A stretch of DNA of 64,000 nucleotides from an uncultured Pelagibacteraceae bacterium (GTDB lineage: Bacteria; Pseudomonadota; Alphaproteobacteria; Pelagibacterales; Pelagibacteraceae), in assembly GCA_902573585.1 (NCBI GenBank), contig CACGKH010000003.1, positions 1-64,000 of the forward strand, given 5' to 3'. Positions within the stretch are counted from its first letter, which is position 1. Every line of letters begins with the position of its first letter. Of the stretch, positions 1 to 64,000 are shown one piece after another. A model generated the notes under the pieces. That model did no database searches, was not told the origin of the DNA, and saw only the letters and a list, made by a program, of their open reading frames with translations. The translations under genes and the position numbers were made by a program.

Positions 1-48
1 GTCTCAGCCATGAAAAATGATGGGAACGAAGTAAGTACTGAAAGTTAG
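1..48 (+). CDS. C-terminal tail of an upstream CDS (ends ...VSAMKNDGNEVSTES*)
   Basis: Open frame from base 1 to TAG at 46-48, immediately before the DUF59 gene. Confidence 0.45.
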   Translation, partial: VSAMKNDGNEVSTES

Positions 49-351
49 TTGTTTATGGAAGTAAAAAATAAAATTATTGAAGAAATTAGAAAGATTTATG
101 ACCCTGAGTTACCTGTGAATATTTATGAATTAGGTTTAATTTATGATATTAAAGTTGAAGGTCGAAAAGCCGAAATTAAAATGACTTTAACCACACCAAA
201 TTGTCCTGTTGCCGAAAGTTTACCTAAAGAGGTTAAAGAAGGAGCAATGCAAGTAGAAGAAATTGATGATGTAGATCTTCAATTAGTTTGGGATCCACCT
301 TGGACCAAAGATATGATGTCAGATGCAGCTAAGTTGGAGTTAAATTTATAA
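49..351 (+). CDS. DUF59/MIP18-family Fe-S assembly protein (SufT-like)
   Basis: Motifs YDPELPVNIYELGLIYD and TTPNCPVAESLP; followed by an IscA-type gene. Confidence 0.85.
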   Translation: MFMEVKNKIIEEIRKIYDPELPVNIYELGLIYDIKVEGRKAEIKMTLTTPNCPVAESLPKEVKEGAMQVEEIDDVDLQLVWDPPWTKDMMSDAAKLELNL

Positions 352-686
352 TGAATTCAATAATTAAATTAAGTAATAATGCAGCAACAAGAATTAAAGA
401 AATAATGTCTAGTGCTGAAAAAGATGCTTTAGGCGTAAGAGTTTCAGTAAAGTCTGGAGGTTGTGCAGGTATGTCTTATGTTATGGAATATTCGAAAGAA
501 CTCAATCCAAATGATGAAGTGGTTGAAGATAAAGGAGTTAAAGTGTTTATAGACCCAGCAGCAGTATTGTATCTTTTAGGTACAGAAATGGACTATAAAA
601 AAGAGGAGTTTTCATCGTCTTTTGTTTTTAATAATCCCAATGAAACTGAGCGATGTGGCTGTGGGGAGTCATTTAAAATCGATTAA
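351..686 (+). CDS. Iron-sulfur cluster assembly A-type carrier (IscA/SufA/ErpA family)
   Basis: SGGCAGMSY plus C-terminal CGCGESF cysteine motif. Confidence 0.92.
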   Translation: MNSIIKLSNNAATRIKEIMSSAEKDALGVRVSVKSGGCAGMSYVMEYSKELNPNDEVVEDKGVKVFIDPAAVLYLLGTEMDYKKEEFSSSFVFNNPNETERCGCGESFKID

Positions 687-752
687 ATATCAGTATCCCA
701 TAAGTTGCATAGCAGTATTGCATTATACGCATAACTAGTATATGATTCTCTT

Positions 753-923
753 ATGAACAAATTTGAATTTAAAAATCTTGTTAAGAACCTAAAAAATTCT
801 TTGAAAGAAAAAACTTTTTTTAAAGATCTACGTAAAGAGGTTAACACTGGTGCTAATGGTACTCAGGATTACGTTGTTAAAAAAGGGGCTAACAAAGATA
901 CTATCGCAACTACAAGACAGTAA
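753..923 (+). CDS. Small basic ORF, 56 aa (MNKFEFKNLVKNLKNSLKEKTFFKDLRKEVNTGANGTQDYVVKKGANKDTIATTRQ)
   Basis: ATG at 753, stop at 921-923, directly abutting the 3' end of glnA; below the length cutoff of the ORF track. Confidence 0.4.
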   Translation: MNKFEFKNLVKNLKNSLKEKTFFKDLRKEVNTGANGTQDYVVKKGANKDTIATTRQ

Positions 924-2330
924 TTAACTACTGTAATACATCTCAAATTCTACTGGATGAGGTGCATGTTCGAATTTGTGAATTTCCTCGAACTTAAGCG
1001 CAATGTAAGCATCTATTTGATCATCCGTAAATACACCACCTTGAGTTAAAAATTCTCTATCTTTATCTAAACTTTCCATAGCTTCTCTTAATGATCCACA
1101 AACTGTTGGAATAGCTTTAACTTCTTCTGGTGGTAACTCATATAAATCTTTGTCGAATGATTCACCTGGATGAATTTTATTTTTAATACCATCCAGACCC
1201 GCCATTAACATTGCTGCAAAAGTAAGATAAGGGTTACCTGATGCATCAGGAAATCTAATTTCACATCTTGCACCTTTTTTACTTAATGTAATAGGAATAC
1301 GACATGATGCTGACCTGTTTCTTGCAGAGTAAGCTAAAAGAACTGGAGCTTCAAAACCTGGAACTAATCTTTTATAACTGTTTGTTGTAGAGTTAGCAAA
1401 AGCATTGATTGCCTTTGCATGTTTGAGGATTCCACCAATATAATGTAAAGCAGTTTCCGAAAGACCAGCATAAGCATCTCCAGAAAACACGGGTTTATCA
1501 CCTTTCCAAATTGATTGATGAATATGCATTCCCGATCCATTATCACCGGCCACTGGCTTTGGCATAAAAGTAGCAGTTTTACCAAAAGAATGTGTTACCA
1601 TTTGAACAACATATTTATAAAGCTGTACGTTATCAGCTTGATTTACTAAAGTACCAAAATACATACCAAGTTCATGCTGACTGGGAGCAACTTCATGATG
1701 ATGTTTTTCAACTTTGATGCCAACTTCTTTTAAATTTTTTAAATATTCACCTCGCATATCCTGTTCACTGTCAACTGGAGGAACTGGAAAATATCCACCT
1801 TTAACTGGAGGTCTATGTCCCATGTTACCATTTTCATATACTTTACCAGAATTGTATGGACCTTCTTTACTATCAATTTTAAAACCACACTCGTTCATAT
1901 CATTTTTAATTCTAACATCATCGAAAACAAAAAATTCAGGTTCTGGACCAAAAAAAGCTTTATCTCCAACTCCCGAAGATTTTAAATATTCCTCAGCTTT
2001 TTTTGCTACACCTCTAGGATCTCTTTCGTAAGGAGTTTTCTTTACAGCATCTAAAATATCACAAAATAAAACTGCAGTATTATGAGATGTAAAAGGATCT
2101 AAAAAAAATCTTGATGTATCAGGTTTTAAAATCATGTCAGACTCATTAATTGCCTTCCAACCAGCAATAGACGAACCATCAAAGAATACACCTTCTTTCA
2201 ACATATCCTCGTCAACGATAGAAGAGTCCATTGTAAGGTGTTGTAATTTACCCCTTGGATCAGTAAATCTTAAATCTACAAATTCTGCTTCTTTATCTTT
2301 AATAAATTTTAAAACATCTTTAGTGCTCAT
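924..2330 (-). CDS. glnA: Glutamine synthetase type I
   Basis: Full-length 468 aa; motifs [30 protein letters not shown]. Confidence 0.97.
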
Positions 2331-2471
2331 TTTCTCTCCTGTATAATTCTGAACGTTGTATTACCAAAAAAAGACTGATAGATAATGCTCTTTTACTTAA
2401 TAACACCTATGCATTTTTTACATAAGTGTATAATTAAACATTAAAAATAACTAACAATTAAAAGTTGAATA

Positions 2472-2951
2472 ATGAGTTTATTAGACAAAGACCCAGTTAA
2501 AAGGGTTGATAAAATATTAAGAGCATTTGATCCTAATATGAGTGTTATTGTTTTGGATAACTCTGCTAGAACTGCTTTAGAAGCAGCTTCGTCTTTAGGT
2601 TGTGAAGTTGGTGCTATTGTTAAAAGCTTACTTTTTAAAACTGAGAATCAGTTTACTTTATTCCTTGTAGCTGGTGATAAAAAAGCTTCTCTAAATAAGA
2701 TTAAAAAAACTCTTAAAATTAAAAATGCCTTAATGGCTACTGCTGATGAGGTAAAAAATATTACTGGTTATACAATTGGAGGAGTTTCTCCAGTGGGTCA
2801 CTTAAACAAAATTGATATTTTTATAGATAATTCATTAGAAAGATTTAACTTTTTATATGCTGCAGCAGGACATCCAAATTGTATATTCAAAATTAATTTT
2901 ACAAATTTACAAAAAATTACCAATGGGAAAATTGAAGAAATAATAGAATGA
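2472..2951 (+). CDS. YbaK/prolyl-tRNA deacylase domain protein
   Basis: YbaK-like core (AIVKSLLFKT, TGYTIGGVSPVGH). Confidence 0.88.
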   Translation: MSLLDKDPVKRVDKILRAFDPNMSVIVLDNSARTALEAASSLGCEVGAIVKSLLFKTENQFTLFLVAGDKKASLNKIKKTLKIKNALMATADEVKNITGYTIGGVSPVGHLNKIDIFIDNSLERFNFLYAAAGHPNCIFKINFTNLQKITNGKIEEIIE

Positions 2952-3853
2952 GACAACCAAAATTATTAGATTATTTATTACTTACATTCTTAGCACTAAT
3001 TTGGGCTTCAGCTTTTTTTAACATCAAGATTGCAACTTACTCATTTGGACCTGTCACGATAGCTTTTTTAAGAGTTTTTTTTGGAGCAATTCCAGTTTTA
3101 TTACTTTGTTATTATAAAAAAATTAAAATTGAAGCTTTTTCAAAAGATTGGCATTGGTTTGCTATGATAGGTTTTATTAATTTGGTTGCACCTTTTTTTT
3201 TAATTGCATATGGAGTTAAGTCTGTCCAAAGTAATTTAGCAGCTATTTTAATGTCAACTACCACTTTAAGCTCAACAATTCTTGGTCATTTTTATACAAA
3301 AAATGAAAAATTTAATCTTTTAAGAACTATTGGAGTATTAATTGGATTTTCAGGAATAGTTTATTTATTTTCAGACAATATATTAATTAATGAAAATAAC
3401 TTTAGCTCTGCATTACTTATTGTTTTAGGATCCACATGTTATGTAATTGGTGGAGTACTGACACTAAAGATAAGTAAGAAAAAAAATGAAAATGTTACTG
3501 GTTCAATATTGATATGGGCAACAATTATTTTAATTCCTCTAGTGAGTTTTATTGAACAACCTTGGGAACTAACACCAAGATTAGACTCTACTATTTCTGT
3601 AATCTATCTTGGATTGGTTTCGACTGGGATTGCTTGGCTTTTGAGATTCAGGATTTTAATTAATAATGGTTTAATCTTCCAATCACAAGTTTCATATTTA
3701 ATACCAATTTTTGGAACCATTTTAGGTTATATTTTTTTAAAAGAATTAGTTACATTTAAATTATTTTTATCCCTAGTAGCCGTATGTATTGGAATTTACA
3801 TTGTAAGAATAGCAGGTTATAAAAAATTTACTTCAGTTTTGAAAAAGCATTAA
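2948..3853 (+). CDS. EamA/DMT-superfamily transporter
   Basis: About 10 TM segments; N-terminal LLLTFLALIWASAFF. Confidence 0.9.
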   Translation: MRQPKLLDYLLLTFLALIWASAFFNIKIATYSFGPVTIAFLRVFFGAIPVLLLCYYKKIKIEAFSKDWHWFAMIGFINLVAPFFLIAYGVKSVQSNLAAILMSTTTLSSTILGHFYTKNEKFNLLRTIGVLIGFSGIVYLFSDNILINENNFSSALLIVLGSTCYVIGGVLTLKISKKKNENVTGSILIWATIILIPLVSFIEQPWELTPRLDSTISVIYLGLVSTGIAWLLRFRILINNGLIFQSQVSYLIPIFGTILGYIFLKELVTFKLFLSLVAVCIGIYIVRIAGYKKFTSVLKKH

Positions 3854-4736
3854 TATGTGAAGGTCTGGTTTCACAACAACCTCCAAGAATAGTCGCACCC
3901 GCATTTTTAAATTTTTTTGCAAATTCAAACATTTTTTCTGGAGTTAAATCCTCACGAACACCAAGAAATTCATTGGGATTTCCAGTTTTACTTCCGTTAA
4001 AAGCACCTGTGTAATTTGGTTTTGGATTAGTCTTTATAAAGCCATTAAGTTTAAAACCAAATGGAATACCTAAATTTTTTATTTCATTTAAATTTAACTC
4101 ATAATTTTCAGGAGAAACACAAGAAAGCATAATTCCTAATAATTTTTCATGTTTAATTTTAGATACTATTTCAGAAATTTTTTCACCACTCGGTAAGTTT
4201 GTACCTTCTGAAATATGAGCTCCAATTAAATATGGTTTATTAAATTGAGAAATACTCTCTATAGCAATTTTGAACTCTTTTACGCTACTTAAAACATCTA
4301 AATAAAAAAAATCCACATAAGGGTTTAGTAATTCAGCTTGAGTTTTAAAATTTTCAGTAATCTCAGTATCTGGTCTTGTGTCAGCTTCATAAGTTAAATA
4401 CTGAGGAGGTAATCCCCCGGCAACTAAAATATTTGGAAATAATTCTTTTGCTTTTTGTGCAATTTCACCAGCTTTTTTATTTAAATATTCAAACTTATCC
4501 TCAACATTATTGTCTCTTAATCTTATTTTTCTGGTTGTAAATGTAGTTGTAACAATAACCTCAGCTCCAGCTTTAATAAAATCAATATGTGTATCTAATA
4601 AAAGTTGATGATATTTTTCTTGAAGAAGTGCATTTGCACTCCATAAAGTTCCATTAGGTGCCATTCCTCTTGCTAGAAGTTCTTGACCCATTCCTCCATC
4701 CAATATTCTAGTTTGTTTAAAAAAATTTAAGTTCAT
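3828..4736 (-). CDS. Homocysteine S-methyltransferase family protein (BhmT-like)
   Basis: Zn-binding GGCCETRPSHI; GGMGQELLARG start; downstream of a SAM riboswitch. Confidence 0.9.
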   Translation of the reverse strand: MNLNFFKQTRILDGGMGQELLARGMAPNGTLWSANALLQEKYHQLLLDTHIDFIKAGAEVIVTTTFTTRKIRLRDNNVEDKFEYLNKKAGEIAQKAKELFPNILVAGGLPPQYLTYEADTRPDTEITENFKTQAELLNPYVDFFYLDVLSSVKEFKIAIESISQFNKPYLIGAHISEGTNLPSGEKISEIVSKIKHEKLLGIMLSCVSPENYELNLNEIKNLGIPFGFKLNGFIKTNPKPNYTGAFNGSKTGNPNEFLGVREDLTPEKMFEFAKKFKNAGATILGGCCETRPSHINAFSKLK

Positions 4737-4741
4737 TTTAT

Positions 4742-4800
4742 CCTCGCTTTTTTAGTGCTTTAGCTTAATGCTAGGCGCACAATACAGTTCAAATACCTGC
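4742..4800 (-). promoter_or_regulatory. SAM-V riboswitch
   Basis: Minus-strand sequence GCAGGTATTTGAACTGTATTGTGCGCCTAGCATTAAGCTAAAGCACTAAAAAAGCGAGG; nested pairings GTGC/GCAC and TAGC/GCTA, conserved TTTGAACTGTATTG core, CTAAAAAAG tail running into an SD-like GCGAGG just before the ATG. Confidence 0.85.
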
Positions 4801-4822
4801 AGATCGATTATGTTGGGAATTT

Positions 4823-4866
4823 CCATTTTAGCAGTTATTGCCCGCAATAGGATCAAATCGGCAACT
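4823..4866 (-). promoter_or_regulatory. SAM-II riboswitch
   Basis: Minus-strand GTTGCCGATTTGATCCTATTGCGGGCAATAACTGCTAAAATGG: TTGCC/GGCAA stem, GATTTgAtCCtATTGC loop, GCTAAAatGG pseudoknot strand (GG pairs with CC), as in the SAM-II consensus. Confidence 0.78.
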
Positions 4867-4904
4867 TAAATATATTTTAAAAATTTTAATAAATCAATTG
4901 AAAT

Positions 4905-5651
4905 TTAAATAAATATTTTAAAAGCCATCCTTAAAGCTACAAAAATAACTAGCAATGATGTTATCAAAGCTAGCATCCTATTTGAAAAAATTTTAAGATT
5001 TAAATAATTTCCAATAAAGCCACCAATGAAAACAGTTAAAAATAAAGGCCAGTATAATGTAATTTCTTTTAAAACAATTTCTTTTGTAAATTGACCTACT
5101 ATTCCTGAAAGAGAGTTAATAAGTATGAACAACGATGCAGTAGTTGCAATATTTTTAGGTTTATCCGCTTTTAATAAAAAAAGTATAGGGCTTAAGAAAA
5201 TTCCCCCACCAATACCAACTATACCAGAGATTAATCCTAAAATCGAACCTAAAAAGATTGAAATGAAAACATTAATTTTTTTGACAATTATTTCCTTGTC
5301 CCCATAAGATTTATTATTTGCTAATAATAGTAATCCTGCAAAGGATAGAACTAAAAATAGCAATATTTCAAATATTTCTTTATTAATTACTAATGTTCCA
5401 CCTAAAAAAGCTAAAGGAATTGACCCAATTAAAAATGGTATCAACAATTTAAAGTTATGATTTCCTGCTTTAACATAATTAAAAGAATTGCCTGAAACAA
5501 CAATTATATTACATAGTAAAGCTATGACTGGAAAAATGTAATAAGGAATATCCCAAATTATCAATAAAGCTAGATAAGTTGAACCCCCACCAAAACCAAT
5601 ACTTGAATATAAAATAGCTGTTATTAGAAATGAAATTGATAATATAATCAT
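4905..5651 (-). CDS. TauE/SafE (TSUP) family permease
   Basis: Glycine-rich SSIGFGGGSTYLALL and SGIVGIGGGIFLSPIL repeats, about 8 TM segments. Confidence 0.9.
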   Translation of the reverse strand: MIILSISFLITAILYSSIGFGGGSTYLALLIIWDIPYYIFPVIALLCNIIVVSGNSFNYVKAGNHNFKLLIPFLIGSIPLAFLGGTLVINKEIFEILLFLVLSFAGLLLLANNKSYGDKEIIVKKINVFISIFLGSILGLISGIVGIGGGIFLSPILFLLKADKPKNIATTASLFILINSLSGIVGQFTKEIVLKEITLYWPLFLTVFIGGFIGNYLNLKIFSNRMLALITSLLVIFVALRMAFKIFI

Positions 5652-5665
5652 ATTAATAAATTTTT

Positions 5666-6166
5666 ATGAAAGTAAATATAGCACTTTTGACTGTAACAGA
5701 TACTAGGACTTTTGATAATGATAAATCAGGAGCAATATTGGTAGAAAAAATTAATGAAGCCAATCACAAACTCATTGATAGAAAAATTTGTAAAGATAAT
5801 AAAAAAGATATTGTTGTTATTCTTAAAGAATGGATTAATAAAAAAGAAATAGATGTTATTATTACAACTGGTGGAACAGGGTTGACAGGCAGGGATATAA
5901 CCCCAGAGGCTATAGAGCAGATAGCAGACAAACATATCCCAGGTTTTGGAGAAACTTTCAGAAACTTAAGTTTAAAAACTGTTGGTACTTCAGCAATTCA
6001 ATCAAGAGCTTGTGCAGTTTTAGCAAACGGTAAATATATTTTTGCTTTACCAGGATCATCAGGAGGCGTTACTGATGCATGGGATGGAATTTTGAAGTAT
6101 CAACTAGATATCAATCATAAACCATGTAATTTCGTTGAACTATTCCCAAGATTAAAAGAAAAATAA
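5666..6166 (+). CDS. moaB: Molybdenum cofactor biosynthesis protein B
   Basis: TTGGTGLTGRDITPEA and FALPGSSGGVTDAWDG motifs. Confidence 0.92.
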   Translation: MKVNIALLTVTDTRTFDNDKSGAILVEKINEANHKLIDRKICKDNKKDIVVILKEWINKKEIDVIITTGGTGLTGRDITPEAIEQIADKHIPGFGETFRNLSLKTVGTSAIQSRACAVLANGKYIFALPGSSGGVTDAWDGILKYQLDINHKPCNFVELFPRLKEK

Positions 6167-6412
6167 TTATTTTTGATATTTTTCTTTCCATTCTGAATAA
6201 GGCATTCCATAAATATGCTCTCTAGCATCTGGATCTGAAATAGATATACCTTTTTTTTCAGCTTCTTCCCTGTACCATCTTGATAAACAATTTCTGCAAA
6301 AATTTGCTAAATTCATAAGATCAATATTTTGTACATCTTTTCTTTCATCTAGATGCTTAAGCAATCTCTCAAATGTAGCTGATTGGATTTCTTTTTTTTC
6401 ATTTTTGTTCAT
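6167..6412 (-). CDS. DUF1244 family protein
   Basis: LMNLANFCRNCLSRWYREEA and MPYSEWKEKYQ. Confidence 0.85.
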   Translation of the reverse strand: MNKNEKKEIQSATFERLLKHLDERKDVQNIDLMNLANFCRNCLSRWYREEAEKKGISISDPDAREHIYGMPYSEWKEKYQK

Positions 6413-6528
6413 AAAAAAATATTAAAGAATTTTTTCTTTAGCACAAGATATAGTATTCGTACAATTCTAAGTAGAAAATTTAGAATATTTCAAATGGACA
6501 TGTTTAATGATTGTTAGTTTAATAAAGA

Positions 6529-8274
6529 ATGGCTATTAAACGAAAAAGAAAAGCAAAGCCAAAGACCAAAAAGAAAAAATCTAAATTGGTCAAAACATCT
6601 AGAAAAAAAATAAAAACGAAAAAAAAAGTTGTGACAAAAAAGTCTGCGACTAAGAAGCGTTCTAAAAAATCTAGAAAAAACAATAAGCTTAAACTAACAA
6701 AAAAAAAAAGAGGGGTAAAAAAAATGAGTACAGAAACAATGAAAAGTGCTTCGTCTCCTTTGTTGGATACGTCTCACTTAAAAGTACCGTTCCCATATAA
6801 AGCTAAATATGGAAATTATATAAACGGTAAATTTGTAGAACCTAAGTCTGGCAAGTACTTTGACAATGTTACACCTATAAATAACGAGGTAATTTGTCAA
6901 ATAGCTAGATCAGATGCAAAAGATGTAGATGCAGCTTTAGATGCTGCTCATGCAGCTTTTCCAACTTGGGGTAAAACTTCAATAACAGAAAGATCAAACA
7001 TTCTTTTAAAGATTGCTGATGTTATAGAAAAAAATCTTAACACATTAGCTACAGCAGAATGTTTAGATAATGGAAAGCCAATAAGAGAATGTATGGCCGC
7101 AGATTTACCTTTAGTGGTTGATCACTGGAGATATTTTGCAGGTGTAATTAGAGCTGAGGAAGGTTCTGTTGCAGAGATAAGTAATAGTGAATATTCTTAT
7201 CATATACCAGAACCATTAGGTGTAGTTGGTCAAATTATACCTTGGAACTTCCCACTTTTAATGGCGACTTGGAAACTTGCTCCAGCATTAGCTGCAGGTA
7301 ACTGTGTTGTTCTAAAACCAGCTGAACAAACTCCAGCTTCTATAATGTTATTAATGGAAATGATTGGTGATTTATTACCTCCAGGAGTTGTTAACGTTGT
7401 AAGTGGTTTTGGCTTAGAAGCAGGTAAACCTTTAGCTTCATCTAAAAGAATCAAAAAGATTGCTTTTACAGGTGAAACAACAACTGGTCGTTTGATTATG
7501 CAATATGCGTCTCAAAACTTAATTCCAATTACTTTAGAGCTTGGTGGAAAATCTCCAAATATTTTCTTCGAAGATGTTATGGCGCAAGATGACGACTTCT
7601 TTGATAAATGTTTAGAAGGTTTTGCAATGTTTACACTTAACCAAGGGGAAGTTTGTACTTGTCCAAGTCGAGTACTAGTTCAAGAGTCTATCTATGATAA
7701 GTTTATGGAAAGAGCTGTTGCTAGAACAAAAGCTGTTAAACAAGACAATCCTCTAAAAATGGAAACTATGATTGGTGCTCAAGCATCCGTAGAACAAATG
7801 GAAAAAATCAAATCTTACTTAGATTTAGGTAAGAAAGAAGGTGCCAAAGTTCTATGTGGTGGAAATGTTGCTAAAGTTAATAGTGGTTTAGAAAAAGGAA
7901 ACTATATTGAACCAACTATTTTCGAAGGTGATAATTCAATGAGAATCTTCCAAGAAGAAATTTTTGGACCAGTAGTATCAGTAACTAAATTTAAAGATGA
8001 AGCAGAGGCATTAAAAATTGCCAATGATACTCTTTATGGTTTAGGTGCTGGTGTTTGGACTAGAAATGGAAATATCGCATACAGAATGGGAAGAGAAATA
8101 CAAGCTGGTAGAGTTTGGACAAACTGTTACCATGCTTACCCAGCTCATGCGGCATTTGGCGGATACAAACAATCTGGTATCGGAAGAGAAACTCACAAAA
8201 TGATGTTAAATCATTATAGACAAGTGAAAAACTTACACGTGTCTTACAGTGAGAAAAAGTTAGGCTTCTTTTAA
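6529..8274 (+). CDS. Aldehyde dehydrogenase (class Ia-like) with about 65-aa Lys/Arg-rich N-terminal extension
   Basis: [22 protein letters not shown] catalytic Cys; internal ATG at 6724 with upstream GAGGGG is an alternative start. Confidence 0.93.
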
Positions 8275-8287
8275 TAGATATATTATA

Positions 8288-8313
8288 ATGGCCCGTATTA
8301 AACTACGGGCCAT
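8288..8313 (+). other. Intercistronic stem-loop, perfect 10-bp stem (ATGGCCCGTA/TACGGGCCAT)
   Basis: Inverted repeat read directly, 6-nt loop, no strong T-tract after it. Confidence 0.8.
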
Positions 8314-8319
8314 ATAAAT

Positions 8320-8667
8320 ATGAAAGTTACAGCAACACCTTCAGCATTAGATTTAATAGAAGAATTAAAAAAAAATCACGGTAAAGAATTATTATTTCAT
8401 CAATCAGGTGGATGTTGCGATGGTAGTGCACCAATGTGTTATCCATCAAAAGAATACCAAGTAGGTCAAGACGATGTAATGATTGGTAAAATAGGAGGTA
8501 TTCCTTTTTATATAAGTGAAACACAACATGAAGCTTGGAAAAATACAGACTTGATAATTGATTGTGTCAAAGGTATGGGCGGAATGTTTTCATTAGATAA
8601 TGGTACTGGAAGAAGATTTTTAACAAGATCTGAGATCTGCATACCTGAAGATACTACGATAAATTAA
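8320..8667 (+). CDS. DUF779 family protein
   Basis: FHQSGGCCDGSAPMCYP; sits directly 3' of an ALDH, a known pairing. Confidence 0.92.
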   Translation: MKVTATPSALDLIEELKKNHGKELLFHQSGGCCDGSAPMCYPSKEYQVGQDDVMIGKIGGIPFYISETQHEAWKNTDLIIDCVKGMGGMFSLDNGTGRRFLTRSEICIPEDTTIN

Positions 8668-9232
8668 GTTTCTTTAAATTTATCCTAAATAAAAGAAGAA
8701 TAATTAAGATAATCAAAAAAATTAATGGTTTAAAAAATATAGTTTTTGATAACCAGATAAAGTGTAAAACCCCAAAAATTGAAATTATATAAACCAACCT
8801 ATGTAATTTTTGCCAATTTTTTTTTAAAATTCTAACCATTTTATCTGACGAAGTAATCGCTAAAGGAATTAGTAATAACCAAGCAGAAAAACCTATAAAA
8901 ATAAATTTTTTCTTTAAAACATCATCAATCAATGGCTCAAAATCAAATCTATAATCAAGCCCAACGTAACTAAGCATATGAATTGAAGCATAAAAAAATG
9001 CAAACAAACCCAGCATTCTTCTAAATTTAATCCATTCTAAAGAATTCGTGATTTTCTTAAGAGGTGACATTGAAAGAGTTAAAAGTACAAATATTAAAGT
9101 CCATTCTCCGAAATGATTTATAATCCTATCAACGGGCTCAGGACCTAATTTATTATATATTAATTGATAAACGATTATATAAATCGGCCAAAGTGATAAG
9201 AGGAAAACAGCAGGCTTGAAATAATTCTTCAA
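8654..9232 (-). CDS. msrQ: Heme-binding membrane subunit MsrQ (YedZ)
   Basis: Ferric-reductase-like TM protein directly downstream of MsrP; conserved RRMLGLFAFFYASIHMLSY and WQKLHRLVY. Confidence 0.92.
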   Translation of the reverse strand: MKNYFKPAVFLLSLWPIYIIVYQLIYNKLGPEPVDRIINHFGEWTLIFVLLTLSMSPLKKITNSLEWIKFRRMLGLFAFFYASIHMLSYVGLDYRFDFEPLIDDVLKKKFIFIGFSAWLLLIPLAITSSDKMVRILKKNWQKLHRLVYIISIFGVLHFIWLSKTIFFKPLIFLIILIILLLFRINLKKLNLS

Positions 9233-9237
9233 TTTAT

Positions 9238-10137
9238 TTAATAATTTTTTTTAAGGTCCATACCACTATAAAGATGAGCAACCTCATCTCCGTAACCATT
9301 AAACATTAAAGTTTTTATTCTTGGAGCTAAAATACTTTCTCCGATTACTCTTTCAGTTGCTTGAGACCACCTAGGATGATCAACTTCAGGATTTACATTT
9401 GAGTAAAAACCATATTCTCTTGGTGAAGCATTTTTCCAAGCAGTATTAGGCATATTTTTTGTTAATCTGATTTTTACTATTGATTTTGCACTCTTAAAAC
9501 CATACTTCCACGGAATAAATATTCTTAGAGGTGCACCATTTTGATTTGGTAAAGGCTTACCATACAAACCAGTTACAACAGTAGTAAGTGGGTGCATTGC
9601 TTCATCAATTCTCAGACCTTCGATATAGGGCCAGTTTAAAACAGGATATCTTTGGCCAACCATTTCATCTGGATTGTAAACAGTTTCAAATTCTACAAAC
9701 TTTGCAGTTGATTTAATCTGAACTTTGTTAAGTAGTTTACTTAATGAAAAGCCCAACCATGGAATAACCATAGACCAACCTTCGACGCATCGTAGTTTAA
9801 GAATTCTTTCCTCAGATTTTATTGTTAAAATTTCTTCAATTGGAAGTTCTAATGATTTTTCAATTTCACCTTCAATTTTAACAGCCCAAGGTTTTGTAGT
9901 AAAATTTTTTGCCCTTCTGTGTGGATCACCTTTACCAGTACCAAACTCATAGTAGTTATTATATGTCGTAATATCTTCATAGCTAGTTGGTTCATTTAAA
10001 TTACTAGCTTTTACATTAATTAATGGAACTGAATTTAAAGTAAATGCGCCTAAGCCCCAACCCATAGACTTAATAAAAGATCTTCTTTTCTTATAAATTT
10101 TTTCAGGTGTAATTTCTGAATGTTTAAACTTTTTCAT
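9238..10137 (-). CDS. msrP: Protein-methionine-sulfoxide reductase catalytic subunit MsrP (YedY), Tat signal
   Basis: Twin-arginine KKRRSFIK; Moco-binding LRCVEGWSMVIPW. Confidence 0.95.
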   Translation of the reverse strand: MKKFKHSEITPEKIYKKRRSFIKSMGWGLGAFTLNSVPLINVKASNLNEPTSYEDITTYNNYYEFGTGKGDPHRRAKNFTTKPWAVKIEGEIEKSLELPIEEILTIKSEERILKLRCVEGWSMVIPWLGFSLSKLLNKVQIKSTAKFVEFETVYNPDEMVGQRYPVLNWPYIEGLRIDEAMHPLTTVVTGLYGKPLPNQNGAPLRIFIPWKYGFKSAKSIVKIRLTKNMPNTAWKNASPREYGFYSNVNPEVDHPRWSQATERVIGESILAPRIKTLMFNGYGDEVAHLYSGMDLKKNY

Positions 10138-10576
10138 TAGTAATAGTGTTTCCTTTTAACCATTCACTTTCTTCATTTTCATAATGTTCTTTTTTCCAAA
10201 TTGGAGACCTTTTTTTAATTTCCTCAATTATATATCTTGAAAAAATATAAGCCTGATCACGATGTTTACAAGCAACTGCGATAATAATACTAATCTCACC
10301 TAACTTTAGGTGTCCTTTAGCATGTTCGATAAATACAGCTTTATCTTTAATATCTAATTTTTGATCTGCTTCATTATAAATTTCCTCAAAACTTTTAATC
10401 ACCATTTCGTCATGACTGTCATAAGTTATTCCAGTTACTGTTTTATTGTCATTGATATTTCTTACAGTACCTAAAAAATAAATTGATGCTCCAAACTTAG
10501 AGTCTTTAATAAACTTTTCAGCGTTAGAAGTAAGTATCTTCTCTTTTTTAGAATCTACTATTTTTGTATGAAGCAT
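10124..10576 (-). CDS. moaE: Molybdopterin synthase catalytic subunit
   Basis: FLGTVR, EHAKGHLKLGE, SPIWKKEHYE motifs. Confidence 0.93.
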   Translation of the reverse strand: MLHTKIVDSKKEKILTSNAEKFIKDSKFGASIYFLGTVRNINDNKTVTGITYDSHDEMVIKSFEEIYNEADQKLDIKDKAVFIEHAKGHLKLGEISIIIAVACKHRDQAYIFSRYIIEEIKKRSPIWKKEHYENEESEWLKGNTITNEKV

Positions 10577-10845
10577 TAACCTCCTCCGATAGGGGGTATG
10601 ATACCAATTTTTTGATCTTTTGTGATTTTATAATTGTCGCTAATTATTTCATTATTTTCAGAACAAAAAGCTGAAGATTTTACAATTTTTATGAAGTTTA
10701 TATTTCCACTAAAATTTTTATTGAGATATTTTATGATCACATTTCTTAAATCATCAATAGACGCTTTATCTTGAACCTCAAGTTCTAAGTGATCTTTATT
10801 ACTAAAGTCTCTACTAGCTCCAAATAATTCTAATTTAACTTTCAT
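10576..10845 (-). CDS. moaD: Molybdopterin synthase sulfur carrier subunit
   Basis: Ubiquitin-like fold length, C-terminal IIPPIGGG. Confidence 0.92.
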   Translation of the reverse strand: MKVKLELFGASRDFSNKDHLELEVQDKASIDDLRNVIIKYLNKNFSGNINFIKIVKSSAFCSENNEIISDNYKITKDQKIGIIPPIGGG

Positions 10846-11312
10846 TTTTTTAATTTTGATGAAAATTTTAAGTTTTCATTATTAAATTGGGATTTATTTT
10901 TTTCAATAAAGTCATCCATTATCTTTACTTTTTCTTGCTCAAATTCAGAAACTTTTCTTGTATTTAAATTAACATACAAGGAAAGAATTTCTATTGTTGA
11001 TGCTAAATACTTTTTTTCTTTATGAATCATTTCCATTTTATATTGAAGTCGTTTTTTATCATGATCGAAATAAACACAATTGATATCTACCTCATCGTTT
11101 AGTTGAAGTTCCTGATTGAACGTTATATGAGACTCTACAATCATTGTACTTTTCTTTGTTGTTTTTGCTGAGTGCTCACCCATCTTAAAAATATTATTTA
11201 ATATATCAGCACCATATTTATCAAACATTAGTAGATAATATGAAACATTCATATGATCGTTGTAGTCGATCCAGTCTTTAATAACTTTTTGAGTACTCAG
11301 ATAAACGGACAT
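10842..11312 (-). CDS. Thioesterase (hot-dog fold)
   Basis: WIDYNDHMNVSYYLLMFD, typical of acyl-CoA thioesterases. Confidence 0.85.
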   Translation of the reverse strand: MSVYLSTQKVIKDWIDYNDHMNVSYYLLMFDKYGADILNNIFKMGEHSAKTTKKSTMIVESHITFNQELQLNDEVDINCVYFDHDKKRLQYKMEMIHKEKKYLASTIEILSLYVNLNTRKVSEFEQEKVKIMDDFIEKNKSQFNNENLKFSSKLKK

Positions 11313-11318
11313 GTAGAA

Positions 11319-11864
11319 TTAAAATATGTTTTTTAAAAAATCAGGCAACCCATCAGGATTAGTCCACAATCCACTTTTTCCACCTTCTTTAATTAATAAC
11401 TTCACGTTATCTATTTTTAGATGTGGATTTACTATTTTACTTAAATCATAAATAGTTATTAAAGCAGCGTTAACACCCATAATAGCCTCCATCTCGACAC
11501 CAGTTTTAGCTACTGCTGACACAACGCAAAAAACCTCCAATGAATTATCTACTTCATTCATAATTATTTTAGTTGCAGTGTGGTCGATTGGAAGCGGATG
11601 ACATAAAGGAATTAATTCACTTGTTTTCTTTACACCTAATACAGCTGACACTTCAGCTAAAGTGATAGGATCTCCTTTTGGCATTTTTTTATTTTTGATT
11701 AAATCAAAAACTTCTTTTCCTACATAAATTTTTCCTGAAGCTAAAGCTCTACGAAATGTTTCTTTTTTAGATGAAACATCGACCATATTAAAAGAGTTTT
11801 TTTGAAATATTTCTTTTGCCCAGTCTTTAAGATCTTCTTGATTTATAATTTTTAATTTAGTCAT
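11319..11864 (-). CDS. moaC: Cyclic pyranopterin monophosphate synthase
   Basis: LIPLCHPLPI, VEMEAIMGVNAALITIYDL, KSGLW. Confidence 0.95.
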   Translation of the reverse strand: MTKLKIINQEDLKDWAKEIFQKNSFNMVDVSSKKETFRRALASGKIYVGKEVFDLIKNKKMPKGDPITLAEVSAVLGVKKTSELIPLCHPLPIDHTATKIIMNEVDNSLEVFCVVSAVAKTGVEMEAIMGVNAALITIYDLSKIVNPHLKIDNVKLLIKEGGKSGLWTNPDGLPDFLKNIF

Positions 11865-12856
11865 TAACCACCTGTTGTTGATAAATTTTTAGTTAAACCT
11901 GTTTCACCAAGCTCTAAATAATGAGACTCTTTTTTAAAGTTTAATTGTTTTAGGATTAAATCTTTTAATTCATCTAATTGCTCATCTTTTTGCATTAAGT
12001 GCCTAATATTTATTCCTGTATTACCAAACAAGCATAATCTTAAATCTCCTTTAGCAGTTATTCTTAATCTATTACAATTTTTACAAAAATCTTTAGAGTA
12101 GGGTGCTATAACTCCAAATTTACCCTCAAATTTTGGATTAAGATAATTTTTCGCTGGTCCCGCGTCCCTTCCAAATGTTTGGATTATCCAATTATTTTTG
12201 TTTAAGTAATCTGTAAATTTTGTAGCTGAAATATGATATTTTTTGAAATAATCTAAGTTATCTCCTGTTTGCATTAGTTCTATATATCTAAAATCAATTT
12301 TATTTACTTGAATAAAGTTAGACCATTGATTGAAATCATTTTCGCTATCATTAATTCCTTTTAATAATACAGCATTTATTTTAATATTTTTAAAATTAAG
12401 ACTCTGGAGAACTTTAATGCCTCTAAGTATTTCATCAAGTCTGTCATGACCAGTTATTATTTTAAATGTTTCTCTATTAAGACTATCTATACTTATGTTA
12501 ATTCCATCTAAGCCACTTTCTTTAATTTGGTTAGCTATTTTATCAAGATGATAACCATTAGTTGTTATAACTGTTTTCTTTATTCCTGAATTTTCTTTAA
12601 TTGTTTTTATAATATCAAAAAAATCCTTTCTTACTGTTGGCTCTCCTCCTGTAAGTCGAATTTTATTAACACCAAGTTCTGATAAAGCTTTGGCAAGACG
12701 TCTAACTTCTTCTAAGTGAAGAAATTTTCTATTATCACTTTTATCTATTTGATAACCATTAGGTAAGCAGTAACCACATTTGAAGTTACAGACGTCAGTT
12801 ATCGACAATCTAATATAAGGAAAAGTCCTTCCAAAGGAATCTTTAAGTGTTTGCAT
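11864..12856 (-). CDS. moaA: GTP 3',8-cyclase MoaA (radical SAM)
   Basis: CNFKCGYCLP cluster motif, C-terminal CNRLRITAKGDLRLCLF, terminal GG. Confidence 0.95.
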   Translation of the reverse strand: MQTLKDSFGRTFPYIRLSITDVCNFKCGYCLPNGYQIDKSDNRKFLHLEEVRRLAKALSELGVNKIRLTGGEPTVRKDFFDIIKTIKENSGIKKTVITTNGYHLDKIANQIKESGLDGINISIDSLNRETFKIITGHDRLDEILRGIKVLQSLNFKNIKINAVLLKGINDSENDFNQWSNFIQVNKIDFRYIELMQTGDNLDYFKKYHISATKFTDYLNKNNWIIQTFGRDAGPAKNYLNPKFEGKFGVIAPYSKDFCKNCNRLRITAKGDLRLCLFGNTGINIRHLMQKDEQLDELKDLILKQLNFKKESHYLELGETGLTKNLSTTGG

Positions 12857-12910
12857 TTAAAAAATGATATCACATTAAATAAAATTTAGCACATATCAAA
12901 TTTTAAGGTA

Positions 12911-12937
12911 AAACTTCCAGTCCGCATCTGGAAGTTT
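12911..12937. other. Stem-loop between the GYD-domain gene and moaA (AAACTTCCAG/CTGGAAGTTT)
   Basis: Perfect 10-bp inverted repeat, 7-nt loop; no good T-tract on either side. Confidence 0.75.
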
Positions 12938-12944
12938 ATACTAA

Positions 12945-13262
12945 TTATTGTCCTGGCGCTTTATAACCAATTTTACTAGCTTTCGTTGTTGCCTTTGTAA
13001 AATCAATTGCTTCTAATATAGTTAAGTTTTTTACTGCTCCTGACGACTCTACAACTAATTTAATTGCTGCAAAATCTTCAAAACTTGGCACATCAGTAAC
13101 AACTATAAAGTCATAAGAACCTCTGACAATATCCATACTATGCATCGTACCACCCATAGCTTTCGTAAGTTGTTCTACAACAGCTTTTCTATCACTTGTA
13201 GGATCTTTCAAAAATCCTTGAAAAGCTTTTTCAGTATAATTTCCCATTATATATGCTTTCAT
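12945..13262 (-). CDS. GYD domain-containing protein
   Basis: Small alpha/beta protein with GSYDFIVVTDVPS. Confidence 0.8.
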   Translation of the reverse strand: MKAYIMGNYTEKAFQGFLKDPTSDRKAVVEQLTKAMGGTMHSMDIVRGSYDFIVVTDVPSFEDFAAIKLVVESSGAVKNLTILEAIDFTKATTKASKIGYKAPGQ

Positions 13263-13365
13263 ATTTAACTCCTTTCTATAAACACAATGCTATCATTATT
13301 TCAAAAAAGTTTGATGTGTAAAAATTACATAGTAGACACAAGTTATTGTGGTGTTAGATTGAGAA

Positions 13366-14808
13366 ATGTACGAAAAATTTGGACAATTTATCGATGGAAA
13401 ATGGTCACCTTCTTCAAATGGTGAAACTTACGAAGTTATAAATCCTGCAACTGAAGAAATTTTAGGTAAAGCGTCTAAAGCTTCACCAGAAGATGTTGAT
13501 AGAGCACTTAAGTCTGCAGAAAAAGGATTACAAGTTTGGAAAAAAACTGCACCTTGGCAAAGAGCATATATCATAAGAAAAATTGCAGACAAGATGAGAG
13601 AGAAGCAAGATATACTTGCTAAATGGATGACTCTTGAGGTTGGTAAACCTTTAGCTGAAGCAAAAGGTGAAATTGCTGGTGCGGCAGATATTTTTGAATG
13701 GAATGCTGAAGAAACAAAAAGAATTTATGGTCAAACGATAGAAAGTAGATTTGAAGATACAAGAGTCCATGTTTATTACCAACCAGTTGGAGTCGTTGCC
13801 GCTTTATCTCCATGGAATTTTCCAGCAGTATTATCAGCAAGAAAAATTTCAACAGCATTAGCTGCAGGATGTTCAGTTATTATAAAACCAGATGTAATTA
13901 CTCCAGGTGTTGTAATGGAAATGGTTGATATCTGTAGAGAATGTGGGGTACCTCCAGGAGTAGTTAATCTTTTATCAGGTGATCCACCCAGTATTGCTCA
14001 ACAATTGATAGCCTCTGATATAATTAAAAAGATTTCTATTACAGGCTCGTCAAGAGTTGGAAAATTAATATTAAAACAAGCAGCCGACAAAGTTCAAAGA
14101 GTAACAATGGAACTTTCAGGTCATTCACCTTTTATTGTTTTTGATGATGCGGATATTAAAAAAGCAGCAGATATGGCAATTGCTGCAAAATTTAGAAATA
14201 ATGGACAAGTATGTATTTCACCTAATAGGTTTTATATTCATGAAAGTAAAAAAGATGAGTTTGTTAATTTGTTTGTAGATAAAACAAAAAAACTTAAAAT
14301 AGGAAATGGTATGGATACCGATACTCAATTAGGTCCTCTTACAACTCAAAAAAGATTGAATGAGGTTGAAGAATTAGTTGAAAAAACAAAACAAGAGGGA
14401 GCCAAAGTTTTATTAGGAGGAAAAAGACCAGCAGGTTTCAATAAAGGTTATTTTTATGAGCCAACAATATTCGATAATGTTAAAGATGATTACACCATTA
14501 TGAAACAGGAGCCTTTTGGACCTTTAGTCCCAATGCTTTCTTTTAAAAAATTTGATGAAGTAATAGAACGAGCAAACAATCATGAACTTGGTTTGTGTAG
14601 CTATGTTTGTACCAATTCAATGGAGAGAGCTCATTTAGCTTCAGAGCAATTAGAAACAGGATCAGTAGCGGTAAATACTGGAGTTGTAGCAATAGCAGAA
14701 GCACCGTTTGGAGGTATTAAGCAAAGTGGTTATGGAAGAGAGGGTGGGTCAAACGCAATCAAAGATTATTTAAATGTTAAATATACTCATTTAGGTATTA
14801 AAGGTTAA
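13366..14808 (+). CDS. NAD(P)-dependent aldehyde dehydrogenase (succinate-semialdehyde/lactaldehyde dehydrogenase-like)
   Basis: MELSGHSPFIVFDDAD and NNGQVCISPNRFY. Confidence 0.93.
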   Translation: MYEKFGQFIDGKWSPSSNGETYEVINPATEEILGKASKASPEDVDRALKSAEKGLQVWKKTAPWQRAYIIRKIADKMREKQDILAKWMTLEVGKPLAEAKGEIAGAADIFEWNAEETKRIYGQTIESRFEDTRVHVYYQPVGVVAALSPWNFPAVLSARKISTALAAGCSVIIKPDVITPGVVMEMVDICRECGVPPGVVNLLSGDPPSIAQQLIASDIIKKISITGSSRVGKLILKQAADKVQRVTMELSGHSPFIVFDDADIKKAADMAIAAKFRNNGQVCISPNRFYIHESKKDEFVNLFVDKTKKLKIGNGMDTDTQLGPLTTQKRLNEVEELVEKTKQEGAKVLLGGKRPAGFNKGYFYEPTIFDNVKDDYTIMKQEPFGPLVPMLSFKKFDEVIERANNHELGLCSYVCTNSMERAHLASEQLETGSVAVNTGVVAIAEAPFGGIKQSGYGREGGSNAIKDYLNVKYTHLGIKG

Positions 14809-14812
14809 TTAT

Positions 14813-15715
14813 ATGCAAATAGGAATTGACCTTGGTGCATCTAAAATTGAAAGTGTCATTTTAGATGAACAAGGTAATGAAAAGCATAGAGAAAGAGTAG
14901 ATTGTCCAAAAAATTATAATTCAATTATTGAAGAAATAAAAAAAATTGTTTCTGAAATTGAAAGTAAAATAAAAAAAACTTTACCCCTAGGCGTTTGTCA
15001 TCCTGGAGTACACTCTCCTCAAAGTGGTTTAGTCAAAAATGCACCCAATTGTATTTGGATTGAAAAAAAACCTTTTCAAAAAGATTTAAGAGAAGCCCTT
15101 GGAAGAGAAGTTTTTTGTGAAAATGATGCAAACTGTTTTGCATTATCTGAAGCTATAGATGGAGCTGGTAAACATTATAAAATAGTTTATGGAATTATAT
15201 TAGGATCTGGAGCTGGAGGTGGTTTAGTTATTGATAAACAAATTGTGAATGGCCCAAATGGTATTGCGGGAGAATGGGGACATAATCAATTACCATATAT
15301 GGCGGCAAAAAAAGAAAACCTAAATACTACTAGTTTGAGAGAAAGTGAAATTGAAAGTTTTATATCAGGAATGGGTTTGGCCAAAAAATTTAATAAAAGA
15401 TATAAACAAAATCTTAAAGCAAAAGAAATTTTTGAACTTTATAGAAAACATGACATCGAAGCAGATAAATTTATTGATGAATTTAAAATTAATCTAGCAA
15501 TGTCTTTATCTACAATAATAAATATACTGGACCCTGATGCGTTTGTTTTTGGAGGAGGAGTTTCGAATTCAATTGATTTTTTTCCTGAAATACAAACTTT
15601 AGTAAAGAAATATGTAATTGGCAGAGAATATGATGGAGTATTTTTGAAACCAAAATTTGGTGATGCGAGTGGTGTGAGAGGTGCAGCAAGGTTAGGTAGA
15701 AAGACCACTTACTAG
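14813..15715 (+). CDS. ROK family protein (sugar kinase-like)
   Basis: GIDLGASKIE, ENDANCFALSEA, GSGAGGGLVI, GEWGHNQLP. Confidence 0.9.
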   Translation: MQIGIDLGASKIESVILDEQGNEKHRERVDCPKNYNSIIEEIKKIVSEIESKIKKTLPLGVCHPGVHSPQSGLVKNAPNCIWIEKKPFQKDLREALGREVFCENDANCFALSEAIDGAGKHYKIVYGIILGSGAGGGLVIDKQIVNGPNGIAGEWGHNQLPYMAAKKENLNTTSLRESEIESFISGMGLAKKFNKRYKQNLKAKEIFELYRKHDIEADKFIDEFKINLAMSLSTIINILDPDAFVFGGGVSNSIDFFPEIQTLVKKYVIGREYDGVFLKPKFGDASGVRGAARLGRKTTY

Positions 15716-15902
15716 ATCATTCGCGTAAAAAGTGATCTTTAAAATCATAAAAAAAATTTTTTTAAGATAAATCAATAATTTATAATTAAAAAGTTTAAAA
15801 CAACTTTAAATTGTAAAGTCAGAATTACCCCTATTTATTTAATACTTTTTTTAATATGAATAGGTCTCAAATTAATTTGAAAAATAACTTTAAGAGGAAA
15901 AT

Positions 15903-17162
15903 ATGAAAATGAAGAAAATATTAATTGCAATATTTGCAATTTCTTTAGTTCCTAACATTTCATTTGCAGGACCTAAAGCTGAAGTACTTCACTGGTGGAC
16001 TTCTGGTGGTGAAGCAAAAGCACTAAGTGTGCTTAAAGCAGATTTTGCAGACAAAGGTGGAGAATGGACAGATATGCCAGTTGCTGGTGGTGGTGGAGAC
16101 GCTGCTATGCAAACTTTAAAGGCTAGAATTGTTGCTGGTGATGCACCTGCGGCTGCACAAGTTAAAGGTCCAGCTATTCAAGAATATGATGATCAAGGTG
16201 TTATCAAACCATATAACATTGATGCTGTAGCAAAAGCTGAGGGTTGGGATAAACTAGTAAGCAAGCAAGTAGCGCAACACATGAAGTGTAATAATTTTAC
16301 ACAATATTGTGCAGCTCCAGTAAACATTCATAGAATTGATTGGTTTTGGGCAAATAAAAAAGTTTTAGATTCTAATGGAATTAAAATGCCAACAAGTTGG
16401 AGTGAATTCAATGCAGCAGCTGATAAACTTCAAGCAGCTGGAATAATTCCATTTGCTCATGGTGGTCAACCTTGGCAAGATGCAACAGTATTTGAAGCAG
16501 TAGCTTTAGGTATTGGTGGAAATGATTTTTACAAAAAAGCATTTATTGATTTAGATCAAAAAGCTTTAAGTGGATCAACAATGGTTAAAGTATTTGATCA
16601 AATGAGAAAACTTAAATCATACACAGATGCTGGTTCTCCTGGAAGAGACTGGAACGTTGCAACAGGTATGGTTATGGATGGAAAAGCTGCCTTCCAAATA
16701 ATGGGAGATTGGGCTAAAGGTGAATTTTCTGCTAAAGGTTTAAAGCCAGGAAAAGATTATTATTGTTCACCAACTCCATCTAACAAAGGATATCTATACA
16801 ATGTAGACTCATTTGTGTTTTACAATGTAAAAGGTGCTGACAAACTAGAAGGACAAAAACTACTTGCTAGTTTAATCATGGGTAAAAACTTCCAAAAAGT
16901 TTTTAATATGTATAAAGGTTCAATACCTGCAAGATTAGATGTGTCTATGGCTGACTTTGATGATTGTGCAAAAAAATCAAATGCGGACTTAAATGCAGCT
17001 AGTGCGGCTGGTGGTTTAATGCCAAGTTATGCTCATGGAATGGCTCTTAAAGGTGCTCAGTCTGGTGCTATAACAGATGTAGTTACAGAGCATTTTAACT
17101 CAAATATGTCTTCAAAAGATGCTGCAAAAAAATTAGCAGCAGCTGTTAAAGCATCTTTGTAA
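15903..17162 (+). CDS. Carbohydrate ABC transporter substrate-binding protein
   Basis: Signal peptide, then EVLHWWTSGGEAKAL; family 1 SBP. Confidence 0.94.
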   Translation: MKMKKILIAIFAISLVPNISFAGPKAEVLHWWTSGGEAKALSVLKADFADKGGEWTDMPVAGGGGDAAMQTLKARIVAGDAPAAAQVKGPAIQEYDDQGVIKPYNIDAVAKAEGWDKLVSKQVAQHMKCNNFTQYCAAPVNIHRIDWFWANKKVLDSNGIKMPTSWSEFNAAADKLQAAGIIPFAHGGQPWQDATVFEAVALGIGGNDFYKKAFIDLDQKALSGSTMVKVFDQMRKLKSYTDAGSPGRDWNVATGMVMDGKAAFQIMGDWAKGEFSAKGLKPGKDYYCSPTPSNKGYLYNVDSFVFYNVKGADKLEGQKLLASLIMGKNFQKVFNMYKGSIPARLDVSMADFDDCAKKSNADLNAASAAGGLMPSYAHGMALKGAQSGAITDVVTEHFNSNMSSKDAAKKLAAAVKASL

Positions 17163-17182
17163 TTTAAACTTAACAGTTCTTA

Positions 17183-17214
17183 AAATCTGCGTTACTTTAA
17201 AGTAACGCAGATTT
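17183..17214 (+). other. Perfect 32-nt palindrome with following T-tract between SBP and permease genes
   Basis: AAATCTGCGTTACTTTAAAGTAACGCAGATTT then ATTTTTTTATG. Confidence 0.85.
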
Positions 17215-17222
17215 ATTTTTTT

Positions 17223-18098
17223 ATGGAATGGTTAAAAAAAAATTTACCTAAGATTGTAGTTGCACCATCATTTGCAGTTTTATTATGGTTCGTCTATGGT
17301 TTTATAGCCTGGACATTTTATGTTTCATTAACAAATTCAAAATTATTACCAAATTATGAATTTTGGGGAATTCATCAGTATATAAGACTTTGGCAAATGC
17401 CACGTTGGCATGTTGCTGTAGAAAATTTATTTATTTTTACAATTTTATTTATTATTTTATGTATTTTTATTGGAGTAATTCTCTCTATTTTTTTAGATCA
17501 AAAAATTCGATCTGAGGGTTTTCTTAAAACAATTTACCTTTATCCAATGGCTCTATCATTTATTGTTACGGGTACTGCTTGGAAATGGATATTAAATCCA
17601 ACAATGGGAATTGAAAAATTTGTCAATCAATTAGGTTTTGAAAATTTTCAATTTGACTGGTTGGTCACTCCAGGAATGTCAATTTATACTATTGTTATCG
17701 CAGGTGTTTGGCAATCATCAGGTTTTATAATGGCAATTTTTTTAGCAGGATTAAGATCAATTGATGACGAAGTAATTAAGGCTGCTAAAGTTGATGGAGC
17801 TAGCACTATTTCAATCTACATGAAAATTGTTCTACCAATGATGAGACCAGTTTTCATGAGTGCCATAGTAATATTGGTTCATTTATCTATAAAAAGTTAC
17901 GATTTAGTAATTGCATTAACAGCAGGTGGACCCGGAATTTCATCCGATATGCCAGCAGTTTTTATGACTAAAATGGCCTTTGGAAGAAGTGAAATAGGCC
18001 TAGCTTCTGCTAGTGCAATAATGATGTTTGCAACTGTTTCCGCAATTATTGTTCCATATCTTTATTCTGAATTGAGGAGGGAACAAGATGTTAAATAA
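17223..18098 (+). CDS. Sugar ABC transporter permease (MalF-like)
   Basis: EAA-type loop DDEVIKAAKVDGASTISIYMKIVLPMMRP. Confidence 0.93.
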   Translation: MEWLKKNLPKIVVAPSFAVLLWFVYGFIAWTFYVSLTNSKLLPNYEFWGIHQYIRLWQMPRWHVAVENLFIFTILFIILCIFIGVILSIFLDQKIRSEGFLKTIYLYPMALSFIVTGTAWKWILNPTMGIEKFVNQLGFENFQFDWLVTPGMSIYTIVIAGVWQSSGFIMAIFLAGLRSIDDEVIKAAKVDGASTISIYMKIVLPMMRPVFMSAIVILVHLSIKSYDLVIALTAGGPGISSDMPAVFMTKMAFGRSEIGLASASAIMMFATVSAIIVPYLYSELRREQDVK

Positions 18099-18945
18099 AA
18101 TAAATTTTTCTAGAATTTTTTTATTTTTAATTTTAGGTCTATTTGTTTTTTATTACATAACACCCTTATACGTAATGATTGTAACTTCATTGAAATCAAT
18201 GAATGAAATTAGAGAGGGAAATCTTTTTAGTTTACCAAGTACAATAAATTTTGATGCATGGAAAATTGCCTGGGGTGGTAGGGGAGAAGGAACAAGTGAT
18301 ACTTTTTTAAAACCTTATTTTTTTAACTCTCTTAAGATAACTATTCCTGCTTTAATAATCTCTACTTTATTAGGTGCTATTAATGGTTATGCTCTCACTA
18401 AATGGAAATTTAAAGGGGCGAATTTAATATTTTTACTTTTTTTATTTGGAACGTTTATACCTTATCAAGCAATCTTATTGCCTATGGCTAGAACTTTAGG
18501 TTTTTTAGGTATTTCGAATTCTCCAATTGGTTTGATACTTGTTCATTCTGTCTATGGATTAGGTTTTACTACTTTATTTTTTAGAAATTATTATGTTTCA
18601 ATTTCTGATGAAATTGTGAAAGCTGCAAAAGTTGATGGAGCAGGATTTTTTAAAATATTTTTTACGATCTTATTGCCTATTTCCCTGCCAATTTTAGTTG
18701 TAACCATAATTTTTCAATTTACTCAAATATGGAATGATTTTTTATTTGGAGTAACTTTTTCTTTCGGAGAACATGCTCCGATTCAAGTAGCCTTAAATAA
18801 TATGGTTTTAACTTCAGCTTCAGTAAAATATTATAATGTTGATATGGCTGCAGCAATTATGGCTGCTTTACCCACATTGGTAATATATATATTAGCTGGT
18901 AATTATTTCATTAAAGGATTAACTGCAGGGTCGGTAAAAGGATAA
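18088..18945 (+). CDS. Sugar ABC transporter permease (MalG-like)
   Basis: SDEIVKAAKVDGAGFFKIFFTILLPISLP. Confidence 0.93.
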   Translation: MLNKINFSRIFLFLILGLFVFYYITPLYVMIVTSLKSMNEIREGNLFSLPSTINFDAWKIAWGGRGEGTSDTFLKPYFFNSLKITIPALIISTLLGAINGYALTKWKFKGANLIFLLFLFGTFIPYQAILLPMARTLGFLGISNSPIGLILVHSVYGLGFTTLFFRNYYVSISDEIVKAAKVDGAGFFKIFFTILLPISLPILVVTIIFQFTQIWNDFLFGVTFSFGEHAPIQVALNNMVLTSASVKYYNVDMAAAIMAALPTLVIYILAGNYFIKGLTAGSVKG

Positions 18946-18946
18946 G

Positions 18947-20056
18947 ATGGCTACATTAAAAATAAAAAACTTAGAAAAAAAATTTAATCAAACTGAAGTT
19001 CTAAAAGGTATAAATTTAGAAATTAATGATGGTGATTTTTTAGTTTTACTTGGACCATCTGGGTGTGGAAAATCAACTTTATTAAATACTATAGCGGGTC
19101 TTGAGAATTCTGATAATGGTGAAATTATTATTGATTCACAAAAGGTCAACGATATGGAACCAAGTGAAAGAGATATTGCTTTTGTATTTCAATCTTATGC
19201 ACTTTATCCAGCTATGAATGTAGAGGAAAATATTGTTTTTGGACTAAAACAGAGAAAAATTTCAAAAGACAAAATTAATGAGTCACTAAATAGAATTGTT
19301 GAATTATTAAAAATTACAGAGTTATTAAAAAGAAAACCCGCACAATTATCTGGTGGGCAAAGACAAAGAGTTGCTATGGGTCGAGCTTTAGTTAGAGATC
19401 CAAAAATTTTTTTATTTGATGAACCACTTTCAAATCTTGATGCTAAGTTAAGAATAGAAATGAGAAGAGAAATAAAGAAATTACATAAAAATTTTAAAAC
19501 AACTATGGTTTATGTAACCCATGATCAAACTGAAGCAATGAGCCTGGGTACCAAAATAGCTATAATGAATAATGGTAAAATAGAACAATTTGATACGCCT
19601 AATAATATTTACAATAAGCCAAATAGTATTTTTGTTGCTGATTTTGTTGGGTCTCCATCAATGAATTTTATAAGCGGTTACATTAAAAAAGATGAAAATG
19701 TTATTTCTTTTTTCCCCGATAATGAGAAACAAAAAAGTATAAATTTAAATTTAATTAAAACAAAAGTTAATAATTCTGATGAAATTTTGTTAGGCATAAG
19801 ACCTGAACACATCTTTTTAAAAAAAGAACATGCTGTAAGAGTTACCAAAGATCATAATTTTGCTGAAATTGAAGTTAACCCCGAACTTCATGAATATATA
19901 GGCCATGAACAAATAGTTACTTTTAATTATTATGGCCAGGAAATTTTAGGTAAATTTTCTTCATCAATAAATATTGAAATAGATAAAAAAATGACACTAT
20001 TTGTTGATTTAAATAGTGTGTCTCTTTTTGACAAAGAGACAAAAAGAAGAATTTAG
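18947..20056 (+). CDS. Sugar ABC transporter ATP-binding protein (UgpC/MalK-like)
   Basis: Walker A GPSGCGKST, LSGGQRQRVAMGRA, TOBE-type C-terminus. Confidence 0.95.
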   Translation: MATLKIKNLEKKFNQTEVLKGINLEINDGDFLVLLGPSGCGKSTLLNTIAGLENSDNGEIIIDSQKVNDMEPSERDIAFVFQSYALYPAMNVEENIVFGLKQRKISKDKINESLNRIVELLKITELLKRKPAQLSGGQRQRVAMGRALVRDPKIFLFDEPLSNLDAKLRIEMRREIKKLHKNFKTTMVYVTHDQTEAMSLGTKIAIMNNGKIEQFDTPNNIYNKPNSIFVADFVGSPSMNFISGYIKKDENVISFFPDNEKQKSINLNLIKTKVNNSDEILLGIRPEHIFLKKEHAVRVTKDHNFAEIEVNPELHEYIGHEQIVTFNYYGQEILGKFSSSINIEIDKKMTLFVDLNSVSLFDKETKRRI

Positions 20057-20071
20057 ATTATAAATCTTAAT

Positions 20072-20920
20072 ATGAAATTATTAAGATTAGGTGAAACTGG
20101 ATCTGAAAAGCCTGCATTAATTGATAATGAAAATAAATATAGAGATCTATCTTCAATTATTGTGGATCTAAATCCTCACAGTTTAAATTTTGAAACTTTA
20201 GAAAAAATTAAAAGTATAGATGTTTCTAAACTTCCTGAACTAGATTCAAATCTTAGAATTGGTGCGTGTGTGTCTAATCCGTCAAAATTTATTGGCATTG
20301 GGTTGAACTTTAAAGATCATGCTGAAGAACAAAACTTACCTATACCAAAAGAACCGATTATATTCTCAAAATTTACCAGCTGTATTACTGGACCTAACGA
20401 TCCAATAATTATTCCAAAAGTATCAAGTCATACTGACTGGGAGGTAGAACTAGGTTTTGTAATTGGTAAAAAAGCTATCAATGTAAGTTTGGATAAAGCT
20501 TTAGATCATGTCTTGGGTTTTTTTCTCGTAAACGATGTGAGTGAAAGAAATTATCAGAAAAATAAAGGATTAACTTGGGATAAAGGTAAAGGATTTGATA
20601 CATTTGGTCCAATAGGACCTTTCATTGTTACAAAAGATGAGCTGCCTGATTTTCAAAAATTAAATATGTTTTTAGATGTTAATGGAAAAAGAATGCAAAC
20701 TGGTAACACAGAACAAATGATTTTTGATATTAAAACTTTAGTATCATATATGAGTTCATGTATGAGTTTGCATCCTGGTGATATTTGTTGCACAGGAACG
20801 CCCCCTGGTGTTGGAGAAAATATGAAACCTCCTTATTTTCTAAAAGGTGGTGAGGAAGTTGTTTTGGGTATTGATAAATTGGGTCAACAAAAACATAAAG
20901 TTGTTCCCTATAAAGATTAA
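20072..20920 (+). CDS. Fumarylacetoacetate hydrolase family protein
   Basis: NFKDHAEE, DWEVELGFVIGK, GDICCTGTPPGVG. Confidence 0.93.
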   Translation: MKLLRLGETGSEKPALIDNENKYRDLSSIIVDLNPHSLNFETLEKIKSIDVSKLPELDSNLRIGACVSNPSKFIGIGLNFKDHAEEQNLPIPKEPIIFSKFTSCITGPNDPIIIPKVSSHTDWEVELGFVIGKKAINVSLDKALDHVLGFFLVNDVSERNYQKNKGLTWDKGKGFDTFGPIGPFIVTKDELPDFQKLNMFLDVNGKRMQTGNTEQMIFDIKTLVSYMSSCMSLHPGDICCTGTPPGVGENMKPPYFLKGGEEVVLGIDKLGQQKHKVVPYKD

Positions 20921-20932
20921 TTTAAAATTTTA

Positions 20933-21640
20933 ATGATTGAATTAATTATTGCTTTAGGAGCGGGTTTAATAAGTTTTTTATCACCGTGTGTTTTGCCACT
21001 TATACCTGGTTATATTTCCTATATTTCAGGCAGTTCATTAAATGAGCTGATTGAAAAAAAGAATGTAAATTTATTTCCAATCATTTTATTCACTATTGGG
21101 TTTTCTATAGTCTTTATAATTTTTGGAGCAGCGTCAACTTTTTTAGGTCAAGTTTTGCTTCAAAATTCTTACGAACTAAGAATAGCAGCTGGAATAATAA
21201 TAGTTATTCTTTCATTGCATATTATTGGAATAATTAATCTAAAATTTTTAAATTATGAAAAAAGAATTCAAACAAAAACTAATACTAATTTTTATAGCCC
21301 TATTTTAATTGGTATGGCCTTTGCCTTTGGTTGGACTCCATGTATAGGCCCAATACTTGGATCTATCTTAGTTCTTGCAGCTACTGAAGACAGTATAAAT
21401 AAAGGGATTTTGCTTTTGATTTCTTATTCTTTGGGATTAGCTTTGCCATTTATCCTATCTGGTTATCTAATACAAAAATTTTTAATTTTTTCAAAAAATT
21501 TTAAAAAAAATATTAGTTTAGTATCCAAAATAGGTGGAATAATCCTGTTAATTACTGGTGTTTTAATATTAACTAACCAATTACAAGCTTTAGGATATTA
21601 TTTATTAAATATTTTCCCATTCTTGCAAAATTTTGGTTAA
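20933..21640 (+). CDS. ccdA: CcdA-like cytochrome c biogenesis/thiol-disulfide membrane protein
   Basis: FLSPCVLPLIPGYISYISG and FGWTPCIGPILGSIL. Confidence 0.93.
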   Translation: MIELIIALGAGLISFLSPCVLPLIPGYISYISGSSLNELIEKKNVNLFPIILFTIGFSIVFIIFGAASTFLGQVLLQNSYELRIAAGIIIVILSLHIIGIINLKFLNYEKRIQTKTNTNFYSPILIGMAFAFGWTPCIGPILGSILVLAATEDSINKGILLLISYSLGLALPFILSGYLIQKFLIFSKNFKKNISLVSKIGGIILLITGVLILTNQLQALGYYLLNIFPFLQNFG

Positions 21641-21647
21641 ACAAACT

Positions 21648-22229
21648 ATGAAAATTTATCAAATAGATTCTAGTGCAAGAAAAGAAGGCTCAACTTCAAG
21701 AGCTTTAGCCAAAAAGCTTTTAGATAAAATTAAAAAGCCAGAAGATGAAATTGTATATAGAGATTTAGATGATGAAATGGTTTTTGTTTCTGGACTAACA
21801 GAGTCTGGAATGAAAATAGATAAAAAAGATCAAACAGAACATCACAAAAAAATGTTTGAGTTATCTGACACATTAGTAAAAGAGCTTAAGGAAAGTGATA
21901 TAATTATTATTTCTGCACCAATTTATAATTATGGCCCACCAGCAACTTTAAAAGCTTGGTCAGACCTAGCTGCAAGAGTAGGTGAAACTTTTAGATTTAA
22001 ACCTAATGGTAGAAGAGAAGGTTTATTAAAAAATAAAAGAGCATATTTAGTAATTACATCAGGGGGAACAAAACTTAATAGTGATGAAGATTTTCTTACC
22101 CCATGGTTAAAATTTATTTTAAATTTTTTTGGAATTGAAAAAATTGACATTATTTGTGCTGATCAGATGGCATTAGATTATAAAAAATCAATTCAAGATG
22201 CCGAAAAACAAATAGAAAATATTTGTTAA
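21648..22229 (+). CDS. FMN-dependent NADH-azoreductase/NAD(P)H dehydrogenase family flavoprotein
   Basis: MKIYQIDSSARKEGSTSR, APIYNYGPPATLKAWSD; track start at 21633 is a TTG overlapping ccdA, so 21648 preferred. Confidence 0.88.
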   Translation: MKIYQIDSSARKEGSTSRALAKKLLDKIKKPEDEIVYRDLDDEMVFVSGLTESGMKIDKKDQTEHHKKMFELSDTLVKELKESDIIIISAPIYNYGPPATLKAWSDLAARVGETFRFKPNGRREGLLKNKRAYLVITSGGTKLNSDEDFLTPWLKFILNFFGIEKIDIICADQMALDYKKSIQDAEKQIENIC

Positions 22230-23326
22230 AGATTATATTTTCTCTTTAAATGTTTTAATTTACCCTCGGTACTATCGTAATCTATGTAACAACCTTGCAA
22301 AAAACGGTTTCCTTCATTAGCATCGTAAGTAGTCCTGCCATGAAGAAGCCTGTGATTATCCATCATCAACAAATCACCAGGTGATAGCTTAAACTCTATT
22401 CTAAATTTATCAGAATTATATAATTCAGATATTTTTTTTCTAGCTGAATAAAATAATTCTAATTTTTCTTTATCCATTAGAGGCACAAAATCCAATCTAG
22501 GACTAAACCTTACTTGTTTAAATTTTCCATCATCGTCTAATCGAATCATTTCAGCCCAATCTTCTAAAACTACACTTTGATCAATAAACTGAAATCTAAC
22601 TTTGACTTCAGTTAAAATTTTATAATAATCTAGAAAATCTTTTTTTAGTTTTTGTGTAACAGTATAACCGTCAACCAAAGTTGAAAAACCACCACTGACT
22701 TCATTTTCAATACAATGCAACATTTGAATACAAGGCACGGGATTTCTATAAGGATTATCTGTGTGAGGAGCAAGTGGCAATGAAGTATAGGCTAAATCAT
22801 TAGGATTTGGTTTTGATTTAACATTAAAAAACTCTCCAAAATTAGTTCTTCTAATGCTTCCGATAGAATTTGCAAAGTTTACTATAAAGTTATTTTTTGT
22901 GGGAACTTTTTTAAATATGACAAAACCATATTGATAGAAATTAACCAAAGCTTTGTACATTTGTTTTTCTTCACAAAAATTATCTTTAAATTCGAAATTT
23001 ATAAAGTTTTTTAGTGTAGAGTTCCATTCAACTTTATTTATATGCTCAACTTCATTAATATTAGAAAATTCTTTTAAAATATTTTGAATTGCTAACTTAG
23101 TATAAGCTCCATCTTTAAATGTAACTTCCAAGAAATCTTTTGATAAATTTAAATTATCAATTTCTATATTCTCTTTTAACTCAGTAGGATCAAATAGTCT
23201 CTGCTGTGTTCCTTTATCAACAAAATTATCTCCATTAACCCTTTCTCTTAGCCAAAAAGGATGAATTTCTTTTTTAGATCCTTTATTCTCAAAGAATACT
23301 TTTTTGTTTTTTAGTTCAATTTTCAT
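22226..23326 (-). CDS. Gamma-butyrobetaine dioxygenase-like Fe(II)/2OG oxygenase (DUF971 + TauD fold)
   Basis: N-terminal HPFWLRERV; LAPHTDNPYRNPVPCIQMLHC and LLHGRTTYD iron/2OG ligands. Confidence 0.88.
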   Translation of the reverse strand: MKIELKNKKVFFENKGSKKEIHPFWLRERVNGDNFVDKGTQQRLFDPTELKENIEIDNLNLSKDFLEVTFKDGAYTKLAIQNILKEFSNINEVEHINKVEWNSTLKNFINFEFKDNFCEEKQMYKALVNFYQYGFVIFKKVPTKNNFIVNFANSIGSIRRTNFGEFFNVKSKPNPNDLAYTSLPLAPHTDNPYRNPVPCIQMLHCIENEVSGGFSTLVDGYTVTQKLKKDFLDYYKILTEVKVRFQFIDQSVVLEDWAEMIRLDDDGKFKQVRFSPRLDFVPLMDKEKLELFYSARKKISELYNSDKFRIEFKLSPGDLLMMDNHRLLHGRTTYDANEGNRFLQGCYIDYDSTEGKLKHLKRKYNL

Positions 23327-23392
23327 ACAATTTTCAAATCATTATTTAAAATTATGCTTTAATCAATAAGAATTAAATAGTATTAGTCCACT

Positions 23393-24199
23393 GTGATAAA
23401 ATTAAAATCTTCAGATTATAAAATTTATTCAAAATTTATTGAAAATTTGGCTAAAAAACTAACTAAATTATATTATTCAAAATTGAACAAACCCTTCACG
23501 GTATCCAATAAACTTAGTGGAAAAGGGTATGACCCCGTAACTAGTGCTGATAAAGCATTTGAAAAATTTATTAGAGCAGAAATACAAAAAAAATTTCCCA
23601 ACCATCAAGTGATAGGTGAGGAATTTGGTAGTAAAAAATCTAATAGTGATTTTTCTTGGGTGATTGATCCGATTGATGGGACGAGATCATTTGTTATAGG
23701 TAATCCTACATGGAGCAATTTGATTTCATTAAATTTTAAGGGAACTCCTATTTTAGGTCTTGCAAACTTTCCAATATTAAAAAAGTATTATTTTAACAGC
23801 TCAAATAAATCCTCATATGTTTTTGAAAATGGTAAAAAAAAAATAATAAAAGTAAACACTAAAGCAACTTTTTCTAACATGAAAATGTCAGCAGCATTTC
23901 ATGGTGGATTATCATTAAAACAGCAAAAAAAAATACCTCAAATATTAAAAAAAATGCAATTTCCTTGTGCAGATGCTTTAAGTTATTCTCATTTTGCTGA
24001 GGGAAAAGTTGATGTAGTTTTGCAATGTTCAAATAAAATTTGGGATATACATCCTTTAATCCCAATAATTAAAGCTGCTGGTGGAATTGTAACTACATGG
24101 AAAAATCAAGATGCAATTAAGGGTGGAAACATTATTTGCTCATCAAATAAAACCATTCACAAAAAATTATTAAAAATTCTAAAACCAGTCGCTAAGTAG
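23393..24199 (+). CDS. Inositol monophosphatase-family protein (HisN-like histidinol phosphatase)
   Basis: GEEFG, WVIDPIDGTRSFV, KIWDIHPLIPIIKAAGG; GTG start. Confidence 0.88.
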   Translation: MIKLKSSDYKIYSKFIENLAKKLTKLYYSKLNKPFTVSNKLSGKGYDPVTSADKAFEKFIRAEIQKKFPNHQVIGEEFGSKKSNSDFSWVIDPIDGTRSFVIGNPTWSNLISLNFKGTPILGLANFPILKKYYFNSSNKSSYVFENGKKKIIKVNTKATFSNMKMSAAFHGGLSLKQQKKIPQILKKMQFPCADALSYSHFAEGKVDVVLQCSNKIWDIHPLIPIIKAAGGIVTTWKNQDAIKGGNIICSSNKTIHKKLLKILKPVAK

Positions 24200-24527
24200 T
24201 TTTACCAAGGGTATTTAATAAAATCACTCCAATAATAATTAAAGCAATTCCAATTATTCCATATAAATTTGGTGTTTGATTATACTTAAAAACACCAAAT
24301 AATGTAACAGCAGTGATTGTTAAACCTCCATATGTTGCATAAGTAAATCCAACAGGAATTACACTCATAGCTTTTGCCATAAAAAATATAGCCATTATAA
24401 TTGTAGTAATACAAAAAATCGTTGGAGTAATATTTGTAAAACCATTAGTAGATTTTAAAAATCCGTTAGAAGCAATTCCTAAAACAATAGTTAGCACTAA
24501 ATAAATATATCCAGATAAATTTGTCAT
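24192..24527 (-). CDS. Small multidrug resistance (SMR) family protein
   Basis: 111 aa, 4 TM; paralog of adjacent gene. Confidence 0.87.
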   Translation of the reverse strand: MTNLSGYIYLVLTIVLGIASNGFLKSTNGFTNITPTIFCITTIIMAIFFMAKAMSVIPVGFTYATYGGLTITAVTLFGVFKYNQTPNLYGIIGIALIIIGVILLNTLGKTT

Positions 24528-24530
24528 AAG

Positions 24531-24866
24531 CTATCCTGTTTTACCAAGTAAATTTACTATTAAAACTCCTGAAATTATTAAAATGAGACCAATAATTGTA
24601 TAAAAGTCAGGCATTTGATTAAATTTATATATTCCAAATACTGTTGTAGCAATAATACAAAGACCAGCAAAAGAAGCGTAAGTAATGCCTACAGGGATAG
24701 TTTTCATAACAATTGACAAAGTAAACATACAACCAACTATTGTTAAGGCTGTAAATAAACTTGGAATAAATAAAGTGAAACCGTTAGCACTTTTTGCAAA
24801 ACCATTTGCAGCAGTACCTAAAACTACAGCCAATATTAGAATAATGTAGGCAATTATATTACTCAC
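24531..24866 (-). CDS. Small multidrug resistance (SMR) family protein
   Basis: 111 aa, 4 TM; IPVGITYASFAGLCI. Confidence 0.87.
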   Translation of the reverse strand: MSNIIAYIILILAVVLGTAANGFAKSANGFTLFIPSLFTALTIVGCMFTLSIVMKTIPVGITYASFAGLCIIATTVFGIYKFNQMPDFYTIIGLILIISGVLIVNLLGKTG

Positions 24867-24881
24867 ATTTGAAGAATATTC

Positions 24882-25103
24882 TTATTTTGTTATTTTATCT
24901 ACAAACTTTTTTGCAATAGGACCAACCAATAAAGCAGCTGTTATTGCAATTGGAAGCCCAACTACCCAAGCTTTTAAGAATCTATTTAAGTAACCATTAT
25001 CCATTCCAGTGTTTACATAAGTAATAATTAAGGTCATGAGCAAACTCATACCGAATCCCATGACTAAAATAAATAAAAGGTTGGAAAATCTTTTTGGAAA
25101 CAT
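24882..25103 (-). CDS. DUF2798-like small membrane protein
   Basis: Two TM helices; FLKAWVVGLPIAITAALLVGP. Confidence 0.75.
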   Translation of the reverse strand: MFPKRFSNLLFILVMGFGMSLLMTLIITYVNTGMDNGYLNRFLKAWVVGLPIAITAALLVGPIAKKFVDKITK

Positions 25104-25107
25104 TTTA

Positions 25108-25659
25108 TTATATACTTTCTTTTTTAATTTGTTTTTTAAGTTTTTCTATCATTATCAATGGTGATTTCATGTTAGGGTGAATTTTATGGGCCTCAACATA
25201 GCTATCAATGGCTTTTTGGTAATTGTTTAATGCAGTTTGTACTAACCCTTGACCAGATAATGCACCAAAATGTCTTTTTTCTAACTCAAGAACTTTATCA
25301 ATATCAGCTTGAGATAACTCATATTTTCCCATTAAATATAAAACTGTAGCTCTTTTGTTCCATGCCTCAGCCCAATTAGAATCTAATTCTATTGTTTTAG
25401 TAAATGTATCATAGGCTGTCTCAAGTTTATTTTGAGACATGTAAAAAGATCCATCTGCTAGAAGAGCTGTTAAACTATTCTCTGAGGGATGAGTAGTCCA
25501 TAACTCCCATATTTTAGATTCAATTTTTTTGGAATCTTCATAATTTGTGGCTATTTTTAATTGATCAAACAAATCATTAATCTGTTTTTGCTGATTATTA
25601 TCAGCATAAGATAAACAAGAACAAACCAAAAAAATGAGAGTTATGAATATTTGTTTCAC
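25108..25659 (-). CDS. Secreted tetratricopeptide-repeat protein
   Basis: Signal peptide and TPR repeats (WAEAWNKRATVLYLMGKYELSQADIDKVLELEKRHFGALSGQGL). Confidence 0.85.
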   Translation of the reverse strand: MKQIFITLIFLVCSCLSYADNNQQKQINDLFDQLKIATNYEDSKKIESKIWELWTTHPSENSLTALLADGSFYMSQNKLETAYDTFTKTIELDSNWAEAWNKRATVLYLMGKYELSQADIDKVLELEKRHFGALSGQGLVQTALNNYQKAIDSYVEAHKIHPNMKSPLIMIEKLKKQIKKESI

Positions 25660-25980
25660 TTATTTAGCTAATTTTGTAGCTCCAGTCTCTTGGTATGTAA
25701 CTTTACCATCCTTAAACTTATAATAAGACATCACAGCTTCTTTATTTCCATCATTAAAAGTTACCATTGCGTGCTCAAAACCGACTTCATTATTTTCAAA
25801 AAGCACTCTTACATTGCTTTTCTTAACATCTTTCATACCAATCCAACCCACAACATCTTTTTTTGTTAAAGTTTTTCCAGATGCATGCATCAAAAATTGA
25901 TAATCATCATGAATTAATTGCTCTGCACCAGTAGTATTTCCTTCGTTTATTATTTTAGTCATCTTTTCTATAATCGACAT
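25660..25980 (-). CDS. SnoaL/NTF2-like protein
   Basis: NEGNTTGAEQLIHDDYQFLMHASGKTLTKKD. Confidence 0.6.
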   Translation of the reverse strand: MSIIEKMTKIINEGNTTGAEQLIHDDYQFLMHASGKTLTKKDVVGWIGMKDVKKSNVRVLFENNEVGFEHAMVTFNDGNKEAVMSYYKFKDGKVTYQETGATKLAK

Positions 25981-25991
25981 ACTTTCTCCTA

Positions 25992-26408
25992 TTAAATATA
26001 AATTCTATCAGCAAGACCGTAACACAATACAGCGCTCAAGATAGTCAAAACCAATGGAGCATAGATTGCTTCATCTGAGGTTTTATCTGTATGTCCAAGT
26101 TTATTAATTTTTGTACTGTAAAAACCGACAATAAACGCTGATAAGTTTTGTAAAAATATTAAGTTAAAAAATGCCCAAGTTGCCTCTAAACCGTTTGGTC
26201 TGATAAACCCCACATAAATTGCCATTACAGTTGATCCAATAAATATAGATCCAAAAAATCTTACAATCCCAGCACCTGTATCATGCATTCCATATTGATT
26301 TAAAAAAGATTGCGTTTGAAAAACACATCTAATTCCATAGTAAGCAAAGCCTATAAAGTGAATTAAAAATACGGCTAAATAAATTATACCATTAAATTTT
26401 TCTAACAT
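25992..26408 (-). CDS. Hypothetical membrane protein
   Basis: 138 aa, 4 predicted TM. Confidence 0.75.
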   Translation of the reverse strand: MLEKFNGIIYLAVFLIHFIGFAYYGIRCVFQTQSFLNQYGMHDTGAGIVRFFGSIFIGSTVMAIYVGFIRPNGLEATWAFFNLIFLQNLSAFIVGFYSTKINKLGHTDKTSDEAIYAPLVLTILSAVLCYGLADRIYI

Positions 26409-26455
26409 AATTTAAACTCCCTAACTATATAGTTTTTCATATTTCTCCTTGTTTG

Positions 26456-26830
26456 TTAATATATTCCTGACTCTGCTATTTTCTTAATTTCATCTTTAGA
26501 TCCAGAAATTAATTTAAAAATAAATTTGTCACATTCTTGCGTTGTTTCTTCCTCATATGGTTTACCGTAACGAATATCGACAACTTTTAATAATTCTTCG
26601 TTAAGCTTTTCTTCCTTAACACCTTCCTTTAACAAATAAGAATTTAAAAACTTTTTAGCTGCAAAAGAGTGAACAATCTTTTCTAAATCAAGTTCTCCCT
26701 GGGGGATCATACTATTAGCATAGTAAATCCCAGTGCATTCTATTATTTTAGATTTATCGTTATCATTCATACCCGCAAAGGTAATGCTAGTAATGACTGT
26801 AAAGAATAGAACTGATAAAATTTTTTTCAT
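26456..26830 (-). CDS. Small secreted protein, paralog A
   Basis: Signal peptide, AGMNDNDKSKIIECTGIYYAN. Confidence 0.75.
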   Translation of the reverse strand: MKKILSVLFFTVITSITFAGMNDNDKSKIIECTGIYYANSMIPQGELDLEKIVHSFAAKKFLNSYLLKEGVKEEKLNEELLKVVDIRYGKPYEEETTQECDKFIFKLISGSKDEIKKIAESGIY

Positions 26831-26832
26831 TA

Positions 26833-27222
26833 TTAGTATAATGTTTGGATTACTTTTTTGACTCTCTCAGCTCCGTTAGGAACTAAAGCTTCTACAAATG
26901 AATGACATTTATCAGTTTTAGCTTTGTCATATTTTGAACCATAATGTTTATCTACTGCTTTATTAACTCCTTCATCCCAATCTTTTTCAGGAATACCTAT
27001 TTCAAGAGCATAAGTTTTTAGAACTTTTACAGTTGATATAGATTTTTCTTTCATGGCGTATTCAAACGTTTCACCAGATGGAAGAAAGTAGTTAGCCATA
27101 TAAATACCAACACAATCCAAAGCTTTAGACTTGTCGTTACCATTCATACCAGCCAATGATGAAGTAGATATTAGAACTGCCACACAGTAAGTAGTAAATA
27201 CTTTTAAAATATTTTTTAGCAT
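26833..27222 (-). CDS. Small secreted protein, paralog B
   Basis: Signal peptide, AGMNGNDKSKALDCVGIYMAN. Confidence 0.75.
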   Translation of the reverse strand: MLKNILKVFTTYCVAVLISTSSLAGMNGNDKSKALDCVGIYMANYFLPSGETFEYAMKEKSISTVKVLKTYALEIGIPEKDWDEGVNKAVDKHYGSKYDKAKTDKCHSFVEALVPNGAERVKKVIQTLY

Positions 27223-27241
27223 ATGACCTCCGTACCCGTTT

Positions 27242-27267
27242 AATAAAGATTTCTGCTAATCTTTATT
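27242..27267 (-). other. Stem-loop in the 5' region of secreted paralog B (AATAAAGATT/AATCTTTATT)
   Basis: Perfect 10-bp inverted repeat, 6-nt loop. Confidence 0.65.
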
Positions 27268-27292
27268 TATTTTAAATTTAAATAAATATATG

Positions 27293-27316
27293 AAAAAAAA
27301 GTAACAGTTTTGTTAC
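27293..27316 (-). terminator. Rho-independent terminator of cysK
   Basis: Minus strand GTAACA AAAC TGTTAC followed by TTTTTTTT. Confidence 0.85.
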
Positions 27317-27333
27317 ATAGCAGCTATGCGATA

Positions 27334-28335
27334 TTATAACCAACTTGGTATAGGTAGTTTTTTCTCTTGTAAAAATGATTTGTTAAACATCTTAGAGTTG
27401 TATTTATCTGACTTGTCACAAAGAATAGTAACGATAGTTTTTCCTGGTCCCAACTCTTTTCCAAGTCTAATTGCTCCTGCAATATTTATCCCACAACTTG
27501 TACCTAAGCTTAACCCCTCATTTTGAATTAGATCATAAAGAATAGGTAGAGCTTCATGATCATCAATTGAGAAAGCACCATCAATTTTGGCATTTTCAAA
27601 ATTTTTAGTTATTCTGCTAGAGCCGATCCCCTCAGTAATCGAATTTCCCTCAGATTTTAATTCACCATTTTTTATATAATTATAAAGAGCAGAACCTTTT
27701 GGATCAGATAAATAAATTTTTACATCTTTATTTTTTTCCTTAAGAGCATTACTGACTCCCGAAATAGTTCCTCCAGTTCCAGACGAACAAACAAAACCAT
27801 CAACCTTACCTTCGGTTTGGTCCCAAATTTCTTTTCCAGTTCCCTCATAATGACCTTTAGCATTTGCAGTGTTATCAAATTGATTAGCCCAGACAACTCC
27901 ATTGTTGTTAGTGGGCCTTAGCTCATCTGCTAGTCTTGCTGCAACTTTTACAAAATTGTTTTCATCTTTATAAGGTTTTGATGGAACTAGTTTTAATTCA
28001 GCTCCTAAATTTCGTAAAGTATCTTTCTTTTCCTGAGTTTGATTATCGTTCATTACTATGATTGTTTTATAACCAAGCGAGTTTCCTAAAAGTCCTAATC
28101 CAATACCAGTGTTACCAGCAGTACCTTCAACAACAATACCACCTTTAGAAATCAATTTTTTATCTTGAGCATCTTTAATTAAAGCTAACGCAGCTCGATC
28201 TTTTACAGAACCACCTGGATTTAAAAATTCAGCCTTACCATAAATATTACATCCAGTGAGTTCAGAAGCTGCCTTAAGTTTTATTAGAGGAGTGTTGCCA
28301 ATTGACTCGATAAAATTATTTTTTGTATTCTTCAT
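27334..28335 (-). CDS. cysK: Cysteine synthase A (PLP-dependent)
   Basis: LNPGGSVKDRAAL, EGTAGNTGIGLG, SSGTGGTISG. Confidence 0.93.
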   Translation of the reverse strand: MKNTKNNFIESIGNTPLIKLKAASELTGCNIYGKAEFLNPGGSVKDRAALALIKDAQDKKLISKGGIVVEGTAGNTGIGLGLLGNSLGYKTIIVMNDNQTQEKKDTLRNLGAELKLVPSKPYKDENNFVKVAARLADELRPTNNNGVVWANQFDNTANAKGHYEGTGKEIWDQTEGKVDGFVCSSGTGGTISGVSNALKEKNKDVKIYLSDPKGSALYNYIKNGELKSEGNSITEGIGSSRITKNFENAKIDGAFSIDDHEALPILYDLIQNEGLSLGTSCGINIAGAIRLGKELGPGKTIVTILCDKSDKYNSKMFNKSFLQEKKLPIPSWL

Positions 28336-28904
28336 TATTCTTTTTCTTCATCGATAACGGCGTAAGGTTTAAATCCTTTTGAAGCATCACCAACTTTTTT
28401 AGCTGGTATACCTGCCATAACAGATTTTTCAGACACATTCTTTGTTACAACTGAATTAGATCCGATTAAAGAATTTTTTGCTATTGTAATAGGCCCTAAT
28501 ATTTGTGCGCCAGAACCAACAACAACATTATCTTCTAAAGTTGGATGTCTTTTCATATTTCTTTGATCATTTGAATTAATACTAGGAGCAATTCCTCCCA
28601 ATGTAACATTGTGATAGATAGTAACATTATCACCAATCTCAGATGTTTCACCAATCACAACACCCATACCATGATCAATAAATAAATTTTTTCCAATTTT
28701 TGCTTTTGGATGAATTTCTATTCCAGTCAAAAATCTTGAAAATTGAGAAATGATTCTTGCAACCAAATCAAATTTTGCAATTGCAAAAAAATTAGCAATT
28801 CTATGAAAAAAAATAGCCTTAACACCTGGGTAAGTTAATATCAAACTTAGCTTTGATTTTGCCGCAGGATCTCTATCAATTATAGATTGCAAGTAATCAT
28901 TCAT
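28335..28904 (-). CDS. cysE: Serine O-acetyltransferase
   Basis: Hexapeptide repeat LFIDHGMGVVIGETSEIGDNVTIYHNVTLGG; ATG at 28904 preferred because the longer ORF (to 28985) overlaps the divergent gene start. Confidence 0.93.
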   Translation of the reverse strand: MNDYLQSIIDRDPAAKSKLSLILTYPGVKAIFFHRIANFFAIAKFDLVARIISQFSRFLTGIEIHPKAKIGKNLFIDHGMGVVIGETSEIGDNVTIYHNVTLGGIAPSINSNDQRNMKRHPTLEDNVVVGSGAQILGPITIAKNSLIGSNSVVTKNVSEKSVMAGIPAKKVGDASKGFKPYAVIDEEKE

Positions 28905-28977
28905 AAAATTTGTTAGCTTGATATAAAAATATGTGTAGGATATATAGTGATTATATTCAGATTTTAAAGGAGAGATT

Positions 28978-29388
28978 ATGTACAAAAATACTAACTGTTT
29001 TCACTTAGCAATCCCTTGTGGTGATTTAGAAATAGCAAAAAAATTTTATAGCGAAACTTTGGGTTGTCGACTTGATAACTCTGCGCAAGAATGGGCTGAT
29101 GTTGATTTTTGGGGCAATGAACTAACTCTTCATGCTAGTGATCATAAATTAGATAGTGAAAGACATGATGTTGATATGGGAAATGTTTCTGTTCCACATT
29201 TTGGAGTACACCTCTCAAGAAAAGATTTTGATACTTTAAAAAATAGATTGAAAGAAAAAGGTGCTAAATATTACGATGAGCCTTATCTAAGATTTAAAGG
29301 AACAAAATATGAGCAGGAGACATTTTTTGTAAAAGATCCTAACGAAAATATTTTAGAGATTAAAACTTTAACTGCTAACTCAGAATAA
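28978..29388 (+). CDS. VOC/glyoxalase family protein
   Basis: HLAIPCGDLEIAKKFYSETLGC, HFGVHLSRKDF. Confidence 0.9.
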   Translation: MYKNTNCFHLAIPCGDLEIAKKFYSETLGCRLDNSAQEWADVDFWGNELTLHASDHKLDSERHDVDMGNVSVPHFGVHLSRKDFDTLKNRLKEKGAKYYDEPYLRFKGTKYEQETFFVKDPNENILEIKTLTANSE

Positions 29389-29399
29389 TCTAATTTTAG

Positions 29400-30017
29400 A
29401 TGGAATACCTGGTATTAGGTTTTTTTACCGGACTTAGTTTAATTCTAGCAATAGGTGCTCAAAATATTTTTGTAATAGAACAGGGTTTAAAAAAACAATA
29501 CACCTTTTTAGTTTGTTTAGTTTGTTCCTTATCAGATTTATTTTTGATTTTTTTTGGTATTCTTTTATTTCATTTATTTCATCAATACCTAAATTTATTT
29601 GTAGAATTAGTTTTAAATATATTACTTATAATTTTTTTAATTTATTTTATATATTCAAAAGTCAAATCATTTAAAATCAATATTAACTTTAATAGTGAAA
29701 TAAAAGATATTTCTAGAACAGAGATTTTATTAAAAACTCTTGGTTTTACCTATCTTAATGCACATGTGTACTCTGACACTGTTTTCTTTTTAGGAAATTT
29801 TTCAAAAAGTTTTTTATTAGATGAAAAAATTTATTTTGGTATTGGAGCTTCAATAGCATCATTTATCTTTTTCTTTTTGTTGGGCTATTTATCTGTTTAT
29901 TTTTCAAAATATGCTCAAAGCAATCAAGCATGGAAATATATAAATATATTTATAATTGGTTTTATGTCCTTACTTACAATTTACATTGTTAAAGAAACAA
30001 TATATTTTTTCAATTAA
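29400..30017 (+). CDS. LysE/ArgO family amino-acid exporter
   Basis: FTGLSLILAIGAQNIFVIEQGLKK. Confidence 0.93.
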   Translation: MEYLVLGFFTGLSLILAIGAQNIFVIEQGLKKQYTFLVCLVCSLSDLFLIFFGILLFHLFHQYLNLFVELVLNILLIIFLIYFIYSKVKSFKININFNSEIKDISRTEILLKTLGFTYLNAHVYSDTVFFLGNFSKSFLLDEKIYFGIGASIASFIFFFLLGYLSVYFSKYAQSNQAWKYINIFIIGFMSLLTIYIVKETIYFFN

Positions 30018-31300
30018 TTTAAAAAACCATACTTTCTTAATCTAACATCACCAGTTCTTGCATGAGCTTCCATACCTTCGTATCTTGATATTCTAGCAGC
30101 AGCAGCTCCTACTAGTTCCGTAGACTCTTTAGTCATTCTTTGGAAACTTAAAGTTTTTATAAATTTTCCAACAAACAATCCTCCAGTGTATCTTCCAGCA
30201 CCTTTAGTTGGTAAAATATGGTTTGTTCCAGAACACTTGTCACCGTAAGCAACAGTTGTTTCTTCTCCAACAAATAAAGATCCATAATTAGTTAATCTTT
30301 CGTGGAACCATTTTAAATTTTCAGTTTGAACTTCTAAGTGTTCTGGAGCGTACTCATCACTAATTTTGACCATCTCTTCATCAGTATCACAAAGAATAAC
30401 TTCACCATAATCTCTCCAAGCAGCATCAGCATTGGTTCTGGGCACTTCAGGAAGTTCAGCAATCAATTCAGGTACCCTTTTCATTACTTTTTCAGCAAGT
30501 TCTTTACTAGTTGTATATAACCAGCAGGGAGAATTGTATCCATGTTCAGCTTGACCAACTAAATCGACTGCAACTATTTCAGGATCTGCTTTTGCATCAG
30601 CAATAATTCCAATTTCTGTTGGACCTGCGAACAAATCTATACCAACTTTTCCAAATAAAATTCTTTTTGCTTCAGCTACAAATTGATTTCCGGGACCTAC
30701 AATTATATCTGCTGGAGGATTTTTAAATAACCCATTAGTCATAGCAGCTATAGCAGGTACTCCACCTAAATTTAAAATTACATCAGCACCACATAAATCA
30801 GCAGTATAAATAATTGTCGGATGTGCTCCCACTCCTTCTTTTGGAGGGCTACAAGCGATAATATTTTTTACACCTGCAACTTTAGCAGTTGTTACACTCA
30901 TTACTGCTGAGGCAATGTGTGCATATCTACCGCCGGGTACATAACATCCTGCAGTGTTAACAGGAATTAATTTTTGACCAGCATATAAACCTTTTGAAAG
31001 CTCTACTTCAAAATCTTGTCCATAGTTTTTCAATTGTGCTTCTGCAAATTTTCTTACTCTTTCATGAGAAAACTGAACATCATCTTTAGTTTTTTGATCT
31101 AATTTTTTTTTAACTTCCTCAATTCTTTCTTTAGAAACAACTATATCTCCATCAAATTTGTCAAATTTTTTTGTTAAATCAACGCAACCTTGTTCTTTTG
31201 TACTTTCAATATTTTTTAATAAATCCTGCACTATACCAGTAGTTTTACTATCATCTGTTGATGAAGTTTTAGGTGATTTTTTTAAGTATTGAATTGTCAT
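30014..31300 (-). CDS. Histidinol dehydrogenase family protein, possibly HpsN-like (sulfopropanediol 3-dehydrogenase)
   Basis: HisD fold (AGCYVPGGRYAHIASAVMSV, DLFAGPTEIGIIAD, GTNHILPT); location in a sulfonate cluster argues against biosynthetic HisD. Confidence 0.88.
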   Translation of the reverse strand: MTIQYLKKSPKTSSTDDSKTTGIVQDLLKNIESTKEQGCVDLTKKFDKFDGDIVVSKERIEEVKKKLDQKTKDDVQFSHERVRKFAEAQLKNYGQDFEVELSKGLYAGQKLIPVNTAGCYVPGGRYAHIASAVMSVTTAKVAGVKNIIACSPPKEGVGAHPTIIYTADLCGADVILNLGGVPAIAAMTNGLFKNPPADIIVGPGNQFVAEAKRILFGKVGIDLFAGPTEIGIIADAKADPEIVAVDLVGQAEHGYNSPCWLYTTSKELAEKVMKRVPELIAELPEVPRTNADAAWRDYGEVILCDTDEEMVKISDEYAPEHLEVQTENLKWFHERLTNYGSLFVGEETTVAYGDKCSGTNHILPTKGAGRYTGGLFVGKFIKTLSFQRMTKESTELVGAAAARISRYEGMEAHARTGDVRLRKYGFLN

Positions 31301-31396
31301 TGATTATTTTCCATTAATTATTTGGTCAAGTATTTAAAGTATAAGTTATTAATTTTCAATGAAGAATTTATAATAAATTAATTATATTATTTAGAA

Positions 31397-32308
31397 TTAA
31401 TCTAAAGCAACTACTGCAGCTGCAATAGAAGCCAATCTAGCCTGAGCTTCATCAGAACGGCTTGTTATAACAACTGGAACTTTGCCGCCAACAACAACTC
31501 CTGCAGCACATGCACCAGAAAAATAGATTAACATCTTTACTAGACCATTTCCAGTCTCAACACTTGGTACCAATAAAACATCTGCCATTCCGGCTACATC
31601 ATTTTTAATACCTTTGATAGCAGCTGATTTTTTTGAAACACTGTTATCAAAAGCAAGAGGTCCAAATACGTCTGCATTTAAATTTTCTTTTTTAGCAAGT
31701 TTTGTTAATTCCTCAGCATCCTTAGAACTTGGAACACTGTCTAAAACTTCTTCAGTTGCTGAAAGAATAGCTATTTTAGGTCTTTCAATGCCAATTCTAT
31801 TTGAAAAATTAATAACATTTTTCAGAATATGCATTTTTGTTTTTACATTAGGCAAAACATTTAATGCACCATCTGTAATAATTAATGGCTTATCTTCTTT
31901 CTCAACAGTCATGTGCCAAATATGACTTAATCGAGTTTTTCCCAACAAGTCATACTCTCTTTTTAATACTTCTTTCATAAGCACGTCTGTATGAATATGA
32001 CCTTTTACAATAATTTTTATTTTTTTTTCACTAGCTAATTTAGCAGCGATAGCTGCAGTATTATTTTCAACAGGTTCATGAATAATTTCATACTTTGAGA
32101 TATCCCATTTTAAATCTTCTGCACATTTTAATATTTCTTTTTCATCACCAATAAAAATTGGTTCAATTAAATTTTCATTTACTGCATCTTGAACTGACAA
32201 CATTGGCAAAGGTTTACCAGCATTAACTATTCCAGCTTTAACACCCTTTTTTTTATGAGCTACATTTAAAAGGTTAACTGGACAAACTATTTCTTTATTT
32301 GAAAGCAT
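31397..32308 (-). CDS. Phosphate acetyl/butyryltransferase family protein
   Basis: Pta/Ptb core (ITDGALNVLP, DVLLVPSVETGNGLVKMLIYF). Confidence 0.88.
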   Translation of the reverse strand: MLSNKEIVCPVNLLNVAHKKKGVKAGIVNAGKPLPMLSVQDAVNENLIEPIFIGDEKEILKCAEDLKWDISKYEIIHEPVENNTAAIAAKLASEKKIKIIVKGHIHTDVLMKEVLKREYDLLGKTRLSHIWHMTVEKEDKPLIITDGALNVLPNVKTKMHILKNVINFSNRIGIERPKIAILSATEEVLDSVPSSKDAEELTKLAKKENLNADVFGPLAFDNSVSKKSAAIKGIKNDVAGMADVLLVPSVETGNGLVKMLIYFSGACAAGVVVGGKVPVVITSRSDEAQARLASIAAAVVALD

Positions 32309-32313
32309 AAGTT

Positions 32314-33333
32314 TTAACTTTGAAGAATTTTTAAATCTTTTTTAACAATTTCTGATACTTTAATATCTTTTTTTGAATTAATTTTAAATCTTTTGTATTT
32401 ATTTTGACCAGGGTACATAATTTCTTTAACACCATTAATTTTCGGTAACCTTTTAATTGTTTTTATATTATCCTTTATTCTACTATTAAAATTATTGACA
32501 AATAAATTTGTTTTAAATGTGATAAACAAATGTCCAATATTTTGAGGACCTGAGAAGTCATCAAAAGGGTCCTTAACTCTTCCTGCATGGTTTCCGCCAG
32601 TTAATACTCCACTTAAAATATCGACCATCCAAGCTAATCCAGAACCTCTAAATCCTGCAATTGGTAACTGAACTCCTTCAAGTGCTTTTTTAGCATCTAT
32701 AGTAGGTTTACCAAATTTATCTAAAGCAACTCCTTCTGGAATTCTTTGATTATTTCTTGCAGCAACTCTGATCTTTCCTCTGTTAATCATAGAAATAGAT
32801 GTATCTAAAATAAAAGGAATTTTGGATCCTGTTGGTGTTCCAAAACAAATAGGATTTGTTCCAAATAAGCTTTTTAGTGCACCATGAGGAGCTACTGCTG
32901 GAGGTGCATTTGTATAAATCATTGTTATTAAATTTTTTTTAACAGCTTGTTCCGCATAATATCCTGAAAGACCGTAGTGACCACTATTTTTAACAGCAAC
33001 CATTCCGATACCGTTTTTTTTTGTATTTTTGATAGCTTGTTTAATAGCAATATCTGCTGCAACAAAACCAATACTATTGTTTGCATCGATATGAGAAATA
33101 GAAGGAGAAATTTTTTTAATTTTAATTTTAGGTTTTGGATTAATGACTTTTTTACTAATTCGATCACAATACATTTTTAATCGCGATAGACCATGACCAT
33201 ACGCACCAACTAACTCAGCATTTATTAAAGCATTAGCTGAGATTATAGCATGATCATTGCTTAAACCAAATTTTTTGAAAATATTTATAATTTCTCTTTT
33301 AAGAATATTCGTTTTCAATTTAACCTTTTCCAC
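32314..33333 (-). CDS. Ldh2/malate dehydrogenase-family oxidoreductase (ComC/sulfolactate dehydrogenase-like)
   Basis: GHGLSRLKMYCDRI, VKNSGHYGLSGYYAEQA, LFGTNPICFGTPT. Confidence 0.87.
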   Translation of the reverse strand: MEKVKLKTNILKREIINIFKKFGLSNDHAIISANALINAELVGAYGHGLSRLKMYCDRISKKVINPKPKIKIKKISPSISHIDANNSIGFVAADIAIKQAIKNTKKNGIGMVAVKNSGHYGLSGYYAEQAVKKNLITMIYTNAPPAVAPHGALKSLFGTNPICFGTPTGSKIPFILDTSISMINRGKIRVAARNNQRIPEGVALDKFGKPTIDAKKALEGVQLPIAGFRGSGLAWMVDILSGVLTGGNHAGRVKDPFDDFSGPQNIGHLFITFKTNLFVNNFNSRIKDNIKTIKRLPKINGVKEIMYPGQNKYKRFKINSKKDIKVSEIVKKDLKILQS

Positions 33334-35245
33334 GCCATGGGATGTATCTATCTATAAGTTTTCTTAAGGTAACATCAAATAATAATCCTAGCATTCCCAT
33401 AATAAAAATTGTTATCCAAATTACCTCGTATTGAAAATATTTTTTAGCAACATTTTCAACAAAACCAATACCAGTTGTCCCTGCTAAAAATTCAGCAGCA
33501 ACTAATGTTCCCCAACACATACCAACTGCAACTCTTATACCAGTAAGAATCTCTGGTAACGAATTAGGAAAAATAACATGTCTAAGTATTTGTTTTTTGG
33601 AAGCACCAAGTGAGTGAGCGGCATGAATTTTTGAAAGTTGAGTTCCAGAAGCTCCAGCTCTAGCTGAAATTATCATAATTGAAAGTGACACCATAAATAA
33701 TAAAAATACTTTTCCAGTGTTATCAATACCCAATACTGAAATGATTAAAGGCGCCCAAGCTAAAGGAGGAACAGGTCTATAGAGCTCTATTAAAGGATCA
33801 AAAAAACCTTTAGCAAATCTATTTAATCCCATAAATAACCCTAAAGGAACACCTATAATAATTCCAAAAACTAATCCTAAGAAAACCCTCAAAAAAGAGT
33901 CCCAGATATGTCCATATGGAACAGGCACTTTCAATAATCCAAAATCACCAGTCACAATTTTAAGAACTGCACCTTTAAAGTTTTGTTTAACTATTCCATC
34001 TTTATTATGGACAGGGTATTCACCAGGTAAAATATCTGCAATCCAATCAGGTAAAATAAAACCGATAACATTACTTATGTCGACCATCTTTATCCATAGA
34101 AGAGGAATATCTTTATAACCTACACTTGGTTTTGACATTAGGATAAATTTATTTAAAGTATCTGATGGTTTCGGAAGCCATCTACCAGAACCTTGCTCTG
34201 AACAACTTGGTCCACTCGCAACAATTGTTCCTGCAGGAAATAAAAAAATATCAATATATCTTAATCCACCCTGAACTTGTTTTTGTGCGTTATCAAATTT
34301 AACAATAGCATTTTGCATTTTGTCTAATGTGTTTGGTGGATAGATACTTGCAAACTCTATTCTTCTGGCAATTTTTACTATATTTTTAGCATATGTAGAT
34401 GCTATTTCCTCACTATCATCTAAATCATTTCTATAAACTTTAATTTCATCTTTAATTTCTTTTATTTTGTTTTTAAATTCTGGATTATGGTTTCTTAATT
34501 TAAAAAATTCCTCACTTATTAAATTTAACTCTTGAGCTGCGGCATGAAATTTTAAACCTCTATTAGTTGCAGGGATCAATGGTACTTCTATTGTATTCTC
34601 AATAGATCCAGATCCTGCATTCACTTTTGTAATGCCCCAGCCACCTTCCTCTTCTACTGCCTTAAGTCTTTCATTAAGCTCTTGTTCTGATTCAAATGGA
34701 AAATCTGGTTTTTGAAAATTTTCAGTTAAAAGATTAATTTTACCAGTAATTTGATTTATTTTTTGTTTAGTTTCATTCTCAAGTAAATCTTCGTTAGTTA
34801 ATAAGGGAATTAGTTGATTAGTCTTATTAATAAAACCAACAAGAATGGTTTTTTGTTGATCATTGAGTTCATCAGAGTTTTGTATTTCATTTGAAATTAG
34901 AACAAGATTCTTATTTTCCTGTTTAATTTGAGAAGTACTTTTTAACTCTCTTTCTTCTATAGGAAATTGATATTTTAATCCCAATAACGAGTCGTTTACT
35001 TTTGCAACCTGACAAAGTTCATTAGCAGATTTTGGGTAAAACCCTTTTGCTATATCCCAAGAATAATAAAGCCAAACTAAAAGAAGAAAACTACTTCCAA
35101 CAATAATCCAATGAGTACCACCTAAGGCTCTTTCGGGATTTCCAAAAACTGCGTCAACTTTTTCAGTTTTAATTAAACGTCTTCCATAAAGAATACAGCC
35201 AATAACAGCCACAAATATTAATAAAGTTATTATTTGAGTTAACAT
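33320..35245 (-). CDS. Taurine/sulfonate-type ABC transporter permease (TauC-like) with large N-terminal/extracytoplasmic extension
   Basis: C-terminal BPD_transp_1 domain with AAHSLGASKKQILRHVIFPNSLPEILTGIR; 641 aa total. Confidence 0.9.
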   Translation of the reverse strand: MLTQIITLLIFVAVIGCILYGRRLIKTEKVDAVFGNPERALGGTHWIIVGSSFLLLVWLYYSWDIAKGFYPKSANELCQVAKVNDSLLGLKYQFPIEERELKSTSQIKQENKNLVLISNEIQNSDELNDQQKTILVGFINKTNQLIPLLTNEDLLENETKQKINQITGKINLLTENFQKPDFPFESEQELNERLKAVEEEGGWGITKVNAGSGSIENTIEVPLIPATNRGLKFHAAAQELNLISEEFFKLRNHNPEFKNKIKEIKDEIKVYRNDLDDSEEIASTYAKNIVKIARRIEFASIYPPNTLDKMQNAIVKFDNAQKQVQGGLRYIDIFLFPAGTIVASGPSCSEQGSGRWLPKPSDTLNKFILMSKPSVGYKDIPLLWIKMVDISNVIGFILPDWIADILPGEYPVHNKDGIVKQNFKGAVLKIVTGDFGLLKVPVPYGHIWDSFLRVFLGLVFGIIIGVPLGLFMGLNRFAKGFFDPLIELYRPVPPLAWAPLIISVLGIDNTGKVFLLFMVSLSIMIISARAGASGTQLSKIHAAHSLGASKKQILRHVIFPNSLPEILTGIRVAVGMCWGTLVAAEFLAGTTGIGFVENVAKKYFQYEVIWITIFIMGMLGLLFDVTLRKLIDRYIPWRGKG

Positions 35246-36043
35246 TTAAATATCTTTCCCCATGATTTCTTCTTCCATATTCCAGATCATTTCCAATATC
35301 TCTTCTCGTTTTGCAGAAAAATCTTTATTTTTTTTAATATCTCTCAAATCTTGCTTTAAACCCATAGAAGCAAATGGGAGATTGTATTCTTTATGTATAC
35401 GACCTGGTCGAGGAGCCATTACATACAATCTTTCTCCAAGTAATAACGCCTCTTCAACTGAGTGAGTAATTAAAATAATTGTTTTTCCAGTTTCTTTCCA
35501 TATTTTTAAAACTAAAGACTGCATTTTTTCTCTTGTTAAAGCATCAAGAGCTCCCAAAGGTTCATCCATTAAAATTAAATCTGGATCATTAATTAGACAT
35601 CTTGCTAAAGCAACTCTTTGCTGCATCCCTCCTGATAATTGGTAAGTTGGAGTATTGCCAAAACCTTTTAATCCAACTATATCTAACCACTCATCAACTT
35701 TTTTTGATGTCTTAATTGGATCTTCTTTTTTCATTCTTAATCCAAAATTGACATTTTCTGATACAGTTAACCACTCAAACAATGCTCCTTGTTGAAAAAC
35801 CATTCCTCTTTCAACACCTGGTCCATCAATTTCGTTATTATTAAGTGTAATAGTTCCAGAAGTTGGTCTAATAAATCCTGCAGTGATATTTAATAAAGTT
35901 GTTTTACCACAACCTGACGGTCCAAGAACTGTTAAGAGCTCTCCTTTTTTAAGTGTAAAATTAACATCTTTTAAAGCATGAACTGTTTCTCCTTTTGGAG
36001 TTTTAAAAATCATATTTAGATTTTGAGAAACTAAATCACTCAT
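35246..36043 (-). CDS. Taurine/sulfonate-type ABC transporter ATP-binding protein (TauB-like)
   Basis: Walker A GPSGCGKTT, LSGGMQQRVALARC, EALLLGERLYVMAPRPGRI. Confidence 0.93.
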   Translation of the reverse strand: MSDLVSQNLNMIFKTPKGETVHALKDVNFTLKKGELLTVLGPSGCGKTTLLNITAGFIRPTSGTITLNNNEIDGPGVERGMVFQQGALFEWLTVSENVNFGLRMKKEDPIKTSKKVDEWLDIVGLKGFGNTPTYQLSGGMQQRVALARCLINDPDLILMDEPLGALDALTREKMQSLVLKIWKETGKTIILITHSVEEALLLGERLYVMAPRPGRIHKEYNLPFASMGLKQDLRDIKKNKDFSAKREEILEMIWNMEEEIMGKDI

Positions 36044-36070
36044 AAATAACTTTATAATAAAATTTTATTA

Positions 36071-36108
36071 AAAAAATAGGCACCAATTTATGAAATTGGC
36101 GCCTATTA
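36071..36108 (-). terminator. Stem-loop with T-tract between tauA-like and tauB-like genes (attenuator/partial terminator)
   Basis: Minus-strand AATAGGCGCCAATTT CAT AAATTGGTGCCTATT then TTTTTTT; one mismatch in a 15-bp stem. Confidence 0.85.
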
Positions 36109-36129
36109 AATTTTTCTTTCTCTATAAGA

Positions 36130-37071
36130 TTATAGAGGTAAGAAACTAGTATCTACATTTCCTCTTGGTGTTCCCATTCCTTTTAAGAATGCATCAAGAT
36201 TTCCACTTTCCATAGATTTTTTAGTTTCTTCAGGAGTTAGAAATTTAAAGCCACTTAAAGTGTCTTTCATGTCTCCAACTTTCATCTCAGAAGCTTTAGC
36301 CATAACATTCATGTTACTTTTACCAGCTTTGTATCTAGCATTAGCTTCATGAGTTACTTCTATAAAAGTTCTTAGCATTCCTGGGTTTTCCTTCATAAAC
36401 TTTGTAGTTACTGAAGTAATATCTATTCCCAAGATTCCAGCAGCTCTAGCTTCATCAACTGTAAGTAATCTTGATCCTACAGCAGTTGCAGCTTTAATAG
36501 AGTTACCACCAAATAAACATGCCATAACAACATCGCCACTAACTAATGCAGCAGCTCCTTCTTCAGGATCCATTTGAATAATATCCATTTTACCCCTGTC
36601 AGCTCCAACAACTTTCATACTTTCATCGAAAACATACTCAGCCATTGTTCCTAGTGGAACAGCAACTTTTTTACCTTCTAATTCAGTAGCATTTGCTTTT
36701 GTGATTCCAGAAGCATTAGAAGTAACACAAGTTGTTCCTCCCATTCCGTACTCCATAGCGATATCTACTAGCTTAATAGGTGCTTTAGATTTTACCGCAT
36801 TAATAAATGGTACTAATCCTTGTGAGTAAGAAATATCGATATCTCCTGCTAACATAGCATCAGTCATTGCTCCACCATTTGTGAAGTTTGTCCATTTAAC
36901 TGGAACTCCTAAAGCTTTTGCAAATGCTTTTTTTTGCATGTCTTCTAAGTTTGGACTTGGCCATTCTAGAAAGTAAGCTACTCTAACTTCATTTGCTGCT
37001 GAATTAGCAACTGAAATACTTAGGTTAAGAGCTACAAAACATCCTAAAATAAAACTAATTATTTTTTTCAT
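36130..37071 (-). CDS. Taurine/sulfonate-type ABC transporter substrate-binding protein (TauA-like)
   Basis: Signal peptide; EVRVAYFLEWPSPNLEDMQKKAF and ISYSQGLVPFINAVKSKAPIKLV. Confidence 0.9.
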   Translation of the reverse strand: MKKIISFILGCFVALNLSISVANSAANEVRVAYFLEWPSPNLEDMQKKAFAKALGVPVKWTNFTNGGAMTDAMLAGDIDISYSQGLVPFINAVKSKAPIKLVDIAMEYGMGGTTCVTSNASGITKANATELEGKKVAVPLGTMAEYVFDESMKVVGADRGKMDIIQMDPEEGAAALVSGDVVMACLFGGNSIKAATAVGSRLLTVDEARAAGILGIDITSVTTKFMKENPGMLRTFIEVTHEANARYKAGKSNMNVMAKASEMKVGDMKDTLSGFKFLTPEETKKSMESGNLDAFLKGMGTPRGNVDTSFLPL

Positions 37072-37148
37072 TTAATCCTCTTTGTTGATTTATAATTGTA
37101 ATAGTTAAAATTAAATTTACTTAGATGTAAAACAAAAAAGTGTCTAAT

Positions 37149-37173
37149 TTGATACAACTTTAAGTTGCGTCAA
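37149..37173. promoter_or_regulatory. Candidate operator dyad TTGATACAACT TTA AGTTGCGTCAA
   Basis: 25-bp imperfect inverted repeat (9 of 11 matched per arm) in the divergent intergenic region between tauA-like and aminotransferase genes. Confidence 0.45.
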
Positions 37174-37261
37174 TTATTTTGGTGGTTTATTATACCTATT
37201 TAGTCTAAAAAAAACTTTAGTTAAAATATAATAAAATTTTAATACAACAAAGAAAGATTCT

Positions 37262-38608
37262 ATGAGCTCAGAAAACCGAACTTCAGTTCCAAATTCATTA
37301 AATGAACATTGGATGCCGTTTACATCTAATAAAGATTTTAAACAAAATCCAAGATTAATTACTGAAGCAAAAGGTGTTTATTTAAAAACACACCACGGTA
37401 AAACACAAATTGATGCAAGCTCAGGGTTATTTTGTAATCCTCTTGGTCATGGAAGAAAAGAAATTACAGAGGCCGTTACAAAACAATTAGATACTTTAGA
37501 TTATGCTCAACCATTTCAACAAGGATTTGGTGGCTCATTTGAATTAGCAACAAAAATAGCAAAACACACTCCAGGTGATTTAAATAAAATTTTTTATACA
37601 ATCTGTGGATCAACAGCAGTAGAAACTGCTCTTAAAATTGCAATAGCTTACCATAGATCAAAAGGACACGCAGAAAGATTTAGGTTTGTAGGTAGAGAAC
37701 GTGGATATCATGGAATGAACATTGGCTGTATTTCAGTTGGAGGAATGGTTAACAACGTAAAAACATTTGCAAGCGTGCTAATGCCAGGAGTTCAACACAT
37801 TAGTCATACACATTTACCAGATCATAAATTTGTTAGTGGTCAGCCTGAAACAGGAGATTATTTAGCTAACGATTTGGAAACTATATGTGCAAATTTTGGT
37901 GGTGAAAATATTGCTGCATGTATAGTTGAACCTATAGCTGGATCTACTGGAACACTTGTTCCACCAAAAGGATATTTACAAAAACTTAGACAGATTTGTG
38001 ATAAACATGGAATTCTTTTAATATTTGATGAAGTAATTACTGGATGGGGAAGAACAGGTTCTAAATTTGGAGCACAGGAGTTTGGTGTTACACCGGATAT
38101 AATGACAATGGCAAAAGCTACTACAAACGGAGTTGTTCCTATGGGAGTTGTTGCATGTAACGACTTTATTTATGACTCTGTTATGGATTCATCTCCAATG
38201 GGATCAGTTGAATTGTTTCACGGATATACATATTCAGGAATTCCAGTTGCTGTTGCGGCTGCATTGGCAGTGCAAGACATTTTTGAAAAAGAAGATATTT
38301 TTAATAGAGCAAAAAATTTGGCACCTTATTTCCAAAAAGGATTATTTTCTCTTCAAGATTTAGAGTCTGTTGAAAATATCAGAGGTTATGGAATGATGGG
38401 TGGTATTGATATGAAAATGAAAGATAAGCCAGGTAAAGCTGGTTATGAATGCTTTAAAGCTTGTTACGAAGCTGGAGTAAATTTTAAAGCAACAGGTGAT
38501 TGTTTGATTATCGCTCCACAGTTTATTTGTGAAAAGAAACATATTGATGAAATTATTGATAAACTAAGAACAGGCATAACTAACTATCAAAAAAACCAAA
38601 AGAATTAG
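37262..38608 (+). CDS. tpa: Class III aminotransferase, likely taurine:pyruvate aminotransferase
   Basis: LIFDEVITGWGRTGSKFGAQ, MAKATTNGVVPMG; divergent from TauABC and upstream of ald. Confidence 0.85.
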   Translation: MSSENRTSVPNSLNEHWMPFTSNKDFKQNPRLITEAKGVYLKTHHGKTQIDASSGLFCNPLGHGRKEITEAVTKQLDTLDYAQPFQQGFGGSFELATKIAKHTPGDLNKIFYTICGSTAVETALKIAIAYHRSKGHAERFRFVGRERGYHGMNIGCISVGGMVNNVKTFASVLMPGVQHISHTHLPDHKFVSGQPETGDYLANDLETICANFGGENIAACIVEPIAGSTGTLVPPKGYLQKLRQICDKHGILLIFDEVITGWGRTGSKFGAQEFGVTPDIMTMAKATTNGVVPMGVVACNDFIYDSVMDSSPMGSVELFHGYTYSGIPVAVAAALAVQDIFEKEDIFNRAKNLAPYFQKGLFSLQDLESVENIRGYGMMGGIDMKMKDKPGKAGYECFKACYEAGVNFKATGDCLIIAPQFICEKKHIDEIIDKLRTGITNYQKNQKN

Positions 38609-38644
38609 TTAGCGAATAATTTTTTAATAATTAATAAAATAATA

Positions 38645-39763
38645 ATGCGCATAGGTGTTCCTAAAGAAATTAAACCACAAGAAAATAGAATAGGTTTAAC
38701 TCCTGAGAGTGTAAAAACTTTGGTATCAGAAGGCCATGAAGTTTTAGTTGAGAACAACGGTGGTTTTGAAGCAGGTTTTGAAAATGATCAATATACGAAA
38801 GCAGGTGCTAAAATTGTTGATAAAGCATCAGATATTTTTAACGATGCTGAAATAATTGTAAAAGTTAAAGAACCTCAAAAAGTTGAAGTAGACATGATTA
38901 GAGAAAATCAAATTGTTTACACCTATCTACATTTAGCCGCTGCAAAAGAGCTTACTGAAGGATTAGTTAAATCTAAAAGTATTAATATAGCTTACGAAAC
39001 TGTAACAGACGATAATGGAAGACTCCCTTTGCTAGCACCAATGAGTGCTGTTGCAGGCCGTATGTCAGTTCAAGCTGGAGCGCATTGTTTGGAAAAAAAT
39101 CAAAAAGGAAGAGGACTTTTATTAGGTGGAGCTCCAGGTGTATCAAGTGGAACAGTAGTAATTTTAGGTGGCGGAGTTGTTGGAGAAAATGCGGCCGTCA
39201 TAGCAACAGGAATGCAAGCAAAAGTTCATATTGTAGATAAATCTGAGGCTAGACTAAAACAATTAGTTCAAATGTTTGGAGATAAAATTATTCCAGAACA
39301 AAGTGATAAAATAGATTTAAATAAACTTATTGCCGAAGCAGATTTATTAGTAGGAGGTGTTTTGATACCTGGAGCAGAGGCGCCAAAATTAGTAACTAAA
39401 GATATGTTAAAATTAATGAAAAGGGGATCTGTAATAGTAGATGTTGCAATCGATCAAGGAGGGTGTGTTGAAACAAGTAAACCAACAACACATGGCGATC
39501 CAACTTATATAGTTGATGATGTTGTTCATTATTGCGTAGCAAACATGCCTGGTGGTGTTCCTAGAACCTCTACTTTTGCATTAAATCAAGCAACCCTTCC
39601 TTATTTGGTAAAACTTGCAAACAAAGGTTATCAAAAAGCTTTAGGTGAGGATAAAAACTTTTTAGCTGGATTAAATGTTCACAAAGGACATGTGACTTAT
39701 AAAGCAGTTGCAGATGTGTTTGGACATCAATACGTTGACCCAGGAGAAGCAATCAAAAATTAA
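38645..39763 (+). CDS. ald: Alanine dehydrogenase
   Basis: MRIGVPKEIKPQENRIGLTPE, GGGVVGENAAVIATGM, IDQGGCVETSKPT. Confidence 0.95.
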   Translation: MRIGVPKEIKPQENRIGLTPESVKTLVSEGHEVLVENNGGFEAGFENDQYTKAGAKIVDKASDIFNDAEIIVKVKEPQKVEVDMIRENQIVYTYLHLAAAKELTEGLVKSKSINIAYETVTDDNGRLPLLAPMSAVAGRMSVQAGAHCLEKNQKGRGLLLGGAPGVSSGTVVILGGGVVGENAAVIATGMQAKVHIVDKSEARLKQLVQMFGDKIIPEQSDKIDLNKLIAEADLLVGGVLIPGAEAPKLVTKDMLKLMKRGSVIVDVAIDQGGCVETSKPTTHGDPTYIVDDVVHYCVANMPGGVPRTSTFALNQATLPYLVKLANKGYQKALGEDKNFLAGLNVHKGHVTYKAVADVFGHQYVDPGEAIKN

Positions 39764-39767
39764 TTAG

Positions 39768-42212
39768 ATGGAAAAGAAATTACCAAATAGCACAAAGGTT
39801 GTTGTTATTGGTGGTGGTGTAGTAGGCTGTTCTGTTGCTTATCACTTAGCAAAATTTGGTTGGAAAGATACAATTCTTTTAGAAAGAGATCAGCTCACTT
39901 CAGGTACAACTTGGCATGCCGCAGGACTTGTTAGTCAATTAGGACCCACAGCAGCAATAACAAAAATTAGAAAATATACTTTAGATTTATATAAGGAACT
40001 TGAAAAAAAAGTTGATCATTCAGCTGGCTTAAGATTAAACGGTGCTCTTTCAATCGCCCAAAATAAAGGAAGATGGCAAGAACTTCAAAGACAAGCAACT
40101 ACAGCACAACTTTATGATGTTGATGTAAGAATTTTAGATAAAGATCAAATTAAAAAAGATTATCCAATAATTAATACCGATGAAGTTATAGGTGGAATTT
40201 TAATGCCAGGTGATGGAGCTGCTGATCCATCAGGTGTTACCCATATGCTTGCAAAAGCAGCAAGAATGGAGGGTGCACAAATTTTTGAAAAATCACCTGT
40301 AGAAGAAATTTTAACTAAAGATGGAAAAATCTCAGGTGTCAAAGTTAATGGTCAAATAATCAATTGTGAATATATTGTTTTAGCTTCAGGCATGTGGTCT
40401 AGACAGATTGCAGAAAAAGCTGGAGTAAGTGTTCCACTTTATCCTGCTGAACATTTTTATATCATTACGGAACCAATTGAGAATTTGTCCAAAACATTAC
40501 CTGTAATTAGAGATTTTGATAACAGTACTTATATTAAAGAAGATGCTGGTAAAATCTTAGTAGGTATTTTTGAGGGAAAATCTATCCCAGCTTTTGACAA
40601 AACAAGTATCGTACCAGAGGATTTTTCTTTTGGAGAATTTCCTGAAAATTTTGAACATTTTGAGCCATATTTAGCATCTGCAATTAAAAGGTTTCCAGTT
40701 TTAGAAAAAGCTGGAATTAGAAAATTTTTTGCTGGACCAGAGTCTTTTACTCCAGATACCAACACTTTATTGGGGGAAGTTCCAGAGATAAAGAATTTCT
40801 TTGTATGTTGTGGCTTGAATAGTATTGGAATTGGAAGCGGGGGAGGTGTAGGCAAAGTTACAGCGGAATGGATGATGACTGGTCACATTAATGAGGATAT
40901 TTTTAGTTATGATATAAAAAGATTTCAAAAGTTTCATTCAGAATTAGACTTTATAAAACCAAGAATTACGGAGACTTTGGGGGATTTATATGGAATGCAC
41001 TGGCCTTTTAAGCAACATAAAACTTCGAGAAATATTAAAACCCTTCCTCATCATGACAATTTAAAAAGTTTTGGAGCATGCTTTGGTGTTTCTGCTGGTT
41101 ATGAAAGACCCATGTGGTTTGCATTAGATGGAGAAAAAGCTGAGTATGAATATAGCTATAATTATCAAAGTTGGTACCCTTCAGCAGAATATGAAACAAG
41201 TAACACTATAAAAAATGTTGGTTTATTTGACTTAACACCATTCTCTAAATTTGAGATTAAATCTGATAAAGCACATCAAGAATTACAAAGAATTTGTACT
41301 GCTAATATAAAAGATGAGATTGGCAAATGTACATATACTCATATGTTAAATAGTGATGGCGGGATAGAGACCGATCTAACAGTTGTTTGTATTGATAAAG
41401 ATCATTTTAGAATAATTAGCTCTGCAGCAACACGAGAAAGAGATAAATTTCACATCAACAAACATCTTTCTAAAGGCATAGAATTAAAGGATATAACTGA
41501 TGACTATTGTGTTTTTGGATTATTTGGACCAAAGAGTAGAGATTTAATTAAAACTATTTCAGAAGATAATTTTGACAACAATAATTTTAAATTTGGTACG
41601 GCTAAATATATCACAATAGATGGGACAAAAATTTGGGCTCAAAGATTATCTTATGTAGGTGAATTAGGTTATGAATTATATGTAGAATTTAAAGATGCCA
41701 AAAAAATTTATGAATTATTAATTAATAAGGGTAAAGATCTTAATCTTTCAAACTGTGGTATGCATGCAATGGATATAATGCGAATGGAGAGTGGTTTTTT
41801 ACATTGGGGACATGATATTTCACCTGAAGAAAATCAGTATCAAGCGGGTTTAGCTTTCACTATTAGTAGTAAAAAGGATGTAGATTTTATTGGTAAAAAA
41901 GCTTTAGAAAAAATTAAAAAAAATAAAATCAAAAGCAGATTTGCAATGTTTACTTTAAAAGATAGTAAACCTGGTGCACCATTATTACTTCATGATGAGC
42001 CTATTTATGTTGACGATAAAATTATAGGAAGATCTACTTCAGGAAATTACTCATTCAATTTTAAGAAAAATTTAACCTTCGGTTATATTGAAAATAATTT
42101 TTCCGATGAGGAGTTAAAATCTAAAAATTTATTTATTGAAGTAGAAAAACAAAAATATCCTATTGCTGTTCAATTAGGACCCCTAAAACGAACAGATTTT
42201 AAAAATCTATAA
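39768..42212 (+). CDS. FAD-dependent oxidoreductase/GcvT fusion (dimethylglycine/sarcosine dehydrogenase-like)
   Basis: N-terminal VVVIGGGVVGCSVAYHLAKFG, ERDQLTSGTTWHAAGL; C-terminal aminomethyltransferase domain. Confidence 0.92.
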   Translation: MEKKLPNSTKVVVIGGGVVGCSVAYHLAKFGWKDTILLERDQLTSGTTWHAAGLVSQLGPTAAITKIRKYTLDLYKELEKKVDHSAGLRLNGALSIAQNKGRWQELQRQATTAQLYDVDVRILDKDQIKKDYPIINTDEVIGGILMPGDGAADPSGVTHMLAKAARMEGAQIFEKSPVEEILTKDGKISGVKVNGQIINCEYIVLASGMWSRQIAEKAGVSVPLYPAEHFYIITEPIENLSKTLPVIRDFDNSTYIKEDAGKILVGIFEGKSIPAFDKTSIVPEDFSFGEFPENFEHFEPYLASAIKRFPVLEKAGIRKFFAGPESFTPDTNTLLGEVPEIKNFFVCCGLNSIGIGSGGGVGKVTAEWMMTGHINEDIFSYDIKRFQKFHSELDFIKPRITETLGDLYGMHWPFKQHKTSRNIKTLPHHDNLKSFGACFGVSAGYERPMWFALDGEKAEYEYSYNYQSWYPSAEYETSNTIKNVGLFDLTPFSKFEIKSDKAHQELQRICTANIKDEIGKCTYTHMLNSDGGIETDLTVVCIDKDHFRIISSAATRERDKFHINKHLSKGIELKDITDDYCVFGLFGPKSRDLIKTISEDNFDNNNFKFGTAKYITIDGTKIWAQRLSYVGELGYELYVEFKDAKKIYELLINKGKDLNLSNCGMHAMDIMRMESGFLHWGHDISPEENQYQAGLAFTISSKKDVDFIGKKALEKIKKNKIKSRFAMFTLKDSKPGAPLLLHDEPIYVDDKIIGRSTSGNYSFNFKKNLTFGYIENNFSDEELKSKNLFIEVEKQKYPIAVQLGPLKRTDFKNL

Positions 42213-43064
42213 TTAAGTTTGTCTTCTTAAAATAAGGACAAAAATTACTGAAGTCATCATCATGATTAATGCATAAGCTGCAGTTGGAACCATATAAGTC
42301 ATGTTAGTACCAAATAATTGTATTCCTACAAAAACAGCTAAAGTTCCATTTTGTAGTCCAGCTTCTAAAGATATACATCTTCTTTGAGCAACTCCTGTTG
42401 CAAAATATTTAGCTATATAAAAAGCTACAATCATCATCGTGACGTTTAAAATAAAAGCAATTAAACCAGCTTTTGTTATAAACATTACAATGCTATCCCA
42501 TTCCTCAATATAGATAGCAATAAAAACAATACAGAATAAACCAATAGAAATTTTATTAATAATTTTGATATTATTTAAAATAAAATTATCAGCATATTTT
42601 CTAATAATCATTCCAATTAAAACTGGTACTGTTACAACAAAAAACATTTTTAAAGATATGCCAAGCATTGAAACTTCATTTTTGACATATGTAATATCAA
42701 ATAATTCTATTGATAAAAAAACTACATAAGGAACAGAAACAATACTAATTAAACTAGTAATTGCTGTTAAAGATATTGAAAGAGCTACATCTCCGTCTGC
42801 AAATTTTGTAAGTACGTTAGAAGTTACACCCCCAGGTGCAGCTGCAATCAACATTACACCTAACGCTAATTCAACAGGAGTTCTTAAAATAATTATTAAA
42901 AAATATGCAATAATAGGAAGTAAAATTAATTGACAAGATAATCCGATAAAAAAATCTTTTGGATTTTGACACACTCTAGTGAAATCTTTTACTGTTAAAG
43001 ATGCACCTAATCCCAACATGATTAGTGCTAAAGCTATTGGTGCTATTGTTGTTACTATACCCAT
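42213..43064 (-). CDS. Bile acid:sodium symporter family (BASS) transporter
   Basis: ALGVMLIAAAPGGVTSNVLTKFADGDVALSIS. Confidence 0.9.
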   Translation of the reverse strand: MGIVTTIAPIALALIMLGLGASLTVKDFTRVCQNPKDFFIGLSCQLILLPIIAYFLIIILRTPVELALGVMLIAAAPGGVTSNVLTKFADGDVALSISLTAITSLISIVSVPYVVFLSIELFDITYVKNEVSMLGISLKMFFVVTVPVLIGMIIRKYADNFILNNIKIINKISIGLFCIVFIAIYIEEWDSIVMFITKAGLIAFILNVTMMIVAFYIAKYFATGVAQRRCISLEAGLQNGTLAVFVGIQLFGTNMTYMVPTAAYALIMMMTSVIFVLILRRQT

Positions 43065-43125
43065 GACCCCTCTGCAATATTATATTAGACTAATTTTAAA
43101 GATTTTTACAACTAATTAAAGAAAT

Positions 43126-44112
43126 TTATGAAATAGTTATAAGATTTAGTGTCTTACGTAAAAATTTTGCTTTGTTTTTAAAAACTTTTTTTTGATAAGG
43201 AATAAGTTTATCAATATTCATTCCAGTCAGTACATATTGTTTTTTATCATTAAGTTTCAAATAACCTCTCATGATTAAATATTTACATTTTCTAATTACT
43301 GTTGCTCTTGGAATATTTGTCATATCAGATAAAGACATAGCACTTACTCCTCTTGTTTGGTCATTTTCTTGATCTGTGACTATACCTTTATTAAATTTAA
43401 TATAGTCTGGAGTTAAAGAATGTACGTTTGTATCACTTATATCTTTTTTATAATTAAAAGCCTGGTTCATTACAACTGTACCCCAAAGATGAAAAGTTGC
43501 AACATCCTCGAATGCTTCATGGTAACCAATGATCATAGGAATTTGCATTCTGTAAAACCATCTCCAACACAAAGAAAAGTTTCTTTTAATTATTTGTTCA
43601 ATATATTTTGAATCAATTTTTTTTGTATAAATTCCATCTTTATTTAAAATTTCAGAAATTAAATAAATATATTTAGCTGTTAATTTTATCTGCCTTTCAG
43701 GTTTCACTTGAGAAAAGACAGAACGATCAATTATTATTTGTTTTTTTATTCGCTTTAAAACACCTAATTTTTCAAGTTCTAAAACTTTTCGTCTAACAGT
43801 TTCTTTAGGTAATTGAAGTTTTTCACAAAGTTCTGTGATGCTAAATTTTTCTATTTGAAGATATGATTTTGAATAAAACTGATCAAAAGTATATTTAATA
43901 TTCATTTGATCATAAAATTGTAACGTTTTTTCAACTAAAGAAATAACGATTAAGTATTTATAATGATCTTTAAAAGCTTGATAAACATTATTCATCCAGC
44001 TCCACTGATGAACAATCCAGTCTCTTCCTAACTGATCATAGCTTCTCATCATATGATCATAAACTTGATCATCAGTGAGTACTTTTGAAAAATCTACTTG
44101 TCTTAAACTCAT
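43126..44112 (-). CDS. Double winged-helix DNA-binding protein
   Basis: Two wHTH segments: SITELCEKLQLPKETVRRKVLELEKLGVLKRI and SLSDMTNIPRATVIRKCKYLIMRGYLKL; track start at 44160 is TTG, ATG at 44112 preferred. Confidence 0.72.
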   Translation of the reverse strand: MSLRQVDFSKVLTDDQVYDHMMRSYDQLGRDWIVHQWSWMNNVYQAFKDHYKYLIVISLVEKTLQFYDQMNIKYTFDQFYSKSYLQIEKFSITELCEKLQLPKETVRRKVLELEKLGVLKRIKKQIIIDRSVFSQVKPERQIKLTAKYIYLISEILNKDGIYTKKIDSKYIEQIIKRNFSLCWRWFYRMQIPMIIGYHEAFEDVATFHLWGTVVMNQAFNYKKDISDTNVHSLTPDYIKFNKGIVTDQENDQTRGVSAMSLSDMTNIPRATVIRKCKYLIMRGYLKLNDKKQYVLTGMNIDKLIPYQKKVFKNKAKFLRKTLNLITIS

Positions 44113-44218
44113 AATTGTAAAAACAAGATATGAAACCCAAAATGAACAGGTGTCAACCAAATAGTGACCCAGATTGAACTTTCATAAAATTGATAGACTT
44201 TAAAGTGTATGCTTAAAT

Positions 44219-44455
44219 ATGAATATGACTACTAAAGGCTTTACAGAAACTAATGCTAATATCGAGACCCCAAATGATGTTGGTGCTACTGAAAAGCCTT
44301 TAAAAAACAATCGAATTACTAGCAATAGGGTCGATATAAACGTTTTGAAATCAAAACTGCAAGAAACAGAGAGCAAAGAGTTTAAAAAAAATCTTTATAT
44401 CTTGTCATCACTGATTTTAGCTTTAGGAGCTCTAGGAGTTTACCTCTCTTTGTAA
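44219..44455 (+). CDS. Small single-TM protein, paralog 1
   Basis: RVDINVLKSKLQETESKEFKKNLYILSSLILALGALGVYLSL. Confidence 0.65.
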   Translation: MNMTTKGFTETNANIETPNDVGATEKPLKNNRITSNRVDINVLKSKLQETESKEFKKNLYILSSLILALGALGVYLSL

Positions 44456-44495
44456 GAAATTTGCAAAAGATATAAATTCGTGGTTTAATTGAATT

Positions 44496-44708
44496 ATGAA
44501 AAACATTGAGACTAGCAACAATATAAAAGACAGAATTATCTCAAAATATTTCGATAAAGATCTAAAAAAACCTCAAACAAAAAGTAGCGATATAAACGTT
44601 TTGTTGAATAGAATTGAACTAAATAAAAAAAGTGAGACCAGAAAAAAATTATATTTTTCTGCGGCTGCTTCTACAGGATTGATTTTATTTGGTTTAATCA
44701 TCTTTTAA
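44496..44708 (+). CDS. Small single-TM protein, paralog 2
   Basis: SDINVLLNRIELNKKSETRKKLYFSAAASTGLILFGLIIF. Confidence 0.65.
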   Translation: MKNIETSNNIKDRIISKYFDKDLKKPQTKSSDINVLLNRIELNKKSETRKKLYFSAAASTGLILFGLIIF

Positions 44709-44804
44709 GAAAATTTATTAAATTTACTACAATTTCTTACCATTTTTTTAATTAATTAATATTGAATCAAAATATTAAACTATTATAAATCAACAACCAT
44801 ACAA

Positions 44805-44881
44805 GGCGGGGTAGCTCAGTTGGTTAGAGCGCGGGACTCATAAGCCCGAGGTCAGTGGTTCGATCCCACTTCCCGCTACCA
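44805..44881 (+). tRNA. tRNA with CAU anticodon (elongator tRNA-Met or tRNA-Ile2)
   Basis: Cloverleaf: GGCGGGG acceptor, GCTC D-arm, CTCATAA anticodon loop, AGTGG TTCGATC CCACT T-arm, encoded CCA. Confidence 0.93.
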
Positions 44882-44884
44882 AAT

Positions 44885-45754
44885 TTAGCTGATTAATTTT
44901 TTTAAATAATTGGAATATTCACAATTTCCGTAAAATTTAATCGAATCAATTATCTGTTTTTTTTTGATCCAATTTTTATTAAGTGAAATTTCTTCAATAC
45001 AAGCAATTTTAAAACCTTGTCTATTTTCAATAGCAGATACAAAAGATGAGGTTTTATAAAAATCTTCAACAGATCCTGTGTCAAGCCAAGCGCCCCCTCT
45101 ACCAATAATATCAGCACTTAATTGTTTTTTTGACTTATAAACATTCAATAAATCAACAATTTCAACTTCTCCTCTTTTAGATGGTTTCAATTTTTTAGCA
45201 AATTTTACAACATTATTATCAAAAAAATATAATCCAGTGATTGCAAGATCAGATATGAATTTTTTTGGTTTTTCTTTGATTAATTTAATCTTTTTATTGT
45301 TGTTTATTTTAGCAACACCAAATAATTCTGGTTTTGAAACTTTGTGTAGAACAACTTTGGCTCCTTTTTTTAATTTTGTATTTTCTAAAAGTTTACTTGT
45401 TAAATTTTGACCATAAAAAAAATTATCTCCTAAAATCATTGCAACATTATCTTTACCTATAAAATTTTCACCAATTACAAAAGCATCTGGTAAACCTCTT
45501 GGTTTATTTTGTTCTAAATATGAAATTTTTATTCCTAAATTTTTTCCATTAGGAAGAATTTTTTTATATTGATTTAATTGTCCTTTATTAACAATAATCA
45601 ATATATCTTTAATGTTAGCTAACATCAAAATAGACAATGGATAAAAAATTAATGGCTTATCATAGATTGGAAGTAGCTGTTTATTTACAGCTTTTGTTAG
45701 TGGGCTCATCCGAGTTCCTTTACCTCCTGCTAAAATAATTCCTTTTTTAATCAT
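44885..45754 (-). CDS. rfbA: Glucose-1-phosphate thymidylyltransferase
   Basis: GIILAGGKGTRMSPLT; MILGDNFFYG. Confidence 0.92.
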   Translation of the reverse strand: MIKKGIILAGGKGTRMSPLTKAVNKQLLPIYDKPLIFYPLSILMLANIKDILIIVNKGQLNQYKKILPNGKNLGIKISYLEQNKPRGLPDAFVIGENFIGKDNVAMILGDNFFYGQNLTSKLLENTKLKKGAKVVLHKVSKPELFGVAKINNNKKIKLIKEKPKKFISDLAITGLYFFDNNVVKFAKKLKPSKRGEVEIVDLLNVYKSKKQLSADIIGRGGAWLDTGSVEDFYKTSSFVSAIENRQGFKIACIEEISLNKNWIKKKQIIDSIKFYGNCEYSNYLKKLIS

Positions 45755-46764
45755 ATTTTTCCTAATCTTTTTAAAATATCTTTTTTAGGTAAAGATTTAA
45801 AATATTTTTTATTATCAAAATACCAGTCAAATGTTAACTTAATACCTTGTCTAAAATTTGTCCTTGGATACCAACCTAGTTTATTTTTAATTTTATTACT
45901 ATTTAACGCGTACCTCAAATCATGACCTGGTCTATCTTTTATAAATGAAATTTTAGTTTTTTTTCCAAGTTTGATTTTATTTTTTGAAATATTTAGAATC
46001 TTTTCTACAACTTGTAAGTTATTCAAATTTTTATTTGAACCAATGTTATAAAATTCTCCAAGTTTCCCTTTTATAAAAATCTTTAGTAGTGCCTCGCAAT
46101 GATCTTGCACATAAATCCATTCTCGTGAGTTTTTTCCTTTTCCGTAAATTGGTAAAGGCCTGTTGTTTATTATATTGTAAATTAATTTTGGTATTAGTTT
46201 TTCTGGATGTTGTCTTGGCCCATAGTTGTTAGAACAATTTGTTACCATAGCTGGAATTTTATAAGTTTTAATATAGGAGCTTACTAAATGATCTGATGCC
46301 GCTTTACTTGCAGCGTAAGGTGAGCTTGGTTGGTAAGGATAATTTTCTGATGATCTTCCATTCAATATATCACCATAAACTTCATCAGTTGAAATATGTA
46401 TAAATTTTGATTTATTTTTTTTTGAATATTCTTTAAAGCATTCAAGTAGATTAAAAACACCTAAAACGTTACTTTTAATAAAAGTCTCAGGTTTATCAAT
46501 TGATCTATCAACATGTGTTTCAGCAGCAAGGTTAAAGATACCATCAGGCTTGTATTTGAATAAAAGTTTTTTAATTTTTTTGTCTCCAATATCGCATTTT
46601 ATAAATTTATATTTTTTTGATTTTTTAAAATCTTTGACATTATAAAAATTAGATGAATATGTAATTTTGTCTAAATTGATTATATAAAAATTATTTTTAA
46701 GAAGAAGCTCTATGAGATTACTTCCAATAAATCCTAAACCTCCTGTAATAATTACTTTTTTCAT
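45751..46764 (-). CDS. rfbB: dTDP-glucose 4,6-dehydratase
   Basis: GGLGFIGSNLIE, STDEVYGD, YAASKAASDHL. Confidence 0.92.
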   Translation of the reverse strand: MKKVIITGGLGFIGSNLIELLLKNNFYIINLDKITYSSNFYNVKDFKKSKKYKFIKCDIGDKKIKKLLFKYKPDGIFNLAAETHVDRSIDKPETFIKSNVLGVFNLLECFKEYSKKNKSKFIHISTDEVYGDILNGRSSENYPYQPSSPYAASKAASDHLVSSYIKTYKIPAMVTNCSNNYGPRQHPEKLIPKLIYNIINNRPLPIYGKGKNSREWIYVQDHCEALLKIFIKGKLGEFYNIGSNKNLNNLQVVEKILNISKNKIKLGKKTKISFIKDRPGHDLRYALNSNKIKNKLGWYPRTNFRQGIKLTFDWYFDNKKYFKSLPKKDILKRLGKI

Positions 46765-46819
46765 TATTTATTTTTTTACATTAGTAAAATGAATTAGTAT
46801 AGTTGAAAACACTTATCGT

Positions 46820-47707
46820 ATGTCAATAACTATACAAAATTTAACAGTCATAATTGTAACATTTAAAAGTGAAAATGTTATTCACAATTGCATTAAATCG
46901 ATCGACAGTGAAATAAAAATCTTGGTTGTAGATAACTCAAATAATATAAAATTTAAAGAAAACTTAGAAAAAGAATATAAAAATGTTAAATGCTTACTTT
47001 CTAGTGAAAATTTAGGTATGGGTGCTGGGAATAATTTAGGTTTAAAACATGTTAAAACTGAATTTGCATTTATATTAAATCCAGATGTTATTTTAGAAGA
47101 TGACACAATAAAAGAGTTAATTGAAAAATCAAAAGATTTACAATCATTTGGTATAATAGCCCCTATTGAGATAAATCAAAATTTTCCAAACTATAAACGA
47201 GATAAAACAAGCAACAATAATTTTGAATTATTAACTCCTTTCACCGTAAAAAGTGTTGATGGATATGCAATGGTATTGAATTTAAAAAAGTTAAACCAAA
47301 TTGATAAATTTTATTATTTTGATGAAAATTTTTTTATGTATCTTGAAAATGATGATCTCTGTAAAAGATTAAAAGATAATAATGAAAAAATTTATATCAT
47401 ACCAAGTTCTAGAATTAAACATCTTGGAGGTAAAGCAGTTGATGAAACTTACAAAAATGAAATAGAACTATCAAGAAATTGGCATTGGATTTGGTCTAAA
47501 TTTTATTTTAATAAAAAACATCACAGTTATTTTTTTGCTTTGATAAACGGATTACCTACTTTTATCTCTTCTGTTCTAAAATTTTTATTTAATTTAATGA
47601 TTAATAATAATCAAAAAAAAAAAATTTACTTACACAGGGTTTTGGGTTTTGTTAACGCTCTTGCAGGTAGAAAATCTTACTTAAGACCAAAAATAAATGA
47701 TCAATGA
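46820..47707 (+). CDS. Glycosyltransferase family 2 (rhamnosyltransferase-like)
   Basis: LTVIIVTFKSENVIHNCIKSI, NPDVILEDDTI. Confidence 0.88.
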   Translation: MSITIQNLTVIIVTFKSENVIHNCIKSIDSEIKILVVDNSNNIKFKENLEKEYKNVKCLLSSENLGMGAGNNLGLKHVKTEFAFILNPDVILEDDTIKELIEKSKDLQSFGIIAPIEINQNFPNYKRDKTSNNNFELLTPFTVKSVDGYAMVLNLKKLNQIDKFYYFDENFFMYLENDDLCKRLKDNNEKIYIIPSSRIKHLGGKAVDETYKNEIELSRNWHWIWSKFYFNKKHHSYFFALINGLPTFISSVLKFLFNLMINNNQKKKIYLHRVLGFVNALAGRKSYLRPKINDQ

Positions 47708-48228
47708 CCAGGAAACTCAATTAAATTTTCAACTTTATACTTTTTTTTATTAAGATTATCTGCGCCTCCTAAATCAAATAAATTTATTACAAAAATAAAA
47801 GCAGACACTTTACCTTTTGAAATTTCAATAAGTTTTGCAGCGGCTTCGGCTGTTCCACCTGTTGCGATTAAATCATCTATGATTAAAACTTTATCATCAC
47901 TATTAATAGAATCTTTGTGAACCTCAATAGTTGCTTTGCCATATTCTAACTCAAAATCTACAGAATGAACATCAGCTGGCAATTTATTTTTTTTTCTAAG
48001 CATTATAAATGGTTTGTTTAAAATATAAGAAACAGCAGATGCAAATACAAATCCTCTAGACTCAATTGCAGCTATTTTATCAAATTCAAACTTTTTTGAT
48101 TTTTCAACTATTTGATTAATTGTTTCTGCAAATGCTTTTTCATCCTTTATTAATGTTGTTATATCCCTAAATAAAATACCTTTTTTAGGATAATCTGGAA
48201 TAGATCTAATAAAATCTTTTAAATTCAT
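47701..48228 (-). CDS. apt: Adenine phosphoribosyltransferase
   Basis: PRPP motif VLIIDDLIATGGTAEAA; IPDYPKKGILFRDIT. Confidence 0.95.
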   Translation of the reverse strand: MNLKDFIRSIPDYPKKGILFRDITTLIKDEKAFAETINQIVEKSKKFEFDKIAAIESRGFVFASAVSYILNKPFIMLRKKNKLPADVHSVDFELEYGKATIEVHKDSINSDDKVLIIDDLIATGGTAEAAAKLIEISKGKVSAFIFVINLFDLGGADNLNKKKYKVENLIEFPGH

Positions 48229-48269
48229 AATAGTGATTTATAAAACTATAAATAAATTAATTTTTAAAC

Positions 48270-49142
48270 ATGACAATAAATAAATTAGCAATCATAGGTG
48301 GTAGCGGTCTTTATGATGTTGAAGAGTTCAAAAATAGAGAATTATTAGATTTAAGTACTCCTTGGGGTAAGCCTTCAGATCAAATTTTAAAAACTTATTA
48401 TAATGATAAAGAGGTTTATTTTTTACCACGACATGGAAAAGGTCATTTTATCTCTCCATCAAAAATAAACTTTAGAGCAAATATTGATGCCCTCAAGCAA
48501 TTAGGTGTAACAGATATTGTATCAGTTTCTGCTGTCGGCTCTTTAAAAGAGGATTTGCCACCAGGAAAATTCGTAATTGTTGATCAATTTATAGACAGGA
48601 CCTTTGCAAGAGAAAAAACATTTTTTGATGAAGAAATCGTTGCTCATGTTTCAATGGCACATCCTACTTCAAATGGTTTGATGAATGCGTGTGAAGAGGC
48701 AATTAAAAAAGAAAAAATTGAATATCAAAGAAATGGGATATACGTTGTTATGGAAGGGCCACAATTTTCAACTTTAGCAGAGTCAAATTTATACAGATCT
48801 TGGAAAGCAGACGTTATTGGCATGACAAATATGCCTGAAGCAAAATTAGCAAGAGAAGCAGAAATAAGATATGCATCTGTATCCATGGTAACAGATTATG
48901 ATTGTTGGCATCCAGATCATGAGAATGTTGATGTACAACAAGTAATAAAAGTTCTTTTGGGAAATGCAGCAAAAGCAAAAAATATGATCAAAAATTTAAT
49001 AGAGAATTTTGAAAATCATATTGATGTAAAAGATCCAACAAATAACTGTTTAGATGTTGCAATAATAACTGCGCCTGAAAAAAGAACAAAAAAAACCATA
49101 GATAAACTTAAAACAGTTGCAGGTAGAGTTCTTAATAAATGA
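48270..49142 (+). CDS. mtnP: S-methyl-5'-thioadenosine phosphorylase
   Basis: IIGGSGLYD, VMEGPQFSTLAES, GMTNMPEAKLAREAEI. Confidence 0.94.
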   Translation: MTINKLAIIGGSGLYDVEEFKNRELLDLSTPWGKPSDQILKTYYNDKEVYFLPRHGKGHFISPSKINFRANIDALKQLGVTDIVSVSAVGSLKEDLPPGKFVIVDQFIDRTFAREKTFFDEEIVAHVSMAHPTSNGLMNACEEAIKKEKIEYQRNGIYVVMEGPQFSTLAESNLYRSWKADVIGMTNMPEAKLAREAEIRYASVSMVTDYDCWHPDHENVDVQQVIKVLLGNAAKAKNMIKNLIENFENHIDVKDPTNNCLDVAIITAPEKRTKKTIDKLKTVAGRVLNK

Positions 49143-50209
49143 GAATAGAAGGAAAAGAATATCGTACAATTTGGTTTGAAAATAATCTTGTAAAAATAAT
49201 TGATCAAACAAAACTTCCACATCAATTCATTATTAAAGAACTTAAAACAGTTAATGATGCAATTAACGCTATTAAAATAATGGAAGTAAGGGGCGCACCT
49301 TTAATAGGTGCTACAGCAGCTTTCGGATTGGTTTTAGCTATTATTGAAAATAATGATCAATCATTTTTAAAGAAATCTGCAGAAAATTTAGTTAGTTCAA
49401 GGCCAACAGCAATAAATCTTAAGTGGGCTGTTGATAGAATGATAAATAAACTATCGGGTGTTAATAGTGATAAAATTTTAGAAATAGCCCTGAATGAAGC
49501 TAAAGAAATTTGTGAAGAGGATGTTAAATTTTGTGAAAATATAGGATTAAATGGTCTTCAAATAATAGAAGAAATTTATAATAAAAAAAAGGATACAGTC
49601 AACATTTTAACTCATTGTAACGCAGGTTGGCTTGCAACTATAAACTGGGGGACAGCAACTTCTCCAATTTACCATGCACATAAAAAAGGTATACCAGTTC
49701 ATGTTTGGGCAGATGAAACAAGGCCTAGAAATCAAGGAGCTAACTTAACTTCATATGAACTTAATGAAGAAGGAATTAAAAATACTATTATCGCAGACAA
49801 TACGGGTGGTATTTTAATGCAAAGAGGTAAAGTTGATATGTGTATAGTTGGAACTGATAGAACTTTAGCTAATGGTGATGTTTGTAATAAAGTTGGAACT
49901 TATCTTAAAGCTTTAGCGGCATACGATAATAATATTCCTTTTTATGTAGCTTTACCAAGTTCAACAATTGATTGGAATATTAAAGATCACAAAGATATTC
50001 CAATTGAGGAAAGAAATTCAGATGAACTTTCACATATAGAGGGACTGGATGAAAAAGGAAATATAAAAAAAATACAAATATATCCAAAAAAAAGTAAGTC
50101 AATGAACTTAGCATTTGATGTTACACCTGCAAAATATGTAACAGGATTAATTACTGAAAACGGTATTTGTAATGCATCAACTGAAGGTTTAAAAAAGTTA
50201 TTCAAATGA
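49139..50209 (+). CDS. mtnA: Methylthioribose-1-phosphate isomerase
   Basis: MEVRGAPLIGATAAFG, LTHCNAGWLATINWGTA, VGTDRTLANGDVCNKVGT. Confidence 0.95.
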   Translation: MRIEGKEYRTIWFENNLVKIIDQTKLPHQFIIKELKTVNDAINAIKIMEVRGAPLIGATAAFGLVLAIIENNDQSFLKKSAENLVSSRPTAINLKWAVDRMINKLSGVNSDKILEIALNEAKEICEEDVKFCENIGLNGLQIIEEIYNKKKDTVNILTHCNAGWLATINWGTATSPIYHAHKKGIPVHVWADETRPRNQGANLTSYELNEEGIKNTIIADNTGGILMQRGKVDMCIVGTDRTLANGDVCNKVGTYLKALAAYDNNIPFYVALPSSTIDWNIKDHKDIPIEERNSDELSHIEGLDEKGNIKKIQIYPKKSKSMNLAFDVTPAKYVTGLITENGICNASTEGLKKLFK

Positions 50210-50862
50210 CAAACATAGATCAAAGAAATAAAATTATTGAGTATTCCTTAAAATTGAATTCAACAAATCTTTCACCACTAAGATCAGGCAATATTTCCCT
50301 AAGATCAAAAGAGGATGATGTAGAAGGTTATTTAATTACTCCTTCTGGAAAAAAATACGACACATTAAAACCAGAAGATATTGTTTTTTTGGGATTAAAT
50401 GAAGAAGTGGAAGATAAAACCTCAGACAATAAACCCTCATCTGAATGGAGATTTCATAGAGATATTTATTTAAAAAAAAAAGAGGCAAAAGCTATTGTTC
50501 ATGCCCATTCTCCACACGCAACAGCTGTATCTTCACATGGAAAACCAATACCCCCATTTCATTATATGATTGCTCTTGCAGGCGGTGAGGATATTAAATG
50601 TGCAGATTATGCCACTTTTGGAACAGAGGAACTCTCTAATAATGTCATTGATGCTCTAGAAAATAGAAGAGCTTGCTTGATGTCTAATCACGGCCAGGTT
50701 GCTTTTGGGAAAGATTTAGATGATGCATTTGAACTCGCACAAGAATTAGAAAATATTTGTCATCAATACACTATTGCTCTAAAGTTAGGTAATCCAAAGA
50801 TTCTTTCTTTTGAAGAAATGAAGAAAGTTTTAGATAAGGCGAAAAATTATAAAAAAGGGTAA
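50206..50862 (+). CDS. Class II aldolase/adducin family protein (candidate methylthioribulose-1-phosphate aldolase)
   Basis: SGNISLR, IVHAHSPHATA metal ligands; overlaps mtnA stop. Confidence 0.9.
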   Translation: MTNIDQRNKIIEYSLKLNSTNLSPLRSGNISLRSKEDDVEGYLITPSGKKYDTLKPEDIVFLGLNEEVEDKTSDNKPSSEWRFHRDIYLKKKEAKAIVHAHSPHATAVSSHGKPIPPFHYMIALAGGEDIKCADYATFGTEELSNNVIDALENRRACLMSNHGQVAFGKDLDDAFELAQELENICHQYTIALKLGNPKILSFEEMKKVLDKAKNYKKG

Positions 50863-50863
50863 A

Positions 50864-51904
50864 ATGATAAAAGTAGGGGAGCATATTACTTTAGATATAA
50901 TTGGTACGACAAAGGAGTATGATCCTTCAATTTTCGAAAAGGTCATCAATAGAATTGCTAAAGCAGCTAACGTAACTATTTTAAATATTTCAAAATACAA
51001 ATTTGAACCTCAAGGATTTACAATTTTAGCTTTGCTTGCAGAAAGTCATATTAGTTTCCACACTTTTCCAGAGAAAGGGATAATAAGTTTTGACTTCTTT
51101 ACGTGTGGGAAAATAAGTCCATCAATAGCGATAGACATTATTAAAAAAGAATTTAATCACAAAAGAATAGTCAAAAAAGAATTCAATAGAGACACTAAAT
51201 CTTTATATCATGATATTTATAGCTCACCAGGATTGCAAAAATCTTATGTAGTAAACGATGTTTTGGAAGACTTTAAATCTAAGGTAGGTCAACATATAGA
51301 AATTTTAGAACTAGAACAATTTGGTAAATCATTGTTTATTGATGGAGAAATACAGGTGGCTGCATCAGATGAACATTTATACAGTTCAACTTTTGTTGGT
51401 GCAGGTTTAAATTTAAATAAAGATAACGAAAGAGTGGCTATAATTGGTGGTGGAGATGGTGGAGTTGCAAGAGAATGTATATCTAAAAAATTTAACTTTG
51501 TTGATTGGTATGAACTTGATCCAGAAGTAGTTGAAGTTTGTAATAAGCATCTAGGGGATATTGGAAAAAAATCTACTGAAAAAAATTCGGTGAAATGTGT
51601 ATGGGGAGATGCTTTTGAAAGTATTAAAACAGTTGGAGATGATACTTACGATCATATATTTGTTGATTTAAATGATGATCAATTTTGTATTGATCTAGCA
51701 GCAAAAAATATGGATTCTTTAGTTAGAATTTTAAAACCAAAAGGAGTGATCACAGCTCAAGTAGGAAGCCAAGACAAAAAACCTCTTCAAGTTGAAAATT
51801 GGCTAAATGTATTTAACCATCATTTTGGAAACACTAATTTAGCTAGAATTTATATACCTAGTTTTGACTGTTCTTGGAATTTTTCATCCTCAATAAATCA
51901 TTAA
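50864..51904 (+). CDS. Fused S-adenosylmethionine decarboxylase (SpeD) and spermidine synthase (SpeE)
   Basis: N-terminal ESHISFHTFPEKG (pyruvoyl cleavage site) joined to SpeE core AIIGGGDGGVARE, DLNDDQF. Confidence 0.93.
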   Translation: MIKVGEHITLDIIGTTKEYDPSIFEKVINRIAKAANVTILNISKYKFEPQGFTILALLAESHISFHTFPEKGIISFDFFTCGKISPSIAIDIIKKEFNHKRIVKKEFNRDTKSLYHDIYSSPGLQKSYVVNDVLEDFKSKVGQHIEILELEQFGKSLFIDGEIQVAASDEHLYSSTFVGAGLNLNKDNERVAIIGGGDGGVARECISKKFNFVDWYELDPEVVEVCNKHLGDIGKKSTEKNSVKCVWGDAFESIKTVGDDTYDHIFVDLNDDQFCIDLAAKNMDSLVRILKPKGVITAQVGSQDKKPLQVENWLNVFNHHFGNTNLARIYIPSFDCSWNFSSSINH

Positions 51905-51968
51905 TTTTTTCTTTTTAAAATCTATAATTTATGAAATACTTAAGCTTAAATTATTAAAGGAGAAAATA

Positions 51969-52799
51969 ATGAATATACTAAAAAAAACTATTTTTTCAGT
52001 TCTTGCTTCTTTGCTGATTATTGGAAATGTTCATGCTTCTGATAAAATCAAAATTGGAACTGAAGGTGCTTATCCTCCGTGGAATTCAAAAGATGCCTCA
52101 GGTAAATTAATTGGATTTGAGGTTGAGTTAGCTTATACGCTTTGTAGATATATTGGTAAACAATGTGTAATCGTTGAACAAGACTGGGATGGAATGATAC
52201 CAGCTCTTATAATGAGAAAATTTGATGCGATTATGGCTGGAATGTCGATTACTGATGAAAGAAAAAAAGCAATAAGTTTTTCACAAGGTTATGCAGATGA
52301 AGTTGCTTCACTAGCAGTTATGAAAGGTTCTGATCTAGAAGGAATGAAAACTCCTGCTGGTATTGGTCTTTCAAGTCCTAACAGTGATGCTAAAAAAGCT
52401 TTAAAAACTATTACAGCGGCACTTGCTGGAAAAACTGTTTGTACACAATCAGGAACTATTCACCAAAACTTTTTAGAGTCAGGTGATGTTGGAAAAGTAA
52501 ATTTAAGAACTTACAAAACTCAAGATGAAGTAAACTTAGATTTAGCTTCTGGAAGATGTGATGTAGCATTAGCTGCAGCGGTTGCTTTTAGTGATTATGC
52601 TGAAAAATCTGGAAAACCTGTTGTACTTGTTGGTCCAACTTTTTCTGGTGGAGCATTCGGTAATGGTGTTGGAGTTGGTATTAGACAAGATGATACTGAA
52701 CTTTTAAAAGCATTTAACAAAGCTATTGATAAAGCAAGAAAGAACGGAGACATTAGTAGAATTGCTACTAAGTGGTTCGGTTTTGACGCTTCTATGTAA
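51969..52799 (+). CDS. Amino-acid-type ABC transporter substrate-binding protein (SBP_bac_3)
   Basis: IKIGTEGAYPPWNSKDASGKLIGFEVELA, LGLSSPNS/VCTQSGT pattern. Confidence 0.93.
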   Translation: MNILKKTIFSVLASLLIIGNVHASDKIKIGTEGAYPPWNSKDASGKLIGFEVELAYTLCRYIGKQCVIVEQDWDGMIPALIMRKFDAIMAGMSITDERKKAISFSQGYADEVASLAVMKGSDLEGMKTPAGIGLSSPNSDAKKALKTITAALAGKTVCTQSGTIHQNFLESGDVGKVNLRTYKTQDEVNLDLASGRCDVALAAAVAFSDYAEKSGKPVVLVGPTFSGGAFGNGVGVGIRQDDTELLKAFNKAIDKARKNGDISRIATKWFGFDASM

Positions 52800-52811
52800 T
52801 TAATTTTAGAT

Positions 52812-52838
52812 TTGGCGACTATATTATGTAGTCGCCAA
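52812..52838 (+). other. Intercistronic stem-loop between SBP and permease genes (TTGGCGACTA/TAGTCGCCAA)
   Basis: Perfect 10-bp inverted repeat, 7-nt loop, 5 nt before the permease ATG. Confidence 0.85.
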
Positions 52839-52843
52839 TCTTT

Positions 52844-53536
52844 ATGGAACTTCTCGCATTTGGAAAAACTGGTTGGGGTGATGAACTTTTCATTGCTACT
52901 TTAATGACCATCGCTGTTTCAATAACAGCTATGATAATTGGCTTTTTCTTTGCTTTAATATTTACACCGCTTAAATTATCAAAAAATAAAATTTTCAATT
53001 TTATTGGAAATTCTTACACGACTGTTATTAGAGGAGTTCCAGAATTATTGGTAATCTACCTTTTATTTTTTGGTGGAACTGGTGCCGTAATGTATGTTGC
53101 TTCAATTTTTGGTTATAATGAATATATTGAAATAAACGCATTCATTACAGGAGCATTTGCTATAGGAATTATTTCTGGAGCTTATTCAACAGAGGTATTT
53201 AGAGGCGCAATACAATCAATTGATAAAGGTCAATTTGAAGCCGCTAAAACTTTAGGACTAAATAAATTTGGTCAATTTTTTAAGATTATTCTCCCTCAAA
53301 CTTTAAGATTAGCTATTCCTAATTTAAGTAATGTTTGGCAAATAACTCTAAAGGATACTTCTTTAATTTCAGTTACTGGTTTAGTTGAAATTATGAGACA
53401 ATCTTATATCGCTGCAGGCTCAACTAGAGATCCTTTATTCTTTTATTCTTTTGCAGCTGTTTTGTATTTATTATTAACATTTTTAAGTATGAAAATAATT
53501 AATAAATTAGAACTTAAATATAGTAAGGGGTATTAA
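52844..53536 (+). CDS. Amino-acid ABC transporter permease (HisQ/GlnP type)
   Basis: RGVPELLVIYLLFFGG, FEAAKTLGLNKFGQFFKIILPQTLR. Confidence 0.93.
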   Translation: MELLAFGKTGWGDELFIATLMTIAVSITAMIIGFFFALIFTPLKLSKNKIFNFIGNSYTTVIRGVPELLVIYLLFFGGTGAVMYVASIFGYNEYIEINAFITGAFAIGIISGAYSTEVFRGAIQSIDKGQFEAAKTLGLNKFGQFFKIILPQTLRLAIPNLSNVWQITLKDTSLISVTGLVEIMRQSYIAAGSTRDPLFFYSFAAVLYLLLTFLSMKIINKLELKYSKGY

Positions 53537-54211
53537 ATGGATCTTGAACTCATGATCAATAGTCTACCTAAGTTATTAAGTGCAGCTTTAATTACATTAA
53601 AACTTTTATCTGTTTCATTAATTATTGGATTATTCATTGGCTTATTATTTGCAATATTGAGATTAAATAAAAATATTTTTGTCAATAAATTTGCTTATGG
53701 TTATTCTTATGTTTTTAGAGGAACACCATTATTAGTTCAGATATTCATTATTTATTTTGGTTTAGGTCAAATTGAATATTTAAGATCGACTTTTTTATGG
53801 GTAATCTTAAAAGAACCATACTGGTGTGCAATCATTGCCTTTGCTCTAAATACAGGAGCTTACACTTCAGAAATCTTAAGATCTGCTTTTCAAACAATTA
53901 AACCTGGAATAATTGAAGCAGGTAAAAGTTTAGGAATTTCAAATAAAATAATTTTTTATAAAATACAGATACCAATAGCTATTAGACAGTCTCTACCAGC
54001 ATATGGAAACGAAATCATCTTAATGATGAAAGGAACTTCTTTAGCCAGCACAGTGACAATCATGGATCTTACTGGTGTTGCAAAATATATTATTTCAACA
54101 ACATTTAAACCTATTGAAGTCTTTATCGTCGCTGGAAGTATCTATTTATTTATGACCTTTATCATACACAATGTGATTAAATTTTTAGAAAAAAAATATA
54201 GCTTTAACTAA
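53537..54211 (+). CDS. Amino-acid ABC transporter permease (HisM type)
   Basis: FRGTPLLVQIFIIYFGLGQ, EAGKSLGISNKIIFYKIQIPIAIR. Confidence 0.93.
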   Translation: MDLELMINSLPKLLSAALITLKLLSVSLIIGLFIGLLFAILRLNKNIFVNKFAYGYSYVFRGTPLLVQIFIIYFGLGQIEYLRSTFLWVILKEPYWCAIIAFALNTGAYTSEILRSAFQTIKPGIIEAGKSLGISNKIIFYKIQIPIAIRQSLPAYGNEIILMMKGTSLASTVTIMDLTGVAKYIISTTFKPIEVFIVAGSIYLFMTFIIHNVIKFLEKKYSFN

Positions 54212-55359
54212 AGAACTACCAAATCAAGTTTTTGTTTTCCAAGTCGTTCATTACCATTTTCAGTTACTAAATAAGTTTCACCCAAATTCATTGCTAATTG
54301 ATTTTCTGAATCCATTAAAATCATATGCATAAAAAAAATATTACCTGACTCAATTACATAGGGATTCCCTGCATATATCATTGGCCAATCCATCCAATTT
54401 GGAGAAAAAGTAGTACCTAAAGAATAACCACATGCATTCATTCTCGCTTTATTGAAACCAAGATCATCAAAAGTTTTTGCATGAACATCAAAAACTTCTC
54501 CAATTTTATTTCCTGGTTTTAGTTTGTTTTCACAATTTAGTAATGCTTGAACACAAGCTTCATGCATTTTGTGATGTTTAGACTCTGTTTTACCAATAGG
54601 AATAGTTCTAAACATTGCTGAATGATAATGTCTATAAGTTCCAGCCCATTCTACAGTTAATTGATCTTGATTATTTAAAATTTGTTTTTCCGCTTGATAA
54701 CGGCAAAGTAAAGCATTTTTACCAGAACCAATAATGAATTCATTTGCAGGATAATCTCCACCTCCTTCGAATATAACTCGATTCATTTCTGCTAATATCT
54801 TAGATTCACTTACACCTGCTTTTGCATGTTTCCATACTTCATCTAAAGCTTTATCAGCAAGCTCTGCAGCTTTTTTTACATAAATAATTTCTTCTATAGA
54901 TTTAACTACTCTTAATTTAGATATTAAGTCTGATCTATCTTCAATAGTACAATAGTTTTCTAAAGATTTATTAAGTCGAAGTGCATTACGTCCAGTCAAA
55001 CCATAAGCTTCATATTCAACTCCTAGTTTTTTTCCCTTAAGATTTAATTCATCTAAAATAACTTTAAGATCATCAGTTGGGTTTGATCCATCTTTATCAA
55101 CCCAAATCCTAATATCTTCAATATTAGATGTATTTTGGGCCTGTCTTAAATCAGGAGCTCTTGTAAGTAATATTGTATTTCCATTTTTATCTAAGATTAG
55201 TGTTTGAAAAAAAACGTATCCGAATGTGTCATAACCAGTAAGCCAATACATGGACTCTTGTCTGAACATTAATAGAGCATCGAGATTTTGCTCTTTCATT
55301 GATTTTAAAACATTAGATTTTCTTAATTTAAATTCTTCTCGTGAAAAATGAAGTCCCAT
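54208..55359 (-). CDS. M24-family Xaa-Pro peptidase/creatinase-fold hydrolase
   Basis: Creatinase N domain (NLDALLMFRQESMYWLTGYDT) plus pita-bread domain. Confidence 0.88.
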   Translation of the reverse strand: MGLHFSREEFKLRKSNVLKSMKEQNLDALLMFRQESMYWLTGYDTFGYVFFQTLILDKNGNTILLTRAPDLRQAQNTSNIEDIRIWVDKDGSNPTDDLKVILDELNLKGKKLGVEYEAYGLTGRNALRLNKSLENYCTIEDRSDLISKLRVVKSIEEIIYVKKAAELADKALDEVWKHAKAGVSESKILAEMNRVIFEGGGDYPANEFIIGSGKNALLCRYQAEKQILNNQDQLTVEWAGTYRHYHSAMFRTIPIGKTESKHHKMHEACVQALLNCENKLKPGNKIGEVFDVHAKTFDDLGFNKARMNACGYSLGTTFSPNWMDWPMIYAGNPYVIESGNIFFMHMILMDSENQLAMNLGETYLVTENGNERLGKQKLDLVVL

Positions 55360-55749
55360 TTAATAATTGGTGTACTCTTTAATTTCTTTGATTATTGATC
55401 CTGTATGATCGTTTATTTCTAATTTAATTTTTGCACGGTCATCATTTAAAAAATGTACATCTCTTGAAAGTTTAATAAACTTTTCTCCAAAATCTTTATC
55501 TTTTTCACACTGTCTTTTATCATCTTCAATAACCCAGAGTTTAGCGTTTATTTCCTTTAGTGATTGATAAAGATTATTCAGTTTGTCATCAGATTTGACA
55601 TTCTTTTCTAACTGATCTTTTAAAATAGAGTGTTCATTATTGATAAATTTTAATTTTTCAGGATCTTTTATTTTTTCTTGTTTAATCTCTAAAATTGAAA
55701 TTTTGTCTAAAAGTTCTCCAATTGAAACTTCCACTATAATTTTATTCAT
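55360..55749 (-). CDS. DUF6165-like coiled-coil protein
   Basis: VEVSIGELLDKISILEIKQEKIKDPEKL. Confidence 0.72.
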   Translation of the reverse strand: MNKIIVEVSIGELLDKISILEIKQEKIKDPEKLKFINNEHSILKDQLEKNVKSDDKLNNLYQSLKEINAKLWVIEDDKRQCEKDKDFGEKFIKLSRDVHFLNDDRAKIKLEINDHTGSIIKEIKEYTNY

Positions 55750-55781
55750 AAAATTTAATACTGTGCTATCTTGTTATAAAT

Positions 55782-56723
55782 ATGTCTAATATTTTAATTA
55801 TTAAACACGGATCACTAGGAGATATAACGCAAGCAAGTGGTGCAATTCAAGACATATCTGAAAACCATAAAAATGATCAAATATTTCTACTTACAACTAA
55901 ACCCTACTTTGATTTATTTAAGAAAAATCCTTTTATTCATGAAGTGATCTTAGACAAAAGATTGCCAAGATATAATCTAATTTATTTGTATTTTCTAATG
56001 AGGGAGCTAAAGAAACATAAATTTTCAAAAGTTTTTGATCTTCAAAATTCCTCTAGAACTAATTTTTACAAAAATATTCTTTTTCCAAAAGCTGATAAAA
56101 TAGTTTGGTCGAGCTCCATTACCACATTGCCTCCAGATAAAAATAAAGAGGAATTTGACAAAATTTCAGTGCTTGAAAGATTTGACCATCAATTAAAAGA
56201 ATCTGGCTTAAATACTTTAAACACTTTAAAGCCAGATTTTAGTTGGGCAGCTACTGATATTAGTGAAATTAGAAATTTTTATAAATTTGATAAATATATT
56301 TTATTATTTCCTTTTTGTTCACCACACTTGACAGTAAAAAAATGGCCTCATTACAATAAACTTATTGAATTAATTTCAAACAGATTTGGTAATGAGTATA
56401 AAATTTTAACTGCACCAGGACCTTCCGAAATTAATAATGCAAAAGATATAAATGCATTGGCTTTACTAGATAATGGTAGAGCACTAGATATATCTCAGTT
56501 AACATCTTTAATTAAAGATAGTTTATTTGTTGTAGCCAATGACACTGGTCCTGCCCATATAGCTGCACATGTTGGAGCTAAAGGTCTTACATTGTTTGGT
56601 AAACACACAACGGCTTACAAGGTAAGTATTGAAAGAGAGAATTTTAGAGCTATTGAAGTGAGTGATCTTAATAATTTAAGCGCTGAAAAAGTTTTTGAAA
56701 GATTATCTAATTCTTTATCTTAG
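55782..56723 (+). CDS. Glycosyltransferase family 9 (heptosyltransferase-like)
   Basis: ILIIKHGSLGDITQASGAI, ANDTGPAHIAAHVGAKGLTLFG. Confidence 0.92.
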   Translation: MSNILIIKHGSLGDITQASGAIQDISENHKNDQIFLLTTKPYFDLFKKNPFIHEVILDKRLPRYNLIYLYFLMRELKKHKFSKVFDLQNSSRTNFYKNILFPKADKIVWSSSITTLPPDKNKEEFDKISVLERFDHQLKESGLNTLNTLKPDFSWAATDISEIRNFYKFDKYILLFPFCSPHLTVKKWPHYNKLIELISNRFGNEYKILTAPGPSEINNAKDINALALLDNGRALDISQLTSLIKDSLFVVANDTGPAHIAAHVGAKGLTLFGKHTTAYKVSIERENFRAIEVSDLNNLSAEKVFERLSNSLS

Positions 56724-57786
56724 TTTTTTCTAATAATCTTAAAATTACTGGCACAATGAATAATATGAATAATAATCTTATAATATGATGAAAAGCTACA
56801 AAATCTGGTTCTAAATCGAAAGCAATAGCGATAACAGCCACTTCATAAATTCCACCAGGACAGAAAGATAAAATCAAACTTAAAAAATTATTATCAACAA
56901 AAAAAGTTGCAATGTATGCTGCTACTAAACCTAGTAAAACTAAAAGTATAGTTGCAACTAATCCATGAAAAGAATTACTTGCAACTTCTTTAAATGTTTT
57001 ATTAGCAAATCTACAACCAACGGATGCTCCTAAAATTAATAGACAAAAATTAATGGAGGCATCTGGTAGTTTATAAGAGGCAATATCTAATATTTGCAAG
57101 ACACCACTTGCAACTAATGTTCCTGAAAGAAGTGCTGCTGGAACTTTAAATTTATCAAAAAAGAATATGAATATTAATGAAACAATTATTAATACAACTA
57201 AATTCCAATGGTTTTGAGACATATAATCAAATTTTTCTAATTCCAAAGCTTCAGCCGGATAGAGACTAACAATTATAAAAGGGAATAGAGTTATTATAAT
57301 AATCAATCTTATTAAGTGAGCAGTTGCAACTTGAGATAAATCAGATTTTTCATATTCAGCTAAAATCATTAGAGGGCCCAAGGCACCTGGAGCAGCAGAA
57401 AATATAGATGTTTTTTCTTTATACCCTGAAAATTTTTGCAAATATTTTGAAACAATCAAGATACTTACAACAATATAAAAAAACATTATAACGGTTGTCC
57501 AAATCCAATTAACCATTTGGCTAAAAAGATTTTGGTCGATGTAATTTCCTATATGTAGTCCTAATATAATCAATATTGAACTCAGAGCTATTTTTGGCAT
57601 TAAAACTTGAAACCCATTCAAAGCAATTAAAGATGTTGCAATCATTGGACCGATCATCCAAGCAAGAGGAATATTAAAAAAATCTGCAATAATTGCGCTT
57701 GGAATAGAAATTAAAATTACGATTAAGAATTTTTTTGTTAATAGTTGAGCTAAATTTTCCCGGTTTAAGTGAATCGCTTTAAACAT
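56707..57786 (-). CDS. AbrB-family membrane protein (putative transporter)
   Basis: IPLAWMIGPMIATSLIAL, SAAPGALGPLMILAE, FCPGGIYEVAVIA duplicated pattern. Confidence 0.88.
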   Translation of the reverse strand: MFKAIHLNRENLAQLLTKKFLIVILISIPSAIIADFFNIPLAWMIGPMIATSLIALNGFQVLMPKIALSSILIILGLHIGNYIDQNLFSQMVNWIWTTVIMFFYIVVSILIVSKYLQKFSGYKEKTSIFSAAPGALGPLMILAEYEKSDLSQVATAHLIRLIIIITLFPFIIVSLYPAEALELEKFDYMSQNHWNLVVLIIVSLIFIFFFDKFKVPAALLSGTLVASGVLQILDIASYKLPDASINFCLLILGASVGCRFANKTFKEVASNSFHGLVATILLVLLGLVAAYIATFFVDNNFLSLILSFCPGGIYEVAVIAIAFDLEPDFVAFHHIIRLLFILFIVPVILRLLEKTKIKN

Positions 57787-57866
57787 GTATTCTATCTTTG
57801 GTTGTTGACTAGTTTACGCAAAATATGTTTAATCCAAGTCATTAAATATAACAACGAGAGGAAATA

Positions 57867-58847
57867 ATGAAACTAATTAAATCTTTTTTTTCAGTTTTAT
57901 TCTCAGCTGTTCTTTTATTATCAACGACAACAGTAAACTCAATTGCAATTGAAAAACTACACTTTGTAATTGGTGGTGGTGCTGGTGGTGGTTGGGATGG
58001 AACTGCTAGAGGTACTGGAGAAGCTTTAACAAAAGCTGGCTTTTTAAAAAGCGCATCATTTGAAAATATGTCAGGTGGTGGTGGTGGTAAAGCATTAGCT
58101 TACATGATTAATACTAAGCCTGAAAATACTATCTTAGTACAATCAACACCATTGGTTTTAAGATCAATTACAAGACACAAAGGTTATGTAAGTGGTTCTG
58201 GAACTTTATCTTATAAAGATGTTGTGCCGATCGCTGGAGTAATTGGTGATTATGGTGCGATTGCAGTTGCAAAAAACTCACCTTACAAAAACTTTAAAGA
58301 TGTTGTTGATGCATACAAAGCAAACCCTAGTTCAATAAAAATGGCTGGTGGTTCTGTTAGAGGAAGTATGGACCATTTAATTGGCGCTTTAGCATTTCAA
58401 GCTGCTGGAGCAAATCCAAATGATGTAGCTTACATTCCTTATGATGCAGGTGGAAAAGCATTAGCTGGACTTTTATCTGGAGAAACACAAATTATCTCTA
58501 CAGGTTTAGGTGAACTTATGGGAGCAAGAGACCAAGTAAGAATTATTGGTATTACTGCACCTGATAGAGTTGCTGATGCACCAGATGCACCAACGCTTAA
58601 AGAACAAGGATATGATGTACAATTCGTAAACTGGAGAGGATTTTTTGGACCTCCAGGCATGAGCAACAAAGAAAAGAAAGCTATTGCTAAAATGTTAGGC
58701 GATGTACAAAAAACTCCTGAATGGGAAGCCGTAAGAGCAAGAAACGCTTGGGTTAATATTTATAACCCAGACAAAAAGTTTGTTAAGTTTTTAAAAACTC
58801 AAACTAAAGAAATGACAGCTCTTATGAAAAAACTAGGAGTTATTTAA
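57867..58847 (+). CDS. Tripartite tricarboxylate transporter substrate-binding protein (TctC-like)
   Basis: Signal peptide, FVIGGGAGGGWDGTARGTGEAL; followed by TctB and TctA. Confidence 0.92.
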   Translation: MKLIKSFFSVLFSAVLLLSTTTVNSIAIEKLHFVIGGGAGGGWDGTARGTGEALTKAGFLKSASFENMSGGGGGKALAYMINTKPENTILVQSTPLVLRSITRHKGYVSGSGTLSYKDVVPIAGVIGDYGAIAVAKNSPYKNFKDVVDAYKANPSSIKMAGGSVRGSMDHLIGALAFQAAGANPNDVAYIPYDAGGKALAGLLSGETQIISTGLGELMGARDQVRIIGITAPDRVADAPDAPTLKEQGYDVQFVNWRGFFGPPGMSNKEKKAIAKMLGDVQKTPEWEAVRARNAWVNIYNPDKKFVKFLKTQTKEMTALMKKLGVI

Positions 58848-58860
58848 TCCTTCGGATTAA
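58844..58860 (+). other. Short stem-loop overlapping the tctC stop codon (TTAATCC TTC GGATTAA)
   Basis: Perfect 7-bp inverted repeat, 3-nt loop. Confidence 0.65.
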
Positions 58861-58875
58861 TTAATTTAAAGAGCA

Positions 58876-59346
58876 GTGAATATAAATACTACAAAAATTA
58901 TATCACTGCTCTTTTTTATTTTTTCAGCATTTTATTTATATACCGCATATCAAATTCAAGTTTTTGCATTTGATGAAAATGCACCTTTTAATGCAAGAAC
59001 GTTTCCAATTTATCTTGGTTACACTGGTTTATTTTTTTCTGGATTAAAATTAATTTTACCTGATCCAGATACTATTAAAGTTGAACATAAAAATTTAGAA
59101 TATAAAAAAACAGGCATATTAATTCTTATTGCTATTATTTATGGAGCAACAATTTTAAAGGTTGGATACTTTTTAACTACTTCTTTATTTTTGTTTGCCT
59201 CTTATTATTTTTTAGGTGAAAGAAGATGGATATTAATGTTTCTTTTATCTTTCCCATTTGTGGCTGGATTTATGTATTTGCTGCATGGAGTTCTTGATAT
59301 TTATTTAAGAGATCCTTTCTTAAAATTAATTGGGGTAATGGGATGA
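58876..59346 (+). CDS. Tripartite tricarboxylate transporter TctB-family subunit
   Basis: 4 TM, between TctC and TctA; GTG start. Confidence 0.88.
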   Translation: MNINTTKIISLLFFIFSAFYLYTAYQIQVFAFDENAPFNARTFPIYLGYTGLFFSGLKLILPDPDTIKVEHKNLEYKKTGILILIAIIYGATILKVGYFLTTSLFLFASYYFLGERRWILMFLLSFPFVAGFMYLLHGVLDIYLRDPFLKLIGVMG

Positions 59347-60845
59347 TCGAAGGAATACTAATTGGTTTAACTACAGCACTTACTTTTAAAAATATTTTTA
59401 TGGTGATGATTGGTTGTTTCTTTGGAACAATTATTGGAATGCTACCGGGCTTAGGACCGATGACAGCAATCGCTTTAATGATACCAATTACATATGGTTT
59501 TGATCCTGCTACTGGATTAATTTTAATGGCTGGAGTTTATTATGGTGCTGTTTTTGGAGGTTCAACATCGTCAATTTTATTAAATGCACCTGGTGTTCCA
59601 GGAACAGTAGCTACATCATTTGATGGCTATCCAATGGCTCAACAGGGAAAAGCTGGAAAAGCTTTAGCCATTGCTGCCTGGAGTTCATTTGCAGGAGGAA
59701 CATTGTCAGCTATTTATTTATTATTCATGGCTCCAAGTTTATCTAAAGTGAGTTTATCATTTAGATCACCAGACTATTTCGCCCTTATGATTTTAGGTTT
59801 AACAGCCATTGCAGCCTTTTCTTCAAAAGGACAATTTTTAAAAGCAATGATGATGGTTGTTCTTGGTTTGATGTTAGCATCGGTCGGTCAAGACTCATTG
59901 TCAGATATTACAAGATTTACATTTAATAATATGAACCTGACTGACGGAATAAGCTTTGTTCTTGTGGTAATGGCGACTTTTGCAATGAGTGAAGCTTTAA
60001 CAATTATTCTAAAAAGAAATGATCCAACAGCAGCTGCAAAACAAGTTTCATTAACTGAACTAGGTTCAATAAAGATTAATAAAGAAGAACGTGGAAAAAT
60101 GTATAAAACAATACCAAGATCTTCAGTGATAGGATTTTTAATTGGTGTATTACCCGGGGCTGGAGCAACCATAGCTTCATTTTTAGCTTATGGCATGGAA
60201 AGAAATTTAGTTAAAGATGAGGAAAAAGAGAAGTTTGGAAAGGGTAGTGTTAATGGATTATCCGCACCAGAAACTGCTAATAATGCTGCTTGCTCTGGTT
60301 CATTTGTGCCTATGCTAACTTTAGGAATCCCTGGAAGTGGAACAACAGCTGTCATGTTAGGAGCCCTTCTAGGTTTTGGAATTCAGCCTGGACCAAGATT
60401 ATATATGACTAACCCAGAAATTTTTTGGTCAGTGATAATGTCGATGTATATTGGAATGGTAATATTATTGATATTAAACCTACCTTTAATTCCTTATATA
60501 GCTCGAATTTTAGCTGTACCTAAAAACTATTTAATTCCATTAATTTTATTTTTTTCAATTACTGGAATTTACGTAATGTCTTTTAATAACTTTGATATTT
60601 ATTTAATGATTGGAATTGCTGTTGTTGCCACATTTTTAAGATTATATGATTTTCCAATGCCTCCATTAATTTTAGCATTTGTTCTAGGTGGTTTAATGGA
60701 AGAAAATTTAAGAAGATCTTTACTTTTAAGTAATGGGTCTTGGGAATTTTTATGGGATAGAACTCTCACAGTTTGTATATTAGCAACAACAATACTTATT
60801 GTTCTTTGGCATATTTACAAAACTTTAACAAAAAAGAAATCTTAA
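59343..60845 (+). CDS. Tripartite tricarboxylate transporter permease TctA
   Basis: GTIIGMLPGLGPMTAIALMIPITYG, GGSTSSILLNAPGVPGTVATSFDGYPMA. Confidence 0.96.
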   Translation: MIEGILIGLTTALTFKNIFMVMIGCFFGTIIGMLPGLGPMTAIALMIPITYGFDPATGLILMAGVYYGAVFGGSTSSILLNAPGVPGTVATSFDGYPMAQQGKAGKALAIAAWSSFAGGTLSAIYLLFMAPSLSKVSLSFRSPDYFALMILGLTAIAAFSSKGQFLKAMMMVVLGLMLASVGQDSLSDITRFTFNNMNLTDGISFVLVVMATFAMSEALTIILKRNDPTAAAKQVSLTELGSIKINKEERGKMYKTIPRSSVIGFLIGVLPGAGATIASFLAYGMERNLVKDEEKEKFGKGSVNGLSAPETANNAACSGSFVPMLTLGIPGSGTTAVMLGALLGFGIQPGPRLYMTNPEIFWSVIMSMYIGMVILLILNLPLIPYIARILAVPKNYLIPLILFFSITGIYVMSFNNFDIYLMIGIAVVATFLRLYDFPMPPLILAFVLGGLMEENLRRSLLLSNGSWEFLWDRTLTVCILATTILIVLWHIYKTLTKKKS

Positions 60846-61924
60846 TTAAGAATTTTTTTATATTCTTCTATTATTTTTTCCCACTGAAATTTAGAAACAT
60901 ATTCTTTAGCATTTTTACCAAGCACATGGTATTTCTTGTTTTCAATCATTGAATTTAATGATGAATAAATATCATCTAGATTGTTTCCATCACAAATTAA
61001 ACCTGTTTTATCATGACTGATTGCGTCTGAAGCGCCACCATCTTTTCCTCCAAGTGAAGGAATACCGTACTGAGCAGCTTCCACATAAGCTATTCCAAAA
61101 CCTTCTACAGATGTTTTGTGAATAATTGATGGCATAACAAAAATATTAGATTTAGCTATTAAAGAATTTTTTAAATCGCTACTTATATCTTTAAAAAACA
61201 TAACTTGAGAACCCAGATCAAGCTCTTTTACTAAATCTTTAATATTTTCTTCTTCATCACCATAACCAATACAAATATAAACTATATCAGGGTATATTTG
61301 TTTTAAATTTCTAAGAGCCATAACTATTTTTTCATGGTTTTTTCTTTTATCAAATCTTGAAACAGTAATTAATCTAGGTGACTTTGTTTTAAGCAAGCTT
61401 TCAACTTTTTCTAACGATTTTTTGTTTAATTCTTTAGCAGGATCAACACCAGGATTAATTACAATTACCTTTTCTTTATTAACTCCAATATTAATTGCTA
61501 AATTTTTAGTATATTCAGAGTTAGCAATTACTTTTTCGACATTATTTAAAACTTTAACTACTCTTTTATTTAAAGAACTCCCTTTTGGATGATTAATTTC
61601 TTTTCCATGGATTAAACAATATTTTTTTTTATCAGTATTTATTAATTCCAAACTTTTCCAGTGATCAGCTATTACTCCTTTCACTTTATTTTCTTTTAAA
61701 AATTCATTTACTAATTGAGCTTTTCTAATTTTTCTAAGAAATTTAATTCCTCCAACTCTTTCAATTGAAAAATTTTCATTTTTATCAAATTCTTTATGAT
61801 TTTCCTGATAATCTGCAAAAACTTTAATCATAAAGTTTTTTGACATTTCTTTGGTAAGACCCCACATTAAACTTTGCATACCACCTAATTCTGGTGGAAA
61901 GGCTCTAGTTACTATTAAATACAT
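60842..61924 (-). CDS. Glycosyltransferase family 4
   Basis: FPPELGGMQSLMWGLTKEM, SRFDKRKNHEKIV, PSIIHKTSVEGFGIAYVEAAQYGIP. Confidence 0.92.
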   Translation of the reverse strand: MYLIVTRAFPPELGGMQSLMWGLTKEMSKNFMIKVFADYQENHKEFDKNENFSIERVGGIKFLRKIRKAQLVNEFLKENKVKGVIADHWKSLELINTDKKKYCLIHGKEINHPKGSSLNKRVVKVLNNVEKVIANSEYTKNLAINIGVNKEKVIVINPGVDPAKELNKKSLEKVESLLKTKSPRLITVSRFDKRKNHEKIVMALRNLKQIYPDIVYICIGYGDEEENIKDLVKELDLGSQVMFFKDISSDLKNSLIAKSNIFVMPSIIHKTSVEGFGIAYVEAAQYGIPSLGGKDGGASDAISHDKTGLICDGNNLDDIYSSLNSMIENKKYHVLGKNAKEYVSKFQWEKIIEEYKKILN

Positions 61925-62478
61925 TAATTATTTTTCCACTTGATACTACATCCAGCACTAGGTGTCTGGTTTTCAGGTCCTTTACCGGTATCAACAATTT
62001 GTTTCATTGCTTTAAACAAATCACTTTCACCATCTCTTACTGGAACTAAATTTTTAAGCTCTCTTAATCTTCCTCTATATTGAAGCTCTAATTCTTTATT
62101 ATAACCAAAGAAATCTGGCGTACATACCGCATCATACGTTTTAGCGATTTCTTGCGTTTCATCTATTAAATAAGGAAAATCAAATTGATTTTTTTTGGCA
62201 AATAAAATCATATTATCAAATGAGTCTTCTGGGTAATTTTCGGGATCATTTGCACAAATTGCAACCGAGTTAATACCTAAGTCTTTTAGTTTTTTACAAT
62301 CTTCAACTATATCTTTTGTAACCGCTTTAACATAAGGACAGTGATTACAGATGAACATTATTAATGTTCCATTTTCACCTTTAACATCGTTTAATGAAAT
62401 TATTTTATTATCAGTTGATTTAAGCTTAAAGTCGTGTGCCTTTTGACCGAAATCACATATTGGAGTTTGTATTGGCAT
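61924..62478 (-). CDS. Thioredoxin-fold redoxin family protein
   Basis: MFICNHCPYVKAV active-site region, YDAVCTPDFFG. Confidence 0.9.
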   Translation of the reverse strand: MPIQTPICDFGQKAHDFKLKSTDNKIISLNDVKGENGTLIMFICNHCPYVKAVTKDIVEDCKKLKDLGINSVAICANDPENYPEDSFDNMILFAKKNQFDFPYLIDETQEIAKTYDAVCTPDFFGYNKELELQYRGRLRELKNLVPVRDGESDLFKAMKQIVDTGKGPENQTPSAGCSIKWKNN

Positions 62479-62498
62479 AATGTAATAATATATAAATT

Positions 62499-63011
62499 AT
62501 GTTTTACGATTTAAAAGATAAAAAACCAAAAAACTCTGGCGAAAATTGGGTAGCTCCTAATGCAACCATAATAGGTGATGTTACTTTAGAAAAAAATTCC
62601 AGTATTTGGTTTAATGCAACCTTAAGAGGAGATATTGAAAATATTCACATAGGTGAGGGATCAAATGTTCAAGATGGAAGTGTTTTGCATACTGACCCTG
62701 GTTATCCACTAAAAATTGGAAAGAATGTAACTGTGGGCCATATGGTTATGCTTCATGGGTGTACCATAGGAGACAATAGTTTAATTGGAATTGGTGCAGT
62801 TATTCTTAACAACGCCAAGATTGGAAAAAATTGTATCATTGGTGCTAAAGCTTTAATCACTGAAAATAAAGAGATACCAGATAACTCATTAGTAATTGGT
62901 TCACCTGGTAAGGTTGTAAGAGAAGTTACAGAAGAGGAAAAAAAAGCTGTAGCAGAAAATACCAAACATTATCAAGATAATTGGAAAAAATATTCTAAAT
63001 CAATCTTCTAA
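62499..63011 (+). CDS. Gamma-class carbonic anhydrase family protein
   Basis: Left-handed beta-helix repeats; [25 protein letters not shown]. Confidence 0.93.
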
Positions 63012-63016
63012 TCATA

Positions 63017-64000
63017 ATGAGAATTTTTTTAACTATTTTTGTTATATCTTTATTTATAAATTCTAATAACATTACTTTTGCTAGTCATGCTAACGAAAAA
63101 TACTGTTTTAATTGTAGTTATAAATACAAAATCGGTGATAAAGAAAATGATACGTATGAGTTTGAGTTTGATTTACAAACTACCATCCTCGTTAATTACA
63201 GAAACAGTATCGGAAGAATACAGACTAACGATTTATCTAAATTAGTTGAAGAACAACTTAAAGATAAAAAAACTGGTTTAGTTTCTTACATCTTATTTGA
63301 AAACAACAAAATTTTAGTTGATCAAAATAGAAAAAGTAAATACAGAGGACCATATCCTTCACACTCAGTTGGTAAATCTCTAGTATCTTTAGTTACAGGT
63401 TATGCTATGTGTGGTGGTTATATTAATCATACAGTTTTTGATAGAATTGATTATCCAACTGTTGCTGGCACTTTATATGAAAATCAAAAATTAATAAACT
63501 TGCTTAACATGCAAGCAGGTGATGACGAAATAATTGGTGATAGGCTTGGTATTTGGGATAGCAGAATAACAAAAGATAAACAAAGTATTAACATTATACC
63601 TATTAAAAAAGCTATGAAAAAATACTTTAAAGGCAAAAATGGTTTAGAACCTGGTAAGTATTTTAACTATAGTGCAATGACAACCAATGTTATTATGAAC
63701 TATGTTATTTACAAAACTGGTGATAATTGGGAAAAATTATTACATAAGATATTTGTTGAAGACGCTAAAGTTGCTAAAAGAGTTTATTTTCATAAGACTT
63801 TAGAAAAAAATAAAACTGGCAATAGAAAATCAGGTGAATACGGTAGATATTCTTTTTATGCTGACAGATATGACTATGTAAGAATTGCCAACATGATGAT
63901 GAAACATTGGAAGAATGATACTTGCGTTGGAAAGTATTTAAAAACAATGTATGAAAATAGAGTTGATAGACAACATGGTGAGTACAGAAATAATGATGGT
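63017..64000 (+). CDS. Serine hydrolase, beta-lactamase/class C-related (3'-truncated by window edge)
   Basis: My translation is open to the edge: signal peptide, SHSVGKSLVSLVTGYAM (SxxK), FNYSAMTTNV (YxA/N); absent from ORF track because no stop lies in the window. Confidence 0.75.
   Translation, partial: MRIFLTIFVISLFINSNNITFASHANEKYCFNCSYKYKIGDKENDTYEFEFDLQTTILVNYRNSIGRIQTNDLSKLVEEQLKDKKTGLVSYILFENNKILVDQNRKSKYRGPYPSHSVGKSLVSLVTGYAMCGGYINHTVFDRIDYPTVAGTLYENQKLINLLNMQAGDDEIIGDRLGIWDSRITKDKQSINIIPIKKAMKKYFKGKNGLEPGKYFNYSAMTTNVIMNYVIYKTGDNWEKLLHKIFVEDAKVAKRVYFHKTLEKNKTGNRKSGEYGRYSFYADRYDYVRIANMMMKHWKNDTCVGKYLKTMYENRVDRQHGEYRNNDG

Follow-up and report, generated by a model that had tools for sequence, protein, structure and literature searches.

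The mmuM leader and its proximal SAM-V riboswitch

The window (the whole 64,000-nt stretch of DNA that was analysed) carries on its minus strand an intergenic leader that separates a TauE-like gene from a gene encoding a homocysteine S-methyltransferase of the mmuM type, the nearest solved chain to the gene product being 5dml, itself a homocysteine S-methyltransferase (E 7e-14). The features of the locus, with the grounds for each, are the following:

Between 4905-5651 (TauE-like gene) and 3828-4736 (methyltransferase gene), minus strand: mmuM leader, intergenic (direct sequence reading)
4892..4897, minus strand: putative -35 box TTGATT (9 of 12 consensus matches together with TATATT, 17-nt spacer)
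4869..4874, minus strand: putative -10 box TATATT, ending 6 nt upstream of P1
About 4817..4864, minus strand: candidate compact SAM-II-type aptamer, distal (signature match, conservation, sub-threshold Rfam scores, likeness to the bhmT SAM-II)
4860..4862, minus strand: P1 5' strand GCC, pairing with 4842-4840; the window copy extends to UUGCC, 4864-4860
4843..4859, minus strand: L1, GAUUUGAUCCUAUUGCG, containing GAUUU and AUU, which are SAM-contact motifs of SAM-II (invariant columns; contacts according to PMC11508383)
4840..4842, minus strand: P1 3' strand GGC (P1 pairing in the alignment)
4822..4832, minus strand: P2 3' strand, GCUAAAAUGGA (GC with 4845-4844, GGA with UCC 4852-4850)
4799..4821, minus strand: linker of 23 nt with no intrinsic terminator (complementary to the distal 5' strand in related leaders)
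4742..4807, minus strand: SAM-V riboswitch aptamer, proximal (RF01826)
4742..4745, minus strand: Shine-Dalgarno-like GAGG at the 3' edge of SAM-V (sequence; occlusion model of PMC6061858)
3828..4736, minus strand: mmuM-type homocysteine S-methyltransferase, 302 aa, GGCC motif (PF02574, E 2.6e-50), with the start codon ATG at 4736

The proximal element is an unambiguous SAM-V aptamer and a full member of its class, RF01826 (SAM_V) matching 4807-4742 over its full length and scoring 66.8 bits (cut-off 41 bits; E 1e-8 for the 64 kb). It overlaps the Shine-Dalgarno sequence of a methionine-cycle gene, and the published model, in which the SAM-V aptamer occludes the Shine-Dalgarno (PMC6061858), fits the window leader. 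The first-pass annotation had placed two SAM aptamer-like folds in series in this minus-strand leader, the proximal one a SAM-V, ahead of a homocysteine S-methyltransferase gene in a Pelagibacter-like organism, and all of this is confirmed. A homologue search with the gene covered 101 genomes, made up of the window's own genome and its relatives, as well as GTDB genomes; the GTDB relatives were nearly all Pelagibacteraceae. A phage origin of the leader was considered and rejected, as no phage match turned up. The same annotation had drawn an SD-like GCGAGG at the SAM-V 3' edge; the site is there, but the Shine-Dalgarno itself is GAGG.

A compact SAM-II-type element at the predicted 5' end

Upstream of SAM-V, the window holds a complete SAM-II core that a standard Rfam search misses. 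A loose signature built from the Rfam SAM-II consensus (GATTT-N4-12-TTGC-N6-25-GCTAAA) has a single match in the 64 kb, at 4859-4827, against 0.11 occurrences expected from shuffles, and as the element lies a short way upstream of SAM-V, a chance match becomes far less likely still. Searching 4500-5200 with E-values up to 10 returned no SAM-II family, and a search restricted to 91 bases gave, on the right strand and at the right place, 13.5 bits for RF01726 (SAM-II) and 12.4 bits for RF00521 (SAM_alpha), the cut-offs being 44 and 36 bits. The bhmT SAM-II of HTCC1062, for which SAM binding has been published (PMC5069961, PMC11508383), served as positive control and also fell below both cut-offs, with 13.1 and 11.5 bits. 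The Rfam threshold therefore does not separate true from false SAM-II in this clade, and Rfam was rejected as the only judge of membership. The model search suggested by the first-pass annotation succeeded for SAM-V, and its sub-threshold outcome for SAM-II is not decisive given the bhmT control.

In the RF00521 consensus P1 measures about 5-6 bp and L3 about 11 nt, and the canonical SAM-II loci of the same bacterial order have similar dimensions (P1 5-6 bp, L3 about 11 nt); the element falls short of both. In the compact form only three pairs of P1, GCC/GGC, are conserved and L3 mostly measures 5-8 nt; the L3 of the window copy has 7 nt, which shrinks to 5 nt when the A-U pairs specific to this copy are counted as lengthening P1. 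The SAM-II core recognised in the first reading of the sequence is thus present, but the 5-bp TTGCC/GGCAA stem assigned to it is not conserved beyond those three pairs.

An alignment of 44 distinct homologous distal elements comprises about 56 columns, 26 of which are invariant and 10 nearly so. The pocket motifs GAUUU, UAUUGC and GCUAAAA are the same in all 44 leaders, and no variation was seen in the nucleotides GAUUU, AUU and UAA that form the SAM-II pocket, judging from the contacts described in PMC11508383. Because the pocket is invariant, the compact element would be expected to bind SAM. It is very unlikely that it represents a SAM-II derivative tuned to another ligand, such as SAH or methionine, in a two-input gate: its P1 and L3 are unusually short, and its retention beside a standard SAM-V would be redundant if both sensed one ligand, but the motifs for SAM contact have been kept unaltered and do not vary, and in its loop and 3' strand the element is very like the SAM-V next to it.

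The helices P1 and P2, arranged as an H-type pseudoknot, are paired in 97.5% of cells across 50 representative leaders, compared with 96.2% in shuffles and at most 54% when the strands are slid. P1 alone is paired in 98.7% of cells, with a change from G-C to A-U in two sequences, while helices 2 and 3 of P2 reach 96% and 98%, with a change from U-A to A-U in upper P2, again in two sequences. Two-sided changes in P1 and P2 amount to four cells, a number that slid controls (+1 and beyond) also match, so that covariation, thin because the sequence hardly varies, is supportive rather than conclusive. In other genera P1 has changed to GUC/GAC and GCU/AGC, which are compensatory when read by eye.

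The position of the element relative to the promoter is also constrained. The -35/-10 pattern of the window is weak taken alone (one found against 1.8 expected in shuffles). Among the relatives, the spacing between the best -10-like hexamer and GCC is exactly 6 nt in 52 of 62 mmuM and 72 of 106 metY leaders, the latter with a TG extension of the -10 box in which T and G each occur in 92%. This spacing indicates that P1 should form the 5' end of the mRNA, with the window transcript expected to start at about 4863-4861, and a start at P1 would limit the length that P1 can reach. The conserved stretch begins 6 nt past the -10 box, as it would if it were a feature of the DNA (an initially transcribed sequence or an operator) resembling SAM-II by accident. 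Such an explanation is barely credible, considering that the match spans all the separated blocks of the SAM-II core, that P1 shows compensatory changes and that the genes downstream of the element (metX, metY and mmuM) belong to SAM and methionine metabolism.

Most of the closer homologues carry the distal element ahead of SAM-V, and six mmuM leaders have kept it where SAM-V is absent. These six, together with the near invariance of the element across dozens of species, make it highly improbable that it is a non-functional SAM-II relic, a view to which the broken P1 of one copy (L070) lends something, as does the lack of response to SAM of the SAM-II domain in the full-length bhmT tandem RNA, reported in PMC11508383. 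A covariance model of the compact element (R1) has matches in 138 of the 398 genomes available for the order; as R1 does not recognise canonical long-P1 SAM-II loci, this figure refers to the compact form alone. In a catalogue of 193 distinct elements, which includes a few long-P1 SAM-II and was counted by simple sequence signatures, tandems of compact element and SAM-V precede metY in 105 cases and mmuM in 56. For a further 14 leaders with SAM-V the signatures assigned no gene, and in four metX leaders the compact element stands alone. There are also SAM-V leaders that have no compact element. The window's own genome contains a second compact SAM-II and SAM-V tandem, located before metY (G000:C9:4942-5063, L179).

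A linker lacking an intrinsic terminator

Candidatus Pelagibacter ubique has a described tandem of SAM-II and SAM-V in front of bhmT (PMC2704228, PMC9481103, PMC11508383), and this tandem shares with the window leader the upstream SAM-II core, the SAM-V over the Shine-Dalgarno and the methionine gene downstream. However, the bhmT tandem has a P1 of at least 5 bp, a long L3 and a linker containing an intrinsic terminator with poly-U, whereas the window tandem has the three conserved P1 pairs, an L3 of 5-7 nt and its 23-nt linker without a terminator. In HTCC1062, the published coordinates of the bhmT leader hold a longer SAM-II, the terminator ACCACCGCTTTAGACAGGTGGTTTTTTTTT and then SAM-V, and according to PMC9481103 a terminator always followed SAM-II in the 120 tandems of the original set.

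No terminator-like site was found in the window between 4600 and 5000. Among distinct tandem linkers, T-runs of at least five occur in 0 of 55 for mmuM and 9 of 105 for metY, and the linkers span only about 23-33 nt. These observations weigh against the already described bi-mechanism, in which SAM-II would terminate transcription (here in a Rho-dependent or otherwise non-intrinsic way) and SAM-V would block translation. The bhmT tandem is of such a kind (PMC9481103), and in one metY leader from another genus of the family (L305, G431:C10:2423-2477) the compact SAM-II is followed by a GC-rich, terminator-like hairpin carrying a T-run and then by SAM-V, but for the window leader this explanation is unlikely. 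The first-pass annotation had anticipated a further case of the known tandem, in which one element would act on transcription and the other on translation; neither expectation is supported for this terminatorless leader upstream of mmuM. The L305 leader may represent a stage between bhmT-type tandems and those that have no terminator.

What the metY linkers do contain is a conserved UCGG, present in 104 of 105 distinct tandem linkers, adjoining SAM-V P1 and complementary to the distal CCGA; in the exceptional linker, UUGG of the UUGGU or UUAGU match still permits pairing with CCGA. UCGG was absent from all 10 SAM-V leaders examined that have no compact element. This complementarity, and the absence of UCGG where the compact element is missing, suggest strand exchange rather than termination. 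On the alignment, the helix between distal 5' strand and linker is paired in 90.6% of cells, against at most 47% when slid, with one pair undergoing a two-sided change (C-G to U-A, in two sequences). Twelve rows break its C-G pair, most of them mmuM leaders that pair in another register, UUGAU with AUCAA.

Partition-function folds gave for metY a 5'-strand/linker pairing of 0.80 compared with 0.42 for shuffled linkers (rank of at most 0.1 in 22 of 26) and for mmuM 0.47 compared with 0.24 (rank of at most 0.1 in 8 of 16), ranks that are not probabilities, since related sequences are not independent. A simple duplex test was weaker, with mean z-scores of -1.5 for metY and -1.0 for mmuM against -0.5 and 0.05 for a control strand. 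In the window leader itself the pairing is not predicted (P 0.01 against 0.21 for shuffled linkers), and the linker duplex of this copy does not exceed chance. Nested folding of the window leader does no better than shuffles (z -0.08, nested folds only) and is uninformative, which is no surprise with pseudoknots. An anti-aptamer pairing was consequently rejected as a universal rule, as it fails in the window copy and in several mmuM leaders; it is retained, as a candidate interaction, for metY leaders and mmuM leaders of the HTCC1062 type. Its plausibility is increased by the bhmT tandem, where the linker silences the SAM-II domain according to PMC11508383.

A proposed two-aptamer SAM sensor and its relatives

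With moderate confidence, the mmuM leader is interpreted as a two-aptamer SAM sensor composed of a compact 5' SAM-II and a SAM-V, with no intrinsic terminator and with predicted strand exchange in relatives. In the proposed mechanism, the compact SAM-II-type H-pseudoknot would form the 5' end of the mRNA and the SAM-V pseudoknot would cover the Shine-Dalgarno, such that at high SAM the SAM-V closes over GAGG and translation is blocked. The compact aptamer would sense SAM too, driving no intrinsic terminator. In metY and HTCC1062-type mmuM leaders, the distal 5' strand GCCGAUUUGAU could alternatively pair with the linker adjoining SAM-V P1, and ligand binding would then decide which of the two, aptamer or linker, holds this strand. 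The likely outcome would be a sharper or two-point response to SAM at the level of translation. Both the strand exchange by the compact element and its effect on SAM-V are predictions drawn from the sequences.

The wider distribution of this arrangement can be followed in HTCC1062. The R1 matches of one genome (G106), at 732852-732908 and 1005759-1005815, fall inside the SAM-V regions listed for HTCC1062 before mmuM (732778-732938) and metY (1005679-1005890) in Table 1 of PMC2704228, and G106 is taken to be HTCC1062 on this basis. Both leaders contain the compact element and SAM-V. In the published accounts consulted they are given as SAM-V only, SAM-II being given for HTCC1062 only before bhmT and metX (PMC2704228 Table 1; PMC5069961), and work on the metY SAM-V, covering its affinity and crystal structure, has treated it as a translational switch standing alone (PMC6061858). 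The literature searched, a scope that did not extend to the original 2009 SAM-V paper, yielded no description of the metY/mmuM arrangement with the compact element. Compact SAM-II plus SAM-V is a widespread variant of the terminator-type tandem, and apparently an unannotated one. A broader proposal can be put forward tentatively: that SAR11 bacteria possess a second, overlooked tandem SAM switch, even in front of the crystallised metY SAM-V, in which a minimal SAM-II at the 5' end and the linker compete for one strand, coupling two aptamers for the same ligand without a transcription terminator. Should the compact element bind SAM, the metY leaders of many Pelagibacter genomes, HTCC1062 included, would be dual sensors, and dose-response conclusions reached with SAM-V alone would need revision.

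Among the known classes, the SAM-II families (RF00521, RF01726) share with the compact element the GAUUU, UUGC and GCUAAA core and the H-pseudoknot topology, the compact element differing in its scores below both cut-offs, its shorter P1 and L3 and its predicted location, right where the transcript begins. Translational SAM-II switches, such as those of metX (PMC6061858) and of S. meliloti metA (PMC9373788), likewise have no intrinsic terminator but are solitary, in contrast to the window element with its second SAM aptamer downstream. SAM-V (RF01826; PMC6061858) has in common with the compact element AUUUGA..C..UAUUG and CUAAAA, while the lower P2 of the latter has 2 bp instead of 4 bp and there is no Shine-Dalgarno at its 3' end. 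Within the window, comparison of 4859-4826 with 4793-4750 shows the compact L1 and 3' strand to be closely similar to those of SAM-V (AUUUGA.C.UAUUG, CUAAAA). A duplication of the compact SAM-II may have been the origin of SAM-V.

Other genera of the family have the compact element in front of metX, with a covarying hairpin just ahead of the start codon, the variants of this hairpin being AAATCGC/GCGATTT, AACCATC/GATGGTT and AAACTATAC/GTATAGTTT. Six such metX leaders (L301, L302, L300, L303, L308 and L310) have a solitary compact SAM-II followed immediately by the hairpin, which, to judge from its position and covariation, is likely a translational expression platform. The metX of the window's genome is preceded by a canonical SAM-II (G000:C2:71932-72006, L003) that scores 29.2 bits, below the RF00521 cut-off; as similar sub-threshold matches appear in many Pelagibacter genomes, this cut-off seems too strict for SAR11. 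Finally, four metY leaders of genus g7 (L309, L317, L318 and L320) contain a SAM-II-like element with the P1 GUC/GAC and, nearby downstream, an AGTCGA repeat.
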